Shown one piece after another: positions 1-64,000 of a DNA stretch of 64,000 bases. Source of the DNA: Vagococcus xieshaowenii. GTDB lineage: Bacteria; Bacillota; Bacilli; Lactobacillales; Vagococcaceae. The notes below the pieces were generated by a model that saw only the letters and a list, made by a program, of their open reading frames with translations, had not been told where the DNA came from and made no database searches. The DNA lies in assembly GCF_004792515.1 (NCBI RefSeq), contig NZ_CP038865.1:1830001-1894000 (forward strand), read 5' to 3'. The translations under genes and the position numbers were made by a program. Positions within the stretch are counted from its first letter, which is position 1; each line of letters opens with the position of its first letter.

Positions 1-126
1 TTGCCCCATTCGGAAATCTCTGGATCATAGCTTACGTACAGCTCCCCAAAGCTTATCGGAGTTAGTCCCGTCCTTCATCGTCTTCTAGTGCCAAGGCATC
101 CACCGTGCGCCCTTATTCACTTAACC
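1..126 (-). rRNA. 23S rRNA, 5' end (partial)
   Basis: The minus strand from about position 126 reads as the canonical start of bacterial 23S rRNA, with the conserved GGTGGATGCCTTGGCAC stretch and the GACGAAGGACG-like block. The gene runs off the left edge of the window. It is downstream of the 16S gene in the same operon, the normal bacterial order. Confidence 0.96.
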
Positions 127-1923
<1,797 letters not shown>

Positions 1924-2044
1924 AGTTTTGATAACATCCGAAGATGTCGCTCATTTATGTTTGCTAGCGAATTACTTCACTAAAATTTAAAAATTGTTGG
2001 TTTTGTTTTACACTTTGTAAAACACCCTACACATTTGGTTTGTC

Positions 2045-2069
2045 TTATTCATTGTTCAGTTTTCAAAGG
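2045..2069 (-). other. pre-16S processing stalk, 5' arm
   Basis: In the transcript this segment pairs with the segment from 308-332 beyond the 16S 3' end over about 25 nt with few mismatches. This is the usual RNase III processing stem enclosing 16S rRNA. Confidence 0.65.
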
Positions 2070-2118
2070 TCTACGTAAAAGTTTTTAACTTGTCGTTGCC
2101 TTTCGTGACAACTACATA

Positions 2119-2147
2119 AGTTTATCATGGTTGTTTTTGTTTGTCAA
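2119..2147 (-). promoter_or_regulatory. rRNA promoter, proximal
   Basis: On the minus strand, TTGACA (2142-2147), a 17-bp spacer and TAAACT (2119-2124) lie about 200 bp upstream of the mature 16S 5' end. The consensus -35 and ideal spacing fit a strong vegetative sigma promoter. Confidence 0.8.
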
Positions 2148-2216
2148 CAACTTTTTAAAAAACTTTTTTATTTTGTTTTTGTCGTTTGAAGAACTTTCGT
2201 TCCTGACAACTTCTAA

Positions 2217-2245
2217 ATCTTATCATCAATAGTTGATAAAGTCAA
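2217..2245 (-). promoter_or_regulatory. rRNA promoter, distal
   Basis: A second minus-strand promoter has TTGACT (2240-2245), a 17-bp spacer and TAAGAT (2217-2222), 98 bp upstream of the proximal one. Tandem promoters are standard for rRNA operons of Firmicutes. Confidence 0.75.
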
Positions 2246-2249
2246 CTGT

Positions 2250-2462
2250 TTTCCAAAACTTTTTAAAAGTTTTTTTATTTAATTTAAATGATGTCTCGTG
2301 TCCTCTCAGACGACTTCACCTATACTATACCTATTAACAACATAATACAAGCACTATTTTATATTTTTTTAGTAAAAACACATGATTTGTATTTTTCTTC
2401 TATATAATACAATTTTTTATTTTATTTATTTTAAATCCTCTAAATTTCTGTGGAATTAACAC
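2250..2462. other. AT-rich intergenic spacer between rRNA promoters and kup1
   Basis: This divergent spacer is strongly AT-rich. It holds no open frame of note and no clear hairpin or additional promoter that I can support. Confidence 0.5.
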
Positions 2463-2490
2463 TTGCTTTTCTGTTTATTGGGCGTATAAT
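2463..2490 (+). promoter_or_regulatory. kup1 promoter
   Basis: TTGCTT (2463-2468), a 16-bp spacer and a perfect TATAAT (2485-2490) precede kup1 by about 140 bp. The layout, with the sequence TATTT starting 8 nt after the -10, matches that of kup2, so the two leaders look homologous. Confidence 0.7.
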
Positions 2491-2496
2491 CATGCT

Positions 2497-2628
2497 TGTA
2501 TTTGGGAAGTAGATACATATTTTTTGTGATTTCAAACCGAACAGTTTAATAAACATGCGCTTCTTAGAATCTAACAATCACTAATTTAATGATTAACGGT
2601 TTTTATTTTAAAAAAAGGAGAAGAAAAA
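2497..2628 (+). promoter_or_regulatory. kup1 5' leader, apparently degenerate copy of the kup2 riboswitch leader
   Basis: The leader begins like that of kup2 (TATTT then GGGAAGTAG, where kup2 has AGGGGAGTAG). It lacks the second conserved GCAAGACC block, a P1-type closing helix and a GC-rich terminator before the ribosome binding site AAAAAGGAG. I read it as a decayed or diverged version of the kup2 leader; this is inference from side-by-side comparison only. Confidence 0.35.
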
Positions 2629-4650
2629 ATGCAACATTCAAAAAAAGTTACAATAGCTAGTTTACTTGTTACTATGGGAGTTGTTTACGGTGATATCGGA
2701 ACAAGTCCATTATATGTAATGAAAGCAATATTAGCAGGAAACGGTGGCTTGGGGAGTATCAATGAAGAATTCATCATTGGTTCAATTTCTTTAGTGATCT
2801 GGACTGTCACCTTAATGACTACTGTCAAGTATGTCCTAATAGCTTTACGTGCAGACAACCATGGTGAAGGTGGTATCTTTTCTCTATATACTTTAGTTCG
2901 AAAAGTGTCCCCTTATTTAATTTTTCCTGCATTAATTGGAGGCGCTACTCTTTTAGCTGATGGCATCTTAACACCTGCTGTTACTATTACAACCGCTGTA
3001 GAAGGTCTCCGAGGATTACCGTTTTTTTATGATCGATTTGGTAATAACCAAGAAATCATCGTCATTATTACATTAACCATTATTCTGCTGTTATTTACCA
3101 TTCAACGTTTTGGTACTGAAAAAGTTGGGAAAACATTTGGGCCGATAATGTTTTGTTGGTTTACATTTCTTGGCGCGATGGGCTTATACAATTTATCTGG
3201 CGAGTGGCACATATTAAAGGCACTTAACCCCTATTACGCATTTGAATTGCTAGTAAGTCCTGCCAATAAAGCTGGTATTTTAATTCTTGGAAGTGTCTTT
3301 CTTGCCACAACTGGGGCTGAAGCCTTATATGCAGATATGGGACACGTTGGGCGTAATAATATTTATGCTAGTTGGCCATATATCAAACTTTGCTTACTAT
3401 TAAATTACTTTGGACAAGGTGCTTGGTTAATGGAAGCTATGAACGATGCTACTTATTTAGAAATCGAAGACTTAAACCCTTTCTTCAGTATGATTCCTAA
3501 TGAGTTGTCACTTATTTCCGTTGCATTCGCAACCTTAGCTGCCATCATTGCTTCGCAATCATTAATTTCAGGTTCATTCACCTTAGTTTCTGAAGCAATC
3601 AAATTAAAACTATTTCCTAAGCTAAAAATCATCTATCCTAGTAATCAAAAAGGACAAATGTACATACCTGTTATTAATTGGTTATTGTGCTTGTTATGTA
3701 TGCTCATTGTGTTTAGTTTCAAAACATCCCAACATCTAGAGTCAGCTTATGGACTATCGATTACTATTACGATGTTAATGACAGCTATTTTATTATGGGT
3801 CTATCTATTAAAACAAAATATACCGGCAATTATTGCGCATAGTTTCTTACTCTTTTTCTCTGTACTTCAAAGTGTCTTTTTCTATTCAAACATCGCGAAA
3901 TTCATGCACGGTGGTTATGTTGCAATTTTGATTGCATTTGTATTATTCATTATCATGTTAACTTGGCACTTAAGTAATAAGATAAAAGAAAAAGTAGCTA
4001 AAAAAGTCCCTCTTGCAAATTATGTAGAACAATTAGAAAAATTATCTAACTCTGAGGATATCCCTTTATATCAAACCAACGTCGTTTACCTAACTGATGA
4101 TTTGTCTGAGCAACTGGTTGATCTTAAGATTCTTTACTCTATCTTGGATAAAAAACCTAAACGTGCTCAAGTATATTGGTTTGTTAATCTTTACGTTACG
4201 GATGAACCTTACACAAAAGAATACTATGTTGAGACTTTCAACAGCAAACACGTCGTAAGTATTCAATTACGTTTAGGTTTTAGAATGAGTCAAAAAGTGA
4301 ATGTGTATATGCGTCAAATCGTACAAGAAATGATGGCTCAAGGCTTGATTGATACGCAAGAACAAGAGTTTTCGATTGAGCCGGGCAGATCCGTTGGTGA
4401 CTTCTGTTTCGTTCTAATTAATGATGGTCTCTATAAAGGAACCACCGGCCTAAGCAATATTGAAAAATTGACTTATCAACTAAAATTAGCAATAAAAGCC
4501 GTCACCACTTCAACTGAAAACTGGTTTGGTTTACAGTATAGTGATGTCGTGAAAGAAAGTGTGCCGCTTGTTATAGACACGCGTGAATACCCTGAAAAAT
4601 ACCACTTAACCATGAAGCGCACACACAAATTTAGTTCTGAAGAATTATAA
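2629..4650 (+). CDS. kup: KUP/HAK/KT potassium uptake protein (copy 1)
   Basis: The product (673 aa) is a member of the KUP (HAK/KT) family, which imports K+ with protons across the cytoplasmic membrane. The N-terminus has the family signature GVVYGDIGTSPLYVMKA around residues 18-35, then about 12 hydrophobic segments to residue ~450 and a hydrophilic cytosolic tail. A strong AAAAAGGAG site precedes the ATG. It is closely similar along its whole length to kup2 at 13832-15853, so the window carries two paralogs. In lactic acid bacteria KupA/KupB are known to be controlled by c-di-AMP at the protein level; nothing in the DNA here shows that directly. Transcription ends at the hairpin just after the stop codon. 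Confidence 0.95.
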   Translation: MQHSKKVTIASLLVTMGVVYGDIGTSPLYVMKAILAGNGGLGSINEEFIIGSISLVIWTVTLMTTVKYVLIALRADNHGEGGIFSLYTLVRKVSPYLIFPALIGGATLLADGILTPAVTITTAVEGLRGLPFFYDRFGNNQEIIVIITLTIILLLFTIQRFGTEKVGKTFGPIMFCWFTFLGAMGLYNLSGEWHILKALNPYYAFELLVSPANKAGILILGSVFLATTGAEALYADMGHVGRNNIYASWPYIKLCLLLNYFGQGAWLMEAMNDATYLEIEDLNPFFSMIPNELSLISVAFATLAAIIASQSLISGSFTLVSEAIKLKLFPKLKIIYPSNQKGQMYIPVINWLLCLLCMLIVFSFKTSQHLESAYGLSITITMLMTAILLWVYLLKQNIPAIIAHSFLLFFSVLQSVFFYSNIAKFMHGGYVAILIAFVLFIIMLTWHLSNKIKEKVAKKVPLANYVEQLEKLSNSEDIPLYQTNVVYLTDDLSEQLVDLKILYSILDKKPKRAQVYWFVNLYVTDEPYTKEYYVETFNSKHVVSIQLRLGFRMSQKVNVYMRQIVQEMMAQGLIDTQEQEFSIEPGRSVGDFCFVLINDGLYKGTTGLSNIEKLTYQLKLAIKAVTTSTENWFGLQYSDVVKESVPLVIDTREYPEKYHLTMKRTHKFSSEEL

Positions 4651-4653
4651 TAT

Positions 4654-4687
4654 AAAAAGGCAAAGCCGATTAGGGCTTTGCCTTTTT
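4654..4687 (+). terminator. terminator after kup1
   Basis: AAAGGCAAAGCC and GGGCTTTGCCTTTTT form a GC-rich stem with a 5-nt loop and a T-run on the plus strand. It directly follows the kup1 stop codon and may also work for the convergent small gene. Confidence 0.9.
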
Positions 4688-4697
4688 GTATGCATTT

Positions 4698-4829
4698 TTA
4701 TTTAATATAAATCTTTGGACCACGGCGCATGTTTTTGCGATCATTTTTTGGCTCTTGCATGTCTTTTGTTTTACCGCCGCCATTTTGTTTCTTCTTGATT
4801 AATTCTAACATTTTATCTTTTGAACTCAT
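4698..4829 (-). CDS. conserved small basic protein, 43 aa, unknown function
   Basis: A 43-residue minus-strand frame starts MSSKDKMLELIKKKQ, continues through a GGGK linker and ends RRGPKIYIK. It has an excellent ribosome binding site (AAAGGAG, 5 nt before ATG) and ends just before the kup1 terminator, which supports real expression. The composition is highly charged and basic, with no membrane segment and no cysteine. I have seen similar short RRGPK-ending proteins in lactobacilli and enterococci but know of no function. It is too short for most automatic gene callers. Confidence 0.7.
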   Translation of the reverse strand: MSSKDKMLELIKKKQNGGGKTKDMQEPKNDRKNMRRGPKIYIK

Positions 4830-4933
4830 TTTGTACTCCTTTGTACTTTACTTCATCTTCACAGACAACTAGTCGACCACTTATTTTAACACAATCGTGT
4901 GGTTTGTCTATTCTATTAAGTTAATAATTCAAA

Positions 4934-5872
4934 TTAAATCCAGATAAACAAGTAAAGGATAATAACAAACAAGTAAGACAGAATCGAATAAATCAAACTT
5001 GATGTAGCAAAAACATCATCTGCACCATACGCACGGGCCAACATCGGCATTGAGTTTTGAACTGGCATTGCGGATTGCAACATAAACACTTTTAACATAA
5101 GCGCAGGAACAGGTATCACAAAGCCCAACAAGTAAACCACTAGTGGAGATACCACGTAGCGGCCTAGCAAAACCCCTATAACCTCTTTGTCAAAATTAAT
5201 ATTCCTCCAGCCCGTCTGATACACAATCATCCCGATAATAAAAAGTGATAACGGCGTTGTTAAACCACCCATATAACGACTAAAATCAATCAGCGGCTTT
5301 ATTTTAGGCAATTCTAATAGCATCCAAACTAACCCAACAAAAAAACCAACTAATGCTGGATTTAATAATTTCCGAGCGACTTCTCGCCAATCAAATGACC
5401 ACGACATACTGGCCCCTTCTTTATCACTGGCTATCAAACTAATCCCAATAGTAAAAAAGAACGTCGTGTTACACATATAGTATAAAAGCGCATAGGGAAT
5501 TGCTTGCTCTCCAAAAACTGCGGTTGTAACAGGTAATCCCATAAAAATGGTATTCGATGCCGTAAACATCGTTTGGAAAACACCACGTCTACTAGGGGTT
5601 ACTTTCCACACCACACAGAACACTTTAGATAAAATAAACGTAGCCACAATTGAAATAGCTGGTAAAGCAATACCTGAAGCCAACGTCATAAATTGATCAT
5701 GCTCGAATTTTTCAATCATATTAAGATACATATTCAAAGGTAACGCGATATTAAGCACTAACTTTGAAAAAGCATCAATCATCACATTATTAAACCATTT
5801 CTTTGCTGATAATGCATATCCTACCAGTATCATAGAAAAAATAACTAATATATTCAAATAAGTTGTAAGCAA
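4934..5872 (-). CDS. AEC-family permease (auxin efflux carrier/malate permease type)
   Basis: The product (312 aa) has about ten hydrophobic segments in two halves and the sequence style of AEC transporters, including a membrane-embedded AYGADD stretch near residues 282-287 and a SLIYSILSYL C-terminal helix. Family members move organic acids such as malate, or amino-acid-like anions, across the cytoplasmic membrane; the substrate cannot be told from sequence. The gene stands alone, with the divergent regulator gene (6104) starting about 230 bp away. Length is normal for the family. Confidence 0.85.
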   Translation of the reverse strand: MLTTYLNILVIFSMILVGYALSAKKWFNNVMIDAFSKLVLNIALPLNMYLNMIEKFEHDQFMTLASGIALPAISIVATFILSKVFCVVWKVTPSRRGVFQTMFTASNTIFMGLPVTTAVFGEQAIPYALLYYMCNTTFFFTIGISLIASDKEGASMSWSFDWREVARKLLNPALVGFFVGLVWMLLELPKIKPLIDFSRYMGGLTTPLSLFIIGMIVYQTGWRNINFDKEVIGVLLGRYVVSPLVVYLLGFVIPVPALMLKVFMLQSAMPVQNSMPMLARAYGADDVFATSSLIYSILSYLFVIILYLFIWI

Positions 5873-6078
5873 AACACTTCCCCCATCCTTAATGACTTTA
5901 ACCCTCTTACTTTATCATAAAACAAACATAATTTGATCATTAATTAAGCTTTTTCGACTAAATTTATGTGTTTCTTTTCCCTTAATCTACCGCTTAGTAA
6001 GAATAATAAATTTTTATCATCCTAATGGCAGAAAAAATTCATTTAATAATCTAGAGCTTTTGTGCTATGCTATATCCA

Positions 6079-6094
6079 TGATAAAAAATTATCA
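6079..6094. promoter_or_regulatory. palindromic operator, copy 1 (regulator gene)
   Basis: The 16-bp palindrome TGATAAAAAATTATCA lies just upstream of the ribosome binding site of the regulator gene and downstream of its likely -10 region. The same palindrome in inverse orientation occurs at 9992-10007 and 10158-10173 and nowhere else that I noticed, which suggests autoregulation. Confidence 0.7.
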
Positions 6095-6103
6095 GGAGGC
6101 CCT

Positions 6104-6769
6104 ATGAAAAAAGAAAACTTACACTTTTATCAATCACTAACGCATTTTTTAGGCAAAACATTAGGTAAAAATTTTGAAGTTGTTTTACATATCTTAGAAA
6201 AAGATAATTATCACATTGCCGCAATTGAAAATAGTCATATTAGCGGCCGAAGTCTAAATTCTCCTGTTACAGAGTTTGCACTAGAATTAATCCAAGATAA
6301 TCGCCATTTAGACAAAGACTATGTTGTTAATTACAAAGCACAAACAGTAAACGGTCAAGCTCTAAGAGGCGCTACTTTTTTTATCAAAAACGAAGACAAA
6401 CAGCTTGAAGGTCTTCTATGTATTAATCAAGATGTAAGTAAGTACGAACAACTTTCTAAAGAACTTCTTGCTCTGGCTGGTCTAACCCAAACTTGTCCTT
6501 CAGAATTCAAAGAAGAACATCTTATCGACACTGTTGAAGTGCTTGATGAATCTATAGAGGATATCGTTCATACTATCATTAAGCCCGAATTACTTACGTC
6601 AAATGCCTCATTATCAAAAGAGCAAAAATTAGACGTCATCCATCAATTAAATGAAAAAGGTATCTTCCAAATCAAAGGAGCGGTTATGCGCGTGGCTGAT
6701 ATTTTAAACATCTCTGAACCCAGTGTTTATCGCTACATTAAGATTGTTAATGACAAAGAAAAAGGATAA
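6104..6769 (+). CDS. YheO/DauR-type transcriptional regulator (PAS-like plus HTH)
   Basis: The product (221 aa) has an N-terminal YheO-like PAS domain (roughly residues 1-115, beginning with a FYQSLTHFLGKTLGK-like helix) and a C-terminal helix-turn-helix (about 165-215, with ILNISEPSVYRYI as recognition part). The start was placed at 6104, not at the longer ATG 42 bp upstream, because AGGAGG sits 6 nt before it. The family includes DauR, a repressor of D-arginine use, and is often encoded near RidA proteins. Here the same palindrome lies before this gene, before the ridA operon and before the C-S lyase gene, so it probably senses a cysteine- or cystine-derived compound and controls all three units. 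Confidence 0.85.
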   Translation: MKKENLHFYQSLTHFLGKTLGKNFEVVLHILEKDNYHIAAIENSHISGRSLNSPVTEFALELIQDNRHLDKDYVVNYKAQTVNGQALRGATFFIKNEDKQLEGLLCINQDVSKYEQLSKELLALAGLTQTCPSEFKEEHLIDTVEVLDESIEDIVHTIIKPELLTSNASLSKEQKLDVIHQLNEKGIFQIKGAVMRVADILNISEPSVYRYIKIVNDKEKG

Positions 6770-6808
6770 AGATAATGGCTATTTGGCACATTATCTTTAT
6801 CCTTTTTA
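6759..6808. terminator. bidirectional terminator between regulator and cystine symporter
   Basis: AAAAGGATAAAGATAATG and its reverse complement form an 18-bp stem with T-runs on both strands. It overlaps the last codons of the plus-strand regulator and lies just before the end of the minus-strand symporter. Confidence 0.9.
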
Positions 6809-6812
6809 CTTG

Positions 6813-8234
6813 TTATTCTTCTACTGATTTTATCTCGCTATTAAATGCTTCCTTATCAAATGTACCTTCCCACTTATCAACCATAATCGCTGATACCATT
6901 GAGCCTGCTACATTTAACATGGTGCGTCCCATATCGACAATTGGGTCAATTCCAAAGATTGCACCAATACTTGAAATAGTATGACCATAACCTAAACCAT
7001 TTAAGGTAACTGTTGCTGCTACTGTTGCAGTCCCCGGTACACCCGCAATTCCAATTGAACCGACTGTTACTACTAATACTACCAAGACAAAAAATGAAAC
7101 GTTCATCTCAGCACCTGCAGCAGAAGCAATTAATGTTCCTAACATCGCTGGGAACACCCCTGCACAGCCATTCATCCCAACTGCGGTTCCTAACGTTGCG
7201 ACGAAGTTAGTAGTTTCACCAGATACACCCATATTTTTTTCTAATGTCGTAATGGTATAAGGCAATGTCCCGACACTTGAACGAGAAGAAAAAGCAAATA
7301 ATAAGGTGGTGAAGGCTTTTTTGTAGAACGTTAACGGGTTAACACCTAATCCTATTAAAATAACCACATAGACTAATAACATGATAATAACGCCCGTATA
7401 TAACGCAGCAATGAAACCAATCATCCCTGTGATTGCTTGAAGACCATTTGAAATGATCGTGTTACTTACTAACGCTACAACACCATAAGGCATTAACTTG
7501 ATCACGTTCGTTAAGACTGAATTAACCGTTACTTTTAATGATTCCAATAATGTGACAAACGGTGCCACTTGTTCTGGTTTTTTCACTTGTAAGAAACGAA
7601 TCGCTACGGCAAACATCGCCGCAATAATAACCACGGATACAATGCTTCCATTATCACTCATTACACTAAAAATATTATTTGGAATTAAGTTTAAGAAGAA
7701 TTCCGGAAAACTTTGAGACGCAATATTAGCCATCGATTCAACTTTTGCTTCTGTCAAATCTCCTGCAAAATCGGCACCATTTAATCCAAATAATTTAACC
7801 ACTAAGATACCCACAACAGCTGAAATAGCTGTCGTCCCAAGTAACGTAGCAAATGTTTTTCCTGTTAAATGTTTAATCCTATCGCCTTTAACATCAATGA
7901 CTACTTTAATAATTGACAAAAAGACTACCGGAATAGCTAATAATTGCACTAACTTAAGAAAACCACTTCCAAGTAACCCGTACCAAACTGAAATCTCACC
8001 CCGACCATAGTCTAAATAAATACTATTTTTACTACCAACTAAATCAATCACAACACCTAACACTAGCCCAATAACTAATGCGATAATCATTCGTTTAGAA
8101 AAGTTTACTTTTTTTTCTTTTAACACCTTTAAGCTATACAAGGCTACCAATAATAAAACAACAGCTCCAATAGTATACATGTTACTAATCTTTAAAAACT
8201 GGGTAAAAAAAGGGGCATCGATCATCTTTTTCAT
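6813..8234 (-). CDS. tcyP: L-cystine:cation symporter, TcyP-like
   Basis: The product (473 aa) belongs to the dicarboxylate/amino acid:cation symporter family and follows the B. subtilis TcyP pattern through its length: first helix plus FSKRMIIAL, the FAFSSRSSVGTLP re-entrant loop (about residues 310-322), GMNGCAGVFPAML and the terminal DPIVDMGRTMLNVAGS block. TcyP imports L-cystine. The gene is the last of a three-gene minus-strand unit (ridA, flavoprotein, symporter) with only 17 bp to the flavoprotein gene. The partners, a disulfide reductase type and a 2-aminoacrylate deaminase, agree with cystine import. Assignment to cystine rather than another amino acid rests on similarity and context. 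Confidence 0.88.
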   Translation of the reverse strand: MKKMIDAPFFTQFLKISNMYTIGAVVLLLVALYSLKVLKEKKVNFSKRMIIALVIGLVLGVVIDLVGSKNSIYLDYGRGEISVWYGLLGSGFLKLVQLLAIPVVFLSIIKVVIDVKGDRIKHLTGKTFATLLGTTAISAVVGILVVKLFGLNGADFAGDLTEAKVESMANIASQSFPEFFLNLIPNNIFSVMSDNGSIVSVVIIAAMFAVAIRFLQVKKPEQVAPFVTLLESLKVTVNSVLTNVIKLMPYGVVALVSNTIISNGLQAITGMIGFIAALYTGVIIMLLVYVVILIGLGVNPLTFYKKAFTTLLFAFSSRSSVGTLPYTITTLEKNMGVSGETTNFVATLGTAVGMNGCAGVFPAMLGTLIASAAGAEMNVSFFVLVVLVVTVGSIGIAGVPGTATVAATVTLNGLGYGHTISSIGAIFGIDPIVDMGRTMLNVAGSMVSAIMVDKWEGTFDKEAFNSEIKSVEE

Positions 8235-8251
8235 CTCCTATTACTTCTAGT

Positions 8252-9589
8252 TTATTTTGCGGTATTCGCTGCAACATTAATTGCTTCCCATGTTGAAGCA
8301 AATGGTGGTGCATACGCATAGTCAATAAAACCTAATTCTTTCGTTGTTAAACCTGCATGAACAGCGGTTGCCAGACCTGTTAGTCTTAAGACGGTTTCAT
8401 TTTTCCCGAATAATTGCGCGCCATATAGAACATATGTCTGCGCATCATACACTAGTTTAATCGTAATTTTTTCCTGTACGGTATAGTAATTAGAGTGATT
8501 GTTCGTTTCAATACACGTTGTTTTTACAGAAAGCCCTAATGATTTGGCTTGTTTTTCAGTCAATCCTGTACTAGCTGCTTCATATGCCCCTGCTTTAATC
8601 GCACTACTTCCTAAGGCCCCAACATACGCCATACGTTCATCTCTATTTACCGCAATATTGGTTCCCACAATGCGTCCCATCTTATTAGCGACAGTGGCTA
8701 ACGGAATGTACATTGTTCCGGCTAAACGATGGTTAATCGTCGCGCAATCCCCGGCTGCATATACTTCTTTGATTGATGTTTCACCGAATTCGTCAATCAC
8801 AATCGCGCCATTTCCTAACATCTCTAACTGACCATCTAAAAATTTAGTGTTAGGTCTAAAGCCAACCGCAACGATGACGGCATCTGCTGGATATTCCCCT
8901 TTATCTGTTTTAACAGATATTACGTTTGATTGAGCAGCAACAAATTCTTGCGCACGCTCTTGCGTTTGGATGAGCACCCCTTCTTCTCTAACAGCTTCCA
9001 TAATCTTCTCAGAAAACTCCGGATCAAATGGCCCACCCATTATAACACTATCGGATTCAATAACTGTTACTTTCTTACCTTGAAGAGCTAATTGATCTGC
9101 CACTTCGATACCAATGAACCCTCCACCGATAACTACAATATGCTGATAATTCACTAACTCTTCTTTTAATGTCATGACACGTTCTGGCTTGGTTACTGTA
9201 TACACATTATCCGAATGAATTCCTGGGATGGGTGGTACAATAGGTGTCGCTCCTGTCGCTAACATTAGGCGATCATAGCTTTTAACCAAGTGTTCATTCG
9301 TTTCTAAATCAATGATTGTTAACGTTTTGCTGGTAAAATCAATGGCCGTTACTTCGTGACCTAGTAATAAATTAATCCCGGATGCTCGCATTTGTTCAGG
9401 TGTTCTAGCAAACATTTCTTGCTCGTCTTCAAATTGGTTGCCTAAGTAATATGGCAAACCACATGCACCAAACGAGACGTATTGTTCTTTTTCAATCACT
9501 GTTACCTTTGCTTCTTTGTTCGTACGAGCTGCTTTAGCTGCCGCACTCATCCCTGCTGCAATACCACCAATTATAACAATCTCCATCAA
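8252..9589 (-). CDS. FAD/NAD(P)-dependent disulfide oxidoreductase, CoA-disulfide reductase/NADH oxidase type
   Basis: The product (445 aa) has an N-terminal FAD-binding GGIAAGMSAA loop (residues 8-17), the single redox cysteine in SFGACGLPYY (near residue 43) typical of CoA-disulfide reductases and NADH oxidases, an NAD-binding GGGFIGIEVA (about 155-164), a second FAD motif ending in VYAAGDCA, and a C-terminal dimerisation domain. It probably reduces a low-molecular-weight disulfide with NAD(P)H, or reduces oxygen. Lying between ridA and the cystine symporter, reduction of cystine or a mixed CoA/cysteine disulfide is a reasonable inference but not shown by sequence. Confidence 0.85.
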   Translation of the reverse strand: MMEIVIIGGIAAGMSAAAKAARTNKEAKVTVIEKEQYVSFGACGLPYYLGNQFEDEQEMFARTPEQMRASGINLLLGHEVTAIDFTSKTLTIIDLETNEHLVKSYDRLMLATGATPIVPPIPGIHSDNVYTVTKPERVMTLKEELVNYQHIVVIGGGFIGIEVADQLALQGKKVTVIESDSVIMGGPFDPEFSEKIMEAVREEGVLIQTQERAQEFVAAQSNVISVKTDKGEYPADAVIVAVGFRPNTKFLDGQLEMLGNGAIVIDEFGETSIKEVYAAGDCATINHRLAGTMYIPLATVANKMGRIVGTNIAVNRDERMAYVGALGSSAIKAGAYEAASTGLTEKQAKSLGLSVKTTCIETNNHSNYYTVQEKITIKLVYDAQTYVLYGAQLFGKNETVLRLTGLATAVHAGLTTKELGFIDYAYAPPFASTWEAINVAANTAK

Positions 9590-9600
9590 TTAATCTCCTC

Positions 9601-9963
9601 TTATTTTTTAATGATAAATTCGATTTCTACTAATGCTCCCTTAGGCAACGCTGAGACTTGGAAGGCTGATCTAGCAGGACATTCTCCAGTGAAGTATTCC
9701 CCATAAACTTCGTTAAATGAAACAAAGCCACTAAAGTCGGTTAAAAAACACGTTGTTTTAACGATTTGATCAAAGTTTGCCCCCACTTCATTCAAAATCA
9801 ACTGAATATTTTCCATGACTTGTTTCGTTTGCCCCTTGATATCTGTTGCTTCAATTTCTCCTGTCATCCCGTTAACTGGTAATTGACCTGATACAAAGAT
9901 TAAGTCTCCTGCTTCACGATACGTTGAATATGGCCCAATTGCTGCTGGTATTTTTGACATACT
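9601..9963 (-). CDS. ridA: RidA family reactive enamine/imine deaminase
   Basis: The product starts MSKIPAAIGPYSTYREAGDLIFVSGQ-like and has the family fingerprint: IGPYS near the start, FVSGQLPV, and the C-terminal CPARSAFQVSALPKGALVEIE with the Arg that binds the substrate carboxylate. The start at 9963 (M of MSKIP) was preferred to the ORF extension (MNGEI) because AGAGATTAGT lies just upstream; the upstream start remains possible. RidA hydrolyses 2-aminoacrylate, the toxic enamine released from cysteine by PLP lyases. That fits the divergent C-S lyase gene and the cystine symporter in the same operon. Confidence 0.88.
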   Translation of the reverse strand, partial: SMSKIPAAIGPYSTYREAGDLIFVSGQLPVNGMTGEIEATDIKGQTKQVMENIQLILNEVGANFDQIVKTTCFLTDFSGFVSFNEVYGEYFTGECPARSAFQVSALPKGALVEIEFIIKK

Positions 9964-9991
9964 AATCTCTCCATTCATCTATTTTTATAGT

Positions 9992-10007
9992 TGATAATTT
10001 TTTATCA
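9992..10007. promoter_or_regulatory. palindromic operator, copy 2 (ridA operon)
   Basis: TGATAATTTTTTATCA (18 bp with flanking T and A) sits between the ridA promoter and its start codon, covering the early transcribed region. That position suits repression by the regulator encoded at 6104. Confidence 0.72.
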
Positions 10008-10028
10008 ACAAATCTTCTTTCATAGAAA

Positions 10029-10057
10029 AACTTATCATATAAAAAAACCTACGTCAA
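10029..10057 (-). promoter_or_regulatory. promoter of the ridA-flavoprotein-symporter operon
   Basis: The minus strand has TTGACG (10052-10057), a 17-bp spacer and TAAGTT (10029-10034), followed about 20 bp later by operator copy 2. Confidence 0.6.
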
Positions 10058-10157
10058 TAATTTTATGATAAAAAGTAAGCGTTTTATTCATTGTATTTTG
10101 TGTTTATATTAATCTTTTCGATAGTTATTTCATCCTAGTTTAATCTTTGCTCGAATG

Positions 10158-10173
10158 TGATAATTTTTTATCA
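10158..10173. promoter_or_regulatory. palindromic operator, copy 3 (C-S lyase gene)
   Basis: TGATAATTTTTTATCA lies 7 bp upstream of a TTGACA -35 element. A position upstream of -35 would suit activation, or repression by looping with copy 2 about 150 bp away. Confidence 0.7.
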
Positions 10174-10180
10174 AATTTAG

Positions 10181-10210
10181 TTGACATTCTTTTTTTAAAC
10201 GTGTTACGTT
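10181..10210 (+). promoter_or_regulatory. promoter of the C-S lyase gene
   Basis: TTGACA (10181-10186) is followed after about 17-18 bp by a weak -10 (TTACGT/TACGTT, 10204-10210). The weak -10 next to an upstream operator suggests regulated initiation. Confidence 0.5.
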
Positions 10211-10273
10211 TATAGCGAACGATACACATAACGATTATTTATTAAACAGTCTATTGAATCGGAGGAATCTAAT

Positions 10274-11407
10274 ATGAAAATTAACACTAAATTATTACAT
10301 GGTTACCCTGTCATCGACCCAACAACTGGCGCTTCGTCTATCCCTAAGTATCAAGCCTCAACTTTCCACCAAACAGATGTCTTTCATCACACGGGCTATA
10401 GTTATACTCGCTTTTCAAACCCCACTGTTGAAGCAGCCGAAGACTGTATTGCAACATTAGAAAACGCTCAATACGGCTTAGCTTTTTCATCAGGAATGGC
10501 TGCGATTAATGCCGTATTGTTCCTATTATCAAATGGCGATCACCTTGTATTAGGAAAAAATATTTATGGAGGCACCTTCCAAACGGTAACAGAGTTTTTA
10601 GATCGTTTTGGCGTAACGTATACATTTGTGGATGAATCAGATGTAGTCGCTTGGCAAGAAGCTATTCAACCTAATACAAAAATGTTCTATTTAGAATCTC
10701 CTTCTAATCCTTTATTAACTATCACAGATATTCAAGAAGTTTGTTCACTTGCTAAGAAGCATAACATTCTAACTGCTTGCGACAACACTTTTATGACACC
10801 GCTATCACAACAACCCTTAACATTAGGGGCCGATATCAGTATTAATAGCGCAACTAAATTTATCAACGGACATAGCGATGTTGTGGCTGGCTTGTTAGCG
10901 ACCAACTCTGAATCACTATACAACACGTTAAAAACACACCAAAAAGCATTGGGGGGTGTTTTAGGTGTCGAAGATGCTTGGTTACTACTACGCGGGGTAA
11001 AGACAATGGGCTTACGCATGCAACAATCCATAAAAAATGCACAGACCATCGCAGAATTCCTATTAAACAAAAAACAAGTGACTAAGGTTTACTACCCTGG
11101 ACTATCTACGCATGCTCATCATGATATCCACATGAAGCAAGCATCAGATGGGGGGGCTGTTCTTTCATTTGAACTAGAAAACATCGAGCAAATTAAACAG
11201 TTATTTAGTAATTGTCAAGTTCCAATTGTTGCCGTTAGCCTTGGGGGGGTTGAGTCTATCCTATCTTATCCATGGCAAATGTCACACGCTTGTATGCCTG
11301 AAGAAGAACGCTTAAACATGGGCGTTACCCCTACATTAGTCCGATTATCTTGTGGAATCGAAGATGTAGAAGACTTAATTGAGGATTTGGATAAGTGTAT
11401 TGGGTGA
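10274..11407 (+). CDS. PLP-dependent cystathionine gamma-lyase/C-S lyase family enzyme
   Basis: The product (377 aa) is a Cys/Met-metabolism PLP enzyme. YSYTRFSNPTVEAAE (about residues 44-58), the FSSGMAAI motif, the YGGTF segment and the Schiff-base lysine in SATKFINGHSDVVAG (about 195-209) are all present. Family members do gamma-synthase, gamma-lyase or beta-lyase reactions that sequence alone does not separate. Next to a cystine symporter and RidA, a lyase that degrades cystine, cysteine or cystathionine to pyruvate/2-oxobutyrate, ammonia and sulfide is more likely than a biosynthetic synthase. RBS CGGAGGA stands 7 nt before the ATG. The gene is divergent from the ridA operon, sharing a 300-bp control region with two operator copies. 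Confidence 0.85.
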   Translation: MKINTKLLHGYPVIDPTTGASSIPKYQASTFHQTDVFHHTGYSYTRFSNPTVEAAEDCIATLENAQYGLAFSSGMAAINAVLFLLSNGDHLVLGKNIYGGTFQTVTEFLDRFGVTYTFVDESDVVAWQEAIQPNTKMFYLESPSNPLLTITDIQEVCSLAKKHNILTACDNTFMTPLSQQPLTLGADISINSATKFINGHSDVVAGLLATNSESLYNTLKTHQKALGGVLGVEDAWLLLRGVKTMGLRMQQSIKNAQTIAEFLLNKKQVTKVYYPGLSTHAHHDIHMKQASDGGAVLSFELENIEQIKQLFSNCQVPIVAVSLGGVESILSYPWQMSHACMPEEERLNMGVTPTLVRLSCGIEDVEDLIEDLDKCIG

Positions 11408-11467
11408 AAAACAACAGCCTGCCTAACCTATTACAAACGATAAACAAATAAAAGTTTAAATAGATTT

Positions 11468-11515
11468 AAAACCAGAAAACTTACCACCTTAATTGGCACT
11501 AAGTCTTCTGGTTTT
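11468..11515. terminator. bidirectional terminator
   Basis: AAAACCAGAA...TTCTGGTTTT, with further ACTTA/TAAGT pairing inside, separates the plus-strand C-S lyase from the minus-strand hydrolase whose stop codon it touches. Confidence 0.75.
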
Positions 11516-12377
11516 ATTTATATAAGAAATCTAACACCATTTGATCAACGTCTTGATTTTCATGTAATTGGCTATGTTGTGCATTCGTTCCTTCAATAAT
11601 TTGGTAAGAGATATTACTAAATTGATTAGATAATAATGCAACGACACTAAGCGCATCTGATACTGACACTGTGCCATCACTTTGAGTCCCATCTGATACA
11701 TCCCCAGCAATCAATAGTGCCTGCACCTGTTGTGGTTCTTGTGATAACATTGTCTCAAAATCAGCATAACGATCGCTTTTGTTAACTGGACCATTAGCCA
11801 ACACTGATTCAAGCGTCTCCCCCTCATTTAGTTCAGCAAAATTATTAAACGGTGCCCCAATAGCAATGAATTTTGACACGTTTGGAAGCTGATTGTCTTG
11901 GGTATAAGTTAATAAGTACCTTAGTGCACTCACACCCCCCATCGAATGTCCCACTAAATTAACCTCTTTCACTTGATAAGTATCATGTAAATACGCTAAA
12001 CAATTCTTAATCCATAACGCTTGGTTCCATTCATGACTTTGATTGTCTTCAAATAAGACTTGAATCGTCGGATTATCTGTTTTTCCAGACAATTCTCCCT
12101 TAGCAGATACATTCCCTTCAGTATCCACGCTCAGGACCATTTCTTTATTTGTTATCCCTTCACGTTCCAAACGACGCAACATGCCACCAAAAGATAATCG
12201 CCCGCCTTGGTAACCATGAACAAACAGCGTTGGCGTCTTAGAAAACTGATACGTAGGCTCAATAACTTCCGTTGTTCCAGAAGTTTGATCCCCCACTTCT
12301 ACAGGGGAAGAAGCCGTCGATTGTTGACGACATCCTACCAATACTAATAGGCATAGTAACCACCATATTTTTTTCAT
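11514..12377 (-). CDS. DUF915-type alpha/beta hydrolase lipoprotein
   Basis: The product has a lipoprotein signal (MKKIWWLLCLLVLVGC, lipobox LVGC), then FVHGYQGG (oxyanion region), a nucleophile elbow in VNLVGHSMGGVSALRY (Ser in GHSMG) and a late AQHSQLHEN with a likely catalytic His. This is the layout of DUF915 cell-surface hydrolases common in lactic acid bacteria; the substrate is unknown. The start was set at 12377 because GGAGAG lies just upstream; the upstream GTG adds an unlikely MMWRDR. The LPXTG-like protein gene ends 17 bp from the longer start and is probably cotranscribed. Confidence 0.85.
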   Translation of the reverse strand: MKKIWWLLCLLVLVGCRQQSTASSPVEVGDQTSGTTEVIEPTYQFSKTPTLFVHGYQGGRLSFGGMLRRLEREGITNKEMVLSVDTEGNVSAKGELSGKTDNPTIQVLFEDNQSHEWNQALWIKNCLAYLHDTYQVKEVNLVGHSMGGVSALRYLLTYTQDNQLPNVSKFIAIGAPFNNFAELNEGETLESVLANGPVNKSDRYADFETMLSQEPQQVQALLIAGDVSDGTQSDGTVSVSDALSVVALLSNQFSNISYQIIEGTNAQHSQLHENQDVDQMVLDFLYK

Positions 12378-12411
12378 TCTATCTCTCCACATCACTGATT
12401 ATTATTTATCT

Positions 12412-13473
12412 TTAACGTTTATTAACTTTATTTCGTCTAATGATAATTGATACTACCAGAAACACTAACACTAAACCAAGAACGGTTAACCATGTTTTCT
12501 TTTGCTCTCCTGTTTGTGGCATAATCCCTTTATTCTCATCGGTTGACTCACTTGATGTCACCGCTTCGACTTTCTGTTGTTCAGAGCTATCGGTTATTAC
12601 TTCTGATGTCGCTATCGTTGTTTCGGTTGGAGGCGTCATAGACGATTCTATTGTAGAAGCCTCTGTTGTCAGGACCTCTTCATTTGAAGAATAATGCCAT
12701 ATCCAACCAATGATTCCTGGAAAAAGAGCACCCGATTCAGCGAGCATTTCCTTTTGTATCGGTGAGAAATAGCTCAAAATATTCGTCACTTCTTGAGCGC
12801 TTAATTTGGGAATAGCAATGAATGAGCTATCACTAGGATAAAGTGCTGCGAGATACTCAACTAATTGATCTACCTCTGGAATCATCTTTAATGCATTATC
12901 ATAACTATTTGGGTCATACGCAAGCATCGGTTCAATGACTTCCCATGAAAGGGTATGATCTTTATACAACGCCTGAAGTATGCGGATGTACCCCCCAACA
13001 TCTAGGCCATAAATATCAGCACCTACTCGTTCTGTCACTTTCATCGCATTTAATAATTGTTCATCCGTATAACCATCAATTTCTTCTTTTGAAATCAAAT
13101 CACTTACCGATGATAACGTCGCACGTATACTTTCTGGGTCATTCTCTTGGTCAATGGCGGTTTCTCTCGTAGCCGCCTCAACGCCTAACTCCTGCTCTAT
13201 TTGACTTAAAACAGCTTCTTGTTCCGTTACTATCTTAGCTGATTCAACAGGTCTACTTTCGATGACGTCTTCACTACTAGCTATACTTGTTGGCTCTTGA
13301 GTGCTTTGGCTCGTTGCAATTGCACTAGATTCTAATATGTAGTCACTGGTTTGTTCTATTGTGGGTGAATCTGTTGTGGTCACTCTTGCATCAAGTACTT
13401 CACTAGATTCTTCTGACAAAGTACTCATTGGAAATAAACATAGTAACGCACTCATTAAAAGATATTTTTTCAT
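12412..13473 (-). CDS. cell-wall anchored Ser/Thr-rich protein with MPQTG sorting motif
   Basis: The product (353 aa from the chosen start) has a signal peptide (MKKYLLMSALLCLFPMSTLS), a Ser/Thr/Glu-rich linker to residue ~110, a folded middle region of unknown family, a second Ser/Thr/Glu-rich stretch and a C-terminal sortase signal. The motif is MPQTGE with a hydrophobic helix and RRNKVNKR tail, a non-canonical first position compared with LPXTG. The start at 13473 has the ribosome binding site AAAGGAGATGG; 16 extra upstream residues in the open frame look untranslated. It precedes the lipoprotein hydrolase and may be its partner. No known domain recognised in the middle region. Confidence 0.82.
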   Translation of the reverse strand: MKKYLLMSALLCLFPMSTLSEESSEVLDARVTTTDSPTIEQTSDYILESSAIATSQSTQEPTSIASSEDVIESRPVESAKIVTEQEAVLSQIEQELGVEAATRETAIDQENDPESIRATLSSVSDLISKEEIDGYTDEQLLNAMKVTERVGADIYGLDVGGYIRILQALYKDHTLSWEVIEPMLAYDPNSYDNALKMIPEVDQLVEYLAALYPSDSSFIAIPKLSAQEVTNILSYFSPIQKEMLAESGALFPGIIGWIWHYSSNEEVLTTEASTIESSMTPPTETTIATSEVITDSSEQQKVEAVTSSESTDENKGIMPQTGEQKKTWLTVLGLVLVFLVVSIIIRRNKVNKR

Positions 13474-13641
13474 CGTGCCATCTCCTTTATGTAAATATAC
13501 CCTAATTGTAGCATGTACCACCTAAAAACAACTATAAAAAGAGGGTTTATTTAATATTTATTAACCGTTTGATGATTGGGGAGATATCAGTCTTTTTAAC
13601 TATTGTCATTGTTTTTTATAAATTATTTTTTCATTAACCCC

Positions 13642-13669
13642 TTGTTTATTATTTATTAACATGTATAAT
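13642..13669 (+). promoter_or_regulatory. kup2 promoter
   Basis: TTGTTT (13642-13647), a 16-bp spacer and TATAAT (13664-13669) lie 163 bp before the kup2 start, leaving room for a structured leader of about 125 nt plus terminator. Confidence 0.75.
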
Positions 13670-13680
13670 CGTTAATATAT

Positions 13681-13810
13681 TTAGGGGAGTAGCAACATAG
13701 TATATTTATGGTTTTAAATCAACTATCACGTCTAACAGACTGGTTTAAAGCGTAATTTGCAAGACCTAACCGAACACAAGTTATTTGTGTTGGTTAGGTC
13801 TTTTTATTTT
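13681..13810 (+). promoter_or_regulatory. yybP-ykoY-like (Mn2+-type) riboswitch with terminator platform before kup2
   Basis: The leader contains the two hallmark internal-loop blocks of yybP-ykoY RNAs: GGGGAGTAGC (13684-13693) and GCAAGACC (13759-13766). TTAGG (13681-13685) can pair with CCTAA (13765-13769) as P1. Inside, an 8-bp helix (13713-13720 with 13742-13749) encloses a GTCT/AGAC hairpin (13730-13740), and a short hairpin follows the first block. The P1 3' strand is also the 5' arm of a strong terminator (13762-13801, 18-bp stem with 4-nt loop, then a T-rich tract). The two folds are exclusive, so ligand binding should allow read-through into kup2. Class assignment is by recognition of the motifs and fold, not by a covariance search. 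Confidence 0.7.
13762..13810 (+). terminator. conditional intrinsic terminator in the kup2 leader
   Basis: AGACCTAACC-GAACACAA, loop GTTA, then the reverse complement and TTTTTATTTT lie only 22 bp before the kup2 start codon. A terminator located between promoter and gene indicates attenuation. Confidence 0.85.
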
Positions 13811-13831
13811 AGAAAGGAGATTAAGACAATC

Positions 13832-15853
13832 ATGCATCAATCAAAAAAAATCACCCTCGCAAGTTTATTGGTAGCGATGGGCGTTGTATACGGAGATATC
13901 GGAACAAGTCCACTATACGTCATGAAAGCTATTGTGAGCGGTAACGGAGGACTAGGGAGTATCAATGAAGAATTTGTCGTTGGGGCGATTTCGTTAGTGA
14001 TCTGGACTGTCACCTTAATGACGACTGTTAAATATGTTCTCATCGCATTACGAGCTGATAATCATGGTGAAGGAGGAATTTTTTCACTCTATACATTAGT
14101 CCGAAAGGTAGTGCCTATTCTAATCTTCCCCGCTTTAATCGGAGGAGCCGCACTTTTAGCTGATGGTGTCTTAACACCTGCTGTAACGATAACAACAGCA
14201 GTTGAAGGTTTACGAGGAATCCCGTTATTCTATCAGCATTTTGGTGATAATCAACATATTATCGTCCTACTGGCTATCGGAATCATCACCTTATTGTTCA
14301 TGATCCAACGTTTTGGTACCGAAAAAGTGGGAAAAGCCTTTGGTCCTGTCATGTTTGGCTGGTTTACATTCTTAGGTGCGGTAGGATTGTATAATTTACT
14401 GGGAGATTTTTCTATCTTACGTGCCCTAAATCCTTACTATGCAGTAGAATTACTTTTTAGCCCTGCAAATAAAATTGGCATTCTTATTTTAGGTAGTGTC
14501 TTTCTAGCAACAACCGGTGCCGAAGCTCTGTACGCTGATATGGGACATGTTGGTAAAAATAATATTTTAGCGAGCTGGCCTTATATTAAATTATGTTTGA
14601 TCTTGAATTATTTAGGACAAGGGGCTTGGTTGATCACTCATCTAAATAATGAGGTATATATGAATCAAACAGACTTAAACCCATTTTTTAGCATGATGCC
14701 AAAAGAATTATCCTTAGTAGCCGTAATTTTCGCAACTTTAGCGGCAATTATCGCTTCTCAATCATTAATTTCTGGCTCCTTCACTCTAGTTGCCGAAGCC
14801 ATGAAATTAAAATTATTCCCTAAATTGAGAATTGTTTATCCTACCACTCATAAAGGACAAATGTATATTCCTGTGATCAATTCACTCCTATGGCTGTTAT
14901 GTATCACGATTGTTTTTAAATTCAAAACATCTCATCGCTTAGAAGCAGCCTATGGATTAGCCATTACTATTACGATGCTAATGACGACTATTTTGTTATG
15001 GGTCTATTTATTAAAACATAAGACTCCTAAAATCTTGTCCTATACGTTCCTTATATTCTTTAGCTTGCTAGAAGGCGTCTTCTTCTACTCAAGTGCGGCG
15101 AAGTTTTTACAAGGTGGCTATGTCGCTATTTTGATCGCGGTTATTTTATTTATTATTATGCTAAGTTGGCATTTGAGCAATCAAATCAAAGAAAAAGTGG
15201 CAAAAAAAGTGCCGCTAAAAGATTATGTCTCACAATTAGAAAAACTAGCAAACGATACGGATATGCCCTTTTACCAAACGAATGTGGTTTATTTAACCGA
15301 TGACTTATCTGAACAAATGATTGATCGAAAAATCATTTATTCTATCTTAGACAAAAAACCAAAACGGGCCCAAGTCTACTGGTTTGTTAATGTATTTGTC
15401 ACCGATGACCCTTATACCAAAGAATACTTGGTTGAAACCTTCCATAGTCAACATGTCGTCAGCGTACAGTTGCGTTTAGGGTTCAGAATGAATCAAAACG
15501 TGAACGTTTATATGCGTCAAATTGTCAAAGAGATGATGGACGAACACACTATTGAAAAACAAACACAAGAATATTCTATCCAACCTGGACGTAGCGTTGG
15601 GGACTTCTGTTTTGTCCTAATCGATGATGGGTTATACAAAGGAACTACCGGATTAACCTCTTTTGAAAAAATTGTTTATCAAATTAAACTAGCCATTAAA
15701 ACCGTGACAACCTCAACTGAAAATTGGTTTGGATTACAATATAGTGAAGTCGTTAAAGAAAGTGTCCCACTAGTTATTGATAAACGTGGACCTTCTGAAG
15801 AAGAAAAATTAGTATTGAAGAAAGACCAGGTGTTTAGTTCGGAAGAAGTTTAG
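13832..15853 (+). CDS. kup: KUP/HAK/KT potassium uptake protein (copy 2)
   Basis: The product (673 aa from the chosen start) is a full-length KUP transporter, with GVVYGDIGTSPLYVMKA near residue 20, about 12 membrane segments and a C-terminal cytosolic domain ending FSSEEV. The start at 13832 (MHQSKK) has the site AAAGGAG; the open frame upstream lies inside the leader terminator and is not coding. It is strongly similar to kup1. Unlike kup1 it sits behind a complete riboswitch-type leader, so the two paralogs are likely used under different conditions. It could transport another monovalent cation, but the family function is K+ uptake. Confidence 0.94.
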   Translation: MHQSKKITLASLLVAMGVVYGDIGTSPLYVMKAIVSGNGGLGSINEEFVVGAISLVIWTVTLMTTVKYVLIALRADNHGEGGIFSLYTLVRKVVPILIFPALIGGAALLADGVLTPAVTITTAVEGLRGIPLFYQHFGDNQHIIVLLAIGIITLLFMIQRFGTEKVGKAFGPVMFGWFTFLGAVGLYNLLGDFSILRALNPYYAVELLFSPANKIGILILGSVFLATTGAEALYADMGHVGKNNILASWPYIKLCLILNYLGQGAWLITHLNNEVYMNQTDLNPFFSMMPKELSLVAVIFATLAAIIASQSLISGSFTLVAEAMKLKLFPKLRIVYPTTHKGQMYIPVINSLLWLLCITIVFKFKTSHRLEAAYGLAITITMLMTTILLWVYLLKHKTPKILSYTFLIFFSLLEGVFFYSSAAKFLQGGYVAILIAVILFIIMLSWHLSNQIKEKVAKKVPLKDYVSQLEKLANDTDMPFYQTNVVYLTDDLSEQMIDRKIIYSILDKKPKRAQVYWFVNVFVTDDPYTKEYLVETFHSQHVVSVQLRLGFRMNQNVNVYMRQIVKEMMDEHTIEKQTQEYSIQPGRSVGDFCFVLIDDGLYKGTTGLTSFEKIVYQIKLAIKTVTTSTENWFGLQYSEVVKESVPLVIDKRGPSEEEKLVLKKDQVFSSEEV

Positions 15854-15887
15854 GTAAACAGTTATACCCTTACTTGATAAAATAATT

Positions 15888-15924
15888 AAACCCAACCTCT
15901 ATGTAGTACTGAGAGGTTGGGTTT
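15888..15924. terminator. bidirectional terminator between kup2 and the transketolase operon
   Basis: AAACCCAACCTCT and AGAGGTTGGGTTT form a 13-bp stem with T-rich sequence on both sides. It lies between the convergent ends of kup2 and the minus-strand transketolase gene. Confidence 0.85.
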
Positions 15925-15959
15925 GTTGGGTTCATCTAATGTTTCTGCTACTCACCTAT

Positions 15960-16886
15960 CTAACGAATAGACATATTTTTCGCTTGTTCAATAATAGCCG
16001 AAGCAGTTAAACCGTAATGTTCCTTTAATATTTCTGGATTTCCGGATTGACCAAATCTATCTTCTACCCCTATTTTTTTTAATTTAATAGGATAAGCTTC
16101 AGATAAATATTCAGCAACCGCGCTTCCTAATCCACCAATTATACTGTGTTCTTCAGCCGTAATAATCCATGGTGTTTTCTTCGCAATCTTTAATAACAAC
16201 GCCTCATCTAATGGCTTAATGGTAGGCATATTTATTACATTCAAAAAAATATTTTCTTGTTGTAATAATGTAGCCGCTGTTAATGCTTCTTGTACCATAG
16301 CACCTGTGGCGATAATGGTTCCGTGATGACCTGCTAAGAGTTCTTCACCCTTGCCAATAACAAAGGGTTGCTTTTCTTTATGGACTCTATTTACAGCTAA
16401 TCTACCTAATCTAAGATAAACCGGGCCTTCATGTTGCATAATAGCTTCCATTGCTGCTTCAGTTTCCAGGTCATCAACTGGATTAATAATGGTCATCCCA
16501 GGAATAACACGCATAAGCGCAATATCTTCAATAGCCTGATGAGAACCACCATCTTCTCCTACCGTAACACCTGCATGTGTCGCCGCAATCGTGACATTTA
16601 AATTTTGATAGGCGATAGCGTTTCTTATTTGTTCATAAGCTCGTCCTGCTCCGAATATAGCAAAGGTACTTGCAAATGGACGTTTCCCGCCTAAAGCTAG
16701 TCCAGCAGCTGTTCCCATCATATCTGCTTCAGCAATCCCTATATTATAAAACTTATTAGGAACTTCTTTTGCAAATACATCGGTCTTAGTTGCTGCGGAT
16801 AAATCAGCGTCTAAAACAATTAGATCTTTATTATCTTTTAATTTTAAAAGTGTTTCACCATAAGCTTGTCTAGTAGCTTTTTTCAT
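15960..16886 (-). CDS. transketolase-like protein, C-terminal subunit
   Basis: The product (308 aa) covers the pyrimidine-binding and C-terminal domains of a transketolase. ADLSAATKTDVF, the EADMMGTAAGLALGGKRPF stretch (Glu contacts the thiamin diphosphate) and ATHAGVTVGEDGGSHQA are visible. With the N-terminal subunit (next gene, 1 bp away) it should form a split transketolase that moves two-carbon units between sugar phosphates. Split forms are frequent in dedicated sugar-catabolic loci, such as those for apiose/apulose, rather than in the housekeeping pentose phosphate pathway. It is the last gene of the minus-strand Dha locus. Confidence 0.9.
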   Translation of the reverse strand: MKKATRQAYGETLLKLKDNKDLIVLDADLSAATKTDVFAKEVPNKFYNIGIAEADMMGTAAGLALGGKRPFASTFAIFGAGRAYEQIRNAIAYQNLNVTIAATHAGVTVGEDGGSHQAIEDIALMRVIPGMTIINPVDDLETEAAMEAIMQHEGPVYLRLGRLAVNRVHKEKQPFVIGKGEELLAGHHGTIIATGAMVQEALTAATLLQQENIFLNVINMPTIKPLDEALLLKIAKKTPWIITAEEHSIIGGLGSAVAEYLSEAYPIKLKKIGVEDRFGQSGNPEILKEHYGLTASAIIEQAKNMSIR

Positions 16887-16887
16887 C

Positions 16888-17697
16888 CTACAACACCTCC
16901 TTCAACTCAGAAAGTGCTCGTTGCGCTTCTTCTGGAGAAGGAGCTTTACCATGCCACCCTACTTGATTTTCCATAAAACTAACACCTTTTCCTTTAATCG
17001 TTTCACAAAGAATCATCGTAGGTGCTCCCTTATTAGTTTTAGCTTGTTCAATAGCTTCAATCAGTGACGTAATATCATGACCATTTGCTTCTAATACATG
17101 CCAATTAAACGCCTTGAATTTATCGGCAATATTATTAACTGCCATTACCTCATCATTACTTCCATCGATTTGAAGACCATTATGATCAACTAAAGCGATA
17201 ACATTATTCAACTTATAATGTGCCGCTGTCATTGCAGCTTCCCAAACTTGTCCTTCTTGTAACTCTCCATCACCTAGAAGCACATATACTTTTTTATCAA
17301 TATTATCTTGACGCTTAGCTAAGGCTAAACCATTAGCTATTGATAAACCTTGTCCTAAAGAACCACTCGATGAATCAACACCTCGCGTTTTCAAACGATC
17401 TGGATGTCCTTGTAACATACTAGAAAATTTCCTTAAATTAAGTAATTCTTTTTTATCAAAAAAACCTTTATCTGCTAAAACGGCATACAATGCCGGTGCC
17501 GCATGACCTTTGGATAAAATAAAGTGATCTCTATCTTGAGAATCATAATTTTCAAGTGAGATATCCATCTCCTTATAATACAACACAGTTAAAATATCAA
17601 TAGCAGAAAGAGAACCTCCTGGATGACCTGAACCCGCAGATTCAAGAGAGCTAATAATATTTCCTCTTAACTCTCTTGCTTTTTCTTCAAATTTCAT
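16888..17697 (-). CDS. transketolase-like protein, N-terminal subunit
   Basis: The product (about 269 aa) is the thiamin-diphosphate pyrophosphate-binding half of transketolase: SAGSGHPGGSLSAIDILTVLYY near residue 20, HFILSKGHAAPALYAVL, GSLGQGLSIANGLAL and the metal-binding GDGELQEGQVWEAAMTAAHYKLNN. Two ATG codons stand in tandem; the second (17697) is chosen, though the first (17700) cannot be excluded. It lies 1 bp from the C-terminal subunit gene and 4-7 bp from dhaL, so the three are translationally close. Together the subunits complete one active site at their interface. Confidence 0.9.
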   Translation of the reverse strand: MKFEEKARELRGNIISSLESAGSGHPGGSLSAIDILTVLYYKEMDISLENYDSQDRDHFILSKGHAAPALYAVLADKGFFDKKELLNLRKFSSMLQGHPDRLKTRGVDSSSGSLGQGLSIANGLALAKRQDNIDKKVYVLLGDGELQEGQVWEAAMTAAHYKLNNVIALVDHNGLQIDGSNDEVMAVNNIADKFKAFNWHVLEANGHDITSLIEAIEQAKTNKGAPTMILCETIKGKGVSFMENQVGWHGKAPSPEEAQRALSELKEVL

Positions 17698-17704
17698 CAT
17701 TGTA

Positions 17705-18367
17705 TTATACCTTTTCTACTTGTTTCTTCATTTCCTCTAAAAAGACATTAATAAGCATCCAAGATGAAGCAGAACCAGGATCTCTATGCCCGATTGCTCT
17801 CTCTCCTAGTCTCATTGCTCGACCTTTTTTTGCCACTAAAGGAATAGTAGAATCCGAACCTTGTTTCATAATAGCTACCGCATCTTCTAAGACCTTGATA
17901 GAATCTTCGTCTTCTTTATGTAGTTCTAGATAATCTAATCCAGGTAATAATGTATCCAACATCGTTTTATCACCTAGTTCTGCTTTACCTCTCATTTGAA
18001 TCGCTTCAATACCATTTTTTAGCATATCCACGAACTCAACAAATGTCACTTCATTCTTTCCAACAACGTCTTTTCCAATTTTCATAAAAAAGCTGCCATA
18101 CAACGGTCCTGAAGCACCGCCCACTTTACTTAATAAAATCATGCCTGATTTTTTTAATAAATCATTAATATCATTTGAGTTATCATAATTTTCTTGAAGT
18201 TTTTCTGTAACTCCTCTAAATCCAATACTTAAATTAATACCGTGATCACCATCGCCAATATCAGAATCTAATTCTGTCCAATAATCACGATTCTCTTCTG
18301 TTAGCGCTGCCATTTTTTCTAAACTAATTTTAAAAAACTCTTTATTTAACAACAACTTATTATTCAT
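17705..18367 (-). CDS. dhaL: dihydroxyacetone kinase subunit DhaL (ADP-binding)
   Basis: The product (220 aa) has the ATP/ADP-Mg binding motif DSDIGDGDHGINL (about residues 34-46), with the Asp ligands, and the GGASGPLYGSFF loop of DhaL. In PTS-dependent systems DhaL carries a bound ADP that is rephosphorylated by DhaM and phosphorylates the sugar held by DhaK. dhaM is in this operon (19248) and dhaK on the divergent strand (23653), so all three subunits are present but split between two transcripts. The substrate may be dihydroxyacetone or a related ketose such as a tetrulose. Confidence 0.92.
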   Translation of the reverse strand: MNNKLLLNKEFFKISLEKMAALTEENRDYWTELDSDIGDGDHGINLSIGFRGVTEKLQENYDNSNDINDLLKKSGMILLSKVGGASGPLYGSFFMKIGKDVVGKNEVTFVEFVDMLKNGIEAIQMRGKAELGDKTMLDTLLPGLDYLELHKEDEDSIKVLEDAVAIMKQGSDSTIPLVAKKGRAMRLGERAIGHRDPGSASSWMLINVFLEEMKKQVEKV

Positions 18368-18429
18368 AAAGTAACCTTCTTTCTGGAATTAAAATTCTTA
18401 TGTAGTTCGTGGTAAAGGAAAATTTGTTT

Positions 18430-18771
18430 TTATAAAAATAGAGACAATAAGAAACCGCCCACTATTCCTGCAAGAATAGCTGCTACTACTTTAGGAATAG
18501 ATTTCTTTATATTACCACCTACAATAGAAGATGCTACCCATACACCAACACCGGCAGCTAATCCTTGATCTACCCATGCCGCGCCTGATTGTGTAATCAT
18601 AGGTGTAGAAATACCATGGTTTAGACACCAAGCAGTTCCAACAATAAATAGCGCTGCCATCCATCCACCAATCGGCCCCCAATTATCTACCATTTTACCC
18701 CATGACATTCTAATCATAAAAGGAAAAATAAAAGAGCCGCATAATGTTGCAATACCTAAACTTGTAGTCAT
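18430..18771 (-). CDS. small multispanning membrane protein, Dha-locus type, subunit A
   Basis: The product (113 aa) has three to four hydrophobic helices. It shares a pattern with the next gene product: a GGWMAALF-like glycine/alanine helix, then W-x2-NH, then a D-Q/M-GLA-x-GV helix, then a late GIVGG helix. Two short homologous, adjacent and co-transcribed membrane proteins suggest a heteromeric channel or carrier. The locus has no other transporter, so uptake of the substrate is the most economical role. Similar paired small genes occur in the Listeria lmo0341-0351 region, as I remember it. No experimental function known to me. Confidence 0.7.
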   Translation of the reverse strand: MTTSLGIATLCGSFIFPFMIRMSWGKMVDNWGPIGGWMAALFIVGTAWCLNHGISTPMITQSGAAWVDQGLAAGVGVWVASSIVGGNIKKSIPKVVAAILAGIVGGFLLSLFL

Positions 18772-18786
18772 GATTCTTCCTCCTGC

Positions 18787-19209
18787 TTAATTTTTATTTT
18801 TAAGGTTGTTTAATTCTAGTTCATTCATGCCAGGTTCTGGTGATTCTGTTTCAAACGTATCGTCTTTTGCCATACTTTTTTCGATAGCAGCCGCCACAAT
18901 ACCACCTAAAGCTGACCCAACTATCACTAATAAAATTGTCGGAATAGAATCAATAAGACTCGAAGTACCCGTCATAAATGTGTCTCTCATAATTCCACAA
19001 ACACCGATTGCTAACCCCATATCAACAAATGAAGCATCATCTAGATTACCGGTTAAATTCACGTAATGATTCATGTACCATAATGGACCGATGATAATTC
19101 CTGCAGCCAAAAATCCCCCAAAAATGCCAAACTTACCTAATTCTCCCCATACAGCCATCACCACAACACCAGCTATCAAATATCCAATAAAGCTTCTAAA
19201 AAATTTCAT
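18787..19209 (-). CDS. small multispanning membrane protein, Dha-locus type, subunit B
   Basis: The product (140 aa) has about four hydrophobic helices (FFRSFIGYLIAGVVVMAVWG, FGGFLAAGIIIGPLWYMNH, a MGLAIGVCGIM segment, and LLVIVGSALGGIVAA) followed by a charged 30-residue cytosolic tail. It is paralogous to subunit A: the W-x-M/L-NH and D-x-GLA-x-GV blocks line up. It lies between dhaM and subunit A, spaced 15 bp from the latter. Probably one half of a small transporter for dihydroxyacetone or a C4 polyol or ketose; this is inference from context only. Confidence 0.7.
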   Translation of the reverse strand: MKFFRSFIGYLIAGVVVMAVWGELGKFGIFGGFLAAGIIIGPLWYMNHYVNLTGNLDDASFVDMGLAIGVCGIMRDTFMTGTSSLIDSIPTILLVIVGSALGGIVAAAIEKSMAKDDTFETESPEPGMNELELNNLKNKN

Positions 19210-19247
19210 AATAGATTCTCCTTATTTTAATAAAAAATTATTTTAGC

Positions 19248-19631
19248 CTATAAATAAGATAGTTCTGACAAGATTTCTTCTTTTTCCTGAGTAACTGTTG
19301 ATTTAACAGCCACTGCGAAAGATCCTTCGACTAGAGGGGCATCAATTATTTCTACTTTTGATAAAAGTTCGCTATCTTCAATCAAATCTACAGCTGATTC
19401 CGAGCTCAAAACAGCGCTTCCAATATCGCAAAAAATAAAAATATTCTGACAATCTTTATTAGCTTCTATCGCTTCCATAATCATTATAGCGTTAGTTCCT
19501 ATTCTGCCATCACCTGTTCCTCCTGCAGAAATAATCCTAACTTGATCACATTTACCTGTCATTTCCTCGATCATTTCTTTGGTACCATCTGTAATTTTTT
19601 GACTATGCGAAACTAAAATTATTCCAATCAT
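19248..19631 (-). CDS. dhaM: dihydroxyacetone kinase phosphotransfer subunit DhaM (EIIA-like)
   Basis: The product (127 aa) is a mannose-type PTS IIA domain: GIILVSHSQKITDGT at the N-terminus has the phosphorylatable His (about residue 9), followed by ISAGGTGDGRIGTN and FCDIGSAVLSSE. It takes phosphate from HPr and passes it to the ADP held on DhaL. It is a single-domain DhaM, without the extra HPr/EI domains of the E. coli protein, as usual in Firmicutes. It is separated by 7 bp from the triosephosphate isomerase-like gene. Confidence 0.92.
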   Translation of the reverse strand: MIGIILVSHSQKITDGTKEMIEEMTGKCDQVRIISAGGTGDGRIGTNAIMIMEAIEANKDCQNIFIFCDIGSAVLSSESAVDLIEDSELLSKVEIIDAPLVEGSFAVAVKSTVTQEKEEILSELSYL

Positions 19632-19638
19632 GTTTTAC

Positions 19639-20427
19639 TTACCCCTTTATTTTTTTTACAAGTTTAACTATTAGAGCATAATTTTTGGGATTATGACCAA
19701 ACCTACCAACAAATACACCATCAACATTATCATCAGAAACTATTTCTTCTACATTTTCTAAAGATACTGACCCACCATAGATAATTCTAATTGTATCTGA
19801 TGTTTTTTTATCATATAATTCTTCGATACATTTTCTAATCAAGTGATGCACCTTGTGAACATGAGTTGAACTAGCCGCTTGTGCTTTTCCAATTGCCCAA
19901 GCTGGTTCATATGCAAAAATAATCTTTTTAACATCTTCACGATCAATAGTTGCTAAATCAAGTGATAGTTGTTTTTTCAAAACTTGTTTAATTAAACAAT
20001 AATCCTCGGTAATCTCTAATTCACCAATACAATGGACTGGCGTAACACCATTTCTTAGCGCCAATTTCAATTTTTTATTAATTATATCATTTGATTCTTT
20101 AAAAATTGTACGACGCTCAATATGTCCAATTTCAACATATTTACCGCCCATATCAATGAGTGATTCAACTGAAAATTCACCAGTGAACGCTCCATTTGCT
20201 TCGAATCCAATATTTTGGGCACCCAATCCTATAGAAGAATCCATTAATTCTATAGACACAGGGTAAATTACTCCTAAGCTAGGAAACATGAATTGTTCCA
20301 CTTGGTTCTCATTACCGATTTCTTTCACCACTTCTTTAGAAAATTCACATGCCTCAGTTATATAGTTTTGATAGTTTTTTAAACTAATCCCTACAATTGA
20401 TTTTCTCATATAAACACTATCTTTCAT
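19639..20427 (-). CDS. triosephosphate isomerase-like sugar-phosphate isomerase
   Basis: The product (262 aa) is a TIM-barrel isomerase. The catalytic Lys lies in GISLKNY (replacing the canonical GNWKMN), the His in IGHIERR (canonical IGHSERR) and the Glu in YEPAWAIG, followed by phosphate-binding IIYGGSVSLEN. The altered N-terminal motif matches the divergent TIM-like isomerases of tetrulose pathways (EryH/LerI type) better than glycolytic TpiA. A second, dedicated isomerase beside an RpiB-like protein and a Dha-type kinase points to a C4 ketose phosphate route or a local copy of TpiA for DHAP. The ORF start has a CATATG context with AACATATG upstream; M at residue 6 or 7 is an alternative. 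Confidence 0.82.
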   Translation of the reverse strand: MKDSVYMRKSIVGISLKNYQNYITEACEFSKEVVKEIGNENQVEQFMFPSLGVIYPVSIELMDSSIGLGAQNIGFEANGAFTGEFSVESLIDMGGKYVEIGHIERRTIFKESNDIINKKLKLALRNGVTPVHCIGELEITEDYCLIKQVLKKQLSLDLATIDREDVKKIIFAYEPAWAIGKAQAASSTHVHKVHHLIRKCIEELYDKKTSDTIRIIYGGSVSLENVEEIVSDDNVDGVFVGRFGHNPKNYALIVKLVKKIKG

Positions 20428-20430
20428 ATG

Positions 20431-21075
20431 TTATTTTTTAAAAGATTCCCAATCTTTTAAGAAACCTTCAATACCAGCGTCAGTTAATGGGTGAGACCAT
20501 AATTTAGGGAATAAACTTCCTGGAATAGTTGCAATATCTGCTCCCACTTCAGCAACCAATTCTACATGCCCTAGATTTCTAATGCTAGCCGCAATAATTT
20601 CAGTGTCGTAGCCGTAGTCGACTAATACTTTTTTCAAATTAGCAATCATTGAAATACTGTCTGTTCCAATATCATCTAAGCGACCAACAAATGGGCTGAC
20701 ATAAGTTGCTCCGGCTTTTGCAGCCATTAAACCTTGTGACACTGTAAAGACAAGTGTGACATTTGTTTTAATTCCTTCTTTAGATAAAATATTAACCGCT
20801 TCCAATCCTGCTTCAGTCATAGGGATTTTTACCACAACGTTATCCGCCCACTTAACAAGTTCTCTTGCTTCTTTAACCATGCCATCTGCTTCCAAAGAAA
20901 TAACTTCAGCACTTACTGGTCCTGGAATTAATTCGCAAATTTCAGTGATAACTTCTTTAAAATCACGACCTTCTTTAGCGATAATTGATGGATTAGTTGT
21001 GACCCCATCGACTAAACCTAATTTATTAATTCGTTTAATTTCATCAACATTAGCAGTATCTAGAAAAAATTTCAT
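20431..21075 (-). CDS. transaldolase/fructose-6-phosphate aldolase-like (FSA/TalC family)
   Basis: The product (214 aa) is the short transaldolase type: [32 protein letters not shown], the Schiff-base Lys in [22 protein letters not shown] and [11 protein letters not shown]. Such enzymes cleave or join C3 units (dihydroxyacetone or a transaldolase reaction). It lies 4 bp before the TIM-like gene in the operon. With a transketolase and a dihydroxyacetone kinase nearby, it may release dihydroxyacetone that DhaKLM then phosphorylates. Confidence 0.9.
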
Positions 21076-21093
21076 TTTACTTTTCCTCTTTTC

Positions 21094-21543
21094 TTATTTT
21101 TTAAATTCGTTTTCTTTTTCCATAATTTGGTCGATTTTTCTTGATGAATTACCACCTTCAAATGAAACTGATAAATATTCATCTACGATTTTTTTGGCAA
21201 CTTCGATACCTATCACTTTAGAACCTAATGTAATAATTTGAGCATTGTTACTCAATTGAGCTCTTTCAGCTGAATAAGTATCATGTACTTGCGCTGCTCT
21301 TATACCTGGGATTTTATTAGCTGCCATCGCCATCCCAATTCCAGTCCCACAGCAAAGTATTCCGCGCTCTACTTCATTGGATAATACACCATTAGCAACT
21401 GTAAAGGCGATATTAGGATAATCCACCTCATCTGGTGAAAAACATCCATAATCTTCCACTTCAATCCCTTGTCCTCTTAAATAATTAATTAATTCACTTT
21501 TCATTTCAAACGCATTATGATCTGATCCAATTCCAATTTTCAC
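21094..21543 (-). CDS. RpiB/LacAB-family sugar-phosphate isomerase
   Basis: The product (149 aa) has the family IGSDHNAFEMKSEL start, the active-site CGTGIGMAMAANKIPGIRAAQVHD (Cys and His) and a C-terminal arm that closes the neighbouring active site. Family members isomerise ribose-5-P, allose-6-P, galactose-6-P or, as EryI/DerI, tetrulose phosphates. The CGTGIG variant and gene company favour a specialised sugar phosphate. It is the first gene of the minus-strand operon, with an AAGGAGGAGG ribosome binding site. Confidence 0.9.
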   Translation of the reverse strand: MKIGIGSDHNAFEMKSELINYLRGQGIEVEDYGCFSPDEVDYPNIAFTVANGVLSNEVERGILCCGTGIGMAMAANKIPGIRAAQVHDTYSAERAQLSNNAQIITLGSKVIGIEVAKKIVDEYLSVSFEGGNSSRKIDQIMEKENEFKK

Positions 21544-21575
21544 TAATATCCTCCTCCTTATCTTTTGTTGACTTA

Positions 21576-21604
21576 ATCTTATATCTTTTTCGTTTTGTTG
21601 TCAA
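21576..21604 (-). promoter_or_regulatory. promoter of the rpiB-to-transketolase operon
   Basis: The minus strand has TTGACA (21599-21604), a 17-bp spacer and TAAGAT (21576-21581). The spacer itself contains a CGAAAAAG-type box, probably part of the DeoR operator. Confidence 0.8.
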
Positions 21605-21668
21605 TTGTTTTCTTTAACTTTCGTATACACCCGAAAAACAAAAGAATCCGAAAACAAATAACGAAAAT
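21585..21668. promoter_or_regulatory. array of CGAAA/TTTCG boxes, likely DeoR operators
   Basis: Between the divergent operon and the DeoR gene are several related A/T-rich boxes: TTTTTCGTTTTG (near 21587), ACTTTCG (near 21618) and three plus-strand direct repeats of CGAAAA-type at about 21633, 21649 and 21662. DeoR/GlpR-type regulators bind such TTCG-containing repeated elements. The assignment is by pattern only. Confidence 0.5.
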
Positions 21669-21682
21669 TAGATATATTTCTT

Positions 21683-21711
21683 TTGTATTATACAGTGTTT
21701 TATTGTACAAT
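21683..21711 (+). promoter_or_regulatory. promoter of the DeoR-type regulator gene
   Basis: TTGTAT (21683-21688), a 17-bp spacer and TACAAT (21706-21711), 30 bp before the chosen start codon. Confidence 0.55.
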
Positions 21712-21741
21712 GATTACAATATAGGTAATGGAGGAGATTTT

Positions 21742-22506
21742 ATGTATACACATGAACGAAGAGAGAAAATAATGGATTTATTACAAAGTAAGGACCCTAT
21801 CTCGGTTAATGAACTAAGCAATGAACTAGAGGTTTCAAAAGCAACTATACGATCAGACCTCACTTATTTAAGTAATAATAATTTAATTATTCGAACTCAT
21901 GGGGGAGCAACTAAAACAAAAGAAAATGAAATAATAAAAAAAGATATTAATTATGAAGCAAGAAAGCAAATTAATATAGAACAAAAACAAGAAATAGCAA
22001 AAAAAGCGATGAATTTTATTAAACAGGGAGAATGTATCATTCTAGACGCAAGCTCAACTTGCTATGAATTAGCACGACTTATTAGTCAATCAGACAAAAA
22101 GATAACCGTACTAACTAATGGCCTTCGAACAGCGACTATTTTAAAAGAAAATTTCAATTTAACAGTTATCGTAATCGGTGGTGTGGTAAAAGGAAAATCA
22201 AATGCGATAGAAGGAACATTAGGTATTGAAATTTTGAAAAAAGTTAATATAGACACTTTATTCACGTCTGCTTACGCTATTTCAGATACAGAAGGTTTGT
22301 CTGACTTCAATTTATACGAAGTCGAATTAAAGAAAAAAATGATAGAAGTATCAACTAAAACAATCGGTCTAGTAGACAGTTCTAAATTTGGGAAAAAATC
22401 CATCGCCACTTTCGCATCATTAGAGCAATTAGACACAATTATTACAGACAATCAGATCAGTACAGAAACAAAAAATAATTACATTAACCTTGTAAACATT
22501 GAGTAA
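21742..22506 (+). CDS. DeoR-family sugar-phosphate responsive regulator
   Basis: The product (254 aa) has an N-terminal DeoR HTH (MYTHERREKIMDLLQSKDPISVNELSNELEVSKATIRSDL pattern, residues 1-40, broken here into its two halves) and the ISOCOT-fold sensor domain with LDASSTCYELAR, VLTNG and DTLFTSAYAIS. The start at 21742 follows GGAGGAGAT; the longer frame beginning at 21595 overlaps operators and promoter. It is divergent from the rpiB-dhaLM-transketolase operon and upstream of ppdR/dhaK, so it probably represses both in the absence of a pathway sugar phosphate. Confidence 0.9.
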   Translation: MYTHERREKIMDLLQSKDPISVNELSNELEVSKATIRSDLTYLSNNNLIIRTHGGATKTKENEIIKKDINYEARKQINIEQKQEIAKKAMNFIKQGECIILDASSTCYELARLISQSDKKITVLTNGLRTATILKENFNLTVIVIGGVVKGKSNAIEGTLGIEILKKVNIDTLFTSAYAISDTEGLSDFNLYEVELKKKMIEVSTKTIGLVDSSKFGKKSIATFASLEQLDTIITDNQISTETKNNYINLVNIE

Positions 22507-22535
22507 TTAAATTTACTCAACGTTTACAAGGTTAA
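22484..22535. other. long perfect hairpin at the 3' end of the DeoR gene
   Basis: A 14-bp arm (TTAACCTTGTAAAC / reverse complement) and an inner 6-bp arm (GAGTAA/TTACTC) flank a 6-nt loop. The hairpin includes the stop codon, but no T-run follows. It may be a processing or stabilising element, or reduce read-through into the next gene, rather than a classical terminator. Confidence 0.6.
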
Positions 22536-22570
22536 CTCTAAAAATAAAGATAGCTGGAGGAAATATTGAC

Positions 22571-23386
22571 ATGAAAAAAGACATAATGATTTATACAATA
22601 TCTGATTCAATTGGAGAAACATCACAAAAATTATTAGGTGCCGTTACCGCTCAATATCCTGATTTAACATTCAATAATAACAATAAATTTTCTTTTGTCA
22701 CTCAAGAAAACGAATTGTTAGAAATACTAAGATCTGCTTTGAAAGATGATGCCATTGTCATTAGTACATTAGTAAACAAAAATTTGTTAACTACAGCAAA
22801 AAACTTCAGTTCTAAAAATGGGTTGCAATACTTTGACTTAATGTCCCCTCTATTCGACTTAATTCGACATAAAGCAGGTGAAGAACCTATTGAAAAACCT
22901 GGTATTATTCATAATTTAGATAGTAATTATATAAATAAAATGGCGGCAATTGAATTTGCTGTTAAGCACGATGATGATCACTCACCAGAATCTCTTTTAG
23001 AAGCAGATATCATTATATTAGGCGCTTCTCGTACTTCAAAAACACCTCTAAGTGTTTATTTAGCAAATAAAGGAATCAAAGTAGCAAATATGACGATCAC
23101 TTCAGATATGGATGCCCCTGCTGTCTTATCAAGTATTAATCCTGATAAGATGATTGGATTAGTAATGAAGCCAGAGACTTTAGCAAGTATTAGAAGTAAT
23201 CGCTTAGATACTTTAGGCTTAAAACAGGACAGTAATTATACTAATTTACCAGCGATACAAACTGAATTGGACTACTCAACTAAACTATTTGAACAATATG
23301 GTGCGTATATAGTTGATGCTACTGATAAATCAATTGAAGAAATTGCTTATCTAATAGAAAATCATATCAATCAAAACCGCATATAA
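22571..23386 (+). CDS. pyruvate, phosphate dikinase regulatory protein (bifunctional kinase/pyrophosphorylase)
   Basis: The product (271 aa) belongs to the DUF299/PPDK regulatory family. The N-terminus YTISDSIGETSQKL and the P-loop-like GASRTSKTPLSVYLANKG (about residues 152-169) are diagnostic, as is the DLMSPLFD segment. Members switch PPDK off by ADP-dependent threonine phosphorylation and on by phosphorolysis. PPDK makes PEP from pyruvate. DhaM needs PEP-derived phosphate, so its place between the DeoR and dhaK genes may couple PEP supply to ketose phosphorylation. No ppdK gene is in the window. Confidence 0.9.
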   Translation: MKKDIMIYTISDSIGETSQKLLGAVTAQYPDLTFNNNNKFSFVTQENELLEILRSALKDDAIVISTLVNKNLLTTAKNFSSKNGLQYFDLMSPLFDLIRHKAGEEPIEKPGIIHNLDSNYINKMAAIEFAVKHDDDHSPESLLEADIIILGASRTSKTPLSVYLANKGIKVANMTITSDMDAPAVLSSINPDKMIGLVMKPETLASIRSNRLDTLGLKQDSNYTNLPAIQTELDYSTKLFEQYGAYIVDATDKSIEEIAYLIENHINQNRI

Positions 23387-23452
23387 AAAGAAAAGAAACA
23401 AAAGAAAAAGAAAGTTATTTTGAAGGTAAATAAAAGAAAAGAAAAATAAACG

Positions 23453-23481
23453 TTGACTAAGTGAAAAAATATTGATAATCT
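23453..23481 (+). promoter_or_regulatory. promoter of dhaK
   Basis: TTGACT (23453-23458), a 17-bp spacer and TAATCT (23476-23481), 172 bp before dhaK. A CGAAAAGC box lies just after it, similar to the DeoR boxes. Confidence 0.6.
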
Positions 23482-23522
23482 ATAAATGTAATAACGAAAA
23501 GCAATTTAGTTGATTGTTGTTC

Positions 23523-23615
23523 ATACAGCCAATGAAGGCTGTATAGTTATATCTCTCAAATGTAAGCGTCACCATACTTGTTAACAACATATTCGTATAG
23601 AAGAGCTCTCTATAC
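23523..23615 (+). other. two inverted repeats in the dhaK leader
   Basis: ATACAGCC/GGCTGTAT (23523-23544) can form an 8-bp hairpin, and GTATAGA/TCTATAC (23595-23615) a 7-bp one. Neither has a T-run. They may be operators or a structured leader. Confidence 0.45.
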
Positions 23616-23652
23616 ATATGTTTATAAAAATTTATTATAAGGAGACAACACA

Positions 23653-24645
23653 ATGAAACGATTAGTAAATGATGGATATCAAGTTGTTGAAGAAATGCTA
23701 GAAGGGTATGTATTAGCTAATAATAAATACGCATACCTAGATGATGAAAATCAACGTGTAGTACTTAGTAAACAAATGAGTGCAGAACCTCGTGTAAGAG
23801 TAATTGTTGGTGGTGGTTCTGGACACGAACCTCTATTTTTAGGATATGTTGGTAAAGATTTTGCTGATGCAGCAGTTGTTGGAAATATTAATACGTCTCC
23901 AGCACCAGATGCATGTCTTCGTTCTGTCCAAGCAGTTGATTCAGGAAAAGGTTGTATTTTCTTATATGGAAACTATGCTGGCGATGTTATGAACTTTGAT
24001 ATGGCAGTCGAAATGGCAGCCGAAGAAGGTATCAGAGTTGAAACAGTCCTAGTAACTGATGATGTATGTTCTGCTAAAGAAAGAGAAAACCGTCGTGGTA
24101 TCGCTGGTGATGTACCAGTATTTAAAGTAGCTGGTAGTGCAGCAGCAAAAGGTTATGACTTAGATAAAGTAACCGCTTTAACTCAAAAAGCAAATGATAG
24201 CACTTACTCTATGGGGGTAGCCCTTTCATCTTCTACCCTACCTGTTACAGGAAAAGATATCTTCTTTATGGAAGACGGTGATATGGAAATTGGAATGGGA
24301 ATTCACGGCGAGCCTGGATTAGAACGTCGTAAAATCGATCCAGCTGACAAAGTAGTAGATGAAATCATGGAAAATATCTTAGCTGATGCTAAGCTAGAAC
24401 AAAATGACGAAGTTTATGTATTACTAAACGGTTTAGGCGGACTTCCTGTCATGGATCAATATATTTGTTACCGTCGTGTTCATCAAATTTTAGAAGAAAA
24501 AGGCATTAAAATTCATCGTACTGACGTAGGTAACTACGCAACATCTATGGATATGATTGGTATGTCCGTTACTTTACTAAAACTTGACGATGAGATTAAA
24601 GAATTACTTGATGCACCATGTGATACACCATACTATAAATTGTAA
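23653..24645 (+). CDS. dhaK: dihydroxyacetone kinase subunit DhaK (substrate-binding), possibly tetrulose kinase subunit
   Basis: The product (330 aa) is DhaK: VIVGGGSGHEPLFLGYVG (about residues 50-67), the FLYGNYAGDVMNFDMA block, and the His that binds the keto group covalently in MGIHGEPGLERR (about 217-228). It holds the substrate as a hemiaminal while DhaL transfers phosphate. Its partners DhaL and DhaM are in the divergent operon. DhaK-type kinases are also known for L- and D-erythrulose, and the TIM-like and RpiB-like isomerases here would suit that. RBS AAGGAG lies 9 nt upstream. Confidence 0.92.
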   Translation: MKRLVNDGYQVVEEMLEGYVLANNKYAYLDDENQRVVLSKQMSAEPRVRVIVGGGSGHEPLFLGYVGKDFADAAVVGNINTSPAPDACLRSVQAVDSGKGCIFLYGNYAGDVMNFDMAVEMAAEEGIRVETVLVTDDVCSAKERENRRGIAGDVPVFKVAGSAAAKGYDLDKVTALTQKANDSTYSMGVALSSSTLPVTGKDIFFMEDGDMEIGMGIHGEPGLERRKIDPADKVVDEIMENILADAKLEQNDEVYVLLNGLGGLPVMDQYICYRRVHQILEEKGIKIHRTDVGNYATSMDMIGMSVTLLKLDDEIKELLDAPCDTPYYKL

Positions 24646-24671
24646 AAAAAAATGAAAGTGGGGATTCATTA

Positions 24672-25436
24672 ATGGATTACAAAGAATTTGATATCAATTT
24701 TGGATTAGAAGGAAAAGTTGCCGTAATAACAGGAGGATTAAGTGGTATCGGAGAAGCAACTGCTGAATTATTCATCAAAAAAGGCGCTAAAATTGCTATT
24801 TTCGATGTCCAAGCAGACGCTAAAGAAAAGGCAAATGATAAATTTGGTGATAACGCAATCGGTGTTACTGTTGACGTTACCAAGAAAGAACAAATCGAAT
24901 CTGCTATTGAAGAAACATTAGCTAAATATGGCAAAATTGATTTATTAGTCAACTCAGCAGGCGTTGCTTTACTTGATGATGCTGAAAACCTTTCTGAAGA
25001 ATACTGGGACAAAACGTTTGCTATCAATGTTAAAGGTAGCTTCTTAGTAGCTCAAGCTATCGGAAAACAAATGATCAAATCTGGCGGAGGAAAAATCATT
25101 AACTTAGCCTCTCAAGCTTCTGTTGTTGCGTTAGATAATCATGTGGCATACTGTGCAAGTAAAGGGGCTATTGTATCAATGACTCAAGTATTAGCTTATG
25201 AATGGGCACAATATAACATTAATGTAAATTGTATTTCTCCAACAGTAATTTTAACTGAATTAGGTAAAAAAGCTTGGGCTGGCCAAGTTGGTGAAGACAT
25301 GAAAAAACAAATTCCAGCTGGCCGTTTTGGTTATCCAGAAGAAGTCGCAGCGTGCGCATTATTCTTAGCAGCTGATGCTTCTAACTTAATGACAGGTGAA
25401 AATATGATCATTGATGGTGGTTATACAATCAAGTAA
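24672..25436 (+). CDS. short-chain dehydrogenase/reductase, probable polyol or ketose oxidoreductase
   Basis: The product (254 aa) is a classical SDR: TGGLSGIGEATAEL cofactor loop (about residues 20-33), Asp after the second strand (FDVQ, suggesting NAD+), NSAG, catalytic Ser in LASQAS, YCASK catalytic Tyr/Lys, and MIIDGGYT C-terminus. It is 26 bp after dhaK, so probably co-transcribed. It likely oxidises a polyol (for example threitol, arabitol or glycerol-like) to the ketose that DhaKLM phosphorylates. An SDR is at the same place in the similar Listeria locus as I remember it. Confidence 0.88.
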   Translation: MDYKEFDINFGLEGKVAVITGGLSGIGEATAELFIKKGAKIAIFDVQADAKEKANDKFGDNAIGVTVDVTKKEQIESAIEETLAKYGKIDLLVNSAGVALLDDAENLSEEYWDKTFAINVKGSFLVAQAIGKQMIKSGGGKIINLASQASVVALDNHVAYCASKGAIVSMTQVLAYEWAQYNINVNCISPTVILTELGKKAWAGQVGEDMKKQIPAGRFGYPEEVAACALFLAADASNLMTGENMIIDGGYTIK

Positions 25437-25454
25437 TAAAAAAATCAATCTTTT

Positions 25455-25487
25455 TTCGGAGTAGAGAAATCTGCTCCGATTTTTATT
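25455..25487 (+). terminator. terminator after the dhaK-SDR unit
   Basis: CGGAGTAGA and TCTGCTCCG form the stem with a short loop, followed by ATTTTTATTTTA. Confidence 0.85.
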
Positions 25488-25531
25488 TTATTAAAGTAAC
25501 TTAGCTAAATTCAATATTATTTTCCAAACTA

Positions 25532-25584
25532 AAAAATGCCTCCCAAAAGTTAGATGCTTATTCTAACTTTTGGGAGGCATTTTT
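25532..25584. terminator. bidirectional terminator at the end of the WxL operon
   Basis: A 23-bp perfect stem (AAAAATGCCTCCCAAAAG... and its reverse complement), with A and T runs on the outside, works on both strands. It ends just before the minus-strand DUF916 gene stop codon. Confidence 0.9.
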
Positions 25585-25587
25585 ATT

Positions 25588-26625
25588 TCATCTGTCTTTC
25601 ACAACTTTCATCATTTTAATAACCAACAATAATAAAATGATAGATAAACATGTAATTGCTGCAATCAATAATTTTTCATTAGACTGAGGTGTCCTTGGGT
25701 AATCCTTATTGATTTCTTGAGCTTTTGCATGTGTGATCGTTACTTTTTTTGATAAATGCCATTCACCAAGCGCATTCTTTATTACAATATCGTATCGATA
25801 ATCTCCTGGTTTTACAGCCTCAACTATTGGTGAAAACAAGTTGAATTCGCTATTAGGGGCGATACTTAAACCTTTCTTCCTTTCATCTATAAGAGGTGTC
25901 TTATCCCCTTCTTTATAAAATCTAGAACGAATTTCTGCTTTTCTCAGCAAAACTGGTGTTAAATTTTGAATGGTCATTTTTACTACTTGATGATCGTCTA
26001 TTGTATCCACCTTTGCAGATAATGCTTTCAACTTAGGCACAATTGGTTCGTTGTTTTGTGATAATTTTATGGCTGCCGTATATTGTACTTCATGATTTAA
26101 TACCTGTTTTTGGGTATCGTGGTTTACGTTACTCACCTGCACACCACCTAAAATTATCCCTGCAACTTGCTTATTGGGCATATGAACATTAAACCACATC
26201 ACCTTTTTACTGTTACTTGCGACTTCTAGTTGATAATTTTCTTTGTCAACTGTCTGTAAAAAATCTATTGAGGCATCTCCTACCAATTCGACATTCTTCT
26301 TTGTATAGTCAACAATTCCATTGTCATTAGTTGTTGCATTAGTAAAAGCTATTTGGAAATGTTGGGCGTGGTTTTCTTGATTATTAATTTCAATCCCAAT
26401 TTTATCTGATTCATTTGGTTGTAAGCACATATCAAAATAACTAGTAACTTCTTTATTTTGATGATTAGGTAATAGTAACTGGACCGTATAATTAGATATC
26501 CCTTCTGCGCAAACCTTGTTTTCTCCTATGAAGCAATACATTAATATAAAACTACTGATAATCCAAACATATTTTGCTAGGTTAATCGTTAAGTTGTATC
26601 TGTTAATTATTAGCATCTTTTCCAT
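25588..26625 (-). CDS. DUF916/DUF3324 WxL-interacting protein (C-terminal membrane anchor)
   Basis: The product (345 aa) has an N-terminal hydrophobic signal, a DUF916-like beta domain (about residues 45-160, with YFDMCLQPNESDKIGIEI), a DUF3324 domain (about 180-300, ending YRYDIVIKNALGEWHLSKKVTI) and a C-terminal membrane helix plus short basic tail. Such proteins (WxLIP) bind WxL-domain proteins and the peptidoglycan. Its start overlaps the end of the preceding DUF916 gene by 23 bp, so translation is coupled. A tandem pair of non-identical DUF916 proteins at the operon end is unusual but seen in some enterococci. Confidence 0.85.
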   Translation of the reverse strand: MEKMLIINRYNLTINLAKYVWIISSFILMYCFIGENKVCAEGISNYTVQLLLPNHQNKEVTSYFDMCLQPNESDKIGIEINNQENHAQHFQIAFTNATTNDNGIVDYTKKNVELVGDASIDFLQTVDKENYQLEVASNSKKVMWFNVHMPNKQVAGIILGGVQVSNVNHDTQKQVLNHEVQYTAAIKLSQNNEPIVPKLKALSAKVDTIDDHQVVKMTIQNLTPVLLRKAEIRSRFYKEGDKTPLIDERKKGLSIAPNSEFNLFSPIVEAVKPGDYRYDIVIKNALGEWHLSKKVTITHAKAQEINKDYPRTPQSNEKLLIAAITCLSIILLLLVIKMMKVVKDR

Positions 26626-27688
26626 TTTTACGTTTCATCATGACAATTGTCACAATACCTAATATGATAATCATAATACCTATAGCAATTAACACATACA
26701 TCAATGTTGAATTATCTTTTCCTTTATCAACGACTACTGTATCTAATACTTTTTTACGTTCTTTTCTATCAATAGTAAATTTCTTTTCTAGTGGCCATTT
26801 TTGCTTACCATCGGGTGAATAAACCGTCATATCTAATTTGTAATCACCAGCTGGAAAAGTATCTGGACTGACTTTTTGAGGAATCACAAAGACACTATTA
26901 GGGGCCATTTGAAAGCCTTCGTTTGACCACTTATAAATTGCATCTCCATCTTTATCTGTAATTGTGGCATCAAATGTATAGCCTCCGATTAACGTACCAG
27001 AATCATTACTTAATTCTGAGAAAATGGAGTAGCTACCACCATACTCTGCTACTTTAACATCCTCAATAGAAAAGTTTTGTTTTACAACAGCTTTCTCATC
27101 CATTCTAATTTGAGCAGCTACTACTATAGAGTATTTATTAGTAATAGTCATTCCTTCTTTAACAGAGACATTGTTTTGATCATCTTTTTCATCGTCGACT
27201 TCTCTTATATTAAAGCCACCTAATAACATTCCCTCAAACGTTTGATCCGGCATTGTAGCCGTAAAGGTGACGTTTTTCTTTCCTCTGGCAGGTAATTTAA
27301 CTGTTTGTTTTTTTGATACTAAGTCTTCAAAGGAATATTTCATTGTCTTGCTTAGTGGTTCTTTAGATTTCAAATAAGTAACCGTCCCATTTTGACTCGT
27401 TCTTGCTGTAATCGGTTCTACAATGACATCGACTTCTTTATCCGCGCCATTCATGATTTCCATCGTAAACGTTTGCTTTTGACCAGGTTTAACCAAAATA
27501 TCATAGTATGATGCTTGTTTATTTATTTGGTTTTCTGGGATTTTGGTGACGACATTGTACGGGATATTTGGTGAACCGACTTGTTCTTCCTTAGCTGTAT
27601 CGCTTGTCTTTGTATTTTCCGCAAAAACTGTCGTTCCTCCTGCAACTATAGATAATCCTATCATTAAATTAATAAGCAATTTTTTCAT
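26603..27688 (-). CDS. DUF916/DUF3324 WxL-interacting protein
   Basis: The product (361 aa from the chosen start) has signal peptide MKKLLINLMIGLSIVAGGTTVFA, a DUF916 domain with YYDILVKPGQKQTFTMEI, a DUF3324 domain ending DYKLDMTVYSPDGKQKWPLEKKFTI, and a C-terminal transmembrane helix with MMKRKNGKD tail. The start was set at 27688 because AAGGAGTG precedes it; the longer frame has no site. In the WxL complexes this membrane protein is thought to hold WxL proteins on the surface. Neighbours are a WxL protein upstream and another DUF916 protein downstream. Confidence 0.9.
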   Translation of the reverse strand: MKKLLINLMIGLSIVAGGTTVFAENTKTSDTAKEEQVGSPNIPYNVVTKIPENQINKQASYYDILVKPGQKQTFTMEIMNGADKEVDVIVEPITARTSQNGTVTYLKSKEPLSKTMKYSFEDLVSKKQTVKLPARGKKNVTFTATMPDQTFEGMLLGGFNIREVDDEKDDQNNVSVKEGMTITNKYSIVVAAQIRMDEKAVVKQNFSIEDVKVAEYGGSYSIFSELSNDSGTLIGGYTFDATITDKDGDAIYKWSNEGFQMAPNSVFVIPQKVSPDTFPAGDYKLDMTVYSPDGKQKWPLEKKFTIDRKERKKVLDTVVVDKGKDNSTLMYVLIAIGIMIIILGIVTIVMMKRKNGKDANN

Positions 27689-27712
27689 TTTTCTTTCACT
27701 CCTTATATCTAT

Positions 27713-27762
27713 AGACACTTAAAATAAGGCGGTCACTCACCCACATTTTAAGTGTCTATTTT
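27713..27762. other. long hairpin between WxL and DUF916 genes
   Basis: TAGACACTTAAAAT and ATTTTAAGTGTCTA form a 14-bp stem around a 20-nt loop. T-runs occur on the plus-strand side (TATTTTTAATG), less so in the direction of the operon. It could attenuate expression of the two DUF916 genes relative to the WxL genes. Confidence 0.5.
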
Positions 27763-27775
27763 TAATGTAAACTCA

Positions 27776-28300
27776 CTAATTTTCTGGACCTGCTTGTAAA
27801 TTCCAAACCAACGTTGTAGAATACTCTCCTTTTGGTATTTCTTTACCGATTTCAAGTGTTGCGATGACCGGTCTATTTTGTAAGGCATCATAGGACACGC
27901 CATCTTCTTGATTTAGCATATTCACAAATCCCACAGAATTAATTAACTGCTTTTCTTGCGTTGCTTCTTGTAAAGATAAATTTAACGCCTTATGCCATTT
28001 ATTAGTGGCTTTGTCTTGTCGTTTGACTTGAACATGCCATCCGTTATTACCACTTCTCGTATCTAAAATACTAATAGTCCCTTCTTTTTTTCTTACTTGA
28101 TTGCTATCTTCTATATATATAGCTTTGTCTTTGCCAAAATCTAGTGTTAAGTCAATATTATCTAGGCTTATATTTCCTGGTCCAATCGATACGGTTGCCT
28201 GACTATGTTCGATAGCATCTACTGACTGTGCCTCAACTTTGGTAGCTAATGATAGTCCCAATAGAATAGGGGTTAATAAAAATAACGATATTTTTTTCAT
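27776..28300 (-). CDS. WxL-domain surface protein (short)
   Basis: The product (174 aa) has a signal peptide ending VEAQ, IEHSQATVSI, the first WxL-like motif WHVQV (near residue 98) and the terminal LVWNLQAGP, which together define a WxL domain. Almost the entire protein is one WxL domain, without linker or extra module. WxL domains bind peptidoglycan non-covalently. The start overlaps the stop of the LPXTG gene by 4 bp (ATGA), so the two are translationally coupled. Confidence 0.88.
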   Translation of the reverse strand: MKKISLFLLTPILLGLSLATKVEAQSVDAIEHSQATVSIGPGNISLDNIDLTLDFGKDKAIYIEDSNQVRKKEGTISILDTRSGNNGWHVQVKRQDKATNKWHKALNLSLQEATQEKQLINSVGFVNMLNQEDGVSYDALQNRPVIATLEIGKEIPKGEYSTTLVWNLQAGPEN

Positions 28301-28623
28301 TTTTTTACCCCCTTCATTTTTTTAGTAACTAACACTACCATACTAATAGCAGTAACTAATACTCCCGTAAAAGTTATTAACATGCTAGACGTTTTTTCAT
28401 TCGTTTGTGGTAGTAAGCCTGTTCCTGAGCCATTAGAATAACTAGGTTGATTGGATGTTGTATCTTTTCCAGTAGATTTTTCTAATGCATTATTTTTTTC
28501 AATAGTAACCGTCACTGGGGTTTCAGATTGTACCGCTCCATAAGTTGCTACTGGAAAGGCAACATATAATCCGACCAACATCACTAAACTTGCAATGAAT
28601 ATTTCTTTTCTTTTGTGTTTCAT
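28297..28623 (-). CDS. small sortase-anchored protein (LPQTN) of the WxL cluster
   Basis: The product (108 aa) has a signal peptide, a short Lys/Ser/Asn-rich spacer and a sortase signal LLPQTNE followed by a hydrophobic helix and KKMKGVKK tail. A short LPXTG protein is a standard member of csa clusters. Here the fifth motif residue is Asn instead of Gly, as in the LPXTN class. The second cluster has a parallel gene at 38639 with LPQLN, so the motif seems to drift. Confidence 0.85.
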   Translation of the reverse strand: MKHKRKEIFIASLVMLVGLYVAFPVATYGAVQSETPVTVTIEKNNALEKSTGKDTTSNQPSYSNGSGTGLLPQTNEKTSSMLITFTGVLVTAISMVVLVTKKMKGVKK

Positions 28624-28653
28624 CTCATGTCCCTCACTTTCCTTTGCTCGTAT

Positions 28654-31599
28654 CTATGGAGAAGGAGTATTTGATAACGTCCAATTAATGACCCCATTGT
28701 ATGTTGCCGCAAGGACATTCTTAGTTGAATCAATATAAAAACCATCCGTACCACTTTGACTAATTTCTTTATTAGTAAAGCTAGGTTCATCACCTAATTT
28801 TTTAGAAAGTAACGTTACCCCTTTATCATCGTCTGATTTTTTATTTCGAATGACTGTCTTCTTATCACCTTGTTGATAGTATAAAAAGCCATCTGGAATA
28901 ATATAAGGGTTATCCGCTTTGTCTTCTTTGAATTCACTTGTGGCTGATAGTTCCCAACCATCTGTTGAACCATCATAAACAACAATGGCTTCCGAACCAA
29001 CAGCTTCTTTAGCTTGTTTCATTTGGTTTAGTGATTCTTGAGATAACTGTTGTCCCTCTGTTACTTGTCGCACTTCTTGTTCAGGTGTTCTTGAAAAAGT
29101 TAATTTGCTAGCCTTACTTCCAATATCCAATGTCATATCATCAAACTTATCCGGAATATCCACTATAACAGGACTTTCAAAGGTGATAGGTAATTCCACA
29201 GGATCTGATTCATTTTTATCTGCATCAATAATTGTTACTTTCACTTTTCTATTCCCAGGTATATACGTTGCACCTGAAACACTACCGCTGCCTGCTATTG
29301 CTTCTGGCAAATTAGGATTAGCTACCACATCCGCATCTGTCTTAAATACAGTTATTTTTTGATCAGAAATAGAAGGGACCGGGCTTATATCTCCTGATGG
29401 TCTGCTATAGTGATAATCGTCACTTTCCACTTTGATTTCGTATCCAGTTTTAAAATTATCAGCATCTTCTCCGGCCACAGATAACACTGGTAACCCTTGT
29501 TTAGTATTTTCGGCACCGCCGCCTTCAGGACTCTCAGTGAAATGCGTTAGGTTAAATTTAGTTTTTTCCTTATTGATGACTGGTGCGCTTTGCAATGTTA
29601 AATTGCTAATAGCAAATTTTTCCGTATTATCTTGCACCTCTTCTGCTGGCACATTTTCGGATGCATTATTATTTTTAATACGATAAACTATTTGAAAATC
29701 ACCGTAGTTCAATTGTTTATCCGCCATTAATTGCTTAATATCTAAAGTAAATAGATTAGTCAACGCTTGTTGATCAATCATTCCTTGTGCGTTAATAGGT
29801 GGGGTACTAACCGCTTCATTAATCGTTGTTTTTAACGGCATTAAGCCTGTTGTAGCATCTTTTTCCCCTTGACGTACTTCTAATGAAATAGCCAATTGTG
29901 CTGTAGAAAAATATTTTACAAATGAACGTGTATCTATGTTCATTTTCCCAGTTTCTAAACGATTTACAACCACCTTATCGCCGTCTTTAGGTGCGTCGAT
30001 ACGAGCTGATAATACTTCGTTCTTTCGGACATTAAGTTTACCTTTTTCTCTTAACACGACTTGGTCACTCATAATATCATAATCAATCATTTGGTCTCTT
30101 GATACCGTATCTTCTGGTGTGAAGTTAAAGGATACTTTATATTCATCAGCACTTGCTACATTATACTTACCTCTAGTATCAAAGCGATTATTCCCTTGAT
30201 CAGCAGTAACACTGGTTTTAGTATCATTTACCATCAACGTTTCATCAGTCGCAATATCCAACACAGATGGAACAGTTACTTGTATATTAATATTTTCCCA
30301 AGGTGTGGTGTTACCATTCTTTTTACGTTTTACTACTACTTCTCCACGATATTTCATACCACCTGTTAATGTATCTACCTCTACAGGTGTACCATCTTCT
30401 TGATAAAAGTTAGTAGATACATCAAAATCAGTACTATCTAAGTAACCTGGCACTTGTTCAAAGTAGACACGTTGTCGTTTAGAAGACTCTGATTCTGAGT
30501 TACCTTCTGTACCATTGAATCCCCAATAGACTTGATCAACTGTGCCGCCTTCTAATACTTCTTTTTTAAATAAGGCTTGATCCACTAACACACGTTGCCC
30601 ATCATATTGATACTCTAAGCGTCCATCTGCCCAGTTGTCACCTTCTCCTGGTTCCCAAGATACTTCAAAGCGTTTGTATGTGCCATCGGTTAATTTCACT
30701 TTTTGAGGCGCATTATGGATCACTTTTCGCCATGCAAGTCCCCACCGGTCGGTATATTTCCCATAAGTGACACCTTCATCTAAATTTTCAGGAAAGTAGT
30801 ACCCTACATGGTTATTATTGGGACCTCCTGTTACATTAGGATCTACGTCAAAGTAACTTCCTTCACCTAACCCTAATCCAACACCACTTACAAAGTTTTT
30901 TCCGTTTTTATCACCATATAAGTCAAACTCTACAGCGAAAGAATGAGGAATTCCTTTTGAATCTTTAGCAAACGTATATCTGCCGACATCACCTAAAATT
31001 CCTAGTCCCACTTTTTGGGAACCATCCAGGGTCGCACCATCAAATATACCACCTATCCACGTATCAAGTAGTCTAACTCTTCCTCCTGTCCCGCTATCAT
31101 TCCCACTATGCATAACAAAACCCATACCACCATCGACCGTTTCTTTGTTATTTTGATTGTAATGGTGCTTAATGTATGTAACTAAGCGAAATGGTTCACG
31201 CATATTTAACTTGTCATTTCCTTGAATAGAACTCACACGACTCTTCTCATAAACTTGTAAAAATCCCGGATGATGACTTTTGGTCACATCTATAAATCCT
31301 GGGCCTCTTGTAGTAAAATTATCAGCTACGCTTCCCTTTTGAAGAGAGGAATATTCAGTCCATTTCATGCCTTCTGGATGAGCCGCATAAACATTCATTA
31401 AGTCGGTTAAATTTTTCTGAATTCCTACTGGTCGAACAAAGCCTTCTGGGTCTTTGTCTGGCCCCAAAATATAAGGATAGTCTTCAATTGCAGGAAGAAT
31501 TTGTGTATTAACTGCCGCGGCGTTCACATTAATGCTTCCCATTATAAGGCTTGTTAATAATAGTGTGGTATTCACTATTAGTTTATTTCTAGTTTTCAT
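28654..31599 (-). CDS. large WxL surface protein with L-type lectin-like domain
   Basis: The product (981 aa) has a signal peptide (to about residue 28), an N-terminal L-type (legume-like) lectin domain (about 90-385, with GMGFVMHSGND, FAVEFDLYGDKNG, and WEPGEGDNWADGRLEYQYDG), several Ig-like segments (390-820) and a C-terminal WxL domain (WELSA near residue 884, and NWTLSNTP at the end). It probably binds host or microbial glycans. The lectin type at the N-terminus and WxL at the C-terminus is known from lactobacilli and enterococci. It is separated from the upstream WxL gene by a hairpin. Confidence 0.88.
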   Translation of the reverse strand: MKTRNKLIVNTTLLLTSLIMGSINVNAAAVNTQILPAIEDYPYILGPDKDPEGFVRPVGIQKNLTDLMNVYAAHPEGMKWTEYSSLQKGSVADNFTTRGPGFIDVTKSHHPGFLQVYEKSRVSSIQGNDKLNMREPFRLVTYIKHHYNQNNKETVDGGMGFVMHSGNDSGTGGRVRLLDTWIGGIFDGATLDGSQKVGLGILGDVGRYTFAKDSKGIPHSFAVEFDLYGDKNGKNFVSGVGLGLGEGSYFDVDPNVTGGPNNNHVGYYFPENLDEGVTYGKYTDRWGLAWRKVIHNAPQKVKLTDGTYKRFEVSWEPGEGDNWADGRLEYQYDGQRVLVDQALFKKEVLEGGTVDQVYWGFNGTEGNSESESSKRQRVYFEQVPGYLDSTDFDVSTNFYQEDGTPVEVDTLTGGMKYRGEVVVKRKKNGNTTPWENINIQVTVPSVLDIATDETLMVNDTKTSVTADQGNNRFDTRGKYNVASADEYKVSFNFTPEDTVSRDQMIDYDIMSDQVVLREKGKLNVRKNEVLSARIDAPKDGDKVVVNRLETGKMNIDTRSFVKYFSTAQLAISLEVRQGEKDATTGLMPLKTTINEAVSTPPINAQGMIDQQALTNLFTLDIKQLMADKQLNYGDFQIVYRIKNNNASENVPAEEVQDNTEKFAISNLTLQSAPVINKEKTKFNLTHFTESPEGGGAENTKQGLPVLSVAGEDADNFKTGYEIKVESDDYHYSRPSGDISPVPSISDQKITVFKTDADVVANPNLPEAIAGSGSVSGATYIPGNRKVKVTIIDADKNESDPVELPITFESPVIVDIPDKFDDMTLDIGSKASKLTFSRTPEQEVRQVTEGQQLSQESLNQMKQAKEAVGSEAIVVYDGSTDGWELSATSEFKEDKADNPYIIPDGFLYYQQGDKKTVIRNKKSDDDKGVTLLSKKLGDEPSFTNKEISQSGTDGFYIDSTKNVLAATYNGVINWTLSNTPSP

Positions 31600-31650
31600 A
31601 CAGTGTCACATCCTTTATTCCCTTAACTAGTTGTTAACCAAGTATCAATG

Positions 31651-31694
31651 AAAAAAGCAACCGAATAAGAAGTAGCTTCCTATTCAGTTGCCCT
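31651..31694 (-). terminator. partial terminator between WxL gene and lectin gene
   Basis: On the minus strand, GCAACTGAATA and TATTCGGTTGC pair over 11 bp, followed by TTTTTTC. It would reduce transcription from the abundant WxL gene into the lectin gene. Confidence 0.75.
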
Positions 31695-31728
31695 TATGTG
31701 ATTGTTGGTTTATTGACCCGTACTATAA

Positions 31729-32451
31729 TTATGGTTCAGGTGCAGGTGCAGGTGTTTGTCTGTCAATTTGAGCAATGTCGCCATCAATTTTTGGGGCAGT
31801 ATACAATGTCCAAGTAAACTCACTTGTATAATTACCTGCTACGTTCTTATCATCCTTTGTTGTTAAAGTTGCACCATCAACTTTTGCAATGTTAGCTTTA
31901 CCCATCCCTTCGTTAATACCGGCAGCAAACACGCCTGCATTAGTAAAACCAACTGAGGTGTCTATTGTAGCTGGTGTTGCAGTTGCGGTTGTGCCTTCAT
32001 AGGCTTTAAATGGAATAGTGACTTCAGCATTTTGAAGTTTAATTGTTTGATCGGTATCAAGTGTGAAAGGTGTTGTTGCAAGACCTACACTCCATCCATC
32101 ACCAGTTGCACGTTGGTCGGATACTTGTAAGTAGTTATAATCATAAGTGGTCATATTAAATGTACCTTTCATGCCATCATTAGCATCATCTTTAACAAAA
32201 TCAAATTGTGGAACCACATCAATAGTTAAATCACCAATTTCGCCTGTTGGACCAGCTGGATCTTTTGGTGGATTTGGTTTTTCTGGATCAGTTGGATCAA
32301 TCCCTGGGTCTACTGGCTCTGTTGGAGTTGTTTTAGTTAAGGTGACTGTACCTGTGCTATGTTCAATAGCATCCTCTGCTGCAAACGTACTAATAGCGCC
32401 TCCTAACATAATGCTACTAGCTAATGTAGCTGATAAAATCATTTTTTTCAT
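31729..32451 (-). CDS. WxL-domain surface protein, Pro-rich linker
   Basis: The product (about 240 aa) has a signal peptide ending STFAAED, an IEHSTGTVTLTK lead, a Pro/Asp-rich linker (PVDPGIDPTDPEKPNPPKDP), and a full WxL domain with FDFV, YLQVSDQRATGDGWSVGL (first motif) and FTWTLYTAP (second motif), then an unusual Pro/Ala tail PAPAPEP. ATGATG start codons are preceded by AGGGGGAAG. As first gene of cluster 1 it is probably the most abundant WxL protein. Confidence 0.9.
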   Translation of the reverse strand: MKKMILSATLASSIMLGGAISTFAAEDAIEHSTGTVTLTKTTPTEPVDPGIDPTDPEKPNPPKDPAGPTGEIGDLTIDVVPQFDFVKDDANDGMKGTFNMTTYDYNYLQVSDQRATGDGWSVGLATTPFTLDTDQTIKLQNAEVTIPFKAYEGTTATATPATIDTSVGFTNAGVFAAGINEGMGKANIAKVDGATLTTKDDKNVAGNYTSEFTWTLYTAPKIDGDIAQIDRQTPAPAPEP

Positions 32452-32460
32452 CATTCTTCC

Positions 32461-32742
32461 CCCTAATTAAATTATTCACTCAAGTAATCTTTTCTCTGCC
32501 TAAGCGACAATTTAATTTTAGCACCATTTACGAAAATCACTTCGTCATTTTTTTGGGTGGAATTGAACAAACTTGATTTTTTTTTAGTAGTTAACTTATA
32601 ACTAACCACAATATAACGTACGTATTTCCTGATTTTGCACAAAAAAATTTTTTCTCACTAAAAAAAACTATCATTTCAATAAGGATTTAATGCTTTTTTT
32701 GATAAAAAACGCGTGTATCTCAATAAATTTTTTGTATTAAGA
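32461..32742 (-). promoter_or_regulatory. control region of WxL cluster 1
   Basis: This AT-rich spacer must hold the promoter of cluster 1. A TAAAAT -10 candidate occurs on the minus strand near 32509-32520 without a good -35, as expected for an activator-dependent promoter. A long T/A-rich tract and the GTGCAAAATC-type sequence near 32630 may be the regulator site. No precise operator can be supported. Confidence 0.4.
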
Positions 32743-34161
32743 TCAATCTTTGTTTTTTCTTTTCTCAATAATTATTTTCCACACTTGATTCATTGAATAC
32801 TGTAAATCTACCGTATTAGGAAATATTGGCATGTAGATACACGGAATATCACCTGCTTCATAAAAAGTATCCGACAATATTATATCGGGTCTTTCTATTA
32901 GTTGGCGGACATAAACAATAGCATTTCCCATGAATACATCTAAATATTTCTCGATTATTTCTCGGTAGTGATCGCCTAGAGAACTTATGACCATCAGGCG
33001 TAACGGTTCCTGGACTTTCGTCAATAAAGGAAAGATAACGACATATAGTTGATAGGTCGTTATGCTAGCATGTTGCAATAATTTATCAGGTAATTTATCA
33101 ATAAATTTTTTATAAATGGCGGTTTGATACCTATGATCCACAAAATCTACTAATTCACCGTATACTTCTTTTTTACGAATCATCATGTAAAGATTTACCA
33201 ACAAATAAAAGTATTCCTCCGCTTCCATTTTGATATTATAAGTCTCTTTAACGGTATCAATTATTTCACTACAAATAGTAAAGTAAGGACCTGTCACTAT
33301 TGCTGAATTTAAATAAACACCCGAAACAGATAAACTACTCTTTGAAATGATTAAATTAGTTCTTAAAAAAAATGTAAAAAAGAAAAACTCTCGCGTCACT
33401 TGCTCCTCTTTCATGGAAAAATCTTGATAAAAAGATGTCAATTTCCCATAAAAAAAGTTGTTTTTTGGCATTTCATCTTTTAAGTAGAAATACTCTTTGT
33501 CTCTAGCTATATATTTCCCTTGTGTCAATCTTAAATAGATGATACTAATCATTACTTTAAAATCATCTATAGACTTTTGACTCATCTCTTCATTAACATC
33601 CCAGTAAATTCTACATAATTCTTCTACTTCACCACTTACCCCCTTAATAGGTAACTGACTTATTTTAAAGAGTTTAAAATAGAATGATCGGATGATTTCT
33701 TCGCTTCCTTCCAATTGAAATTTATTATTTCGTTTAATTATTTTTATCTCATATTTTTCTAAATTATCTTTCAAATAGTGCCAATGTCTACCCATTGTGG
33801 CTTTACTAACAAACCATCTATCGGAATACTCTTCTAGCGAAATAATACGACTATAAAATAAATCGTCTAGTATGTGATAATAGATACTTCTTCTTAAAAA
33901 ATACATTAAGAAAAAGGAAGAAGAAAAGTTACTCTTTTTAACTAACACACCAACTTCATTGATATAAACATCAAATTTATCTTGATGTTCATCAGTAACC
34001 AAGTCGTCATTTAATGCTTGGATGATTTCTATTACTTTATGTTCGGATAACCCCAACTCGCTAGCAATCGTTTTAACCTTCATTTCATTTGTGTCAGAAT
34101 TTTCTATTTTTTTAATGATTTCATAAGCCCTTCTGTCTTTCTTATTTAAAAAAGTCTCCAT
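32743..34161 (-). CDS. Mga-like (HTH/PRD) transcriptional regulator of the WxL clusters
   Basis: The product (472 aa from the chosen start) has an N-terminal winged HTH (about residues 10-60, KTIASELGLSEHKVIEII), a second Mga-type HTH (about 110-165, SDRWFVSKATMGRHWHYL), PRD-like helical domains and an EIIB-like C-terminus with VISSLGDHYREIIEKYL and PNTVDLQYSMNQVWKI. Mga/AtxA-type activators control surface proteins in Gram-positive cocci. The start METFLNKK at 34161 has AAGGGGGG upstream; the longer frame lacks a site. It sits between the two WxL operons. Confidence 0.85.
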   Translation of the reverse strand: METFLNKKDRRAYEIIKKIENSDTNEMKVKTIASELGLSEHKVIEIIQALNDDLVTDEHQDKFDVYINEVGVLVKKSNFSSSFFLMYFLRRSIYYHILDDLFYSRIISLEEYSDRWFVSKATMGRHWHYLKDNLEKYEIKIIKRNNKFQLEGSEEIIRSFYFKLFKISQLPIKGVSGEVEELCRIYWDVNEEMSQKSIDDFKVMISIIYLRLTQGKYIARDKEYFYLKDEMPKNNFFYGKLTSFYQDFSMKEEQVTREFFFFTFFLRTNLIISKSSLSVSGVYLNSAIVTGPYFTICSEIIDTVKETYNIKMEAEEYFYLLVNLYMMIRKKEVYGELVDFVDHRYQTAIYKKFIDKLPDKLLQHASITTYQLYVVIFPLLTKVQEPLRLMVISSLGDHYREIIEKYLDVFMGNAIVYVRQLIERPDIILSDTFYEAGDIPCIYMPIFPNTVDLQYSMNQVWKIIIEKRKNKD

Positions 34162-34272
34162 ATTATCCCCCCTTATGTATCCCATGAAAAACCCTATAAT
34201 AAAAATTTTCTCCCTATATAAAGTATAATACAAAACCGTTAAATGAACAGATGAAAAATGTGCTATTTGCAC

Positions 34273-34308
34273 AAAAAGACACCTTTCAATTGAATGAAAA
34301 GTGTCTTG
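34273..34308 (-). terminator. hairpin repeat copy A, terminator of WxL cluster 2
   Basis: On the minus strand AAGACACTTTTCATTC, a short loop and GAAAGGTGTCTTTTTG form an intrinsic terminator just after the 833-residue WxL gene. It is one member of a dispersed hairpin family (copies at 40509, 50301, 54341 and 58380). Confidence 0.85.
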
Positions 34309-34352
34309 ATATCTTCATGCCACAATAAGTATTGTTACCTATTCACCCATGT

Positions 34353-36848
34353 CTAACTAGGACCGTTGACTAAAGTCCACGACAAAGCGCCCTGATAATT
34401 ACCCACTGTTGCGAGTCCTGCAGGCACCTCAAGAAAGAGGCCTTCCTTCTCATCAAACGGTTTGGTCATATCAACGATTCCACCATCCGTTGTTTCATGG
34501 TTTTCCACTAGCATTGATTTACTTAGGTCATATAGTTGATTGTCTTTTTTATAAACCAATGTACTAGATAGTTGTTCACCATTTGACATCAATGGTGTCG
34601 TCATTTGTACAAACAACTGCCACTGGTGGCCTTGTCCTCTTAAATCCTGTACACGCAAACGCCCCTCTTGTTTCACAACAGGATACCTTTCATCAATAAC
34701 TGACACTTTCTGCGGACCAAATTGAAAAGCAGTTGGCGCTTCAACGAAAGACAACTCTCCTGCAACTACTGTGGTTGTTAATTCGTTTGCTTTTTCTTCA
34801 TCAGATACTACCCCGTCGCTATAGTTTGCTTTAGCCGTTGTCGTAACCTTTACTTCTGAATCAATAGGTGCGTCCACCTTCACTTTCGCTTGCCATGTTA
34901 GCGTCAAATTTTGTAGGGCGTTTACCCCTTGATCTTTAGGCAACTTCACAACTAATTGATGTGTCGTTTCATCGTATACTTGCGTTATATTTAGCTTATT
35001 ATTTGCGTCATCCTTCAAAGTAACCTGACGAATATCTGTTAAATATTCAGATAACTGACTCGTAATAGTTAGTTCTTGATAATCCCCTTCCAACTCTCTT
35101 AAACTATCTATGATCACCGTATAATTCATCTGTTGATCTTGTGTAGCCGTTCCTTTATCTAATGATTGGCCCGTTAAGTCCGTAACATCTTGAGAAAGTT
35201 CAAAAGTCGCCGGTTTCTTTTCGTAAACCAATATAACCGTTAATCCTCTAGTGAAAACACCGCTTAATGCTGCGGAATCCTTACCTATTTTTTGATAAGA
35301 ATAGCCTCTTATTCTAGGAGGAGTTATGTCATATTTTTCTCCTAAATCAAAAGTCAACGCTTCATCTTCTCTAATCGTTGCACCTGTTGTATCGACACAT
35401 TTCAGCAAAAGGTTAGCTGTTAAATCTGAAGAAATCAGAACATTAGTATTAGCTTTGCCAGCATTCAACCCACTAATTGTAGAGGTCGCCTGATAATTAG
35501 CGGTATTGGTTAACGTCTTGCCCGCTGTTGTTCTATCAGGTGTTGCAGTATATGATAATAACATTTCACCATACGAATCACCTTCAATTAAAGGCAAATC
35601 TGCTTGTGCGATGTTAATTGTTCTCGTCTTTTCATCATAACAGTTCTCAGTGGCTAATTTCTGCTCGTTGCCGTTGATTGATAATGACATATCCTCAGGT
35701 GTTGATAAACCTGCAGGCAAGATATCTGAAACATTGATATCCGTTAACGCTTCGTCTGATTTAAGTTTCACGGTGTAACGTAATTTATCTCCAATATAAT
35801 TTTGGTTGGCGGCGATTAAGGCTTCTGTATTATTACATAAATTTTGATAAGATTTAGAAAATTGTTTGGTAATCCCGACATCATAACGCAATTCAATCAC
35901 GGATCCGGCTGGTATTGTTTTCTTGCCCCAACTCATAAATAATCCTGAATCTTGATCAATTGTCCCCCCATATAAAACAGCGCCTCGTGGTTGTTCTACT
36001 TGTTTACTTTTGGGGGCACTGGGGGTTGAACCAAAAACATCCGACATACGGATACTGTACTTACTAGCTGCATAAACTGCTGGTCCATTGGGTACATCAG
36101 TCTGATAATCTAAACGAAAACCAACCTGATTATTTTTGATATACATGCCTTTATGAGGCCCTCTAGAACAAACCGCTACGTCATCATCGTTTGCCAAACA
36201 AGTGTCGACTTGTTTAATAGGAAAAACATCCAGTGGTGCCTCAGTAAGATTTTTTATATAAAAATGATGTTCAATCACGTCGCCATTCGGTTTCATCACA
36301 ACCCATACATTAATATTCTTTAATTTAGATCCTGATGAAGGATTAGCATAAGCGGTAATTTCTCCTGTGTCTTCGTCAGTTATTTTACCTTCTCCAAAAT
36401 AAATAGCTCGCGTCTTATACGTACTTGAGTTAAATCTATCCACACGAAAAATATTTAACCCTGCTGTCGTTTCATATCGATAACCGCTATCCGGATCATT
36501 TGAATTTTTCAGCGTTGAATACATATGTTTAATTGGATTCTTCATTTCCGGATCATTAGGGTCAAAATAATTAATTGCAGGGACCCCTTGACGATAGGTT
36601 GCTCCTGTCTCTTCAATCGTTTCATCCTTTGAGTAGCCTATCCCATAATAAAGATTACTCTCATTGCTAGCCCAATCGCCTTGTTGCTCTAGACCGGCAC
36701 CTTGTGACCCGTCCAGTCCAGCGATAGCTGTTTGAATGGATGGCAAGCTTTCTGCCTTAACTGAACATGTACCCAACCAACCACTCAATAACATCAGCCA
36801 ACCTATCCCAAAACAGCCCATTATTTTTCGCAAATTATCCATCTTCAT
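34353..36848 (-). CDS. large WxL surface protein with MucBP-like and isopeptide-type domains
   Basis: The product (about 831 aa) has a signal peptide ending SVKAES, an N-terminal beta-rich region with ESNLYYGIGYSKDET, pilin-like repeats (about 330-460 and 560-720, ISDILPAGL and TATPDRTTAGKTLTNTA), a MucBP-like stretch (GATIREDEALTFDLGEKYD, about 490-550) and a C-terminal WxL domain (WQLFVQM near 765, LSWTLVNGPS at the end). The start may be any of three ATGs within 12 bp (36842-36854) behind GAGGTGAGG. Probably an adhesin held on the wall by WxL and DUF916 proteins. Last gene of cluster 2. Confidence 0.82.
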   Translation of the reverse strand: MKMDNLRKIMGCFGIGWLMLLSGWLGTCSVKAESLPSIQTAIAGLDGSQGAGLEQQGDWASNESNLYYGIGYSKDETIEETGATYRQGVPAINYFDPNDPEMKNPIKHMYSTLKNSNDPDSGYRYETTAGLNIFRVDRFNSSTYKTRAIYFGEGKITDEDTGEITAYANPSSGSKLKNINVWVVMKPNGDVIEHHFYIKNLTEAPLDVFPIKQVDTCLANDDDVAVCSRGPHKGMYIKNNQVGFRLDYQTDVPNGPAVYAASKYSIRMSDVFGSTPSAPKSKQVEQPRGAVLYGGTIDQDSGLFMSWGKKTIPAGSVIELRYDVGITKQFSKSYQNLCNNTEALIAANQNYIGDKLRYTVKLKSDEALTDINVSDILPAGLSTPEDMSLSINGNEQKLATENCYDEKTRTINIAQADLPLIEGDSYGEMLLSYTATPDRTTAGKTLTNTANYQATSTISGLNAGKANTNVLISSDLTANLLLKCVDTTGATIREDEALTFDLGEKYDITPPRIRGYSYQKIGKDSAALSGVFTRGLTVILVYEKKPATFELSQDVTDLTGQSLDKGTATQDQQMNYTVIIDSLRELEGDYQELTITSQLSEYLTDIRQVTLKDDANNKLNITQVYDETTHQLVVKLPKDQGVNALQNLTLTWQAKVKVDAPIDSEVKVTTTAKANYSDGVVSDEEKANELTTTVVAGELSFVEAPTAFQFGPQKVSVIDERYPVVKQEGRLRVQDLRGQGHQWQLFVQMTTPLMSNGEQLSSTLVYKKDNQLYDLSKSMLVENHETTDGGIVDMTKPFDEKEGLFLEVPAGLATVGNYQGALSWTLVNGPS

Positions 36849-36892
36849 CCTCACCTCGCCCTACAACTTTCCTTTATAAAAAATGACGTAAA

Positions 36893-36924
36893 ACATAAAA
36901 TCGGCAGTTTTGTTCTGCCGATTC
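36893..36924 (-). terminator. terminator between WxL genes of cluster 2
   Basis: ATCGGCAG and CTGCCGAT with loop TTTTGTT; on the minus strand the stem is followed by TTTATGTTTT. It would lower transcription of the following large gene. Confidence 0.75.
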
Positions 36925-36953
36925 CGTGGTCACATTATTCACTAGTACTCAAA

Positions 36954-37790
36954 CTATAACGCATTCGCTGGTGTGTTACCCAACACCCAGTTTAAATTTG
37001 TAGTGTAACAAGTCGCTTTTATTTTAGCATTGGCTGGAACATTTAGAAGTATACTTTTATTTTTTATAGCATCTCCTTCTAAAGGCATACCATTTTCATC
37101 CATTTTATTATAATCCTTCTCACTAACAAGGCTTTCTTCATTTCCCATTGAATAAACGAACGTACCTGCTCCGTGACCTTCCGCTGCTGACATCAATGGT
37201 TGACTCTTCCCTACAGTTAGAGCAAAGCTACCAACGTAGGTTAACCCTTCCTTATCCTCTGCTTTCGTTTGAATGTTAGCATCACTTATGCTAATTTGCG
37301 CGTTTTCAAGAGGAGCTCCAGACACATCTTTGAACTTATCCGTTTGTGTAACTGATAGATTCCAACCACTAAGCGAGCCTCGTTGGTCTGTAATTTGAAC
37401 GTAACTTGGTACATCTTTCTCAGTTGGCTCGCCTTCTTCAGCATTCTTTAATGTAATATGTTGGGCGATTGCTTTATAATTAGCTGTTTTAGTAGATATT
37501 TTGTTCATACCAAAGTACAGTTTAGAGGCGTAATCAATTGATAATGGTCCTGATGTTGGCGTTGGTTTATCCGGCTCACCAGGATGTTCTGGATCCATTG
37601 GTTGAACGGGAATATCTGGATCAGGGTCTGTGGGGTCTGTTGGAGCAATTGGGCCATCCCCTGAAATAAAGTTTACAGCATTATCATCCCGACTCAAGGT
37701 GCCCCCTTCATTTTCTTCTGCTAAACTTGTTGTTGATAATGAGCCCAAAACCATGGTACTCATTAATGCTACTCCTATCATTTTTTTCAT
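36954..37790 (-). CDS. WxL-domain surface protein
   Basis: The product (about 278 aa) has a signal peptide ending TSLAEE, a Pro/Asp linker (PTDPTDPDPDIPVQP) and a WxL domain: LSIDYASKLYFG, YVQITDQRGSLSGWNLSV (first motif) and NLNWVLGNTPANAL at the end. It shares its pattern with the neighbouring WxL proteins (37820 and 62316). ATGATG start with GGAGGAATT before it. Confidence 0.9.
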   Translation of the reverse strand: MKKMIGVALMSTMVLGSLSTTSLAEENEGGTLSRDDNAVNFISGDGPIAPTDPTDPDPDIPVQPMDPEHPGEPDKPTPTSGPLSIDYASKLYFGMNKISTKTANYKAIAQHITLKNAEEGEPTEKDVPSYVQITDQRGSLSGWNLSVTQTDKFKDVSGAPLENAQISISDANIQTKAEDKEGLTYVGSFALTVGKSQPLMSAAEGHGAGTFVYSMGNEESLVSEKDYNKMDENGMPLEGDAIKNKSILLNVPANAKIKATCYTTNLNWVLGNTPANAL

Positions 37791-37819
37791 CATAATTCCT
37801 CCTATACTAATAAAATTGT

Positions 37820-38608
37820 TTATTGGGCAATATTTCCCGGAACATTTTTCAATTTCCAGTCAATAGTTGCTGTATACTCTTGTGCGACTTTTTTTGATTC
37901 TCCAGGAATGATTAATTTGATATCAGGGCTTAATTTAGTGGTTTTGTCTCCATATTCCCCTATGTCTAACTTCTTGTTTATTAAATTTTCTGGATGCCCT
38001 AACCCAATGACCCAAGTACCTGCTCCTTGATTAGGGCCAGATGTTACAAGCGTTTGTTCTGCTGAATTAATAACACTTTCTCCACTTTTTACAACAGGCG
38101 CAAGTGACTGACTATTTGAATGAGTCATTAAATTAGATAAGACAATCTCTGCTCCTGTCAAAATTTGGGTACCATGATGAAACGCCTCTACTTGTTGAAC
38201 AGACACCGACCAACTATCATTATTATTCCCTCTTGTATCCGTTATTTGGATAAAATTGATAGACTCACGACTCACGCCATCATGGTCAATATACCGTTGG
38301 GCTGCCGCTTTGTAGCTCTTGTCTTTAGAGCTAATCCATTGATTTCCGAAGTAAAAGCGAGACACAAAATCAAGCGAAAGTGGTCCAGGAAAATTAGTGA
38401 TTCCACCAGGCTTATCATCAGGATCTAAAGGAACGATTGGTTTTTCTGGAGAAGGCTTTTCTGGATCAACAATCGACGGAACACTTGCATCTCCTGCTTC
38501 CATTTGGATGCCAAGATCACTTGATTTATCCTGATTATTAGCCGCATGCACGATACTTGGTAATAGCAGTAAGCCTACTACACAAATTAATTTATTACCC
38601 TTCCTCAT
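37820..38608 (-). CDS. WxL-domain surface protein
   Basis: The product (about 262 aa from the chosen start MRKGNKLIC) has a signal peptide ending VHAANN, a Pro/Asp/Lys linker and a WxL domain: LSLDFVSRFYFGNQ, FIQITDTRGNNNDSWSVSV and TIDWKLKNVPGNIAQ at the end. The start at 38608 follows GAAGGAATG; nine further residues upstream are possible in frame (start 38635). It is separated by 26 bp from the next WxL gene and by 3 bp, in the longer version, from the upstream LPQLN gene. Confidence 0.87.
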   Translation of the reverse strand: MRKGNKLICVVGLLLLPSIVHAANNQDKSSDLGIQMEAGDASVPSIVDPEKPSPEKPIVPLDPDDKPGGITNFPGPLSLDFVSRFYFGNQWISSKDKSYKAAAQRYIDHDGVSRESINFIQITDTRGNNNDSWSVSVQQVEAFHHGTQILTGAEIVLSNLMTHSNSQSLAPVVKSGESVINSAEQTLVTSGPNQGAGTWVIGLGHPENLINKKLDIGEYGDKTTKLSPDIKLIIPGESKKVAQEYTATIDWKLKNVPGNIAQ

Positions 38609-38638
38609 TCCTTCACCTACTTCCTCTAGCCACACTAA

Positions 38639-38962
38639 TTAACTTTCTTGCATTACCGTATATAGCCAGTAAAAATAACTCGTCATCATAATAATCAACC
38701 ATCCCAAAGCAGATAAATTGTTGGCTTGCTCATTTAATTGAGGTAAATAGGCCTCTACCACTTCCAACGTACCTTCTTGATTAGTATTGGCCTCTCCATC
38801 ACCTGTTTTTATTTCATCTGGACCATTGTCTTCTTGATATTCACCAATAAAACCCGTTCCACCAGAAGAATGGGTATTAACACTAGCTGCTTGAATAGCA
38901 AGCGGTGGCCAAGATATCAAAAGATATAGCCCTACAAATAACCGTGCCACTTTTTTGAACAT
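38639..38962 (-). CDS. small surface protein with atypical sorting signal (LPQLN)
   Basis: The product (107 aa from the chosen start) has a signal peptide, a Gly/Asn/Glu-rich spacer and a C-terminal signal that looks like a sortase signal, but the motif reads YLPQLNEQ, the Thr being replaced by Leu, and the final tail YWLYTVMQES has no basic residues. It occupies the place of the LPXTG protein in the cluster (compare LPQTN at 28297). Sortase needs the Thr for cleavage, so this protein is probably membrane retained or non-functional as a wall anchor. Confidence 0.75.
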   Translation of the reverse strand: MFKKVARLFVGLYLLISWPPLAIQAASVNTHSSGGTGFIGEYQEDNGPDEIKTGDGEANTNQEGTLEVVEAYLPQLNEQANNLSALGWLIIMMTSYFYWLYTVMQES

Positions 38963-38991
38963 CTTTGCCATCCCCTTTCTGTGCTATTGGT

Positions 38992-40041
38992 CTATTTTTT
39001 TTTCTTGTTTTTTACTTGTAAGGCGATTAACACCATCAATAAGATAATAATCAAAGCCACTCCAATTAACACATATAACATCGTATTATCTTTTTCTATT
39101 GAAACATCAGACTTGTTTAATTTTCTCGCTTCATCGGCTTTGATTTCAAAGTCTTTAGTTAAATGCCACTTGTCCTCACCTGATGTCGCATCGATTGTCA
39201 TTGTATACTTGCCGGACTTGATTTTTTCACCCAACAAACGAATGGGAAACGTCATGGTTGTATTAGGTGCCATTTGCATCTGTTCTTGTGACGCTTTATA
39301 AATCACCTCATCCTGATTACGTTTGGTCACTTTAGCGCTTACAGTTAATTGATTTAGATATTTTGCTGTTGGATTTTGCAGATGAGCAAAAATCACATTA
39401 CGTGCATTCACTTGATCCGCTGTTGCTTTCGTTAATTTCAAATCAGAATTCAAAGCTGTTTCGTTTTCTCTTAATAACAATGCCAAAACGAGTGAAAAAG
39501 TATTCTTAATGCTAATTCCTTGATCATTAGATTCTTCTTTTGCTTCATTTTGTTCTTTTTCTCTAAATGTAATACCACCTGCTAATACACCGTTGAATTC
39601 TTTTGGCGGCATGGTCACATTAAACTTATAGAAAACAGCACGTTGAGCCGGAACTTTTATTTCTTGCTCATCATTAGAAATTAACTTACTAATATCATAT
39701 GGCGCTGTCTTATCTAATTGTTCATCTGCTTTCCCGTACTCGACTGCACCATTTAAATTAGTCGTAGCGGCTGCAATGTCAGGTTCAACCACAATATCCT
39801 CATCCGAATGATTAAACACTTTCACTGCTAATTCTTGCTTTTGTCCTGGTGCCATATCTAAATCAAAGTAACTACTTCCTTCACGTTGATTATCAGGCAA
39901 CACCGCCTCAACATTAAAGTTCACCTCTGAGGCCTTCACTACTTGTGTAACAAAGACATCACTGCCAACAAGCACCAATAAGGCTACGACAAATTTCATC
40001 CATCCTAACCATACTGCATTTCTTTTATTCTCCATTTTCAT
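38992..40041 (-). CDS. DUF916/DUF3324 WxL-interacting protein of cluster 2
   Basis: The product (349 aa from the chosen start) has a signal peptide ending VVKASE, a DUF916 domain with YFDLDMAPGQKQELAVKVFNH, GGITF, a DUF3324 domain ending DEDKWHLTKDFEI-like, and a C-terminal transmembrane helix with KNKKKK tail. Start at 40041 (MKMENK) follows GGAGGAG; several in-frame ATGs further upstream seem leader. It is the first gene of cluster 2. Confidence 0.88.
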   Translation of the reverse strand: MKMENKRNAVWLGWMKFVVALLVLVGSDVFVTQVVKASEVNFNVEAVLPDNQREGSSYFDLDMAPGQKQELAVKVFNHSDEDIVVEPDIAAATTNLNGAVEYGKADEQLDKTAPYDISKLISNDEQEIKVPAQRAVFYKFNVTMPPKEFNGVLAGGITFREKEQNEAKEESNDQGISIKNTFSLVLALLLRENETALNSDLKLTKATADQVNARNVIFAHLQNPTAKYLNQLTVSAKVTKRNQDEVIYKASQEQMQMAPNTTMTFPIRLLGEKIKSGKYTMTIDATSGEDKWHLTKDFEIKADEARKLNKSDVSIEKDNTMLYVLIGVALIIILLMVLIALQVKNKKKK

Positions 40042-40119
40042 CACTCCTCCATTCATCACAAAACACCCCTTTAATAAAATGTTACCACCAATTATAAAAA
40101 TACACACATTATTTGACAT

Positions 40120-40508
40120 AAAAAACGATGGATTCCCCCATAAATAACAGCTATTTTTATAATTTCAAAAAAAATAAGCACCGCTGACCTAATCATCAAA
40201 AAGATTGTGAATTAAATTTATTTCTATAAATTATTAAAAATAACTACTAAAATTTAATAAATAAATTCCTAATAATCTCATTTTGACATGGTCAAATAAA
40301 TACAATTTACATGCTGACAAGATGTCCTCTAGCAAAAATCATCCCATAACTAACATTAAACTCTAGACTAAATCTTTAAAATTAACGTTTAAGCTCGCTT
40401 TTACTTACATTTTTAAACCACCCTGAATAGTTATTTCTACACCATTTCACAATATTTTACGGATAAAAAGCCGATTTTAGCTACGGTTTATTATTCGACC
40501 ACTCACCC
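40120..40508. other. intergenic region upstream of WxL cluster 2
   Basis: About 390 bp of AT-rich sequence that should include the promoter of cluster 2. I see no good consensus promoter and no coding frame. Confidence 0.4.
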
Positions 40509-40632
40509 AAAAAAAAGACACCTTCCAAATGAATGGAAAGTGTCTTGAAACGTCTCTATTAATTAACAGTTTAATGTATGATAATTAATAAAATGACATT
40601 CTATCATTACCACAACTTATTGAGTTGGTTTA
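40509..40632 (-). repeat. hairpin repeat copy B with accessory box (left border of adhesin island)
   Basis: The hairpin (AAGACACTTTCCATTC / TTTGGAAGGTGTCTT on the minus strand, 40516-40547, with a T8 run) is the terminator of the giant adhesin gene. About 40 bp away lies a second shared box, ATGACATTCTATCATTACC followed by ACAACTT-A-TTGAGTTGGTT (40592-40630). The same pair occurs at 50301-50506 beyond the other end of the adhesin-regulator block. Confidence 0.8.
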
Positions 40633-40645
40633 TTAATAGAATTAT

Positions 40646-43600
40646 TTAATTATTTTTAACTTTTCTATTTATTAATATAAACAAACTAGCTAATAGTACT
40701 AGAATTCCCACGATGATTTCTAGATAGTTTTTAGCCTCTCCAGTTTGTGGTAAGTATGTATGTGGGCTAGAACCATATTTATTATTCTCAGATTCCACAT
40801 TTTCATCATTATCTATCGTAGGTCTATTTTCATTTATAAGTGTATTATATTTAGTTAGAGTTATAAGTTTCGTATCTTCTTTAATTTCAAAAGTTTGAGG
40901 TGTACTATCTAATTTATAACCTTCTGGAGCTTTTGTTTCAACTAATTGATACTCACCTATATCTAAATCACTAATTAATAGTAATCCTTCTTGATCAGTA
41001 ACCAACCCTTCTATCAGTAAATTTCCTGATGAATCTAACAACTTAAATTCGGCATTAGATAGTAACTCATTTGATAGACTATCTCTTTTCTCTAACTTAA
41101 CATTTTTACTAATACCATAGTTGGTCTTAGACAGCTCAGTAGATTCAGATTCTTTTACAACCTCAAATTCAATTGGAGTATTATCTAGTTCATAACCTGT
41201 TGGCGATTGAACCTCAATTAACTGATATTTACCATAAGGCAAGTCAGCAATTGCTAATTTCCCATTTTCATCCGTTACTAAATTATCAATTACTATCTCA
41301 TTCTTACTGTTTCTAAGTTCAAACACTGCTCCAGACAATAGAGCTCCTGTATCTCCATCAATTTTTTCTAAAATAACACTACCCTTTATTAATGTATTTG
41401 TTTTCCTTACCTCGATTGCTTCTTTTTGACCTTTTTCAATCGTAAATGTCACTGGCTTACTGTCTAATTCATAGCCCGTTGGTGCTTGGGTTTCTACTAA
41501 TTGATACTCACCTGGTGCTAATTCATCAACGGCTAACTTACCTCTCGCATCTGTAACTAAACCGCTCTTGATTACATTACCTTCGCTGTCTTGTAATTCA
41601 AATACCGCTCCGGATAATACTTCTGCCGTTTTTCCGTCACTCTTCGTTAACACCACTCCTCCAGGTGTTAACTTGTTGGTCATGCTTACTTCTACTGCTT
41701 CTTTTTGACCTTTTTCAATCGTGAATGTTACTGGCTTACTATCTAATTCATAGCCCGTTGGTGCTTGGGTTTCTACTAATTGATACTCACCTGGTGCTAA
41801 ATCATCAATTGCTAACTTACCACTCGCATCTGTAACTAAACCGCTCTTGATTACATTGCCTTCGCTGTCTTGTAATTCAAATACCGCTCCGGATAATGCT
41901 TCTGCCGTTTTTCCGTCACTCTTCGTTAACACCACTCCTCCAGGTGTTAACTTGTTGGTCATACTTACTTCTACTGCTTCTTTTTGACCTTTTTCAATCG
42001 TGAATGTCACTGGCTTACTATCCAATTCATAGCCCGTTGGTGCTTGGGTTTCTACTAATTGATACTCACCTGGTGCTAAATCATCAACTGCTAATTTACC
42101 ACTCGCATCTGTGACTAAACCGCTCTTGATTACATTGCCTTCGCTGTCTTGTAATTCAAATACCGCTCCGGATAATGCTTCTGCCGTTTTTCCGTCACTC
42201 TTCGTTAACACCACTCCTCCAGGTGTTAACTTGTTGGTCATACTTACTTCTACTGCTTCTTTTTGACCTTTTTCAATCGTGAATGTCACTGGCTTACTAT
42301 CCAATTCATAGCCCGTTGGTGCTTGGGTTTCTACTAATTGATACTCACCTGGTGCTAAATCATCAACTGCTAATTTACCACTCGCATCTGTGACTAAACC
42401 GCTCTTGATTACATTGCCTTCGCTGTCTTGTAATTCAAATACCGCTCCGGATAATGCTTCTGCCGTTTTTCCGTCACTCTTCGTTAACACCACTCCTCCA
42501 GGTGTTAACTTGTTGGTCATACTTACTTCTACTGCTTCTTTTTGACCTTTTTCAATCGTGAATGTTACTGGCTTACTATCTAATTCATAGCCCGTTGGTG
42601 CTTGGGTTTCTACTAATTGATACTCACCTGGTGCTAAATCATCAACTGCTAATTTACCACTCGCATCTGTGACTAAACCGCTCTTGATTACATTGCCTTC
42701 GCTGTCTTGTAATTCAAATACCGCTCCGGATAATGCTTCTGCCGTTTTTCCGTCACTCTTCGTTAACACCACTCCTCCAGGTGTTAACTTGTTGGTCATA
42801 CTTACTTCTACTGCTTCTTTTTGACCTTTTTCAATCGTGAATGTCACTGGCTTACTATCCAATTCATAGCCCGTTGGTGCTTGGGTTTCTACTAATTGAT
42901 ACTCACCTGGTGCTAAATCATCAACTGCTAATTTACCACTCGCATCTGTGACTAAACCGCTCTTGATTACATTACCTTCGCTGTCTTGTAATTCAAATAC
43001 CGCTCCGGATAATACTTCTGCCGTTTTTCCGTCACTCTTCGTTAACACCACTCCTCCAGGTGTTAACTTGTTGGTCATGCTTACTTCTACTGCTTCTTTT
43101 TGACCTTTTTCAATCGTGAATGTTACTGGCTTACTATCTAATTCATAGCCCGTTGGTGCTTGGGTTTCTACTAATTGATACTCACCTGGTGCTAAATCAT
43201 CAATTGCTAACTTACCACTCGCATCTGTAACTAAACCGCTCTTGATTACATTGCCTTCGCTGTCTTGTAATTCAAATACCGCTCCGGATAATACTTCTGC
43301 CGTTTTTCCGTCACTCTTCGTTAACACCACTCCTCCAGGTGTTAACTTGTTGGTCATGCTTACTTCTACTGCTTCTTTTTGACCTTTTTCAATCGTGAAT
43401 GTTACTGGCTTACTATCTAATTCATAGCCCGTTGGTGCTTGGGTTTCTACTAATTGATACTCACCTGGTGCTAAATCATCAATTGATACACGGCCATCTC
43501 TTCCCGTTTCTAGACCACTTCTTATCACAATTCCTTCATGGTCCCTTATTTCAAACACCGCACCTTCTAAGGCTTCAGATGTTTTATCATCTACTTTCTC

Positions 43601-46600
43601 TACTATTACCGATCCTGGTGTTAACGTGTTGATTACCGTTAAGTGTAAGACGGATGTTTCATTCACTTTCACTTCAAATGCCACTGGTTTCGATACTAAC
43701 TCGTAACCCGTTGGCGCTTTTGTTTCAACCAATTGATACTTCCCTGGCGCTAAATCTTCCACACTTAGACGACCATCTCTTCCAGTCACTAAACCTTCTT
43801 GTACGGCATTCCCTTCGGAATCTAATACTTTAAAGACGGCACCTTCTAACGACTTGCCTGTCTTACCATCTACTTTGTTTACAATCACTCCACCTGGCGT
43901 TAACGTATTTTCAACGGTTACTGGTACTTTTATTTCATTTTGTTCTTCATTATAAAGATCGACACTTTCTTTTAAATCATCTGTTACTTTCATCTCTTTC
44001 GTGATAGGTGCTACTTTATTAATCAATAAGTTATCTGATAACATTGTTAGTGTTTCAGCCGGAACAACGACTTCTACCAATTCATCACTTAATTGATAAC
44101 CATCAGGTGCTTTTACTTCGTGTAAGTAATATGCACCAGGTAATAAACCCTTAATTTCTACCTTACCATCTGATCCGGTAGTATAAATAATACTTGGTAA
44201 TATTTCATTTTCATTAGCATCTAATAATTTAAACTCTGCTCCCGCTAACGGTTCTTTGGTTTTTCCATCAATTTTAGTTAACCCAATATCCCCTAATTTT
44301 AATTTGTTTAACACAGGCGGTAATATTACCTCTTCTGCGCCAACAATTTCAAACGGTATTGGGGTTGCATCTAATTGATAACCTTCTAAAGTACTTTTTT
44401 CAACAAATTCGTACGATCCATATGGTAAATCTTTTCTAATTTCACCAAGTTCATTAGTTAAGATACCTTCTTCAACCAATTCTTTAGCACCTTCTGAATT
44501 CAATTTGTATAAATCAAATGAAACATTTTGTAGAGGTTTTGTATCATAAGGCTTTTCTTTACCATATTCAAAAACTTCTCCATACTTCTTCAATAGTACC
44601 GAACCTGTACTTTTCGTATTTGGAACAATCAATGTTACTTCACGATTTTCTTCAAAATCTATTGTAAATTTTATTTCCTCTTCAGATAATTCATACCCTT
44701 CCGGCGCTTGAATTTCTTTTAAAGAGTAATTCCCTTCATTTAGATTTTTAACTGAAATCTTTCCATCTACAGTTTCTATTCTATCTACCGCGGCATCTTC
44801 TTCATCATATAATTCAAATATGGCACCCGATAATAATTTATTAGTATCACTACTATCCACCTTTTGAATAGTAAGTTTTCCTTTAATCGGTTCATTTGGT
44901 ACTGTTAACTTTATTAATTCTTCATCTTCTTTTATAGAAAATTCTATTGGTCCATCTAATGAAAGATATCCAGGTAGGGCACTTGTTTCTATAAATTTAT
45001 ACTTACCAACTTCTAAATTATCTACTCTGATTAATCCGTTACTATCCGTTGTAAGATTAGATTCTATTACAGTATCGTTTTCGTCTAATAAATCAAATTT
45101 CACTTCGGATAACGGTAACTTCGTTAGACTATCAATTTTTTCTAACTCTACAGAACCATATCCTGTCAATTTAACACTAATAGGGTTAGACTCTACAAAT
45201 TCATGTTCATTATATGATCCAGCATATGAATTCGTTTGTAATTGTCCATACTCTGCTTCCTCTGATGGCTTACCTTTTACCACTACTGTTTTAGTTGCGC
45301 CTTCTGCCAATTCTTCTTCAACGACCACTTTTATTGATTTTATTTGACTAAAATCACTCACACTTTCTTGCCAAGAAGGATCATTTGCCGCTTCTTTCAA
45401 TGCTGTTGCGCCAATAAAACGCTCAGTTGAATAATAAACTTTAACGCCATCCGGATAATCTAATTCTTCAGATAAAATAAAATCAAATTCTGATCCTCTG
45501 CTCTCACCAGCTCCAGTTGTTAAGCTATCGTCTTTATAAGGAAGGTTATCTATCATCACAATATTATTGATATTATATCCTATTTTATTTAATACGCTCA
45601 ATTGGTATGAGAACTCTTTATTTTTACTTGTTTTCCCAATTGCAGGTGACGTTAAATAGCTACTATTTAAACTTCCTTTGATTTTCTTTTCAAATAAAAC
45701 AGTTTTTACAGGTGCTACTAAAACATCTGAACTTTTGAAACTTACGAATTTATCCTTACCGGTATCCCCATTCCCATTAACATCATACAGATCATCAGTC
45801 AAAGAAGATGTCACAATATTGTACCCATTTTTTTCATAAGCATATGCTAGGTTTTTATTAATACCATCTTCAGTTGATTCCGTAACTTTTAATTTGTAGT
45901 CAAAAGATATACTAGGTATCTTGCTACTTTCATTGAATTTGACAGTATAAATTATCGCAGTCTTACCACTAGATAAATAGTCATCCACTATTTCATATGA
46001 AACGTCTATGTCATTACTCTTTTTTGTAAGCTCTACAAATTTCATCCCTTCAGGTATAAAATCTACCACTTCATATTCAATATCTCTATCTTCATCTTGA
46101 CTTTTAGTATGGTCAATAAAAATATGATATTCAGCTTCTTCTCCTGGTAATAATGTTTGTGATGTACCTATTGAATTCTTTCCTATATAAAATCTCGGCG
46201 TTTCCTTATCAGCTAATGTATAAAAATCGTTCACTTGATTGCCTGAGTATATGTATACATCCTCTTGATTTTCATCGGTTACCTTAATATTAGCGTAATT
46301 TTCTAATTTATCTGTTATAGACTCTAAATCATAAGGTGTATCCTCTTGTGTGAATTTAACCCCTATATTAATATCAAAACTATTTTGATTATAGGGTAAC
46401 GAAATCTCTTTATTAGTTTTTACGATTAAATTTTTATATTTAGTACCATCTGTTATCTCAAATTTTCCTCCAGCTAATAACGTATCGGTTAACACTATTT
46501 CAGTATTATCTTCCGTAACACCAATAACTGTTAAAACGGTTTCTTCAGGAACATTGGTAGCCTCAACTGAAGAATAATAGAGTATCTTACCATTTCCAGC

Positions 46601-48046
46601 ATTTCCTTTATCCAAATCATAGTCGATAATTTCTATATTTCTAAGCGCTGTTTCCGGAACTTCTATATTCCCAGTTGTTGAAATTGTCTCACTGTATGAG
46701 ATGTTAAAATAATGTTCCTGAGAAATATTTTGTGTTGAAGTAGTGTCATTTTTTATTACAGTATTCCCTACTCTGCTCTTATCAAACTTTTGTCCATGTT
46801 TATATCGTTCAAAAAGAAAATCGCCACTACTTGTTTCAGTATTTCGGCCTTCTTCATAATCTGGTTTATTTAAAGGCGTGCCAGTTACGGACCCAGTATT
46901 TTTAAATTTTGTTCCAACCGGTGCATTAGGAAACTTCAAATTTATAAAAACTTCACCTTTTAAAATATTATCCCCCTCTACAATATAGGTTACTGCGTTA
47001 TTAATTTCATCATACTCCCATCCCTCATTTTCTTCTGCAATAAATTCAGCATAATCAGGCAAGGTATCCGTAATAACGACTTTTTCTTGATAACGATCTT
47101 TAAAATCATAACTAAATCTAAACTGAATTAGTTCTAGTTCCGCTAGATTATCACTCAATTTTTCTCCATCATCTAATCCCCCGTACATGATACTGGTCGT
47201 TCCTGCCCCTGACCAGCTATTTGAACTTGATTTAATGGATTTAGATAAACTAGGGTTGCTTACATGAGCCTCTAATTGTATCACTTCTTGATTTATTTCT
47301 TCAGCTGCCTCATATAAAGTTGCCTTAATATTAATCTTGTAATTATCAGGAACTATCCCTTGTTGAAGATTAAATCTCACTGGATATTCTGCCCCCATTC
47401 CAGGTTCATCTAAATTTCCAGGATATTCAATAACAATTTGATAATTACCTTCTATTAATTCGATATGATAATTTATCCCTTCCATAACTGTTGGTATTAT
47501 TGAGTCTCCATCAATGTATTCAGCAGCTCCTATCTCTATGACAGCAGTATGGGAATTAGGGTTAGATCCATTAATATTTAGCTGATAGTAAAATAAATGC
47601 TCCCTTGTCCCTTGACTTTCTGAAATACCTGGACTTAAGCCTATCATTTCACCTTCAGCCTTTGTAGTTGTATCTTTCATTGAACTATTCTTTTTTAACT
47701 CTTCTTTTGTTTCACTCAGTTTTTTTATCTCTTCTTCAATTACTTCTTTATTTTGCTCATCACTTGGACTATCATTTGCTAGGTTAGATGTCTCTGTTGT
47801 TTGAGTTTCATCCGATACTAAATTATCTTGTAAATTGTCTTCTTGTTTTTCATCTTCTTGATAATTAAACTCACTATCAATAATATGTTGTGTACCTGTT
47901 GTTTGTTCTGAACTCATCATTGTTGAACTTTCTATTGTATCTCCTGTTGTAATAGCTTTGACTTCCATAATACCTGTTTGAGAAACAAACATTAAGCCTA
48001 CCAACAATACATTGAGCATTTTGTTTAATTTATTCAATCTAGTCAT
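40646..48046 (-). CDS. giant LPXTG adhesin with SpaA/CnaB-like repeats (2466 aa)
   Basis: The product has a signal peptide (residues 1-31), a Ser/Thr/Glu-rich segment (32-130), large N-terminal beta domains with isopeptide/pilin-type features (about 150-1020), a series of SpaA/prealbumin-like (CnaB) units from about residue 1025 to the end, and a C-terminal LPQTGE signal with membrane helix and RKVKNN tail. The units have the family pattern: Lys in LTKSDG, Glu in LVETQAPTGYE and Asn near the end, which form intramolecular isopeptide bonds. Seven consecutive units of 93 residues are nearly identical (about residues 1568-2218). It is a stalk-like surface adhesin, whose ligand is unknown. RBS GGGAGGATAG. 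Preceded by its own Mga-like regulator and flanked by repeats. Confidence 0.9.
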   Translation of the reverse strand: MTRLNKLNKMLNVLLVGLMFVSQTGIMEVKAITTGDTIESSTMMSSEQTTGTQHIIDSEFNYQEDEKQEDNLQDNLVSDETQTTETSNLANDSPSDEQNKEVIEEEIKKLSETKEELKKNSSMKDTTTKAEGEMIGLSPGISESQGTREHLFYYQLNINGSNPNSHTAVIEIGAAEYIDGDSIIPTVMEGINYHIELIEGNYQIVIEYPGNLDEPGMGAEYPVRFNLQQGIVPDNYKINIKATLYEAAEEINQEVIQLEAHVSNPSLSKSIKSSSNSWSGAGTTSIMYGGLDDGEKLSDNLAELELIQFRFSYDFKDRYQEKVVITDTLPDYAEFIAEENEGWEYDEINNAVTYIVEGDNILKGEVFINLKFPNAPVGTKFKNTGSVTGTPLNKPDYEEGRNTETSSGDFLFERYKHGQKFDKSRVGNTVIKNDTTSTQNISQEHYFNISYSETISTTGNIEVPETALRNIEIIDYDLDKGNAGNGKILYYSSVEATNVPEETVLTVIGVTEDNTEIVLTDTLLAGGKFEITDGTKYKNLIVKTNKEISLPYNQNSFDINIGVKFTQEDTPYDLESITDKLENYANIKVTDENQEDVYIYSGNQVNDFYTLADKETPRFYIGKNSIGTSQTLLPGEEAEYHIFIDHTKSQDEDRDIEYEVVDFIPEGMKFVELTKKSNDIDVSYEIVDDYLSSGKTAIIYTVKFNESSKIPSISFDYKLKVTESTEDGINKNLAYAYEKNGYNIVTSSLTDDLYDVNGNGDTGKDKFVSFKSSDVLVAPVKTVLFEKKIKGSLNSSYLTSPAIGKTSKNKEFSYQLSVLNKIGYNINNIVMIDNLPYKDDSLTTGAGESRGSEFDFILSEELDYPDGVKVYYSTERFIGATALKEAANDPSWQESVSDFSQIKSIKVVVEEELAEGATKTVVVKGKPSEEAEYGQLQTNSYAGSYNEHEFVESNPISVKLTGYGSVELEKIDSLTKLPLSEVKFDLLDENDTVIESNLTTDSNGLIRVDNLEVGKYKFIETSALPGYLSLDGPIEFSIKEDEELIKLTVPNEPIKGKLTIQKVDSSDTNKLLSGAIFELYDEEDAAVDRIETVDGKISVKNLNEGNYSLKEIQAPEGYELSEEEIKFTIDFEENREVTLIVPNTKSTGSVLLKKYGEVFEYGKEKPYDTKPLQNVSFDLYKLNSEGAKELVEEGILTNELGEIRKDLPYGSYEFVEKSTLEGYQLDATPIPFEIVGAEEVILPPVLNKLKLGDIGLTKIDGKTKEPLAGAEFKLLDANENEILPSIIYTTGSDGKVEIKGLLPGAYYLHEVKAPDGYQLSDELVEVVVPAETLTMLSDNLLINKVAPITKEMKVTDDLKESVDLYNEEQNEIKVPVTVENTLTPGGVIVNKVDGKTGKSLEGAVFKVLDSEGNAVQEGLVTGRDGRLSVEDLAPGKYQLVETKAPTGYELVSKPVAFEVKVNETSVLHLTVINTLTPGSVIVEKVDDKTSEALEGAVFEIRDHEGIVIRSGLETGRDGRVSIDDLAPGEYQLVETQAPTGYELDSKPVTFTIEKGQKEAVEVSMTNKLTPGGVVLTKSDGKTAEVLSGAVFELQDSEGNVIKSGLVTDASGKLAIDDLAPGEYQLVETQAPTGYELDSKPVTFTIEKGQKEAVEVSMTNKLTPGGVVLTKSDGKTAEVLSGAVFELQDSEGNVIKSGLVTDASGKLAVDDLAPGEYQLVETQAPTGYELDSKPVTFTIEKGQKEAVEVSMTNKLTPGGVVLTKSDGKTAEALSGAVFELQDSEGNVIKSGLVTDASGKLAVDDLAPGEYQLVETQAPTGYELDSKPVTFTIEKGQKEAVEVSMTNKLTPGGVVLTKSDGKTAEALSGAVFELQDSEGNVIKSGLVTDASGKLAVDDLAPGEYQLVETQAPTGYELDSKPVTFTIEKGQKEAVEVSMTNKLTPGGVVLTKSDGKTAEALSGAVFELQDSEGNVIKSGLVTDASGKLAVDDLAPGEYQLVETQAPTGYELDSKPVTFTIEKGQKEAVEVSMTNKLTPGGVVLTKSDGKTAEALSGAVFELQDSEGNVIKSGLVTDASGKLAIDDLAPGEYQLVETQAPTGYELDSKPVTFTIEKGQKEAVEVSMTNKLTPGGVVLTKSDGKTAEVLSGAVFELQDSEGNVIKSGLVTDARGKLAVDELAPGEYQLVETQAPTGYELDSKPVTFTIEKGQKEAIEVRKTNTLIKGSVILEKIDGDTGALLSGAVFELRNSKNEIVIDNLVTDENGKLAIADLPYGKYQLIEVQSPTGYELDNTPIEFEVVKESESTELSKTNYGISKNVKLEKRDSLSNELLSNAEFKLLDSSGNLLIEGLVTDQEGLLLISDLDIGEYQLVETKAPEGYKLDSTPQTFEIKEDTKLITLTKYNTLINENRPTIDNDENVESENNKYGSSPHTYLPQTGEAKNYLEIIVGILVLLASLFILINRKVKNN
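41394..43346 (-). repeat. seven 279-bp near-identical tandem repeats in the adhesin gene
   Basis: The period is exactly 279 bp (93 codons), for example TCTAATTC at 41463 and 41742, and seven units fill 1953 bp. Differences are few: V/A in KTAE[V/A]LSG, I/V in KLA[I/V]DD, and some silent changes that differ between units. More diverged units flank the array on both sides, suggesting recent amplification from one unit. Confidence 0.93.
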
Positions 48047-48253
48047 ATTCTATCCTCCCATTTTCATTTCTACTCACCCAAAAATTAATGAATATTTTAT
48101 TTTCACTACTAATTTTATTTATCAAATTAATGATAACAAGCATTAAAAATTAATGATAAAATTAAACACTAATATTAATATTTTAATTACTTTTGTTATC
48201 TAAAAACTATTAATATTTACATCTAATATCTATTAATAAATCCACCGCTAACA
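48047..48253. other. AT-rich spacer upstream of the adhesin gene
   Basis: About 200 bp, with direct repeats of the type ATTAATGAT/ATTAATATT on the plus strand (near 48085-48240). It likely contains the adhesin promoter and regulator sites. Confidence 0.4.
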
Positions 48254-48583
48254 TTAACTTCTCATCAAGATACTTTTCGATAAACTTCTAAACAATAAGC
48301 CCAATTCATAGGAGCCTCTTTGACTATCATTAGTTTTAGGTTCATCTTCTAAACTTGTAATAACCTCAGAAAATTTTTCTAAATTTTTAAGTTCTGTTTG
48401 ATGATCTACTTGTTTTTTTAAATAGTTTTTAGCAGTTATATGTACTCCATCTTCCTTATAACTAACCATGCTATGTTTATTATTTTCTGATTCAGGAGTC
48501 AACATATTGGAAAAGAATTTATTTTTTATACAGTTATTTAATATTATTAATAATATTATCCAGACACTTATTCTCTTTTTCAT
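48254..48583 (-). CDS. small putative lipoprotein, unknown function
   Basis: The product (109 aa) starts MKKRISVWIILLIILNNC, a signal with a lipobox-like LNNC, followed by a hydrophilic Lys/Glu/Asn-rich mature part without known domain. RBS AGGAGGAAG before the ATG. It lies between the second Mga-like regulator and the giant adhesin gene, separated from the regulator by 22 bp, so the two are likely cotranscribed. Function unknown. Confidence 0.65.
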   Translation of the reverse strand: MKKRISVWIILLIILNNCIKNKFFSNMLTPESENNKHSMVSYKEDGVHITAKNYLKKQVDHQTELKNLEKFSEVITSLEDEPKTNDSQRGSYELGLLFRSLSKSILMRS

Positions 48584-48605
48584 TCTAATTTCTTCCTCCT
48601 GTAGA

Positions 48606-50039
48606 CTATAAGTTTTTCACTTCAATAACCTTATTACCAAAATCTTCCCAATCATCTGAGGTTGGCGGACTTTTCCAAATAATTTGTATAATCTCAATAT
48701 TTTCGATTATACAATCAGATATATAAATATCTGTTTTATTGGTTAGTTTATCTTCAATCTTTATATTAAAATGTCTAAAACCAACCACTTGATTAATGAT
48801 GAACTGATTATAGTGCCTACCCATAGTAAAATCTACACATACATGTATAGTTTTTTCTAATGATGTTATTGAGAATAGAGAAAAGAGAATCAAAATATAA
48901 TCATAAAACAAATGATTACTTAAAAATTTAAAATCATATTTTCCTTTGCTTAATTCGTCATCAATTGACTCACTCACTATATTCGATATTTCTGGATACG
49001 TTTCTTCAAAAAACCTCTTTGATTTTATATTGGTTCTTTCAATATCAAAGAGATACTTTCTTCTATTATTTTTATATATTTCTTCAATAAACAACTTCTT
49101 TTCTTCATAGTGCATATCAGATATTTTTTCTACATTGGAAACAATTTTATTAATCGTATTTTGGCTAAATTCATCAACATCATTAAAAAAAGAAGTTTGA
49201 ATTTTCGAATAATTTTTTTTAATAGAATCTCCCTCAAAATTTAAAACAATGTATACGAGTATGTATTCAACTTCATAAATTAATATATTAGATTTTACTG
49301 GCAAATAATCTGACAGCATTGATATTTGTAAAGAGAAAAAGTCTAATAAATCATCCGATTCGAAAAACTTAATATTATTATGATGATTATTCTTTACACG
49401 TATAATGGAAACAGCTATAACAATCCCTAACTTCACTCTATCCACGTAAGTTAAATTGAATTTAAACCACTGTTCATAGTGAATGACTAACCTATTCACT
49501 ATGTTGTATATTTCGTCTGAAAAAGGAAATTTTATTCCATTATATATATCAAAATATATAATGCAGAGTGCATTTCTTACTCTAGTTTCATCACCTAAAA
49601 TTTTATTCCCTTTCAATTTAATATCGTATGAACTCAAGAATTTTTTTAGCTCTTTTCTTTTAATATACAATTGAGATCTACTCAAATGATTATCTTTAGA
49701 AAACTTATCTACCGATGATTGTCTAACTACTAAATCGTCTAGCATCTTGAAAGTCAATGAATGCTCCAAATATTTTAATTTAATTTTTTTTATAATGGAT
49801 AAATTTATTTTTTTTATTTCAATAACACCTTCATCATTAATATATAACTTAGGATTTTCTTCTAATAGTAGTAAATCTTCCATCAATTCTTTAAGCAAGT
49901 TTTCCATCTTAAACTTACTTAGTCCTGTTAATTCGTACAATTTAGAAATATGTACATATCCTTGTTTATTCAACTCTAAGTATTGTAGAATAAGAATTTT
50001 AAACCTATCATCATTCTCCATTAATACTTCTGTTTTCAT
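48606..50039 (-). CDS. Mga-like (HTH/PRD) regulator of the adhesin island
   Basis: The product (477 aa from the chosen start) resembles the regulator at 32743 in plan: N-terminal winged HTH (about residues 15-65, HISKLYELTGLSKFKMENLLKEL), Mga-type HTH (about 105-160, SKDNHLSRSQLYIKRKELKKFL), helical PRD-like middle and a C-terminal EIIB-like domain. The start MKTEV at 50039 has GGGAGGGAGG. It is located upstream of the adhesin gene in the same direction and probably activates it. It is only distantly similar to the first regulator. Confidence 0.8.
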   Translation of the reverse strand: MKTEVLMENDDRFKILILQYLELNKQGYVHISKLYELTGLSKFKMENLLKELMEDLLLLEENPKLYINDEGVIEIKKINLSIIKKIKLKYLEHSLTFKMLDDLVVRQSSVDKFSKDNHLSRSQLYIKRKELKKFLSSYDIKLKGNKILGDETRVRNALCIIYFDIYNGIKFPFSDEIYNIVNRLVIHYEQWFKFNLTYVDRVKLGIVIAVSIIRVKNNHHNNIKFFESDDLLDFFSLQISMLSDYLPVKSNILIYEVEYILVYIVLNFEGDSIKKNYSKIQTSFFNDVDEFSQNTINKIVSNVEKISDMHYEEKKLFIEEIYKNNRRKYLFDIERTNIKSKRFFEETYPEISNIVSESIDDELSKGKYDFKFLSNHLFYDYILILFSLFSITSLEKTIHVCVDFTMGRHYNQFIINQVVGFRHFNIKIEDKLTNKTDIYISDCIIENIEIIQIIWKSPPTSDDWEDFGNKVIEVKNL

Positions 50040-50069
50040 ATTCCTCCCTCCCTCTCGATTAAATAACAT

Positions 50070-50300
50070 GTAATATCTAATTATATTTTAGCATGTTAGG
50101 AATAAATATATCTCTTTTTTCACTTTTCATAAAATTAAAAAAGTTTCAAAAAATCTATTTAATAATAACAAATATTATAACTATTAAAATATAGACTAAA
50201 ACGTTTTTTTCTTGTTTTTTTTTCTATTTTTAAAATTTTTTAAACATATACCTAATATCCTTATTTGATATTAAAATTAAGCATTAATCCTACACCACAA
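50070..50300. other. AT-rich spacer upstream of the second Mga-like regulator
   Basis: About 230 bp of strongly AT-rich sequence (several T-runs over 8 nt) that should hold the regulator promoter. I cannot point to a convincing promoter or coding frame. Confidence 0.35.
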
Positions 50301-50506
50301 CAAAAAAACACATCTTCCAAATAATTAGAAAGTGTCTTGAAACGATATGATTAGTACTCTATTTCTTAGTATCTGGTTAAAAAATACGACTTTATGATGG
50401 TCAAAAAGTTAAACTACTATTCTACCAACCTTTTACTATTCATACTACTGTATGAAAATTCACAAAATGACATTCTATCATTACCACAACTTGGTGAGTT
50501 GGTTGA
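50301..50506 (-). repeat. hairpin repeat copy C with accessory box (right border of adhesin island)
   Basis: The hairpin part (50301-50346) has a partially decayed stem (AAGTGTCTT vs AACACATCTT), preceded by CCACAACAAAAAA. The accessory box (ATGACATTCTATCATTACC plus ACAACTTGGTGAGTTGGTT, 50468-50504) matches copy B nearly perfectly. Between the two parts is a 120-bp segment absent from copy B. Confidence 0.8.
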
Positions 50507-50586
50507 ATAAATAAATCTCTACTCAAAAAATAGAAAACATTATTTATTTCAGTCTGTAGACCGAGATACATAATATCAACACAGGT

Positions 50587-50611
50587 ATATACTAATTGAA
50601 CAAATGTTCAA
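50587..50611 (+). promoter_or_regulatory. ABC transporter promoter region with TTGAAC palindrome
   Basis: A TATACT -10 (50587-50592) is followed by the perfect 16-bp palindrome TTGAACAAATGTTCAA (50596-50611), in the early transcribed region. Palindromes of this form are typical for TetR-family repressors. No TetR gene is visible nearby. Confidence 0.55.
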
Positions 50612-50644
50612 AAAATAATCGATTACAAACAACAGGAGGTCATT

Positions 50645-51322
50645 ATGTCTATATTAACGGTCAAAAACGTAGAAAAAGAATACAAAATAGGAAAAAATAC
50701 GTTTAAAGCGCTCAAGGGAGTCAGCCTATCAATCAAGAAAGGAGAATCAATTGCTATCATTGGTAAAAGTGGTTCTGGAAAATCAACGCTTATGCATATC
50801 TTAGCTTTGCTTGATAAACCAACATCTGGAGAAATTGAACTATTGGGTCAAAATGTCAAAGACATCAACAAAAAAACATTAAATCATCTACGAAACGAAA
50901 CATTTGGATTTGTTTTTCAGCAGTTTTTTATTAATCCTAAAGATACAGTATTAGATAATGTCATGTTACCACTGAAAATTAATGGAATGAACAACAAAGA
51001 AAGAAAAAGAAAAGTAATGAATGCTTTAAAAGCTGTAGAACTTGATGATAAAGTACACAATAATGCCAATGACTTATCAGGTGGGCAAAAACAACGGGTT
51101 TGTATCGCAAGAGCTATTGTAAATGAACCAAATATTATTTTTGCAGATGAACCCACTGGTAATTTAGATTCTAAAACCGGTGAAAAAATTGAAGAATTAC
51201 TTTTTAAGATGAATAAAGAAAAAGGTATCACTTTAATTATCGTGACACATGATCCTGAACTAGCGGCGAAATGTGACAGACAAATACATATTAAAGATGG
51301 TTATATTGTGGAGGAAAATTAA
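50645..51322 (+). CDS. ABC transporter ATP-binding protein, MacB/LolD type
   Basis: The product (225 aa) has Walker A GKSGSGKST (about residues 40-48), the Q-loop FVFQQF, signature LSGGQKQR, Walker B IIFADEPTGNLD, and the switch His in VTHDPE. It belongs to the MacB/LolD/FtsE-like group that works with FtsX-type permeases, encoded 2 bp downstream. RBS AGGAGGTC. Such pairs export peptides, antibiotics or lipoproteins, or help resist peptide antibiotics. Substrate unknown. Confidence 0.92.
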   Translation: MSILTVKNVEKEYKIGKNTFKALKGVSLSIKKGESIAIIGKSGSGKSTLMHILALLDKPTSGEIELLGQNVKDINKKTLNHLRNETFGFVFQQFFINPKDTVLDNVMLPLKINGMNNKERKRKVMNALKAVELDDKVHNNANDLSGGQKQRVCIARAIVNEPNIIFADEPTGNLDSKTGEKIEELLFKMNKEKGITLIIVTHDPELAAKCDRQIHIKDGYIVEEN

Positions 51323-51324
51323 TC

Positions 51325-52596
51325 ATGAAAATAAGCGATATTATTAAAACAGCCAATAAAAATTTAAAAAGAAATAAAGGCAGAACATTCCTTACGATCA
51401 TTGCTATCTTTATAGGAGCCTTTACGATAGCTCTCACTGCTGGAATTAACACAGGGGTTAATAATTTTATTCACCAACAAGTTAAGTTAGTAGATAGAAA
51501 CAATTTACTCCTGATCAACAAAAATAGTGATATTGATGCTTCTACTGACAATTCTCCAACAAAATATTCTGAAAAGAGTACGAATGCAGCCGACGATCAT
51601 GTATTAACTAAAAAAGATATTGAGAACTTAAAAAAATTAAAATGGTTTTCTGATGTCTCACCCAGTGAATCCATAGCCATAAACTATATAGAAGGGAAAA
51701 ATAATAATAAATTTGAACTATCCGCATATATTGATGATGGAACTTCTTACTCATTAGAGGCTGGTCGACAATTAAACAATAAGATAAATCAAAATGAAAT
51801 ACTTTTAACAACCGATTACGTTAAAGCTCTAGGTTATCAATCAAATAAAGAGATATTAAATAAAACTATCCAATTAAATATTTCTCCAGAATTATCTGAC
51901 AAAAAAGAGAGCATTAAAGCAACAGTTGTTGGGATTTTAGCACCTAACAGTATCTTAGGCGTCCAAACTACTGTCAATAAACATTTATCTCAACAAATTC
52001 TTAACATTAATCATGATGGTCTATCAGAAAATTTAAAAAATCAATTTTATTCATTGGTTGCTACAATAAAGGACCCTAGTTCTAGAAATATTGAGGAAAT
52101 TAAAAAAGATTTAAATAATTTGGGTTACACAGGGCAAACATTTGAAGACAGGATTGATAATGTTTTATCTGCAGTAGATGCTATTACCTCAGTTTTGATT
52201 ATTTTTGGTGCTATTTCCCTTTTAGCAGCAAGTTTTGGTATTATCAACACACTGTATATGTCCGTGCAAGATAGAACACGTGAAATTGGCTTAATGAAAG
52301 CAATGGGCATGAGTAATGGCAAATTATTCCTAAGCTTTACCATTGAATCTGTCCTTATTGGATTAATTGGGGCGCTTTTAGGAATATTGGGAGCATTTGG
52401 AAGTTCGGTGATTATTAACAAAGTAGCAGCTAAATCATTTGTTCAAAGTTTTGAAAACTTAAGTTTAATTCAGTTTAATGCTACATCTATCAGTCTTATT
52501 GTCTTAATTATAGTGCTAATTTCATTTTTAGCTGGTACACTTCCCGCCAAACGCGCGGCTAAATTAGATCCAATTACTGCGTTAAGATATGAATAA
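51325..52596 (+). CDS. ABC transporter permease, MacB/FtsX type
   Basis: The product (423 aa) has one N-terminal helix (FLTIIAIFIGAFTIALTAG), a large extracellular MacB_PCD-like domain (about 50-285) and three C-terminal helices with the FtsX motif IGLMKAMGMSNGKLFLSF, ending AKLDPITALRYE, typical of the family. It pairs with the ATPase upstream. A small damaged lipoprotein gene follows, and the three form one unit that ends in a terminator. Confidence 0.92.
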   Translation: MKISDIIKTANKNLKRNKGRTFLTIIAIFIGAFTIALTAGINTGVNNFIHQQVKLVDRNNLLLINKNSDIDASTDNSPTKYSEKSTNAADDHVLTKKDIENLKKLKWFSDVSPSESIAINYIEGKNNNKFELSAYIDDGTSYSLEAGRQLNNKINQNEILLTTDYVKALGYQSNKEILNKTIQLNISPELSDKKESIKATVVGILAPNSILGVQTTVNKHLSQQILNINHDGLSENLKNQFYSLVATIKDPSSRNIEEIKKDLNNLGYTGQTFEDRIDNVLSAVDAITSVLIIFGAISLLAASFGIINTLYMSVQDRTREIGLMKAMGMSNGKLFLSFTIESVLIGLIGALLGILGAFGSSVIINKVAAKSFVQSFENLSLIQFNATSISLIVLIIVLISFLAGTLPAKRAAKLDPITALRYE

Positions 52597-52628
52597 ATTA
52601 TACAGTATATAAGAGAGGATGAACCGCT

Positions 52629-52752
52629 GTGAAAAAAAGGATTCGTAAGCTTGATCATGATTATATGCCTATTAAGCTTATCTGCTTGTAAGAATGGTAT
52701 TTCCATTGAAAAACAAGGTGATAAAAAATCAGGAATTAGCGTATCTAAATAA
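52629..52752 (+). pseudogene. frameshifted small lipoprotein gene
   Basis: From GTG at 52629 (preceded by GAGAGGAT) the frame begins VKKRIRKL, then a +1 shift is needed to continue as IMIICLLSLSACKNGISIEKQ and stop at 52752. The joined protein would be a ~41-residue lipoprotein with lipobox LSAC. The length of 124 nt is one base more than a multiple of three. A restart at ATG 52657 would give a 31-residue peptide that still has the lipobox. It belongs to the ABC transporter unit. Confidence 0.6.
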
Positions 52753-52826
52753 ATACACATAGAATATATACAAACTAAGAAAGATTCAAGAAGAAAAGCA
52801 GACATAAAAGAAACACAAGATCGACG

Positions 52827-52863
52827 AGGTAATGATGGTTTTTAAAGCCGTCATTACCTTTTT
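52827..52863 (+). terminator. terminator of the ABC transporter unit
   Basis: GGTAATGATGG and CCGTCATTACC form an 11-bp stem followed by TTTTTC on the plus strand. Confidence 0.85.
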
Positions 52864-52882
52864 CATTACCACAACAAAAAAA

Positions 52883-54340
52883 GGCTGTATAATATTTGGT
52901 GTTGATTTTTAGACAAAAAAAGAGACCTCAACCTGATAAAATTAAAGTCGACTAAAACCAAATATATCGGAGGGGTCTCTTATGGATAAGCATACTAGAA
53001 AATTACTTGGATTGGAAGATAAAAATATATATTTTGCAGAAGATTGGTTAAAAGAAGAAAAGAAAAAAGATGTTCTGGCTTATATTATTGAAGGTGTATT
53101 AACCTATCGCCCGACTTGCTGCGAAAAATGTGGTGAACTAGATAGCTCAAAAATCGTTAAAAACGGATATAGAACGACCAAAACACAATTACCGCCCTTT
53201 AGAAATAGACTGACGTATCTAAAGCTGCATCGTTCAAGATTTCGTTGTTACACCTGTGGTGCTACTTTTATCGCCCCAACACCTATCGTTGAACGCAATC
53301 ATCATATTTCCCGTGAATTAAACTATCAAATCATGATGGAATTAAAGCGTATTGTATCTCGTAAAGATATTGCGGAACGGTACTTTGTTTCTGATGTAAC
53401 TGTGTTACGTATACAAAGAGAGTTAGCTAAACAACGGACAATTAACTACAATCACCTACCAAGTATTCTATGTATTGATGAATTTAAATCAATGAAATCA
53501 TGTGAAGGCTCTATGAGCTTTATTTGCGTTGACGGCGTTAGGAATAAGCTGTTTGTCCTCTTAGAGGACAGACGATTGGAGAAGTTGGCTAGTTATTTCA
53601 TGAAGTTTTCTCTTAAAGTACGCAAATCCGTTAAATACTTAGTCATGGATATGAATGGTAGCTATGCGCAACTAATCAAGAAAGTTTTTCCTTGTGCTGA
53701 AATTGTCACGGATCATTTTCATATTGTACAACACATTAACCGTAGCTTTAATCAATTACGTATCAATATCATGAATACCTTCCGAAATCATCATTCAGAA
53801 GATATGAAGAAATATCGCAGATTGAAGCGTTACTGGAAACTCCTTTTAAAAGATACTGATACTTTAGATAATAAGCATTCACATTATCATTATTTGTTTA
53901 AACGTGAACTTTTCCAACAGGAAATTATTGATGATCTATTAACTTATGATGAGCGTCTACGACTAGCATACGATACCATCCAGCTCTTACATCACTATCG
54001 CAAGAAATCCGATGTAGAGAACTTCTTTCATATAATAAATGACTTATCTAAAGAGCTTCCTAACTGGTTTAGAAAGAAATTAACCTTCTTCAATCGACAC
54101 AATCAAGGCATTTATAATGCCTTGATTCTAATGGTATTACCGAAGGTATCAACAATAAAATCAAATTAATTAAACGCGTTTCCTACGGCTATCGTAACTT
54201 TAGAAACTTACGTGATAGAATTTATATTTCGCAAGGATTAATTTTCCAAAATATCACATAAAAAAGGTGAAGCTTTTACACTTCACCTAGTCACTTATTT
54301 TAGCAAATTTGAGCCCATCAACACTATTTGACGAAGAGCC
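52883..54340 (+). mobile_element. ISL3-family insertion sequence (1458 bp), transposase inactivated
   Basis: The element is bounded by imperfect inverted ends, GGCTGTATAATATTTG-GTGTTGAT on the left and GGCTCTTCGTCAAATA-GTGTTGAT (reverse strand) on the right, and by an 8-bp direct duplication CAAAAAAA (52875-52882 and 54341-54348). Length, ends and duplication size fit the ISL3 family. It has inserted in the poly-A part of a hairpin repeat (copy D), whose halves now lie on either side. Confidence 0.92.
52982..54261 (+). pseudogene. ISL3-family transposase, single-base frameshift near the C-terminus
   Basis: The frame encodes an N-terminal zinc-finger-like part (CCEKCGE and CYTCGA, about residues 41-103), an HTH, and the DDE domain (LCIDEF near 162, LVMDMNGSY near 220, DHFHIVQHINR). 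It is open to a stop at 54167-54169 (395 aa), where the sequence departs from the family at about 54120. The other frame continues correctly as SNGITEGINNKIKLIKRV to a stop at 54261. Restoring one missing base near ALI/ALDSNG would give the usual ~426-residue protein. The catalytic Glu lies in the shifted part, so the transposase is probably inactive. Confidence 0.9.
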
Positions 54341-54386
54341 CAAAAAAAGACACCTTCCAACTGAATGGAAAGTGTCTTGAAACGAT
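54341..54386 (-). repeat. hairpin repeat copy D, split by the IS element
   Basis: GACACCTTCCAACTGAATGGAAAGTGTCTTGAAACGAT stands right of the IS, while the left part (TCATTACCACAA, 52862-52874) precedes it. Removing the IS and one duplication copy restores a sequence equal to copy E at 58376. Confidence 0.85.
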
Positions 54387-54659
54387 ACATTGATTGGTAC
54401 TCGATTTCCTGCGAAATCTCCGTCCCATACTGTATTCGTAAGCGAATGAATTCGCAACGACTCCAGCAATTAACGTTTTGAGAATTCTAATACTAAAAAA
54501 CAAGAATACACACACGTTATAAAGCTTGTTGTATCAACATTCTTAATTACCTATTATTCTTTTAAAATCTACTGAATTGATAAAAAAAGATATTATTGAC
54601 ACCAATTAACACCATATATTTAAGTGTATCTTACTGTTTATTGTTAATCAGTTTATAGT
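54387..54659. other. non-coding spacer right of the IS element
   Basis: AT-rich sequence with a short inverted repeat (GAATTCGC around 54445). The open frames here are short and overlap the IS end or hairpin repeat. Nothing else supported. Confidence 0.4.
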
Positions 54660-54979
54660 CTAACATTTTTCTGACTTTTTATCTATGATTTTTCGGAAAG
54701 CAAGATTATCAATTTTTATTACTGTGTTTCCTTTACCCTATTCATCAATTATCGCCTTAGAATCTTCATCTTTCATTGTACATCCTACTATAACCTGAAC
54801 ATCATCATTTAAAGATTTAATTTTATTTAAAAATGCACGCATATCTTTTTCAATTATACTATGTTGATTAGGCTCATCAAAAAGAAGAAGACCAGGTTGA
54901 TTACATCCATATTCTAACGAAACTTCTTGTAAAGCAATTGTATATGCCCATATTCCTCGTATATGATCATTTAACGATT
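54660..54979 (-). pseudogene. remnant of an AAA/SMC-like ATPase C-terminus
   Basis: In one minus-strand frame a ~105-residue piece reads LNDHIRGIWAYTIALQEVS, then NQPGLLLFDEPNQHSIIE (a Walker B with the DEP of ABC/SMC-type ATPases), ALNKI-like helix and VQVIVGCTMKDEDSK. It contains a TAG stop after AIIDE and has no start or N-terminal domain. It is the end of a RecN/SMC-like ATPase, whose N-terminal part is lost. Such ATPases are found in anti-phage or mobile modules, but the fragment is too short to name. Confidence 0.7.
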
Positions 54980-55113
54980 ACCTTCTTTATGTCCAGTAAT
55001 ATATTGTAAAAAAACTATATATATACCATATAGACTAAGAAGGCCCATAGAAAATGCCATGATATCAATAATACTCTTGCTTTTTAGATCATAAATAGGG
55101 GTTCCTAATTATA
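54976..55113 (-). pseudogene. possible small membrane peptide or remnant
   Basis: A minus-strand frame reads DLKSKSIIDIMAFSMGLLSLYGIYIVFLQ and ends TGHKEGNR, a single hydrophobic segment with charged ends. There is no ribosome binding site or proper start upstream (TAA precedes TTAGGAACC). It could be a real ~32-residue peptide starting at an internal ATG, or a remnant. Confidence 0.3.
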
Positions 55114-55119
55114 TTGTAT

Positions 55120-55326
55120 TCACTCAATCCCTAAGAATAACAGTACAAAACAAAAAAGACTAATATGATGTAACGTTAGTCTAGATTTCTTCACCAAGTG
55201 ACCCCACCAATTGTGTGATTGAAACGCCCACTCACTTGAACACATGATTTTAACATAAAGCCTCCTCATTCCTATCATGCTTATTTTAAAGAGTATCAAT
55301 ATACCCAAAAGACTAAATGTTTTCAT
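55120..55326 (-). CDS. small membrane protein, unknown function
   Basis: The product (68 aa from the chosen start MKTFSLLGILILFK) has two hydrophobic segments, one at each end, with a Trp/His-rich middle (CSSEWAFQSHNWWGHLVKK). The start at 55326 has the ribosome binding site GAAGGAGC. Not recognised. Size and layout would suit a bacteriocin-immunity-like or toxin protein, but nothing proves it. Confidence 0.5.
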   Translation of the reverse strand: MKTFSLLGILILFKISMIGMRRLYVKIMCSSEWAFQSHNWWGHLVKKSRLTLHHISLFCFVLLFLGIE

Positions 55327-55335
55327 CTTGTACAC

Positions 55336-55702
55336 GCTCCTTCATTATCAACTGATATGGTAGCGCTTCTATATATAGTTATTTTAAGGTACTGACAGTT
55401 ATTTAATTACTGCCATTGACAATAAGGCTCTGAAGATATGAATATGTGCGGTTCGTGTTCAAACATAGAACAACTTGAACCACTCCTATCAGTTATCATA
55501 TCTTCACTCATTATCAATGGTTCACTTCGTCAGCAATATCAGAATTCATCTGTTTTTTTTTACACCTTAAAACTTATTTTTTCTGTCTATATAAGTGTAA
55601 TCTATCCAAACATATACTTATCACTAGGCTTGGTTTTAAATGCGTTTAATCTTCTATAAGCAATAAACATATGAATGCTTATCACACTATTACCTTCTTC
55701 TG
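55336..55702. other. non-coding region
   Basis: No convincing gene. One short plus-strand frame (55438-55659) lacks a ribosome binding site and resembles no protein I know. Confidence 0.4.
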
Positions 55703-55766
55703 CTATTTATGAACCTTCATGTTGTTGATACGATTTTAACTATAAAAACAAGAGACGGTTGTGACT
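55703..55766 (+). repeat. 64-bp direct repeat, copy 1
   Basis: The segment CTATTTATGAACCTTCATG... to ...GGTTGTGACT recurs at 58498-58561 with about six differences. The copies flank the ATP-binding protein gene and the tandem repeat. Confidence 0.75.
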
Positions 55767-55865
55767 AATGATTAGAAAAGTTAAATCTTTAGATTCGCTA
55801 GATAAACACCCTCTTTTTTATAAAATACAAGTCTTTCTTATTAAGATGCTGAAAAATAGCTTTTT

Positions 55866-56178
55866 CTGCAGATTATTTCTAATAACTATCCTTTACCTTT
55901 CAGATACTTCCTCTGTTTTTCTGCAGATTAGCTTTTTTTTCTGCAGATTATTTCTAACAACTATCCCTTGCCTTTCAGATACTTCCTCTGTTTTTCTGCA
56001 GATTAGCTTTTTTTTCTGCAGATTATTTCTAACAACTATCCCTTGCCTTTCAGATACTTCCTCTGTTTTTCTGCAGATTAGCTTTTTTTTCTGCAGATTA
56101 TTTCTAACAACTATCCCTTGCCTTTCAGATACTTCCTCTGTTTTTCTGCAGATTAGCTTTTTTTTCTGCAGATTATTT
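55866..56178. repeat. 75-bp tandem repeat, four copies plus partial
   Basis: Units start at 55866, 55941, 56016 and 56091, with a partial fifth at 56166. Each has two CTGCAGATTA motifs 55 bp apart. Units 2-4 are identical, as far as I can see, and unit 1 has two differences. Because the period is a multiple of 3, frames are open on both strands. On the minus strand a unit translates as LQKKKLICRKTEEV-SERQGIVVRNN (25 residues). Confidence 0.93.
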
Positions 56179-56230
56179 TCGCCTAATACATTAATATTGA
56201 CTAATAACTTATCATTTTCTATGAACAGGT

Positions 56231-57742
56231 TTAGACTCTCATTTTTTCGGTAATACGTAAATCAGCGGCTTGTTGTTTTATAGTAGCAACTTGTTGTTCT
56301 AATGTTCTATTTACAATATGTTTAGTACTTCTACCTGCTCCCGTCTCAAGAACATAGCCCTTTTTTATCAATGTATCTAGCGCCTTGGTAACATAATAAC
56401 GAGATAAGTTAGTAATACGTTGAATTTCTTTTTTAGATAGCTCTTCTCCTTCTTTGGTTAGAAGCTTTAAAATCATCTTTTCGTGGTCATCTATTTCCTC
56501 TATACTATCAGCAAAATCAACAGACCATATTCTTAAGTGCGTTTTCTCTATATCTGTATCTATTTCAGGAAATCTAAATTTCCCATACCTAGCAGCAGCA
56601 AATATTTGCTCTCCTCCAGTACCTCCACGTTCGCCATACCCCATAAAGACTAATAATTTTGAAATAATAGGATTTCTTGTTTTAGACTCATTTGTTGTAA
56701 AAAAATCTTCTTTTGGAATTTTCATACTACCACCGTTAATAAAATCGTAATAATCCCAATAAACATTAACGATACTGTGTTCTTCAGAGTAATAATCTGC
56801 ATGCATAATTAAATTAATTAACGCTTCTCTCAATGCTACACGCATTGATTCCCCTATTTCTAATCTCGATTGATCTTTCCCTAATTCAAACTGATCTTCA
56901 GGTAAATTCTGTAAATAGTCCATTGATTTAATAAAAAAATAATAGAGATTTAAATCATCACTCACCGTTGAAATTCTATTACGCCATCTTTTATCAGAAC
57001 GTCGATCAAACAAATCTAACTGAAAATTAGGAAAATTTTGTATAATAGCAGTTGTTTTGCCAAAAAACAGTAAGCCGCCTGCTGTTATTCCCTTCTCACC
57101 ATCACAATTATATGCCTTTGCAATTACTCCGATTCTTTCGAGAAACTCTTCTATTGAATACTCTTGGTAAGAAGCAAACTTGGGACGTGATTGAACCCTA
57201 AGTCTATATTCATTGATGGATTGCATATCTAAATCATCGATAGTACAGTTCCGTAAAACATCTCTATCTAAGTTGTCTGATTTATCCCTAATTAAAGCTT
57301 GGTATATTTCTCCCCTAGCTAATTTATCTCTAGAACCTTCTCTAATAAAAGCTCGCATCGTTTTGCTTTTATTATCCACAACTTCTACCGGTTTTTTATC
57401 TCTTGGCGCCTCATTTACAATAATCTCTATAAATTTTTTACCATGATTCGTCGTTTTAATGGAAATTTCTTCAACAGAATTGTAAGTCACAACATTTGGA
57501 TCATTAAATTTAGCCGTTAACTGTTCTTCTTGAATCTGAGGATTATCAATTCCGATTATTGGATAACTCCGATTCCCTTTATGATCTAATTCCTCAGTTA
57601 CGCCTAAATAAATGATGCCTCCACTAGTATTAGCAAACGCACTGTAACTTTCAAACAATGACTTTGAAAGGTTAGTTTTAGACTCTTTATATTCAATATA
57701 TTTAGATTCATCTTGCACCATGAATTCATTCTTTTGATTCAT
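56231..57742 (-). CDS. ATP-binding protein with AlbA_2 (Schlafen-like) domain and C-terminal winged helix
   Basis: The product (503 aa from the chosen start) has an N-terminal AlbA_2 domain (ESKTNLSKSLFESYSAFANTSGGIIYLGV, about residues 16-46), an ATPase-like C-terminal part (REALINLIMHADY near 290 and GERGGTGGEQIFAAARYGK near 370, the divergent AAA_4/HATPase_c_4 pattern) and a winged helix (about 415-480). The start at 57742 has GAGGTG; an upstream GTG adds three residues. The family is often called a transcriptional regulator or is linked to defence. The end is at an A6 run (56242-56247): with one more A the frame would continue through the 75-bp repeats to a stop at 55893 (616 aa in all). 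It is flanked by remnants, so possibly part of a mobile island. Confidence 0.82.
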   Translation of the reverse strand: MNQKNEFMVQDESKYIEYKESKTNLSKSLFESYSAFANTSGGIIYLGVTEELDHKGNRSYPIIGIDNPQIQEEQLTAKFNDPNVVTYNSVEEISIKTTNHGKKFIEIIVNEAPRDKKPVEVVDNKSKTMRAFIREGSRDKLARGEIYQALIRDKSDNLDRDVLRNCTIDDLDMQSINEYRLRVQSRPKFASYQEYSIEEFLERIGVIAKAYNCDGEKGITAGGLLFFGKTTAIIQNFPNFQLDLFDRRSDKRWRNRISTVSDDLNLYYFFIKSMDYLQNLPEDQFELGKDQSRLEIGESMRVALREALINLIMHADYYSEEHSIVNVYWDYYDFINGGSMKIPKEDFFTTNESKTRNPIISKLLVFMGYGERGGTGGEQIFAAARYGKFRFPEIDTDIEKTHLRIWSVDFADSIEEIDDHEKMILKLLTKEGEELSKKEIQRITNLSRYYVTKALDTLIKKGYVLETGAGRSTKHIVNRTLEQQVATIKQQAADLRITEKMRV

Positions 57743-57751
57743 AAAAATCAC

Positions 57752-58090
57752 CTCGTATTATATAAATTATAGATCATAAAGAGTGAACAAATAATGTAAC
57801 TGTTTAAATAGTACACCTACTATATAAATCAATAAATACACCTTCTATTAACACACTTATTTACAACTATTTTACCATTTTTTCTTTGCATATGAATATA
57901 GTATTTTATTAATTATTACCTAGTAATCATAAGCAAGATTACCTCTTCTTAAAGGCAACCTAAATAATAACAACCTATGTTAAATTAGGAGCAAAAATGG
58001 GGAACTTTAATCCCCTTTCTTATACACACTCCTTCATTATTAAAACATATTTATCATAAAGTTTTGTTTGAATCCCAGAATAAAAAACGC
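57752..58090. other. AT-rich spacer
   Basis: Promoter of the AlbA_2 gene is expected near its start. No coding frame or strong structure recognised in the rest. Confidence 0.35.
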
Positions 58091-58309
58091 TTATTTTTCT
58101 AAAAACAGGATGAGATATTTACACCTTTTAGAAAACTCCGTACTTTGAATTAAGGCTAAGTCAGTCAGCTTCATTAAAAATTCAGGTTTTGTCGCAAGGT
58201 ACAATTCCTGTTTCCCTTTGTATTCATGAATCTTTGTCAGTGTATTTAGTAAATCATACCTAAGTGATAGCTTTTCTACCTCTTGATAATTAAATGTTTT
58301 CACCGCCAC
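58091..58309 (-). pseudogene. N-terminal fragment of a Fic-family protein
   Basis: A 72-residue frame carries SLRYDLLNTLTKIHEYKGKQ and KLTDLALIQSTEFS, the conserved start of many Firmicutes Fic (filamentation/AMPylation) proteins. There the sequence would continue as NRIEGI and later the HPFxDGNGR core. Here it changes to KRCKYLILFLEK and stops, so the catalytic part is missing. GTG start with GAGGTGA. It is a truncated relic. Confidence 0.72.
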
Positions 58310-58375
58310 TCACCTCTTTTCTACGCCATTTTACACTATTTGGCGGAGAAGAATAGCGTTTATAATTCGTCTCCA

Positions 58376-58426
58376 TCATTACCACAACAAAAAGACACCT
58401 TCCTAACGAGTGGAAAGCATCTTAAA
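58376..58426 (-). repeat. hairpin repeat copy E
   Basis: TCATTACCACAACAAAAAGACACC then TTCCTAACGAGTGGAAAG form the same hairpin family as at 54341, with a few changes that leave the stem imperfect. Confidence 0.75.
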
Positions 58427-58497
58427 CACTCAACAAAATCAAGGGTTTCCTTTTTACATTTCATAAAGTTTCATGGATTTATTCACAAGTCTTCTTC

Positions 58498-58561
58498 TAT
58501 TTATGAACCTTCATGTAGTTGAGACGATTTTAACTATTAAAACAGGAGATTGGTTGTGACT
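58498..58561 (+). repeat. 64-bp direct repeat, copy 2
   Basis: See copy 1 at 55703-55766. The repeat ends at the same GGTTGTGACT in both. It is followed here by remnants of a surface protein gene. Confidence 0.75.
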
Positions 58562-58599
58562 TAGGGAAAAATGAATCCGACGCATCAAACTATCAAGAA

Positions 58600-58707
58600 G
58601 CGAAGATACAACAGGGAACGAGACAGTTGATAAGCGCACCGTTCACTATGTTAATGGAGCTACATATGCTTTGAAATATGCTTTAACGCCTAATAATTCA
58701 AATAATA
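58600..58707 (+). pseudogene. fragment possibly from a surface protein gene
   Basis: One plus-strand frame gives GNETVDKRTVHYVNGATYALKY-like sequence over about 30 residues. The TVHYVNG part resembles repeated linkers of Gram-positive adhesins. There is no start, and the frame merges into an antisense run. Weak support; could be chance. Confidence 0.25.
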
Positions 58708-59016
58708 TTAGTTTTTCTCTTTCGTTTTTAAAAAGCCTAATTCTTTTTTCATGATGTCTAGTTGGTTCCCTAATTCATGATGAAGCTCAAACAAATAATG
58801 AAATCGTTGACACAACTCACAATGTTCATCTGATCCAGCTTCGTGTGTTGCTTTAAATAGTCCTTTATGCAGTTGCCAAACATCAGCTGTCTGGATAGCC
58901 ACTTGACTACGAACAGACTTTAATTCGTCGTATTTTTCTATTTTCTGTTTAAATGTTAAAGTTGGCCCATCAACGGGTTTTTCTTCTTGTGTATTAGGTA
59001 AAATGTCATCTGACAT
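58708..59016 (-). CDS. hypothetical protein, plasmid-like (102 aa)
   Basis: The product is hydrophilic and mostly helical: a TLTFKQKIEKYDELKS helix, TADVWQLHKGLFKATHEAG, a single CELC pair with nearby His (HCELCQRFHYLFELHHEL, about 64-81) that may bind a metal, and a Lys-rich end. Start at 59016 has AAGAAGGGATG. It follows the 58-residue gene by 18 bp. Similar pairs occur, I believe, on enterococcal plasmids, without known function. Confidence 0.7.
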   Translation of the reverse strand: MSDDILPNTQEEKPVDGPTLTFKQKIEKYDELKSVRSQVAIQTADVWQLHKGLFKATHEAGSDEHCELCQRFHYLFELHHELGNQLDIMKKELGFLKTKEKN

Positions 59017-59034
59017 GAGATCATCCCTTCTTTT

Positions 59035-59211
59035 TTATTTATCAAATAATCGGAAAATTTCAAGCCACTCCGGTTCTTGAGATAAATCCTTATAATCAGA
59101 TTGTTTGATATCATCGATAATTAATTGTATTTTTTCCTCTAGCAATCGTTTCTTCTGTGCGTCTGTTTCTTGGAGGTACAATAAATAATAAGCGTTTAAT
59201 AGACTCAGCAT
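59035..59211 (-). CDS. hypothetical small protein (58 aa)
   Basis: A 58-residue minus-strand frame begins MLSLLNAYYLLYLQETDAQKK-like and ends WLEIFRLFDK, with a very good ribosome binding site AGGAGGATT before the ATG. Hydrophilic and helical. It lies upstream of the 102-residue gene, 18 bp apart, in the same direction, so likely one operon. It is too short for many gene callers. Function unknown. Confidence 0.65.
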   Translation of the reverse strand: MLSLLNAYYLLYLQETDAQKKRLLEEKIQLIIDDIKQSDYKDLSQEPEWLEIFRLFDK

Positions 59212-59234
59212 AATCCTCCTTCGCTTTCAAATAC

Positions 59235-59263
59235 TTGAAAGTCTTATAAAATCGTTGTATGAT
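59235..59263 (+). promoter_or_regulatory. promoter of the antitoxin RNA
   Basis: TTGAAA (59235-59240), a 17-bp spacer and TATGAT (59258-59263) on the plus strand, pointing to the toxin gene 3' end. Confidence 0.65.
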
Positions 59264-59269
59264 AGATAT

Positions 59270-59392
59270 GAAAAGAGAGATATGCGTCAACATATCTCCC
59301 TATGTAGAACCGTTAAAAAGACGGTGACTGTAGTTAAATTATTTTAAGCCATCTAACTCTCTGTCAAAGTGTTTAGATGGCTATTTTTTGTT
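59270..59392 (+). ncRNA. antisense antitoxin RNA of the type I toxin module
   Basis: From the promoter at 59235-59263, a transcript of about 120 nt would have a hairpin GAGATATG/CATATCTC (near 59276-59298), an ACCGT/ACGGT hairpin (near 59309-59326) and end at the terminator AGCCATCTAA...TTAGATGGCT plus ATTTTTTG (59348-59390). It overlaps the 3' end of the toxin message on the other strand, the standard arrangement of par/fst and txpA/ratA-like systems. Confidence 0.65.
59347..59392. terminator. bidirectional terminator of the toxin-antitoxin pair
   Basis: AAGCCATCTAA and TTAGATGGCTA form the stem; a T6 run follows on the plus strand and a T/A-rich tail (TAAAATAATTT) on the minus. Confidence 0.75.
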
Positions 59393-59464
59393 GTTTTTAT
59401 TATTTATCTGCAACACTAACATTGCAAAGGCAATCATTAGCGATAATGCTTCAAAAACAGACAC
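59381..59464 (-). CDS. putative holin-like type I toxin (27 aa)
   Basis: A 27-residue minus-strand frame with GTG start encodes (M)SVFEALSLMIAFAMLVLQ then a Lys/Asn-rich tail NNKNNKK. The family of small holin-like toxins in Firmicutes begins with the same MSxFEALxLMxxF pattern and has one membrane helix and a basic end. AAAGGAA lies 5 nt before the start. The opposite strand carries an antisense RNA gene. Overexpressed, such peptides damage the membrane. The gene is too short for usual gene callers. Confidence 0.72.
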   Translation of the reverse strand: MSVFEALSLMIAFAMLVLQINNKNNKK

Positions 59465-59828
59465 GCTATTCCTTTCCAGGAGTAGCGCTTATTATCAACA
59501 TAAGGCATCACCCCTTTTTCAAGAGATTAGCCACCATCTTTTTCACTTTTCTACGTTAATTATTATAGCATATAACGAGCAAAGATAAAAAATACCTAAA
59601 TAGCCGACTTTTAGAGAAGATTTTTTAGCTCATTTCATGGATAATCCTATACTAATTTATTGGAAAGACGCTTAGAATCATCGTCTAAACATGAATATTT
59701 TCATAAAAGTACAATATTATCACCTTTTAGTTCAAGTTAATGCGCTTTTAATGGTAAACTATAACTAACTTAGGAAAAAGTTAATCAGGGATCGATTAAT
59801 TTTTTCAGCTAATGTTTTAAATAAGCGA
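59465..59828. other. non-coding region upstream of the toxin gene
   Basis: Contains a TATAAT on the minus strand (about 59563-59568) suitable as -10 of the toxin message. No further gene seen; two short plus-strand frames are antisense to the toxin leader. Confidence 0.45.
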
Positions 59829-59867
59829 AAAAAACAGACCATCCTGAAGGAAATGGTCTGTTTTTTT
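59829..59867. terminator. free-standing intrinsic terminator
   Basis: AAAAACAGACCAT and ATGGTCTGTTTTT pair over 13 bp, with A/T runs at both sides. No gene ends here now, so it may terminate an unseen small RNA or be left from a lost gene. Confidence 0.75.
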
Positions 59868-60200
59868 GTCCTAATTGAAATAGAACAGAAAAAAGATTTT
59901 GTTTTGTTTGATATAAGTCAATCACATTACAGTTTAATTTGACAAATCATATATAAAAAAAACAGTACAAAATGGCCTTCCTTTTTGCCTTTTTATTTGG
60001 ATGGAAGAGATAAGAAACGAGTTGTTTTTCTAAATTAACGTTAACATATAGTGTAATAATTAATATTTTTACTTTTGATTGTTTCAATACTTTTCCTTCT
60101 ACAGAAGATAGCGTATCGTAACTTTATCCATTCTAAGAACTATCTTTGAGTAGTATCATCACGTAATAAGCGTCCCGTATTGTTTTTTATTTGCTAAATG
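59868..60200. other. non-coding region
   Basis: About 330 bp, AT-rich, without a supported gene, promoter or hairpin. Confidence 0.4.
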
Positions 60201-60233
60201 AAAAAAATCGAAGCTCATGTTCGACTTCGATTT
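60201..60233 (-). terminator. terminator of the signal peptidase unit
   Basis: AAATCGAAG and CTTCGATTT pair, and on the minus strand a T7 run follows. It lies about 70 bp after the signal peptidase stop codon. Confidence 0.8.
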
Positions 60234-60301
60234 CCCCTTGTTTATTATCTCCACTTAATTATAGCATAGCGTGTTTCTCTTATGCTTAAAGGGATAATGA
60301 C

Positions 60302-60799
60302 TCAATGTACCAACCCAGCTTTCTTTAAAGGCGCGAGGCGTAACACCACTTGTCCGGTTAATTGGTCAGCCTCAACTAAACCAAAATGACGGCTATCATT
60401 CGAGAGTGCTTGATTATCTCCCACGACAAAATAGTGTGCCTCTGGTAAGGTGGTCAGGCCTTTCAGACGTTGGGCAACCTCTTCTTTTAGCTCAAAGGTT
60501 AGTGTGGTACCTAAATTCGTCCCGTTGTCAGGGATAAACATCAGCTGATGGTCACTCACTATCACGCGATCACCGGGCATCCCAATCACACGCTTCACTA
60601 ATAATTTATCCTCAGAACGAGAACGAAACGCAACCAAGTCATAACGCGTCACATTAAAATGCTTCTTCAACAAAACACCTTCGCCACTTTCAATCGTCGG
60701 TGACATACTGCGCCCCTTGACTGGATGATAATCAAACTGATACACCATCCCTAACACTAAACAACCTAAAAGCCCCCACAACATAACGGTCTTTTTCAT
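60302..60799 (-). CDS. lepB: type I signal peptidase
   Basis: The product (165 aa) has one N-terminal membrane segment, box B with the catalytic Ser (GRSMSPTIESGE, about residues 29-40), box D with the catalytic Lys (LLVKRVIGMPGDRV, about 66-79), and the VVGDNQALSNDSRHFG box E. It removes signal peptides at the outer face of the membrane. Start at 60799 follows GAGGTG; the ORF may be extended three codons to a GTG. As an accessory signal peptidase beside a WxL protein it may process that protein; the chromosome probably has others. Confidence 0.92.
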   Translation of the reverse strand: MKKTVMLWGLLGCLVLGMVYQFDYHPVKGRSMSPTIESGEGVLLKKHFNVTRYDLVAFRSRSEDKLLVKRVIGMPGDRVIVSDHQLMFIPDNGTNLGTTLTFELKEEVAQRLKGLTTLPEAHYFVVGDNQALSNDSRHFGLVEADQLTGQVVLRLAPLKKAGLVH

Positions 60800-60864
60800 A
60801 CTTCTCACCTCTTCATTTGGTTAATCTAACCAACCTAAACATTTTTCCTATTGAGTTAGTTATA

Positions 60865-61077
60865 TCAAGTTTCTTCTTCCGAAGCAACTAACTCACTTGC
60901 AGAAACGTCTTGATTCGTTTCAGAGGTGGTAGCGTTAGCGCAATGCGTTGGACTGTTAGCCTTGTGCTGGTCATGACTTGTTCCATTAATTCGTTCATAC
61001 AAACGTCTAACCATCGCATCATCAAGCGCTTCTACTTCCTGTATAAACTTCTTATATGAAAAAAAATGCTTTAACAT
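60865..61077 (-). CDS. hypothetical protein, hydrophilic (70 aa)
   Basis: The product begins MLKHFFSYKKFIQEVEALDDAMVRRLYERING and has a low-complexity Thr/Ser/Glu/Asn-rich end (SETNQDVSASELVASEEET). Its start codon directly follows the stop of the 237-residue membrane protein gene (no gap), so translation is coupled. Function unknown. Confidence 0.7.
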   Translation of the reverse strand: MLKHFFSYKKFIQEVEALDDAMVRRLYERINGTSHDQHKANSPTHCANATTSETNQDVSASELVASEEET

Positions 61078-61791
61078 TTAGTTTTCCGTCCTTTCCACTA
61101 ATCTAAGACTATCTTCTGAATGGTTACGTTGATAAATCTCGCGCTCGATGGATTGAACGCCTTGCCACTCAAAAATGACCGATTGAATCTCGGTAAGTTG
61201 AGAAACTTCTTCAATAAACGCCGCTTGATTCTCACGACGAAGCGCGAGTTGACGATCATCCATCACAACTTGTTGGCCAGAAAACACCCAACTTTCTTTC
61301 CCTATTAGTAGATTAGGCGGGGTATAAGAAAAGTAAGGTGCCAAGACATCAGCTAGTCTTCTTGCTTGTTTAGTAGTGGCTACTAAATCATCAGATGGAT
61401 GCAACACGTAATCCTGCACGCCAATGCCTTCTTTGGGATAAGTCGCTAAAGAAAAACGGTAGGCCGCTTGTTCCTGTTGCCTCGTCACTTCCATTAACGA
61501 CTCAGAAAGCTCTGTCACTTCTTTAGACAAAAGACCGCGTTCTCGTTGTAGTAAGAGAATCTGACTAAATAAAATCACCACCACTAACACAAGTAATCCC
61601 ATACTATACAGCACATGATGAAGATGGCGATGATTCTCAATCACTTGAAGACGCGCCAATTTTTGGGTGAAGGCTTCGGTCTTGGGACGCACACCCCTCG
61701 CACGATCCAACTGCCATTGAATACCAATTCTTGGGATTATAAAAAAGCCAATCAAAGCTATCAGCCCTAAAACCAACATAAGACGAATCAT
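61078..61791 (-). CDS. bitopic membrane protein with coiled coil, unknown function
   Basis: The product (237 aa from start MIRLMLVLG) has two membrane helices (about residues 2-20 and 62-82), a Leu/Glu-rich coiled coil after the second (LLQRERGLLSKEVTELSESLMEVTRQQEQAA, broken here in two) and an extracellular C-terminal domain of unknown fold. The start at 61791 has GGAAAGGAGTG. It precedes the 70-residue gene and signal peptidase, and follows the WxL gene. It could be a scaffold of a secretion or surface assembly, but this is a guess. Confidence 0.72.
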   Translation of the reverse strand: MIRLMLVLGLIALIGFFIIPRIGIQWQLDRARGVRPKTEAFTQKLARLQVIENHRHLHHVLYSMGLLVLVVVILFSQILLLQRERGLLSKEVTELSESLMEVTRQQEQAAYRFSLATYPKEGIGVQDYVLHPSDDLVATTKQARRLADVLAPYFSYTPPNLLIGKESWVFSGQQVVMDDRQLALRRENQAAFIEEVSQLTEIQSVIFEWQGVQSIEREIYQRNHSEDSLRLVERTEN

Positions 61792-61924
61792 TCCCCCACT
61801 CCTTTCCAAAATTACCTTAATATACTAAAAAGCTAGAAAGCACGAGACTATCGTGTTTCTAGCTTACAATTAAGGCATTTTCCCTACTTAACAAACACAC
61901 CGTTACAACCTGTAGGCCGGCTTT

Positions 61925-62022
61925 TGAGGTCAGCTTCTGCGGAAATAAGATAAGTCCTCCAAAAATTGATACGCAATTTTCTTCGGTCTTATACTTATTT
62001 CTTGAAGCTTAACGACCTCTCA
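61925..62022 (-). ncRNA. structured hairpin element 2
   Basis: On the minus strand three nested helices are seen: GAGGTC/GACCTC with AGCTTC/GAAGCT (outer), AAATAAG-ATAAG/CTTAT-CTTATTT (middle, one bulge) and AAAATTG/CAATTTT (apical, loop CGTAT). The layout equals that of element 1 at 62044-62132, whose helices have different bases. No open frame. Whether it is transcribed is unknown; it lies between two minus-strand genes. Confidence 0.55.
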
Positions 62023-62043
62023 AGCACTCTTTGTAATCAGGCT

Positions 62044-62132
62044 TTTAGTCGCAACTTCCTCGGTAATAGGTCTGACCTCTAAAAAATTTTCAAATTTTTC
62101 GTTGTTCTGTGCCTATTACTCGTAAGACTAAA
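62044..62132 (-). ncRNA. structured hairpin element 1
   Basis: The minus strand has TTTAGTC/GACTAAA (outer), GTAATAGG/CCTATTAC (middle) and AAAAATTT/AAATTTTT (apical). Bulge sequences are shared with element 2: an RGAGG motif after the apical helix, a CGAGGAAG/CCGCAGAAG motif after the middle helix and an AAAGCC stretch after the outer helix. Shared loops with changed but paired helices suggest RNA-level (or single-stranded DNA) conservation. Confidence 0.55.
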
Positions 62133-62315
62133 CACCCTCTTGCCTACTAAAATTCGAAATCGCCGCCGCAGCGAAGCTTCGGTTGGGCACGGCGCTGCAT
62201 GTGCCCACTATCCTTTGATGGTTACCTGTCACCACATATTCTGTCTCTCTGACCACGTCTTCCCTCTTGGGTGAACCATTCATTTACTGTTTCTAGACAC
62301 GAACACACGTTCTGC
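62133..62315 (-). other. spacer downstream of the DGR-like variable region, with GC-rich inverted repeat
   Basis: On the minus strand GGGCAC and GTGCCC (62185-62206) pair around a 10-nt loop, next to a GAAGCTTC palindrome (62173-62180) and a GC-rich CGGCGGCG stretch. The region has no coding frame. Inverted repeats just after variable regions are used as target-recognition elements in known diversity-generating retroelements; relevance here is inference. Confidence 0.4.
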
Positions 62316-63938
62316 CTATTGCTCGATGTCAGATACCAGATTAAGGTAAAGCGCGGGGCGCAACCCGTACTCGGTGGTCACAGTGTTGGCGCCGACGCTG
62401 CCACTCGCGTTCACATCGCACGCGCCGCTACTAGTCGTCATAGGCGAGCGCAACCACCAAGGAGCTGCTTTTCCATTGTATTTCGCGATGCTATCTGCGT
62501 CATTCTCCCACGTCGTCAACACATCCGCCGTACTTAACGCAAACGCCGTTGGCGTATTATTTCCATTAATGGTCGTTACCTCAGTGGTATCAGTAGCACT
62601 TGTCTCTTCATGCGGCAAGTCCACTCCCGATACAAATGTCCCTAAGTCACTTCCCGCGATACGTTCCTCATAAAATGCCTGCATCTCACGCTCTAACGTT
62701 GAGCCTGTATAATCATTACCGTCACCGTTTTTTGGATTAAACTGAACTTCCTTCTGTATCTCATCCGTCACCATTAAGACTACATTGTTGCTATCTTTCA
62801 TGATTTTCCAATCAATCCCTGCTTGGTTGATAATGTCATTGGTTTCAAATGGTTGGACGGTCACACTCGTTTCTGCAGTCAAACCATCTGCATCCGTTGC
62901 AGTAATGGTGATAACTGTTCCGACTAACTCATTTAGTCCTAACGTTAAGACACCTGTCTCCTGATCAATCGTCGTTTGACTAGATGTTTGACCAGAAATC
63001 GCGTAGGATACCACTTCTTTATTAGGACTAACCGTTACGGTGCTCAAGCGTTTTGGTTCTGGGTTATCTACGCTCAGTTCTAATTCAACCTCTGGCACTT
63101 GTTCTGTTCCTGGTGTGTCTGTTAGTGACCACGTCAGGGTAGTGGCATAGCGTGCCTCTTTTAATTTGTTCGCTTTACCTGGAACCATTAATTGGACGTC
63201 TTTACTTAGTTGCGTCATCTCGGCATCAAAATCGCCATGTGTGCCATCATTGGCCATTAACGTTTCACCTAAATTGACAAACCACGTGCCCATGCCTTGA
63301 CCTGTGTCTCCCTCAACGATAGGCGTGGTATCACCTGGTGTAATAACATACTTAGCTGGACTTTTTTCTGTCGCGGCTATTGTTGGCGTGGCTAAATTCG
63401 GCGCGTCTGTTTCAGAGCCGTTGGTCGTCATCTTAAGATTTTGTAAGGTAATCTTTGTTCCTGGTAAGAAAGAGGATTCATCTGCTGTTTTAAAACCAGC
63501 ATCTTGTGTGACAGACAATGACCACTTCCCGTCTACCCAGCCACGTGCATCTGTTACTTGCACATAATTATTCACAAATTTAGTTTGGCCATCTTCTGTT
63601 CTTAATAATTGGGCCGCGGCATAATACGTTTGGTCAGTTGTCGTGATTTCTTGTGCTCCGAAATAGAGATTCGAGGCGAAGTCGATGGTGATTGGACCTT
63701 TATTATCCGTTCCTGCTAACTCTTCTTCTGGGTTTTCAGGGTCAAGCGGGGTCACTGTTCCCCCTTCTTCTGGATCAATAGGCTCAATGACCTCATAGAT
63801 TTTATCGAAATCCACGCCAGCTTGACTGGTTGCTGGTTTCGTGTCAATCTTTGAAGTGGCTTCTGCCGCTAACATTAACGGGCTTTGCGACAGACCTAAT
63901 GTACTTACTAACATGATAGTCAGACGTTTCTTTTTCAT
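62316..63938 (-). CDS. WxL surface protein with C-terminal DUF6273-like, DGR-type variable domain
   Basis: The product (540 aa from MKKKRLTIML) has a signal peptide ending MLAAEA, an N-terminal WxL domain (about 75-280: ITIDFASNLYFGAQ, YVQVTDARGWVDGKWSLSV and TLTWSLTDTP), a cadherin/Ig-like linker (about 290-365) and a C-terminal domain of the DUF6273/C-type-lectin-like kind, with IDWKIMKDSNN, and the end PWWLRSP...GLRPALYLNL. Unlike the other WxL proteins here, the WxL domain is not C-terminal. The last 40 codons look like the variable region of a diversity-generating retroelement. Start at 63938 follows AAAGGAGAGG; 11 in-frame codons upstream are likely leader. Confidence 0.82.
   Translation of the reverse strand: MKKKRLTIMLVSTLGLSQSPLMLAAEATSKIDTKPATSQAGVDFDKIYEVIEPIDPEEGGTVTPLDPENPEEELAGTDNKGPITIDFASNLYFGAQEITTTDQTYYAAAQLLRTEDGQTKFVNNYVQVTDARGWVDGKWSLSVTQDAGFKTADESSFLPGTKITLQNLKMTTNGSETDAPNLATPTIAATEKSPAKYVITPGDTTPIVEGDTGQGMGTWFVNLGETLMANDGTHGDFDAEMTQLSKDVQLMVPGKANKLKEARYATTLTWSLTDTPGTEQVPEVELELSVDNPEPKRLSTVTVSPNKEVVSYAISGQTSSQTTIDQETGVLTLGLNELVGTVITITATDADGLTAETSVTVQPFETNDIINQAGIDWKIMKDSNNVVLMVTDEIQKEVQFNPKNGDGNDYTGSTLEREMQAFYEERIAGSDLGTFVSGVDLPHEETSATDTTEVTTINGNNTPTAFALSTADVLTTWENDADSIAKYNGKAAPWWLRSPMTTSSGACDVNASGSVGANTVTTEYGLRPALYLNLVSDIEQ
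62351..62455 (-). other. putative DGR variable region (VR)
   Basis: Between TTGCGCTCGCC and GGGTTGCGCCCCGC (minus strand), codons such as ACG, ACT, AGT, AGC, GGC, GCG, GAT, AAC, GCC, TAC occur, which all fit AAC/AAT-type template codons after adenine replacement. Frames of this kind (LRSP, then NNN-rich template residues, then GLRPAL) are known from Firmicutes DGRs. The GC content here is clearly higher than in the neighbourhood. No template repeat or reverse transcriptase is in the window. Confidence 0.6.
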
Positions 63939-64000
63939 TGTGACATCCTCTCCTTTATGATTCTTATGCATTTTTTCTATAGATAACCGTATTATTTTTC
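63939..64000 (-). promoter_or_regulatory. leader of the WxL/DUF6273 gene
   Basis: The ribosome binding site AAAGGAGAGG ends 9 nt before the chosen ATG. The promoter is presumably at or beyond the right edge of the window. Confidence 0.4.

Follow-up and report, generated by a model that had tools for sequence, protein, structure and literature searches.

Within a 64,000-nt window of the Vagococcus xieshaowenii genome, we found that the gene kup2 is preceded by a conserved structured leader. This leader is likely a yybP-ykoY riboswitch that responds to Mn2+, forms a distinct subtype linked to kup and turns on a K+ importer of the KUP family. At the level of sequence, the comparative evidence is decisive and confirms that the leader observation is real; it also upholds the identity proposed in the initial annotation, a yybP-ykoY-like riboswitch (by lowest Rfam E-value, covariation and conservation across genera), as well as the linkage to kup, which that annotation had called unexpected and which is conserved across genera. 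The kup2 gene (13832–15853, + strand, ATG at 13832) encodes a 673-aa protein with a GDIGTSPLY motif and a Pfam K_trans domain (PF02705, E 1.1e-148), and by domain it is predicted to be a KUP-family potassium importer. The NCBIfam model TIGR00794 (kup) gave 381.2 bits, below its equivalog cut-off of 539.6, which leaves the finer name kup unsecured.

The aptamer, which belongs to the yybP-ykoY family and the kup subtype, spans 13680–13771 on the + strand. Reading downstream, TTAGGGGAGTAGC starts at 13681, TCAAC at 13719, TGGTTTAAA at 13741 and GCAAGACC at 13759, so that after TTAGGGGAGTAGC come a small hairpin (P2), the P3 arm, which is rich in A/T (TCAAC at 13719, TGG at 13741), and GCAAGACCTAA at 13759–13769, the latter comprising the GC pairing beside L1, the L1 3' strand AAGA and the P1 3' strand CCTAA. 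The P1 switch helix pairs TTAGG (13681–13685) with CCTAA (13765–13769) by sequence and folding, as had been proposed, and in two leader alignments this helix (helix 1) had 96.2 and 97.7% of cells paired, with both-sided changes present. The 5' strand of L1, the metal-site loop, is GGAGTA (13686–13691), part of the GGGGAGTAGC block found in 57/60 kup leaders. As a whole, L1 of the kup2 leader reads GGGGAGUAGC / GCAAGACC, blocks also carried by the Lactococcus lactis yoaB RNA. The combination characteristic of the family is present in the kup2 leader: L1 GGGGAGUA, a 3' AGA strand and the metal-contact adenosine of L3. Motif alignment places this adenosine at 13721, within UC-A-AC at 13719–13723 (L3 reads UCAAC), as the counterpart of A41 in L. 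lactis and A48 in Xanthomonas oryzae, which contact Mn2+ through N7. The P3/L3 arm (13713–13749) is formed by TTTAAATCA (13713–13721) pairing with TGGTTTAAA (13741–13749), as indicated by folding and by covariation of helix 4. This arm is the nested helix described earlier as 8 bp; its predicted length is instead 9 pairs, of which the inner UCA/UGG, nearly invariant among relatives, probably represent L3 contacts rather than ordinary pairs. The aptamer by itself has an ordinary folding energy (z −1.3 to −1.5), and the full leader folds at z −5.8.

To place the leader among known RNAs, we searched it against 4227 Rfam families, and yybP-ykoY (RF00080) gave the lowest E-value of the seven matches listed (18.5 bits, E 0.0022). 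In a genome-wide search the kup2 leader scored E 0.004, second to a 30.3-bit match before a P-type ATPase gene. The Rfam match anticipated by the initial annotation is thus significant by E-value, while its score lies under the gathering threshold of 45 bits, as does that of the same-genome ATPase leader. Across 29 genomes of the window's family, no RF00080 match exceeded the cut-off, ATPase leaders included, so the cut-off cannot separate members from non-members in this family. Used unaided on the same 29 genomes, RF00080 gave 21 matches at E ≤ 1, of which 8 precede kup, another 8 precede P-type ATPases and 5 do neither; the matches at L019, L022, L027, L028 and L029 were judged from their surroundings to be chance. 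The other Rfam names at the kup2 leader, among them mir-7445 and STnc370, and those at some relatives (SdsR_RyeB, SraC_RyeA, SSRC10) all fell below their cut-offs, and we interpret these as hairpins or terminators that resemble the named families.

We then built a covariance model, R1, from 13 leaders (7 before kup, 6 before ATPase genes), the kup2 leader included; the kup2 aptamer scores 57.9 bits against R1, of whose training set it is itself part. The 13 aligned leaders share one common minimum-free-energy topology (13/13), a P1 / L1 / P2 / P3-L3 junction. Pairing holds in 92.5% of alignment cells, both partners vary at 15 of 29 pairs, and the covariation score is 0.479 vs 0.223 for shuffled alignments. 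An alignment of the kup leaders alone had 10 pairs changed on both sides vs 5.3 after shuffling, a comparison that leans towards the model because the alignment was fitted to it. R1 matches 330/395 genomes of Lactobacillales, indicating that the RNA class is very common in the order.

To ask how often this RNA precedes kup, we turned to the Enterococcus family (105 genomes, 92 with Kup), taking the upstream 1 kb of the best-scoring 80 of 93 Kup places, with the 13 lowest left out. An R1 leader lay upstream of kup in 53/80 of these loci, none of which had been used in R1 training; since a genome of a few Mb holds ~1–4 matches, chance alone should give fewer than one in 80 kb. When RF00080 was applied to 20 of the 53 leaders, all fell below its cut-off and 3/20 reached E ≤ 0.1, so the case in the Enterococcus family rests on R1 and the motifs; in 4 other of those 20 leaders, SdsR_RyeB was the best listed Rfam match (30–36 bits, cut-off 38). 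In the window's family, the leader was found at 8/30 Kup loci, of which 7 are in the R1 training set and the eighth is a near-copy. Among named Kup loci, of which the best 80 were kept, 16/80 carried an R1 match, always on the kup strand and starting at most ~630 nt upstream, and the 750 kb around these loci held no R1 match elsewhere. The 16 comprise Vagococcus fessus, V. proximus, eleven Enterococcus, Lactococcus chungangensis, Clostridium sp. 12(A) and Lacrimispora algidixylanolytica. Occurrence outside Lactobacillales thus amounts to two loci, L088 (3785–3897) and L096 (3785–3898), both from Lacrimispora-type Clostridia, where the kup-linked leader is more divergent and L3 reads UCAUUAC and UCAAUAC. 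Together, the family, named-locus and Enterococcus-family comparisons rule out a chance resemblance of the kup2 leader to yybP-ykoY, and if kup is indeed under a Mn2+ switch, the Rfam cut-off would be leaving many yybP-ykoY members unannotated in these bacterial families.

The link between leader and kup is dispensable, since 27/80 Enterococcus-family and 22/30 window-family kup upstream regions lack an R1 match. Fourteen of the 27 leaderless Enterococcus-family loci come from a single genus, g33, and make up 14 of its 15 fetched loci. An Rfam scan of 20 of the 27 returned no family over its cut-off, giving no sign of an alternative RNA there. We also mapped leader presence onto a Kup tree of 42 rows (38 of the 80 named loci, the two Kup proteins of the window, and those of G003 and G002; the rest, including the leader-bearing L062 and L077, were left out for size or redundancy). 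The leader label required 7 changes vs 13 in shuffles, indicating a clustered distribution with several gains or losses.

A putative sigma-A promoter, recognized by eye, consists of a weak −35-like TTGTTT (13642–13647), a 16-nt spacer and an extended −10 element, TG-TATAAT (hexamer 13664–13669), and this −10 region can be aligned with its counterpart in the G003 orthologue; a consensus promoter scan of 13480–13850 listed no + strand site. A terminator scan of the same interval likewise listed none, yet folding clearly shows an intrinsic terminator hairpin at 13763–13800 with a T tract at 13801–13805. The hairpin begins just 5' of the P1 3' strand and includes that strand, its stem holding 11 of 16 tested nucleotides around it. 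Terminator and P1 pairings are thereby mutually exclusive, and the region 13765–13810 folds at −17.2 kcal/mol (z −5.2). Directly after the hairpin comes TTTTTATT; the hairpin ends 31 nt 5' of the kup ATG, and the kup2 ribosome binding site, AAAGGAG, lies at 13813–13819. A terminator switch using the P1 3' strand had been proposed for this leader, and we found that the strand shared by P1 and the terminator is not only present here but conserved across genera. In a set of 60 kup leaders (the 53 from the Enterococcus family plus the window's own, L007, L061, L062, L117, L088 and L096), 50 have a hairpin that takes at least 9 of the 16 tested nucleotides around the P1 3' strand, with a T run downstream of the hairpin, in some cases at a distance, while another 5 form this hairpin and lack the T run. 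In some leaders of the g25 group the T run is interrupted or absent. Six additional leaders from the training family all have a hairpin on the P1 3' strand. The remaining 5/60 (L176, L179, L183, L184 and L196, all of genus g18) lack a terminator; in these, the Shine-Dalgarno sequence AACUUAGGAGG includes a stretch perfectly complementary to the P1 3' strand, CCUAAGUU, with which it pairs on folding. Because the two platforms, terminator and Shine-Dalgarno mask, share one strand logic, ligand binding is predicted to turn kup on, and the retention of this logic on both suggests a working switch. This ON direction derives from the anatomy of the leader, and for the cell we infer it from there.

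To examine the ligand core, we compared motifs in a second set of 60 kup leaders (the 53 from the Enterococcus family and the 7 training kup leaders), which differs from the platform set. In published Mn2+ riboswitches, according to the available portion of PMC6754395, the invariant L3 adenosine contacting Mn2+ by N7 is A41 in L. lactis (UCA-A-U-U-C) and A48 in X. oryzae, and A10 of L1 docks onto helix P3.1. The aligned L3 UCAAC, including the Mn2+-contact adenosine, is present in 53/53 Enterococcus-family kup leaders, an aligned-column count that is better than a plain pattern count, which for a few rows picked up similar motifs lying upstream. The L1 A is likewise present in 53/53, and GGGGAGUAGC is exact in 57/60. 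The kup leaders nevertheless form a subtype: 59/60 have UAGC with GC, vs UAAC in 42/42 sampled ATPase leaders, a compensatory change that puts a G-C pair beside L1 where ATPase leaders have A-U, and the residue 3' of the metal adenosine is A in kup leaders and often C in ATPase leaders. At 41 of the 42 ATPase loci the gene was confirmed by its P-type motif; at the other, L225 (Lacticaseibacillus-like genome G233), the yybP-ykoY leader precedes a P-type ATPase frame from which a large internal stretch is deleted.

These comparisons bear on the ligand, for which the initial annotation had offered either Mn2+ or another ligand sensed by a variant. The kup-subtype change hits a base pair beside L1 and no named metal contact, which makes Mn2+ the preferred ligand, and judged from the leader sequences we infer that it is the physiological one. 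The other branch, the main rival, holds that these RNAs keep the yybP-ykoY fold and sense a ligand of K+ physiology (K+, c-di-AMP, Ca2+, Mg2+ or another metal). A K+ importer as target would suit such a variant, as would the systematic differences between kup and ATPase leaders (G-C for A-U beside L1, A after the metal adenosine) and the existence of a pneumococcal relative whose affinity for Ca2+ exceeds that for Mn2+, although Mn2+ activates its transcription more (secondary account in part of PMC9495176). We nonetheless consider this branch unlikely: L1 and the metal-contact adenosine are conserved, with metal-contact nucleotides unchanged wherever they could be compared, no match to the c-di-AMP family was listed at the leader or found in the window's genome, and the loop residue in question is not the same in the Mn2+ riboswitches of L. 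lactis and X. oryzae either (available text of PMC6754395).

Two further explanations accept the RNA and question its role. Should the Kup paralogue itself transport or help handle Mn2+ or another divalent cation, the riboswitch would control a metal transporter as usual, in line with the Ca2+/Mn2+-type P-type ATPases that are the other leader-bearing genes in 9 genomes. This we regard as very improbable, given that Pfam K_trans and the GDIGTSPLY motif mark the protein as a KUP, and that an importer switched on by the very metal it imports would create a runaway loop. The leader might instead be a leftover whose sensing is gone and whose only remaining effect is constant attenuation. The apparently decayed copy before the sister gene kup1 shows that loss seems to occur, but the conserved elements are intact in the kup2 leader, and the cross-species covariation, together with a g18 Shine-Dalgarno mask that keeps the switch, suggests ongoing selection; we give a relic hardly any weight.

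The reading we prefer, a Mn2+-responsive switch that turns on kup, would work as follows. Without ligand, the terminator hairpin would capture the P1 3' strand (CCUAA in GACCUAACC) and transcription would stop before kup; Mn2+ bound between L1 and L3 would let P1 form, preventing the terminator and allowing kup to be transcribed. In the g18 version, the P1 3' strand would mask the Shine-Dalgarno sequence in the absence of ligand, and ligand-induced formation of P1 would free kup. As for the physiological reason for Mn2+-driven K+ import, the most likely is that cells facing an excess of divalent metal need extra K+ import beside metal export, possibly as charge or turgor balance while metal is exported. 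This need may perhaps arise because Mn2+ alters turnover of c-di-AMP, which restrains Kup and whose enzymes are Mn2+-dependent. Extra K+ import could then compensate for the effect of those enzymes, since c-di-AMP binds Lactococcus Kup proteins (excerpts of PMC10243994).

Genomic context places kup with metal exporters, since all leaders found with R1 in 9 genomes precede either P-type ATPase genes (19/25, one of them internally deleted) or kup (6/25). The window's genome has three, before two ATPase genes and kup2. The two ATPase leaders, L004 (1081–1226; G000:C1:92580) and L229 (G000:C1:1510604), precede different P-type ATPase genes. L004 also matches SSRC10 (RF02617) at 44.9 bits, below the cut-off of 56, which suggests that SSRC10 and RF00080 overlap.

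The window itself offers a natural control, as it holds kup paralogues with an intact (kup2) and an apparently decayed (kup1) switch. The kup1 gene (2629–4644 as matched, + strand), 77.6% identical to kup2 and adjoining rRNA genes, has no working leader. An apparently decayed riboswitch relic lies before it at 2500–2587 on the + strand (R1 10.4 bits, E 0.025 in 401 nt with filters off); the R1 search with default filters did not find it. Aligned with the intact G003 leader region, promoter included, the kup1 upstream sequence scored 211.8 vs a maximum of 162.6 in 300 shuffles. kup1 is also the closer relative of the G003 kup (83.5% identity, vs 79.4% for kup2), with which it groups in the Kup tree (support 99/96). 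From sequence comparison, kup1 seems to have escaped the control that kup2 keeps, and the riboswitch at 2500–2644 is perhaps being lost after gene duplication.

Elsewhere in the window, the Rfam RatA antitoxin RNA (59260–59348, + strand) faces an Rfam 'rli28' match (59577–59394, − strand). A 27-aa frame with a GTG start (59464–59384) overlaps the rli28 stretch and matches Pfam Hol_Tox (E 4e-06), which makes rli28 here look like a type I toxin-antitoxin mRNA rather than a plain sRNA.

We also looked for the c-di-AMP riboswitch (ydaO, RF00379), which likewise occurs before kup and differs from the kup2 leader in RNA family and ligand. It was not listed at the kup2 leader up to E 10, nor found in the window's genome at E ≤ 0.001. 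Across 395 Lactobacillales genomes it was found in 2, and in none of the Enterococcus-family and Vagococcus-like bacteria searched; the available part of a review (PMC10243994) describes lactic acid bacteria as apparently without it. Outside Lactobacillales, 3/16 loci examined had a c-di-AMP riboswitch upstream of kup, in Desulfosporosinus (L089, 3676–3822), a water-buffalo gut Bacillota MAG (L104, 401–531) and Sporolactobacillus (L120, 3714–3860). Depending on the lineage, kup seems to have come under one or the other of two riboswitch classes that are unrelated.

Among known systems, the closest is the L. lactis yoaB Mn2+ riboswitch (RF00080, PDB 4Y1I), which, in the available portions of PMC6754395, PMC11087558 and PMC9190785, shares the L1/L3 metal core and the P1 switch helix with the kup leader and is also turned on by antitermination, with UCA-A in L3. 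Its target is a P-type ATPase, whereas that of the kup leader is a K+ importer, and the kup leaders tested, unlike the yoaB riboswitch, fall below the Rfam cut-off. The Mn2+/Ca2+ riboswitch before the P-type ATPase gene mgtA of Streptococcus pneumoniae belongs to the same class and has a three-way junction (secondary account in part of PMC9495176); its target, like that of SSRC10 (RF02617), differs from the kup leader's. The Na+ riboswitch (DUF1646 motif) is an ion riboswitch that can precede annotated potassium transporters, with kefB among the genes most often associated with it (available text of PMC9337991); it is of a different RNA class, and no match to it was listed at the kup2 leader. 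In the open full-text literature, we found no statement that a yybP-ykoY RNA controls kup, and an entry in a supplementary table is possible. In the accessible parts of PMC4342826, PMC3871023, PMC7380456 and PMC11649195, the only open full texts found to contain both yybP-ykoY and 'kup', the latter is just part of an author name. For E. faecalis V583, the available main text of a microarray paper on Mn2+ contains 0 occurrences of kup, which we take as weak counter-evidence because the same text names no riboswitch-linked P-type ATPase either. The RNA class is already known; the kup subtype, its breadth, the kup Shine-Dalgarno version and the K+ target appear to be new.

On balance, we favor a broader proposal, held with less confidence than the assignment of the kup2 leader itself: in the Enterococcus family and Vagococcus-like bacteria, the kup-subtype switch would let cellular Mn2+ activate K+ import directly, at the level of transcription (in one genus, of translation), a cross-ion circuit hidden by the Rfam cut-off in the tested loci. 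If true, the Mn2+ riboswitch regulon extends past metal exporters and TerC-like proteins, the latter being known targets. A Mn2+ switch on kup would then be a missing layer of gene control, joining two ion economies that are usually studied separately.
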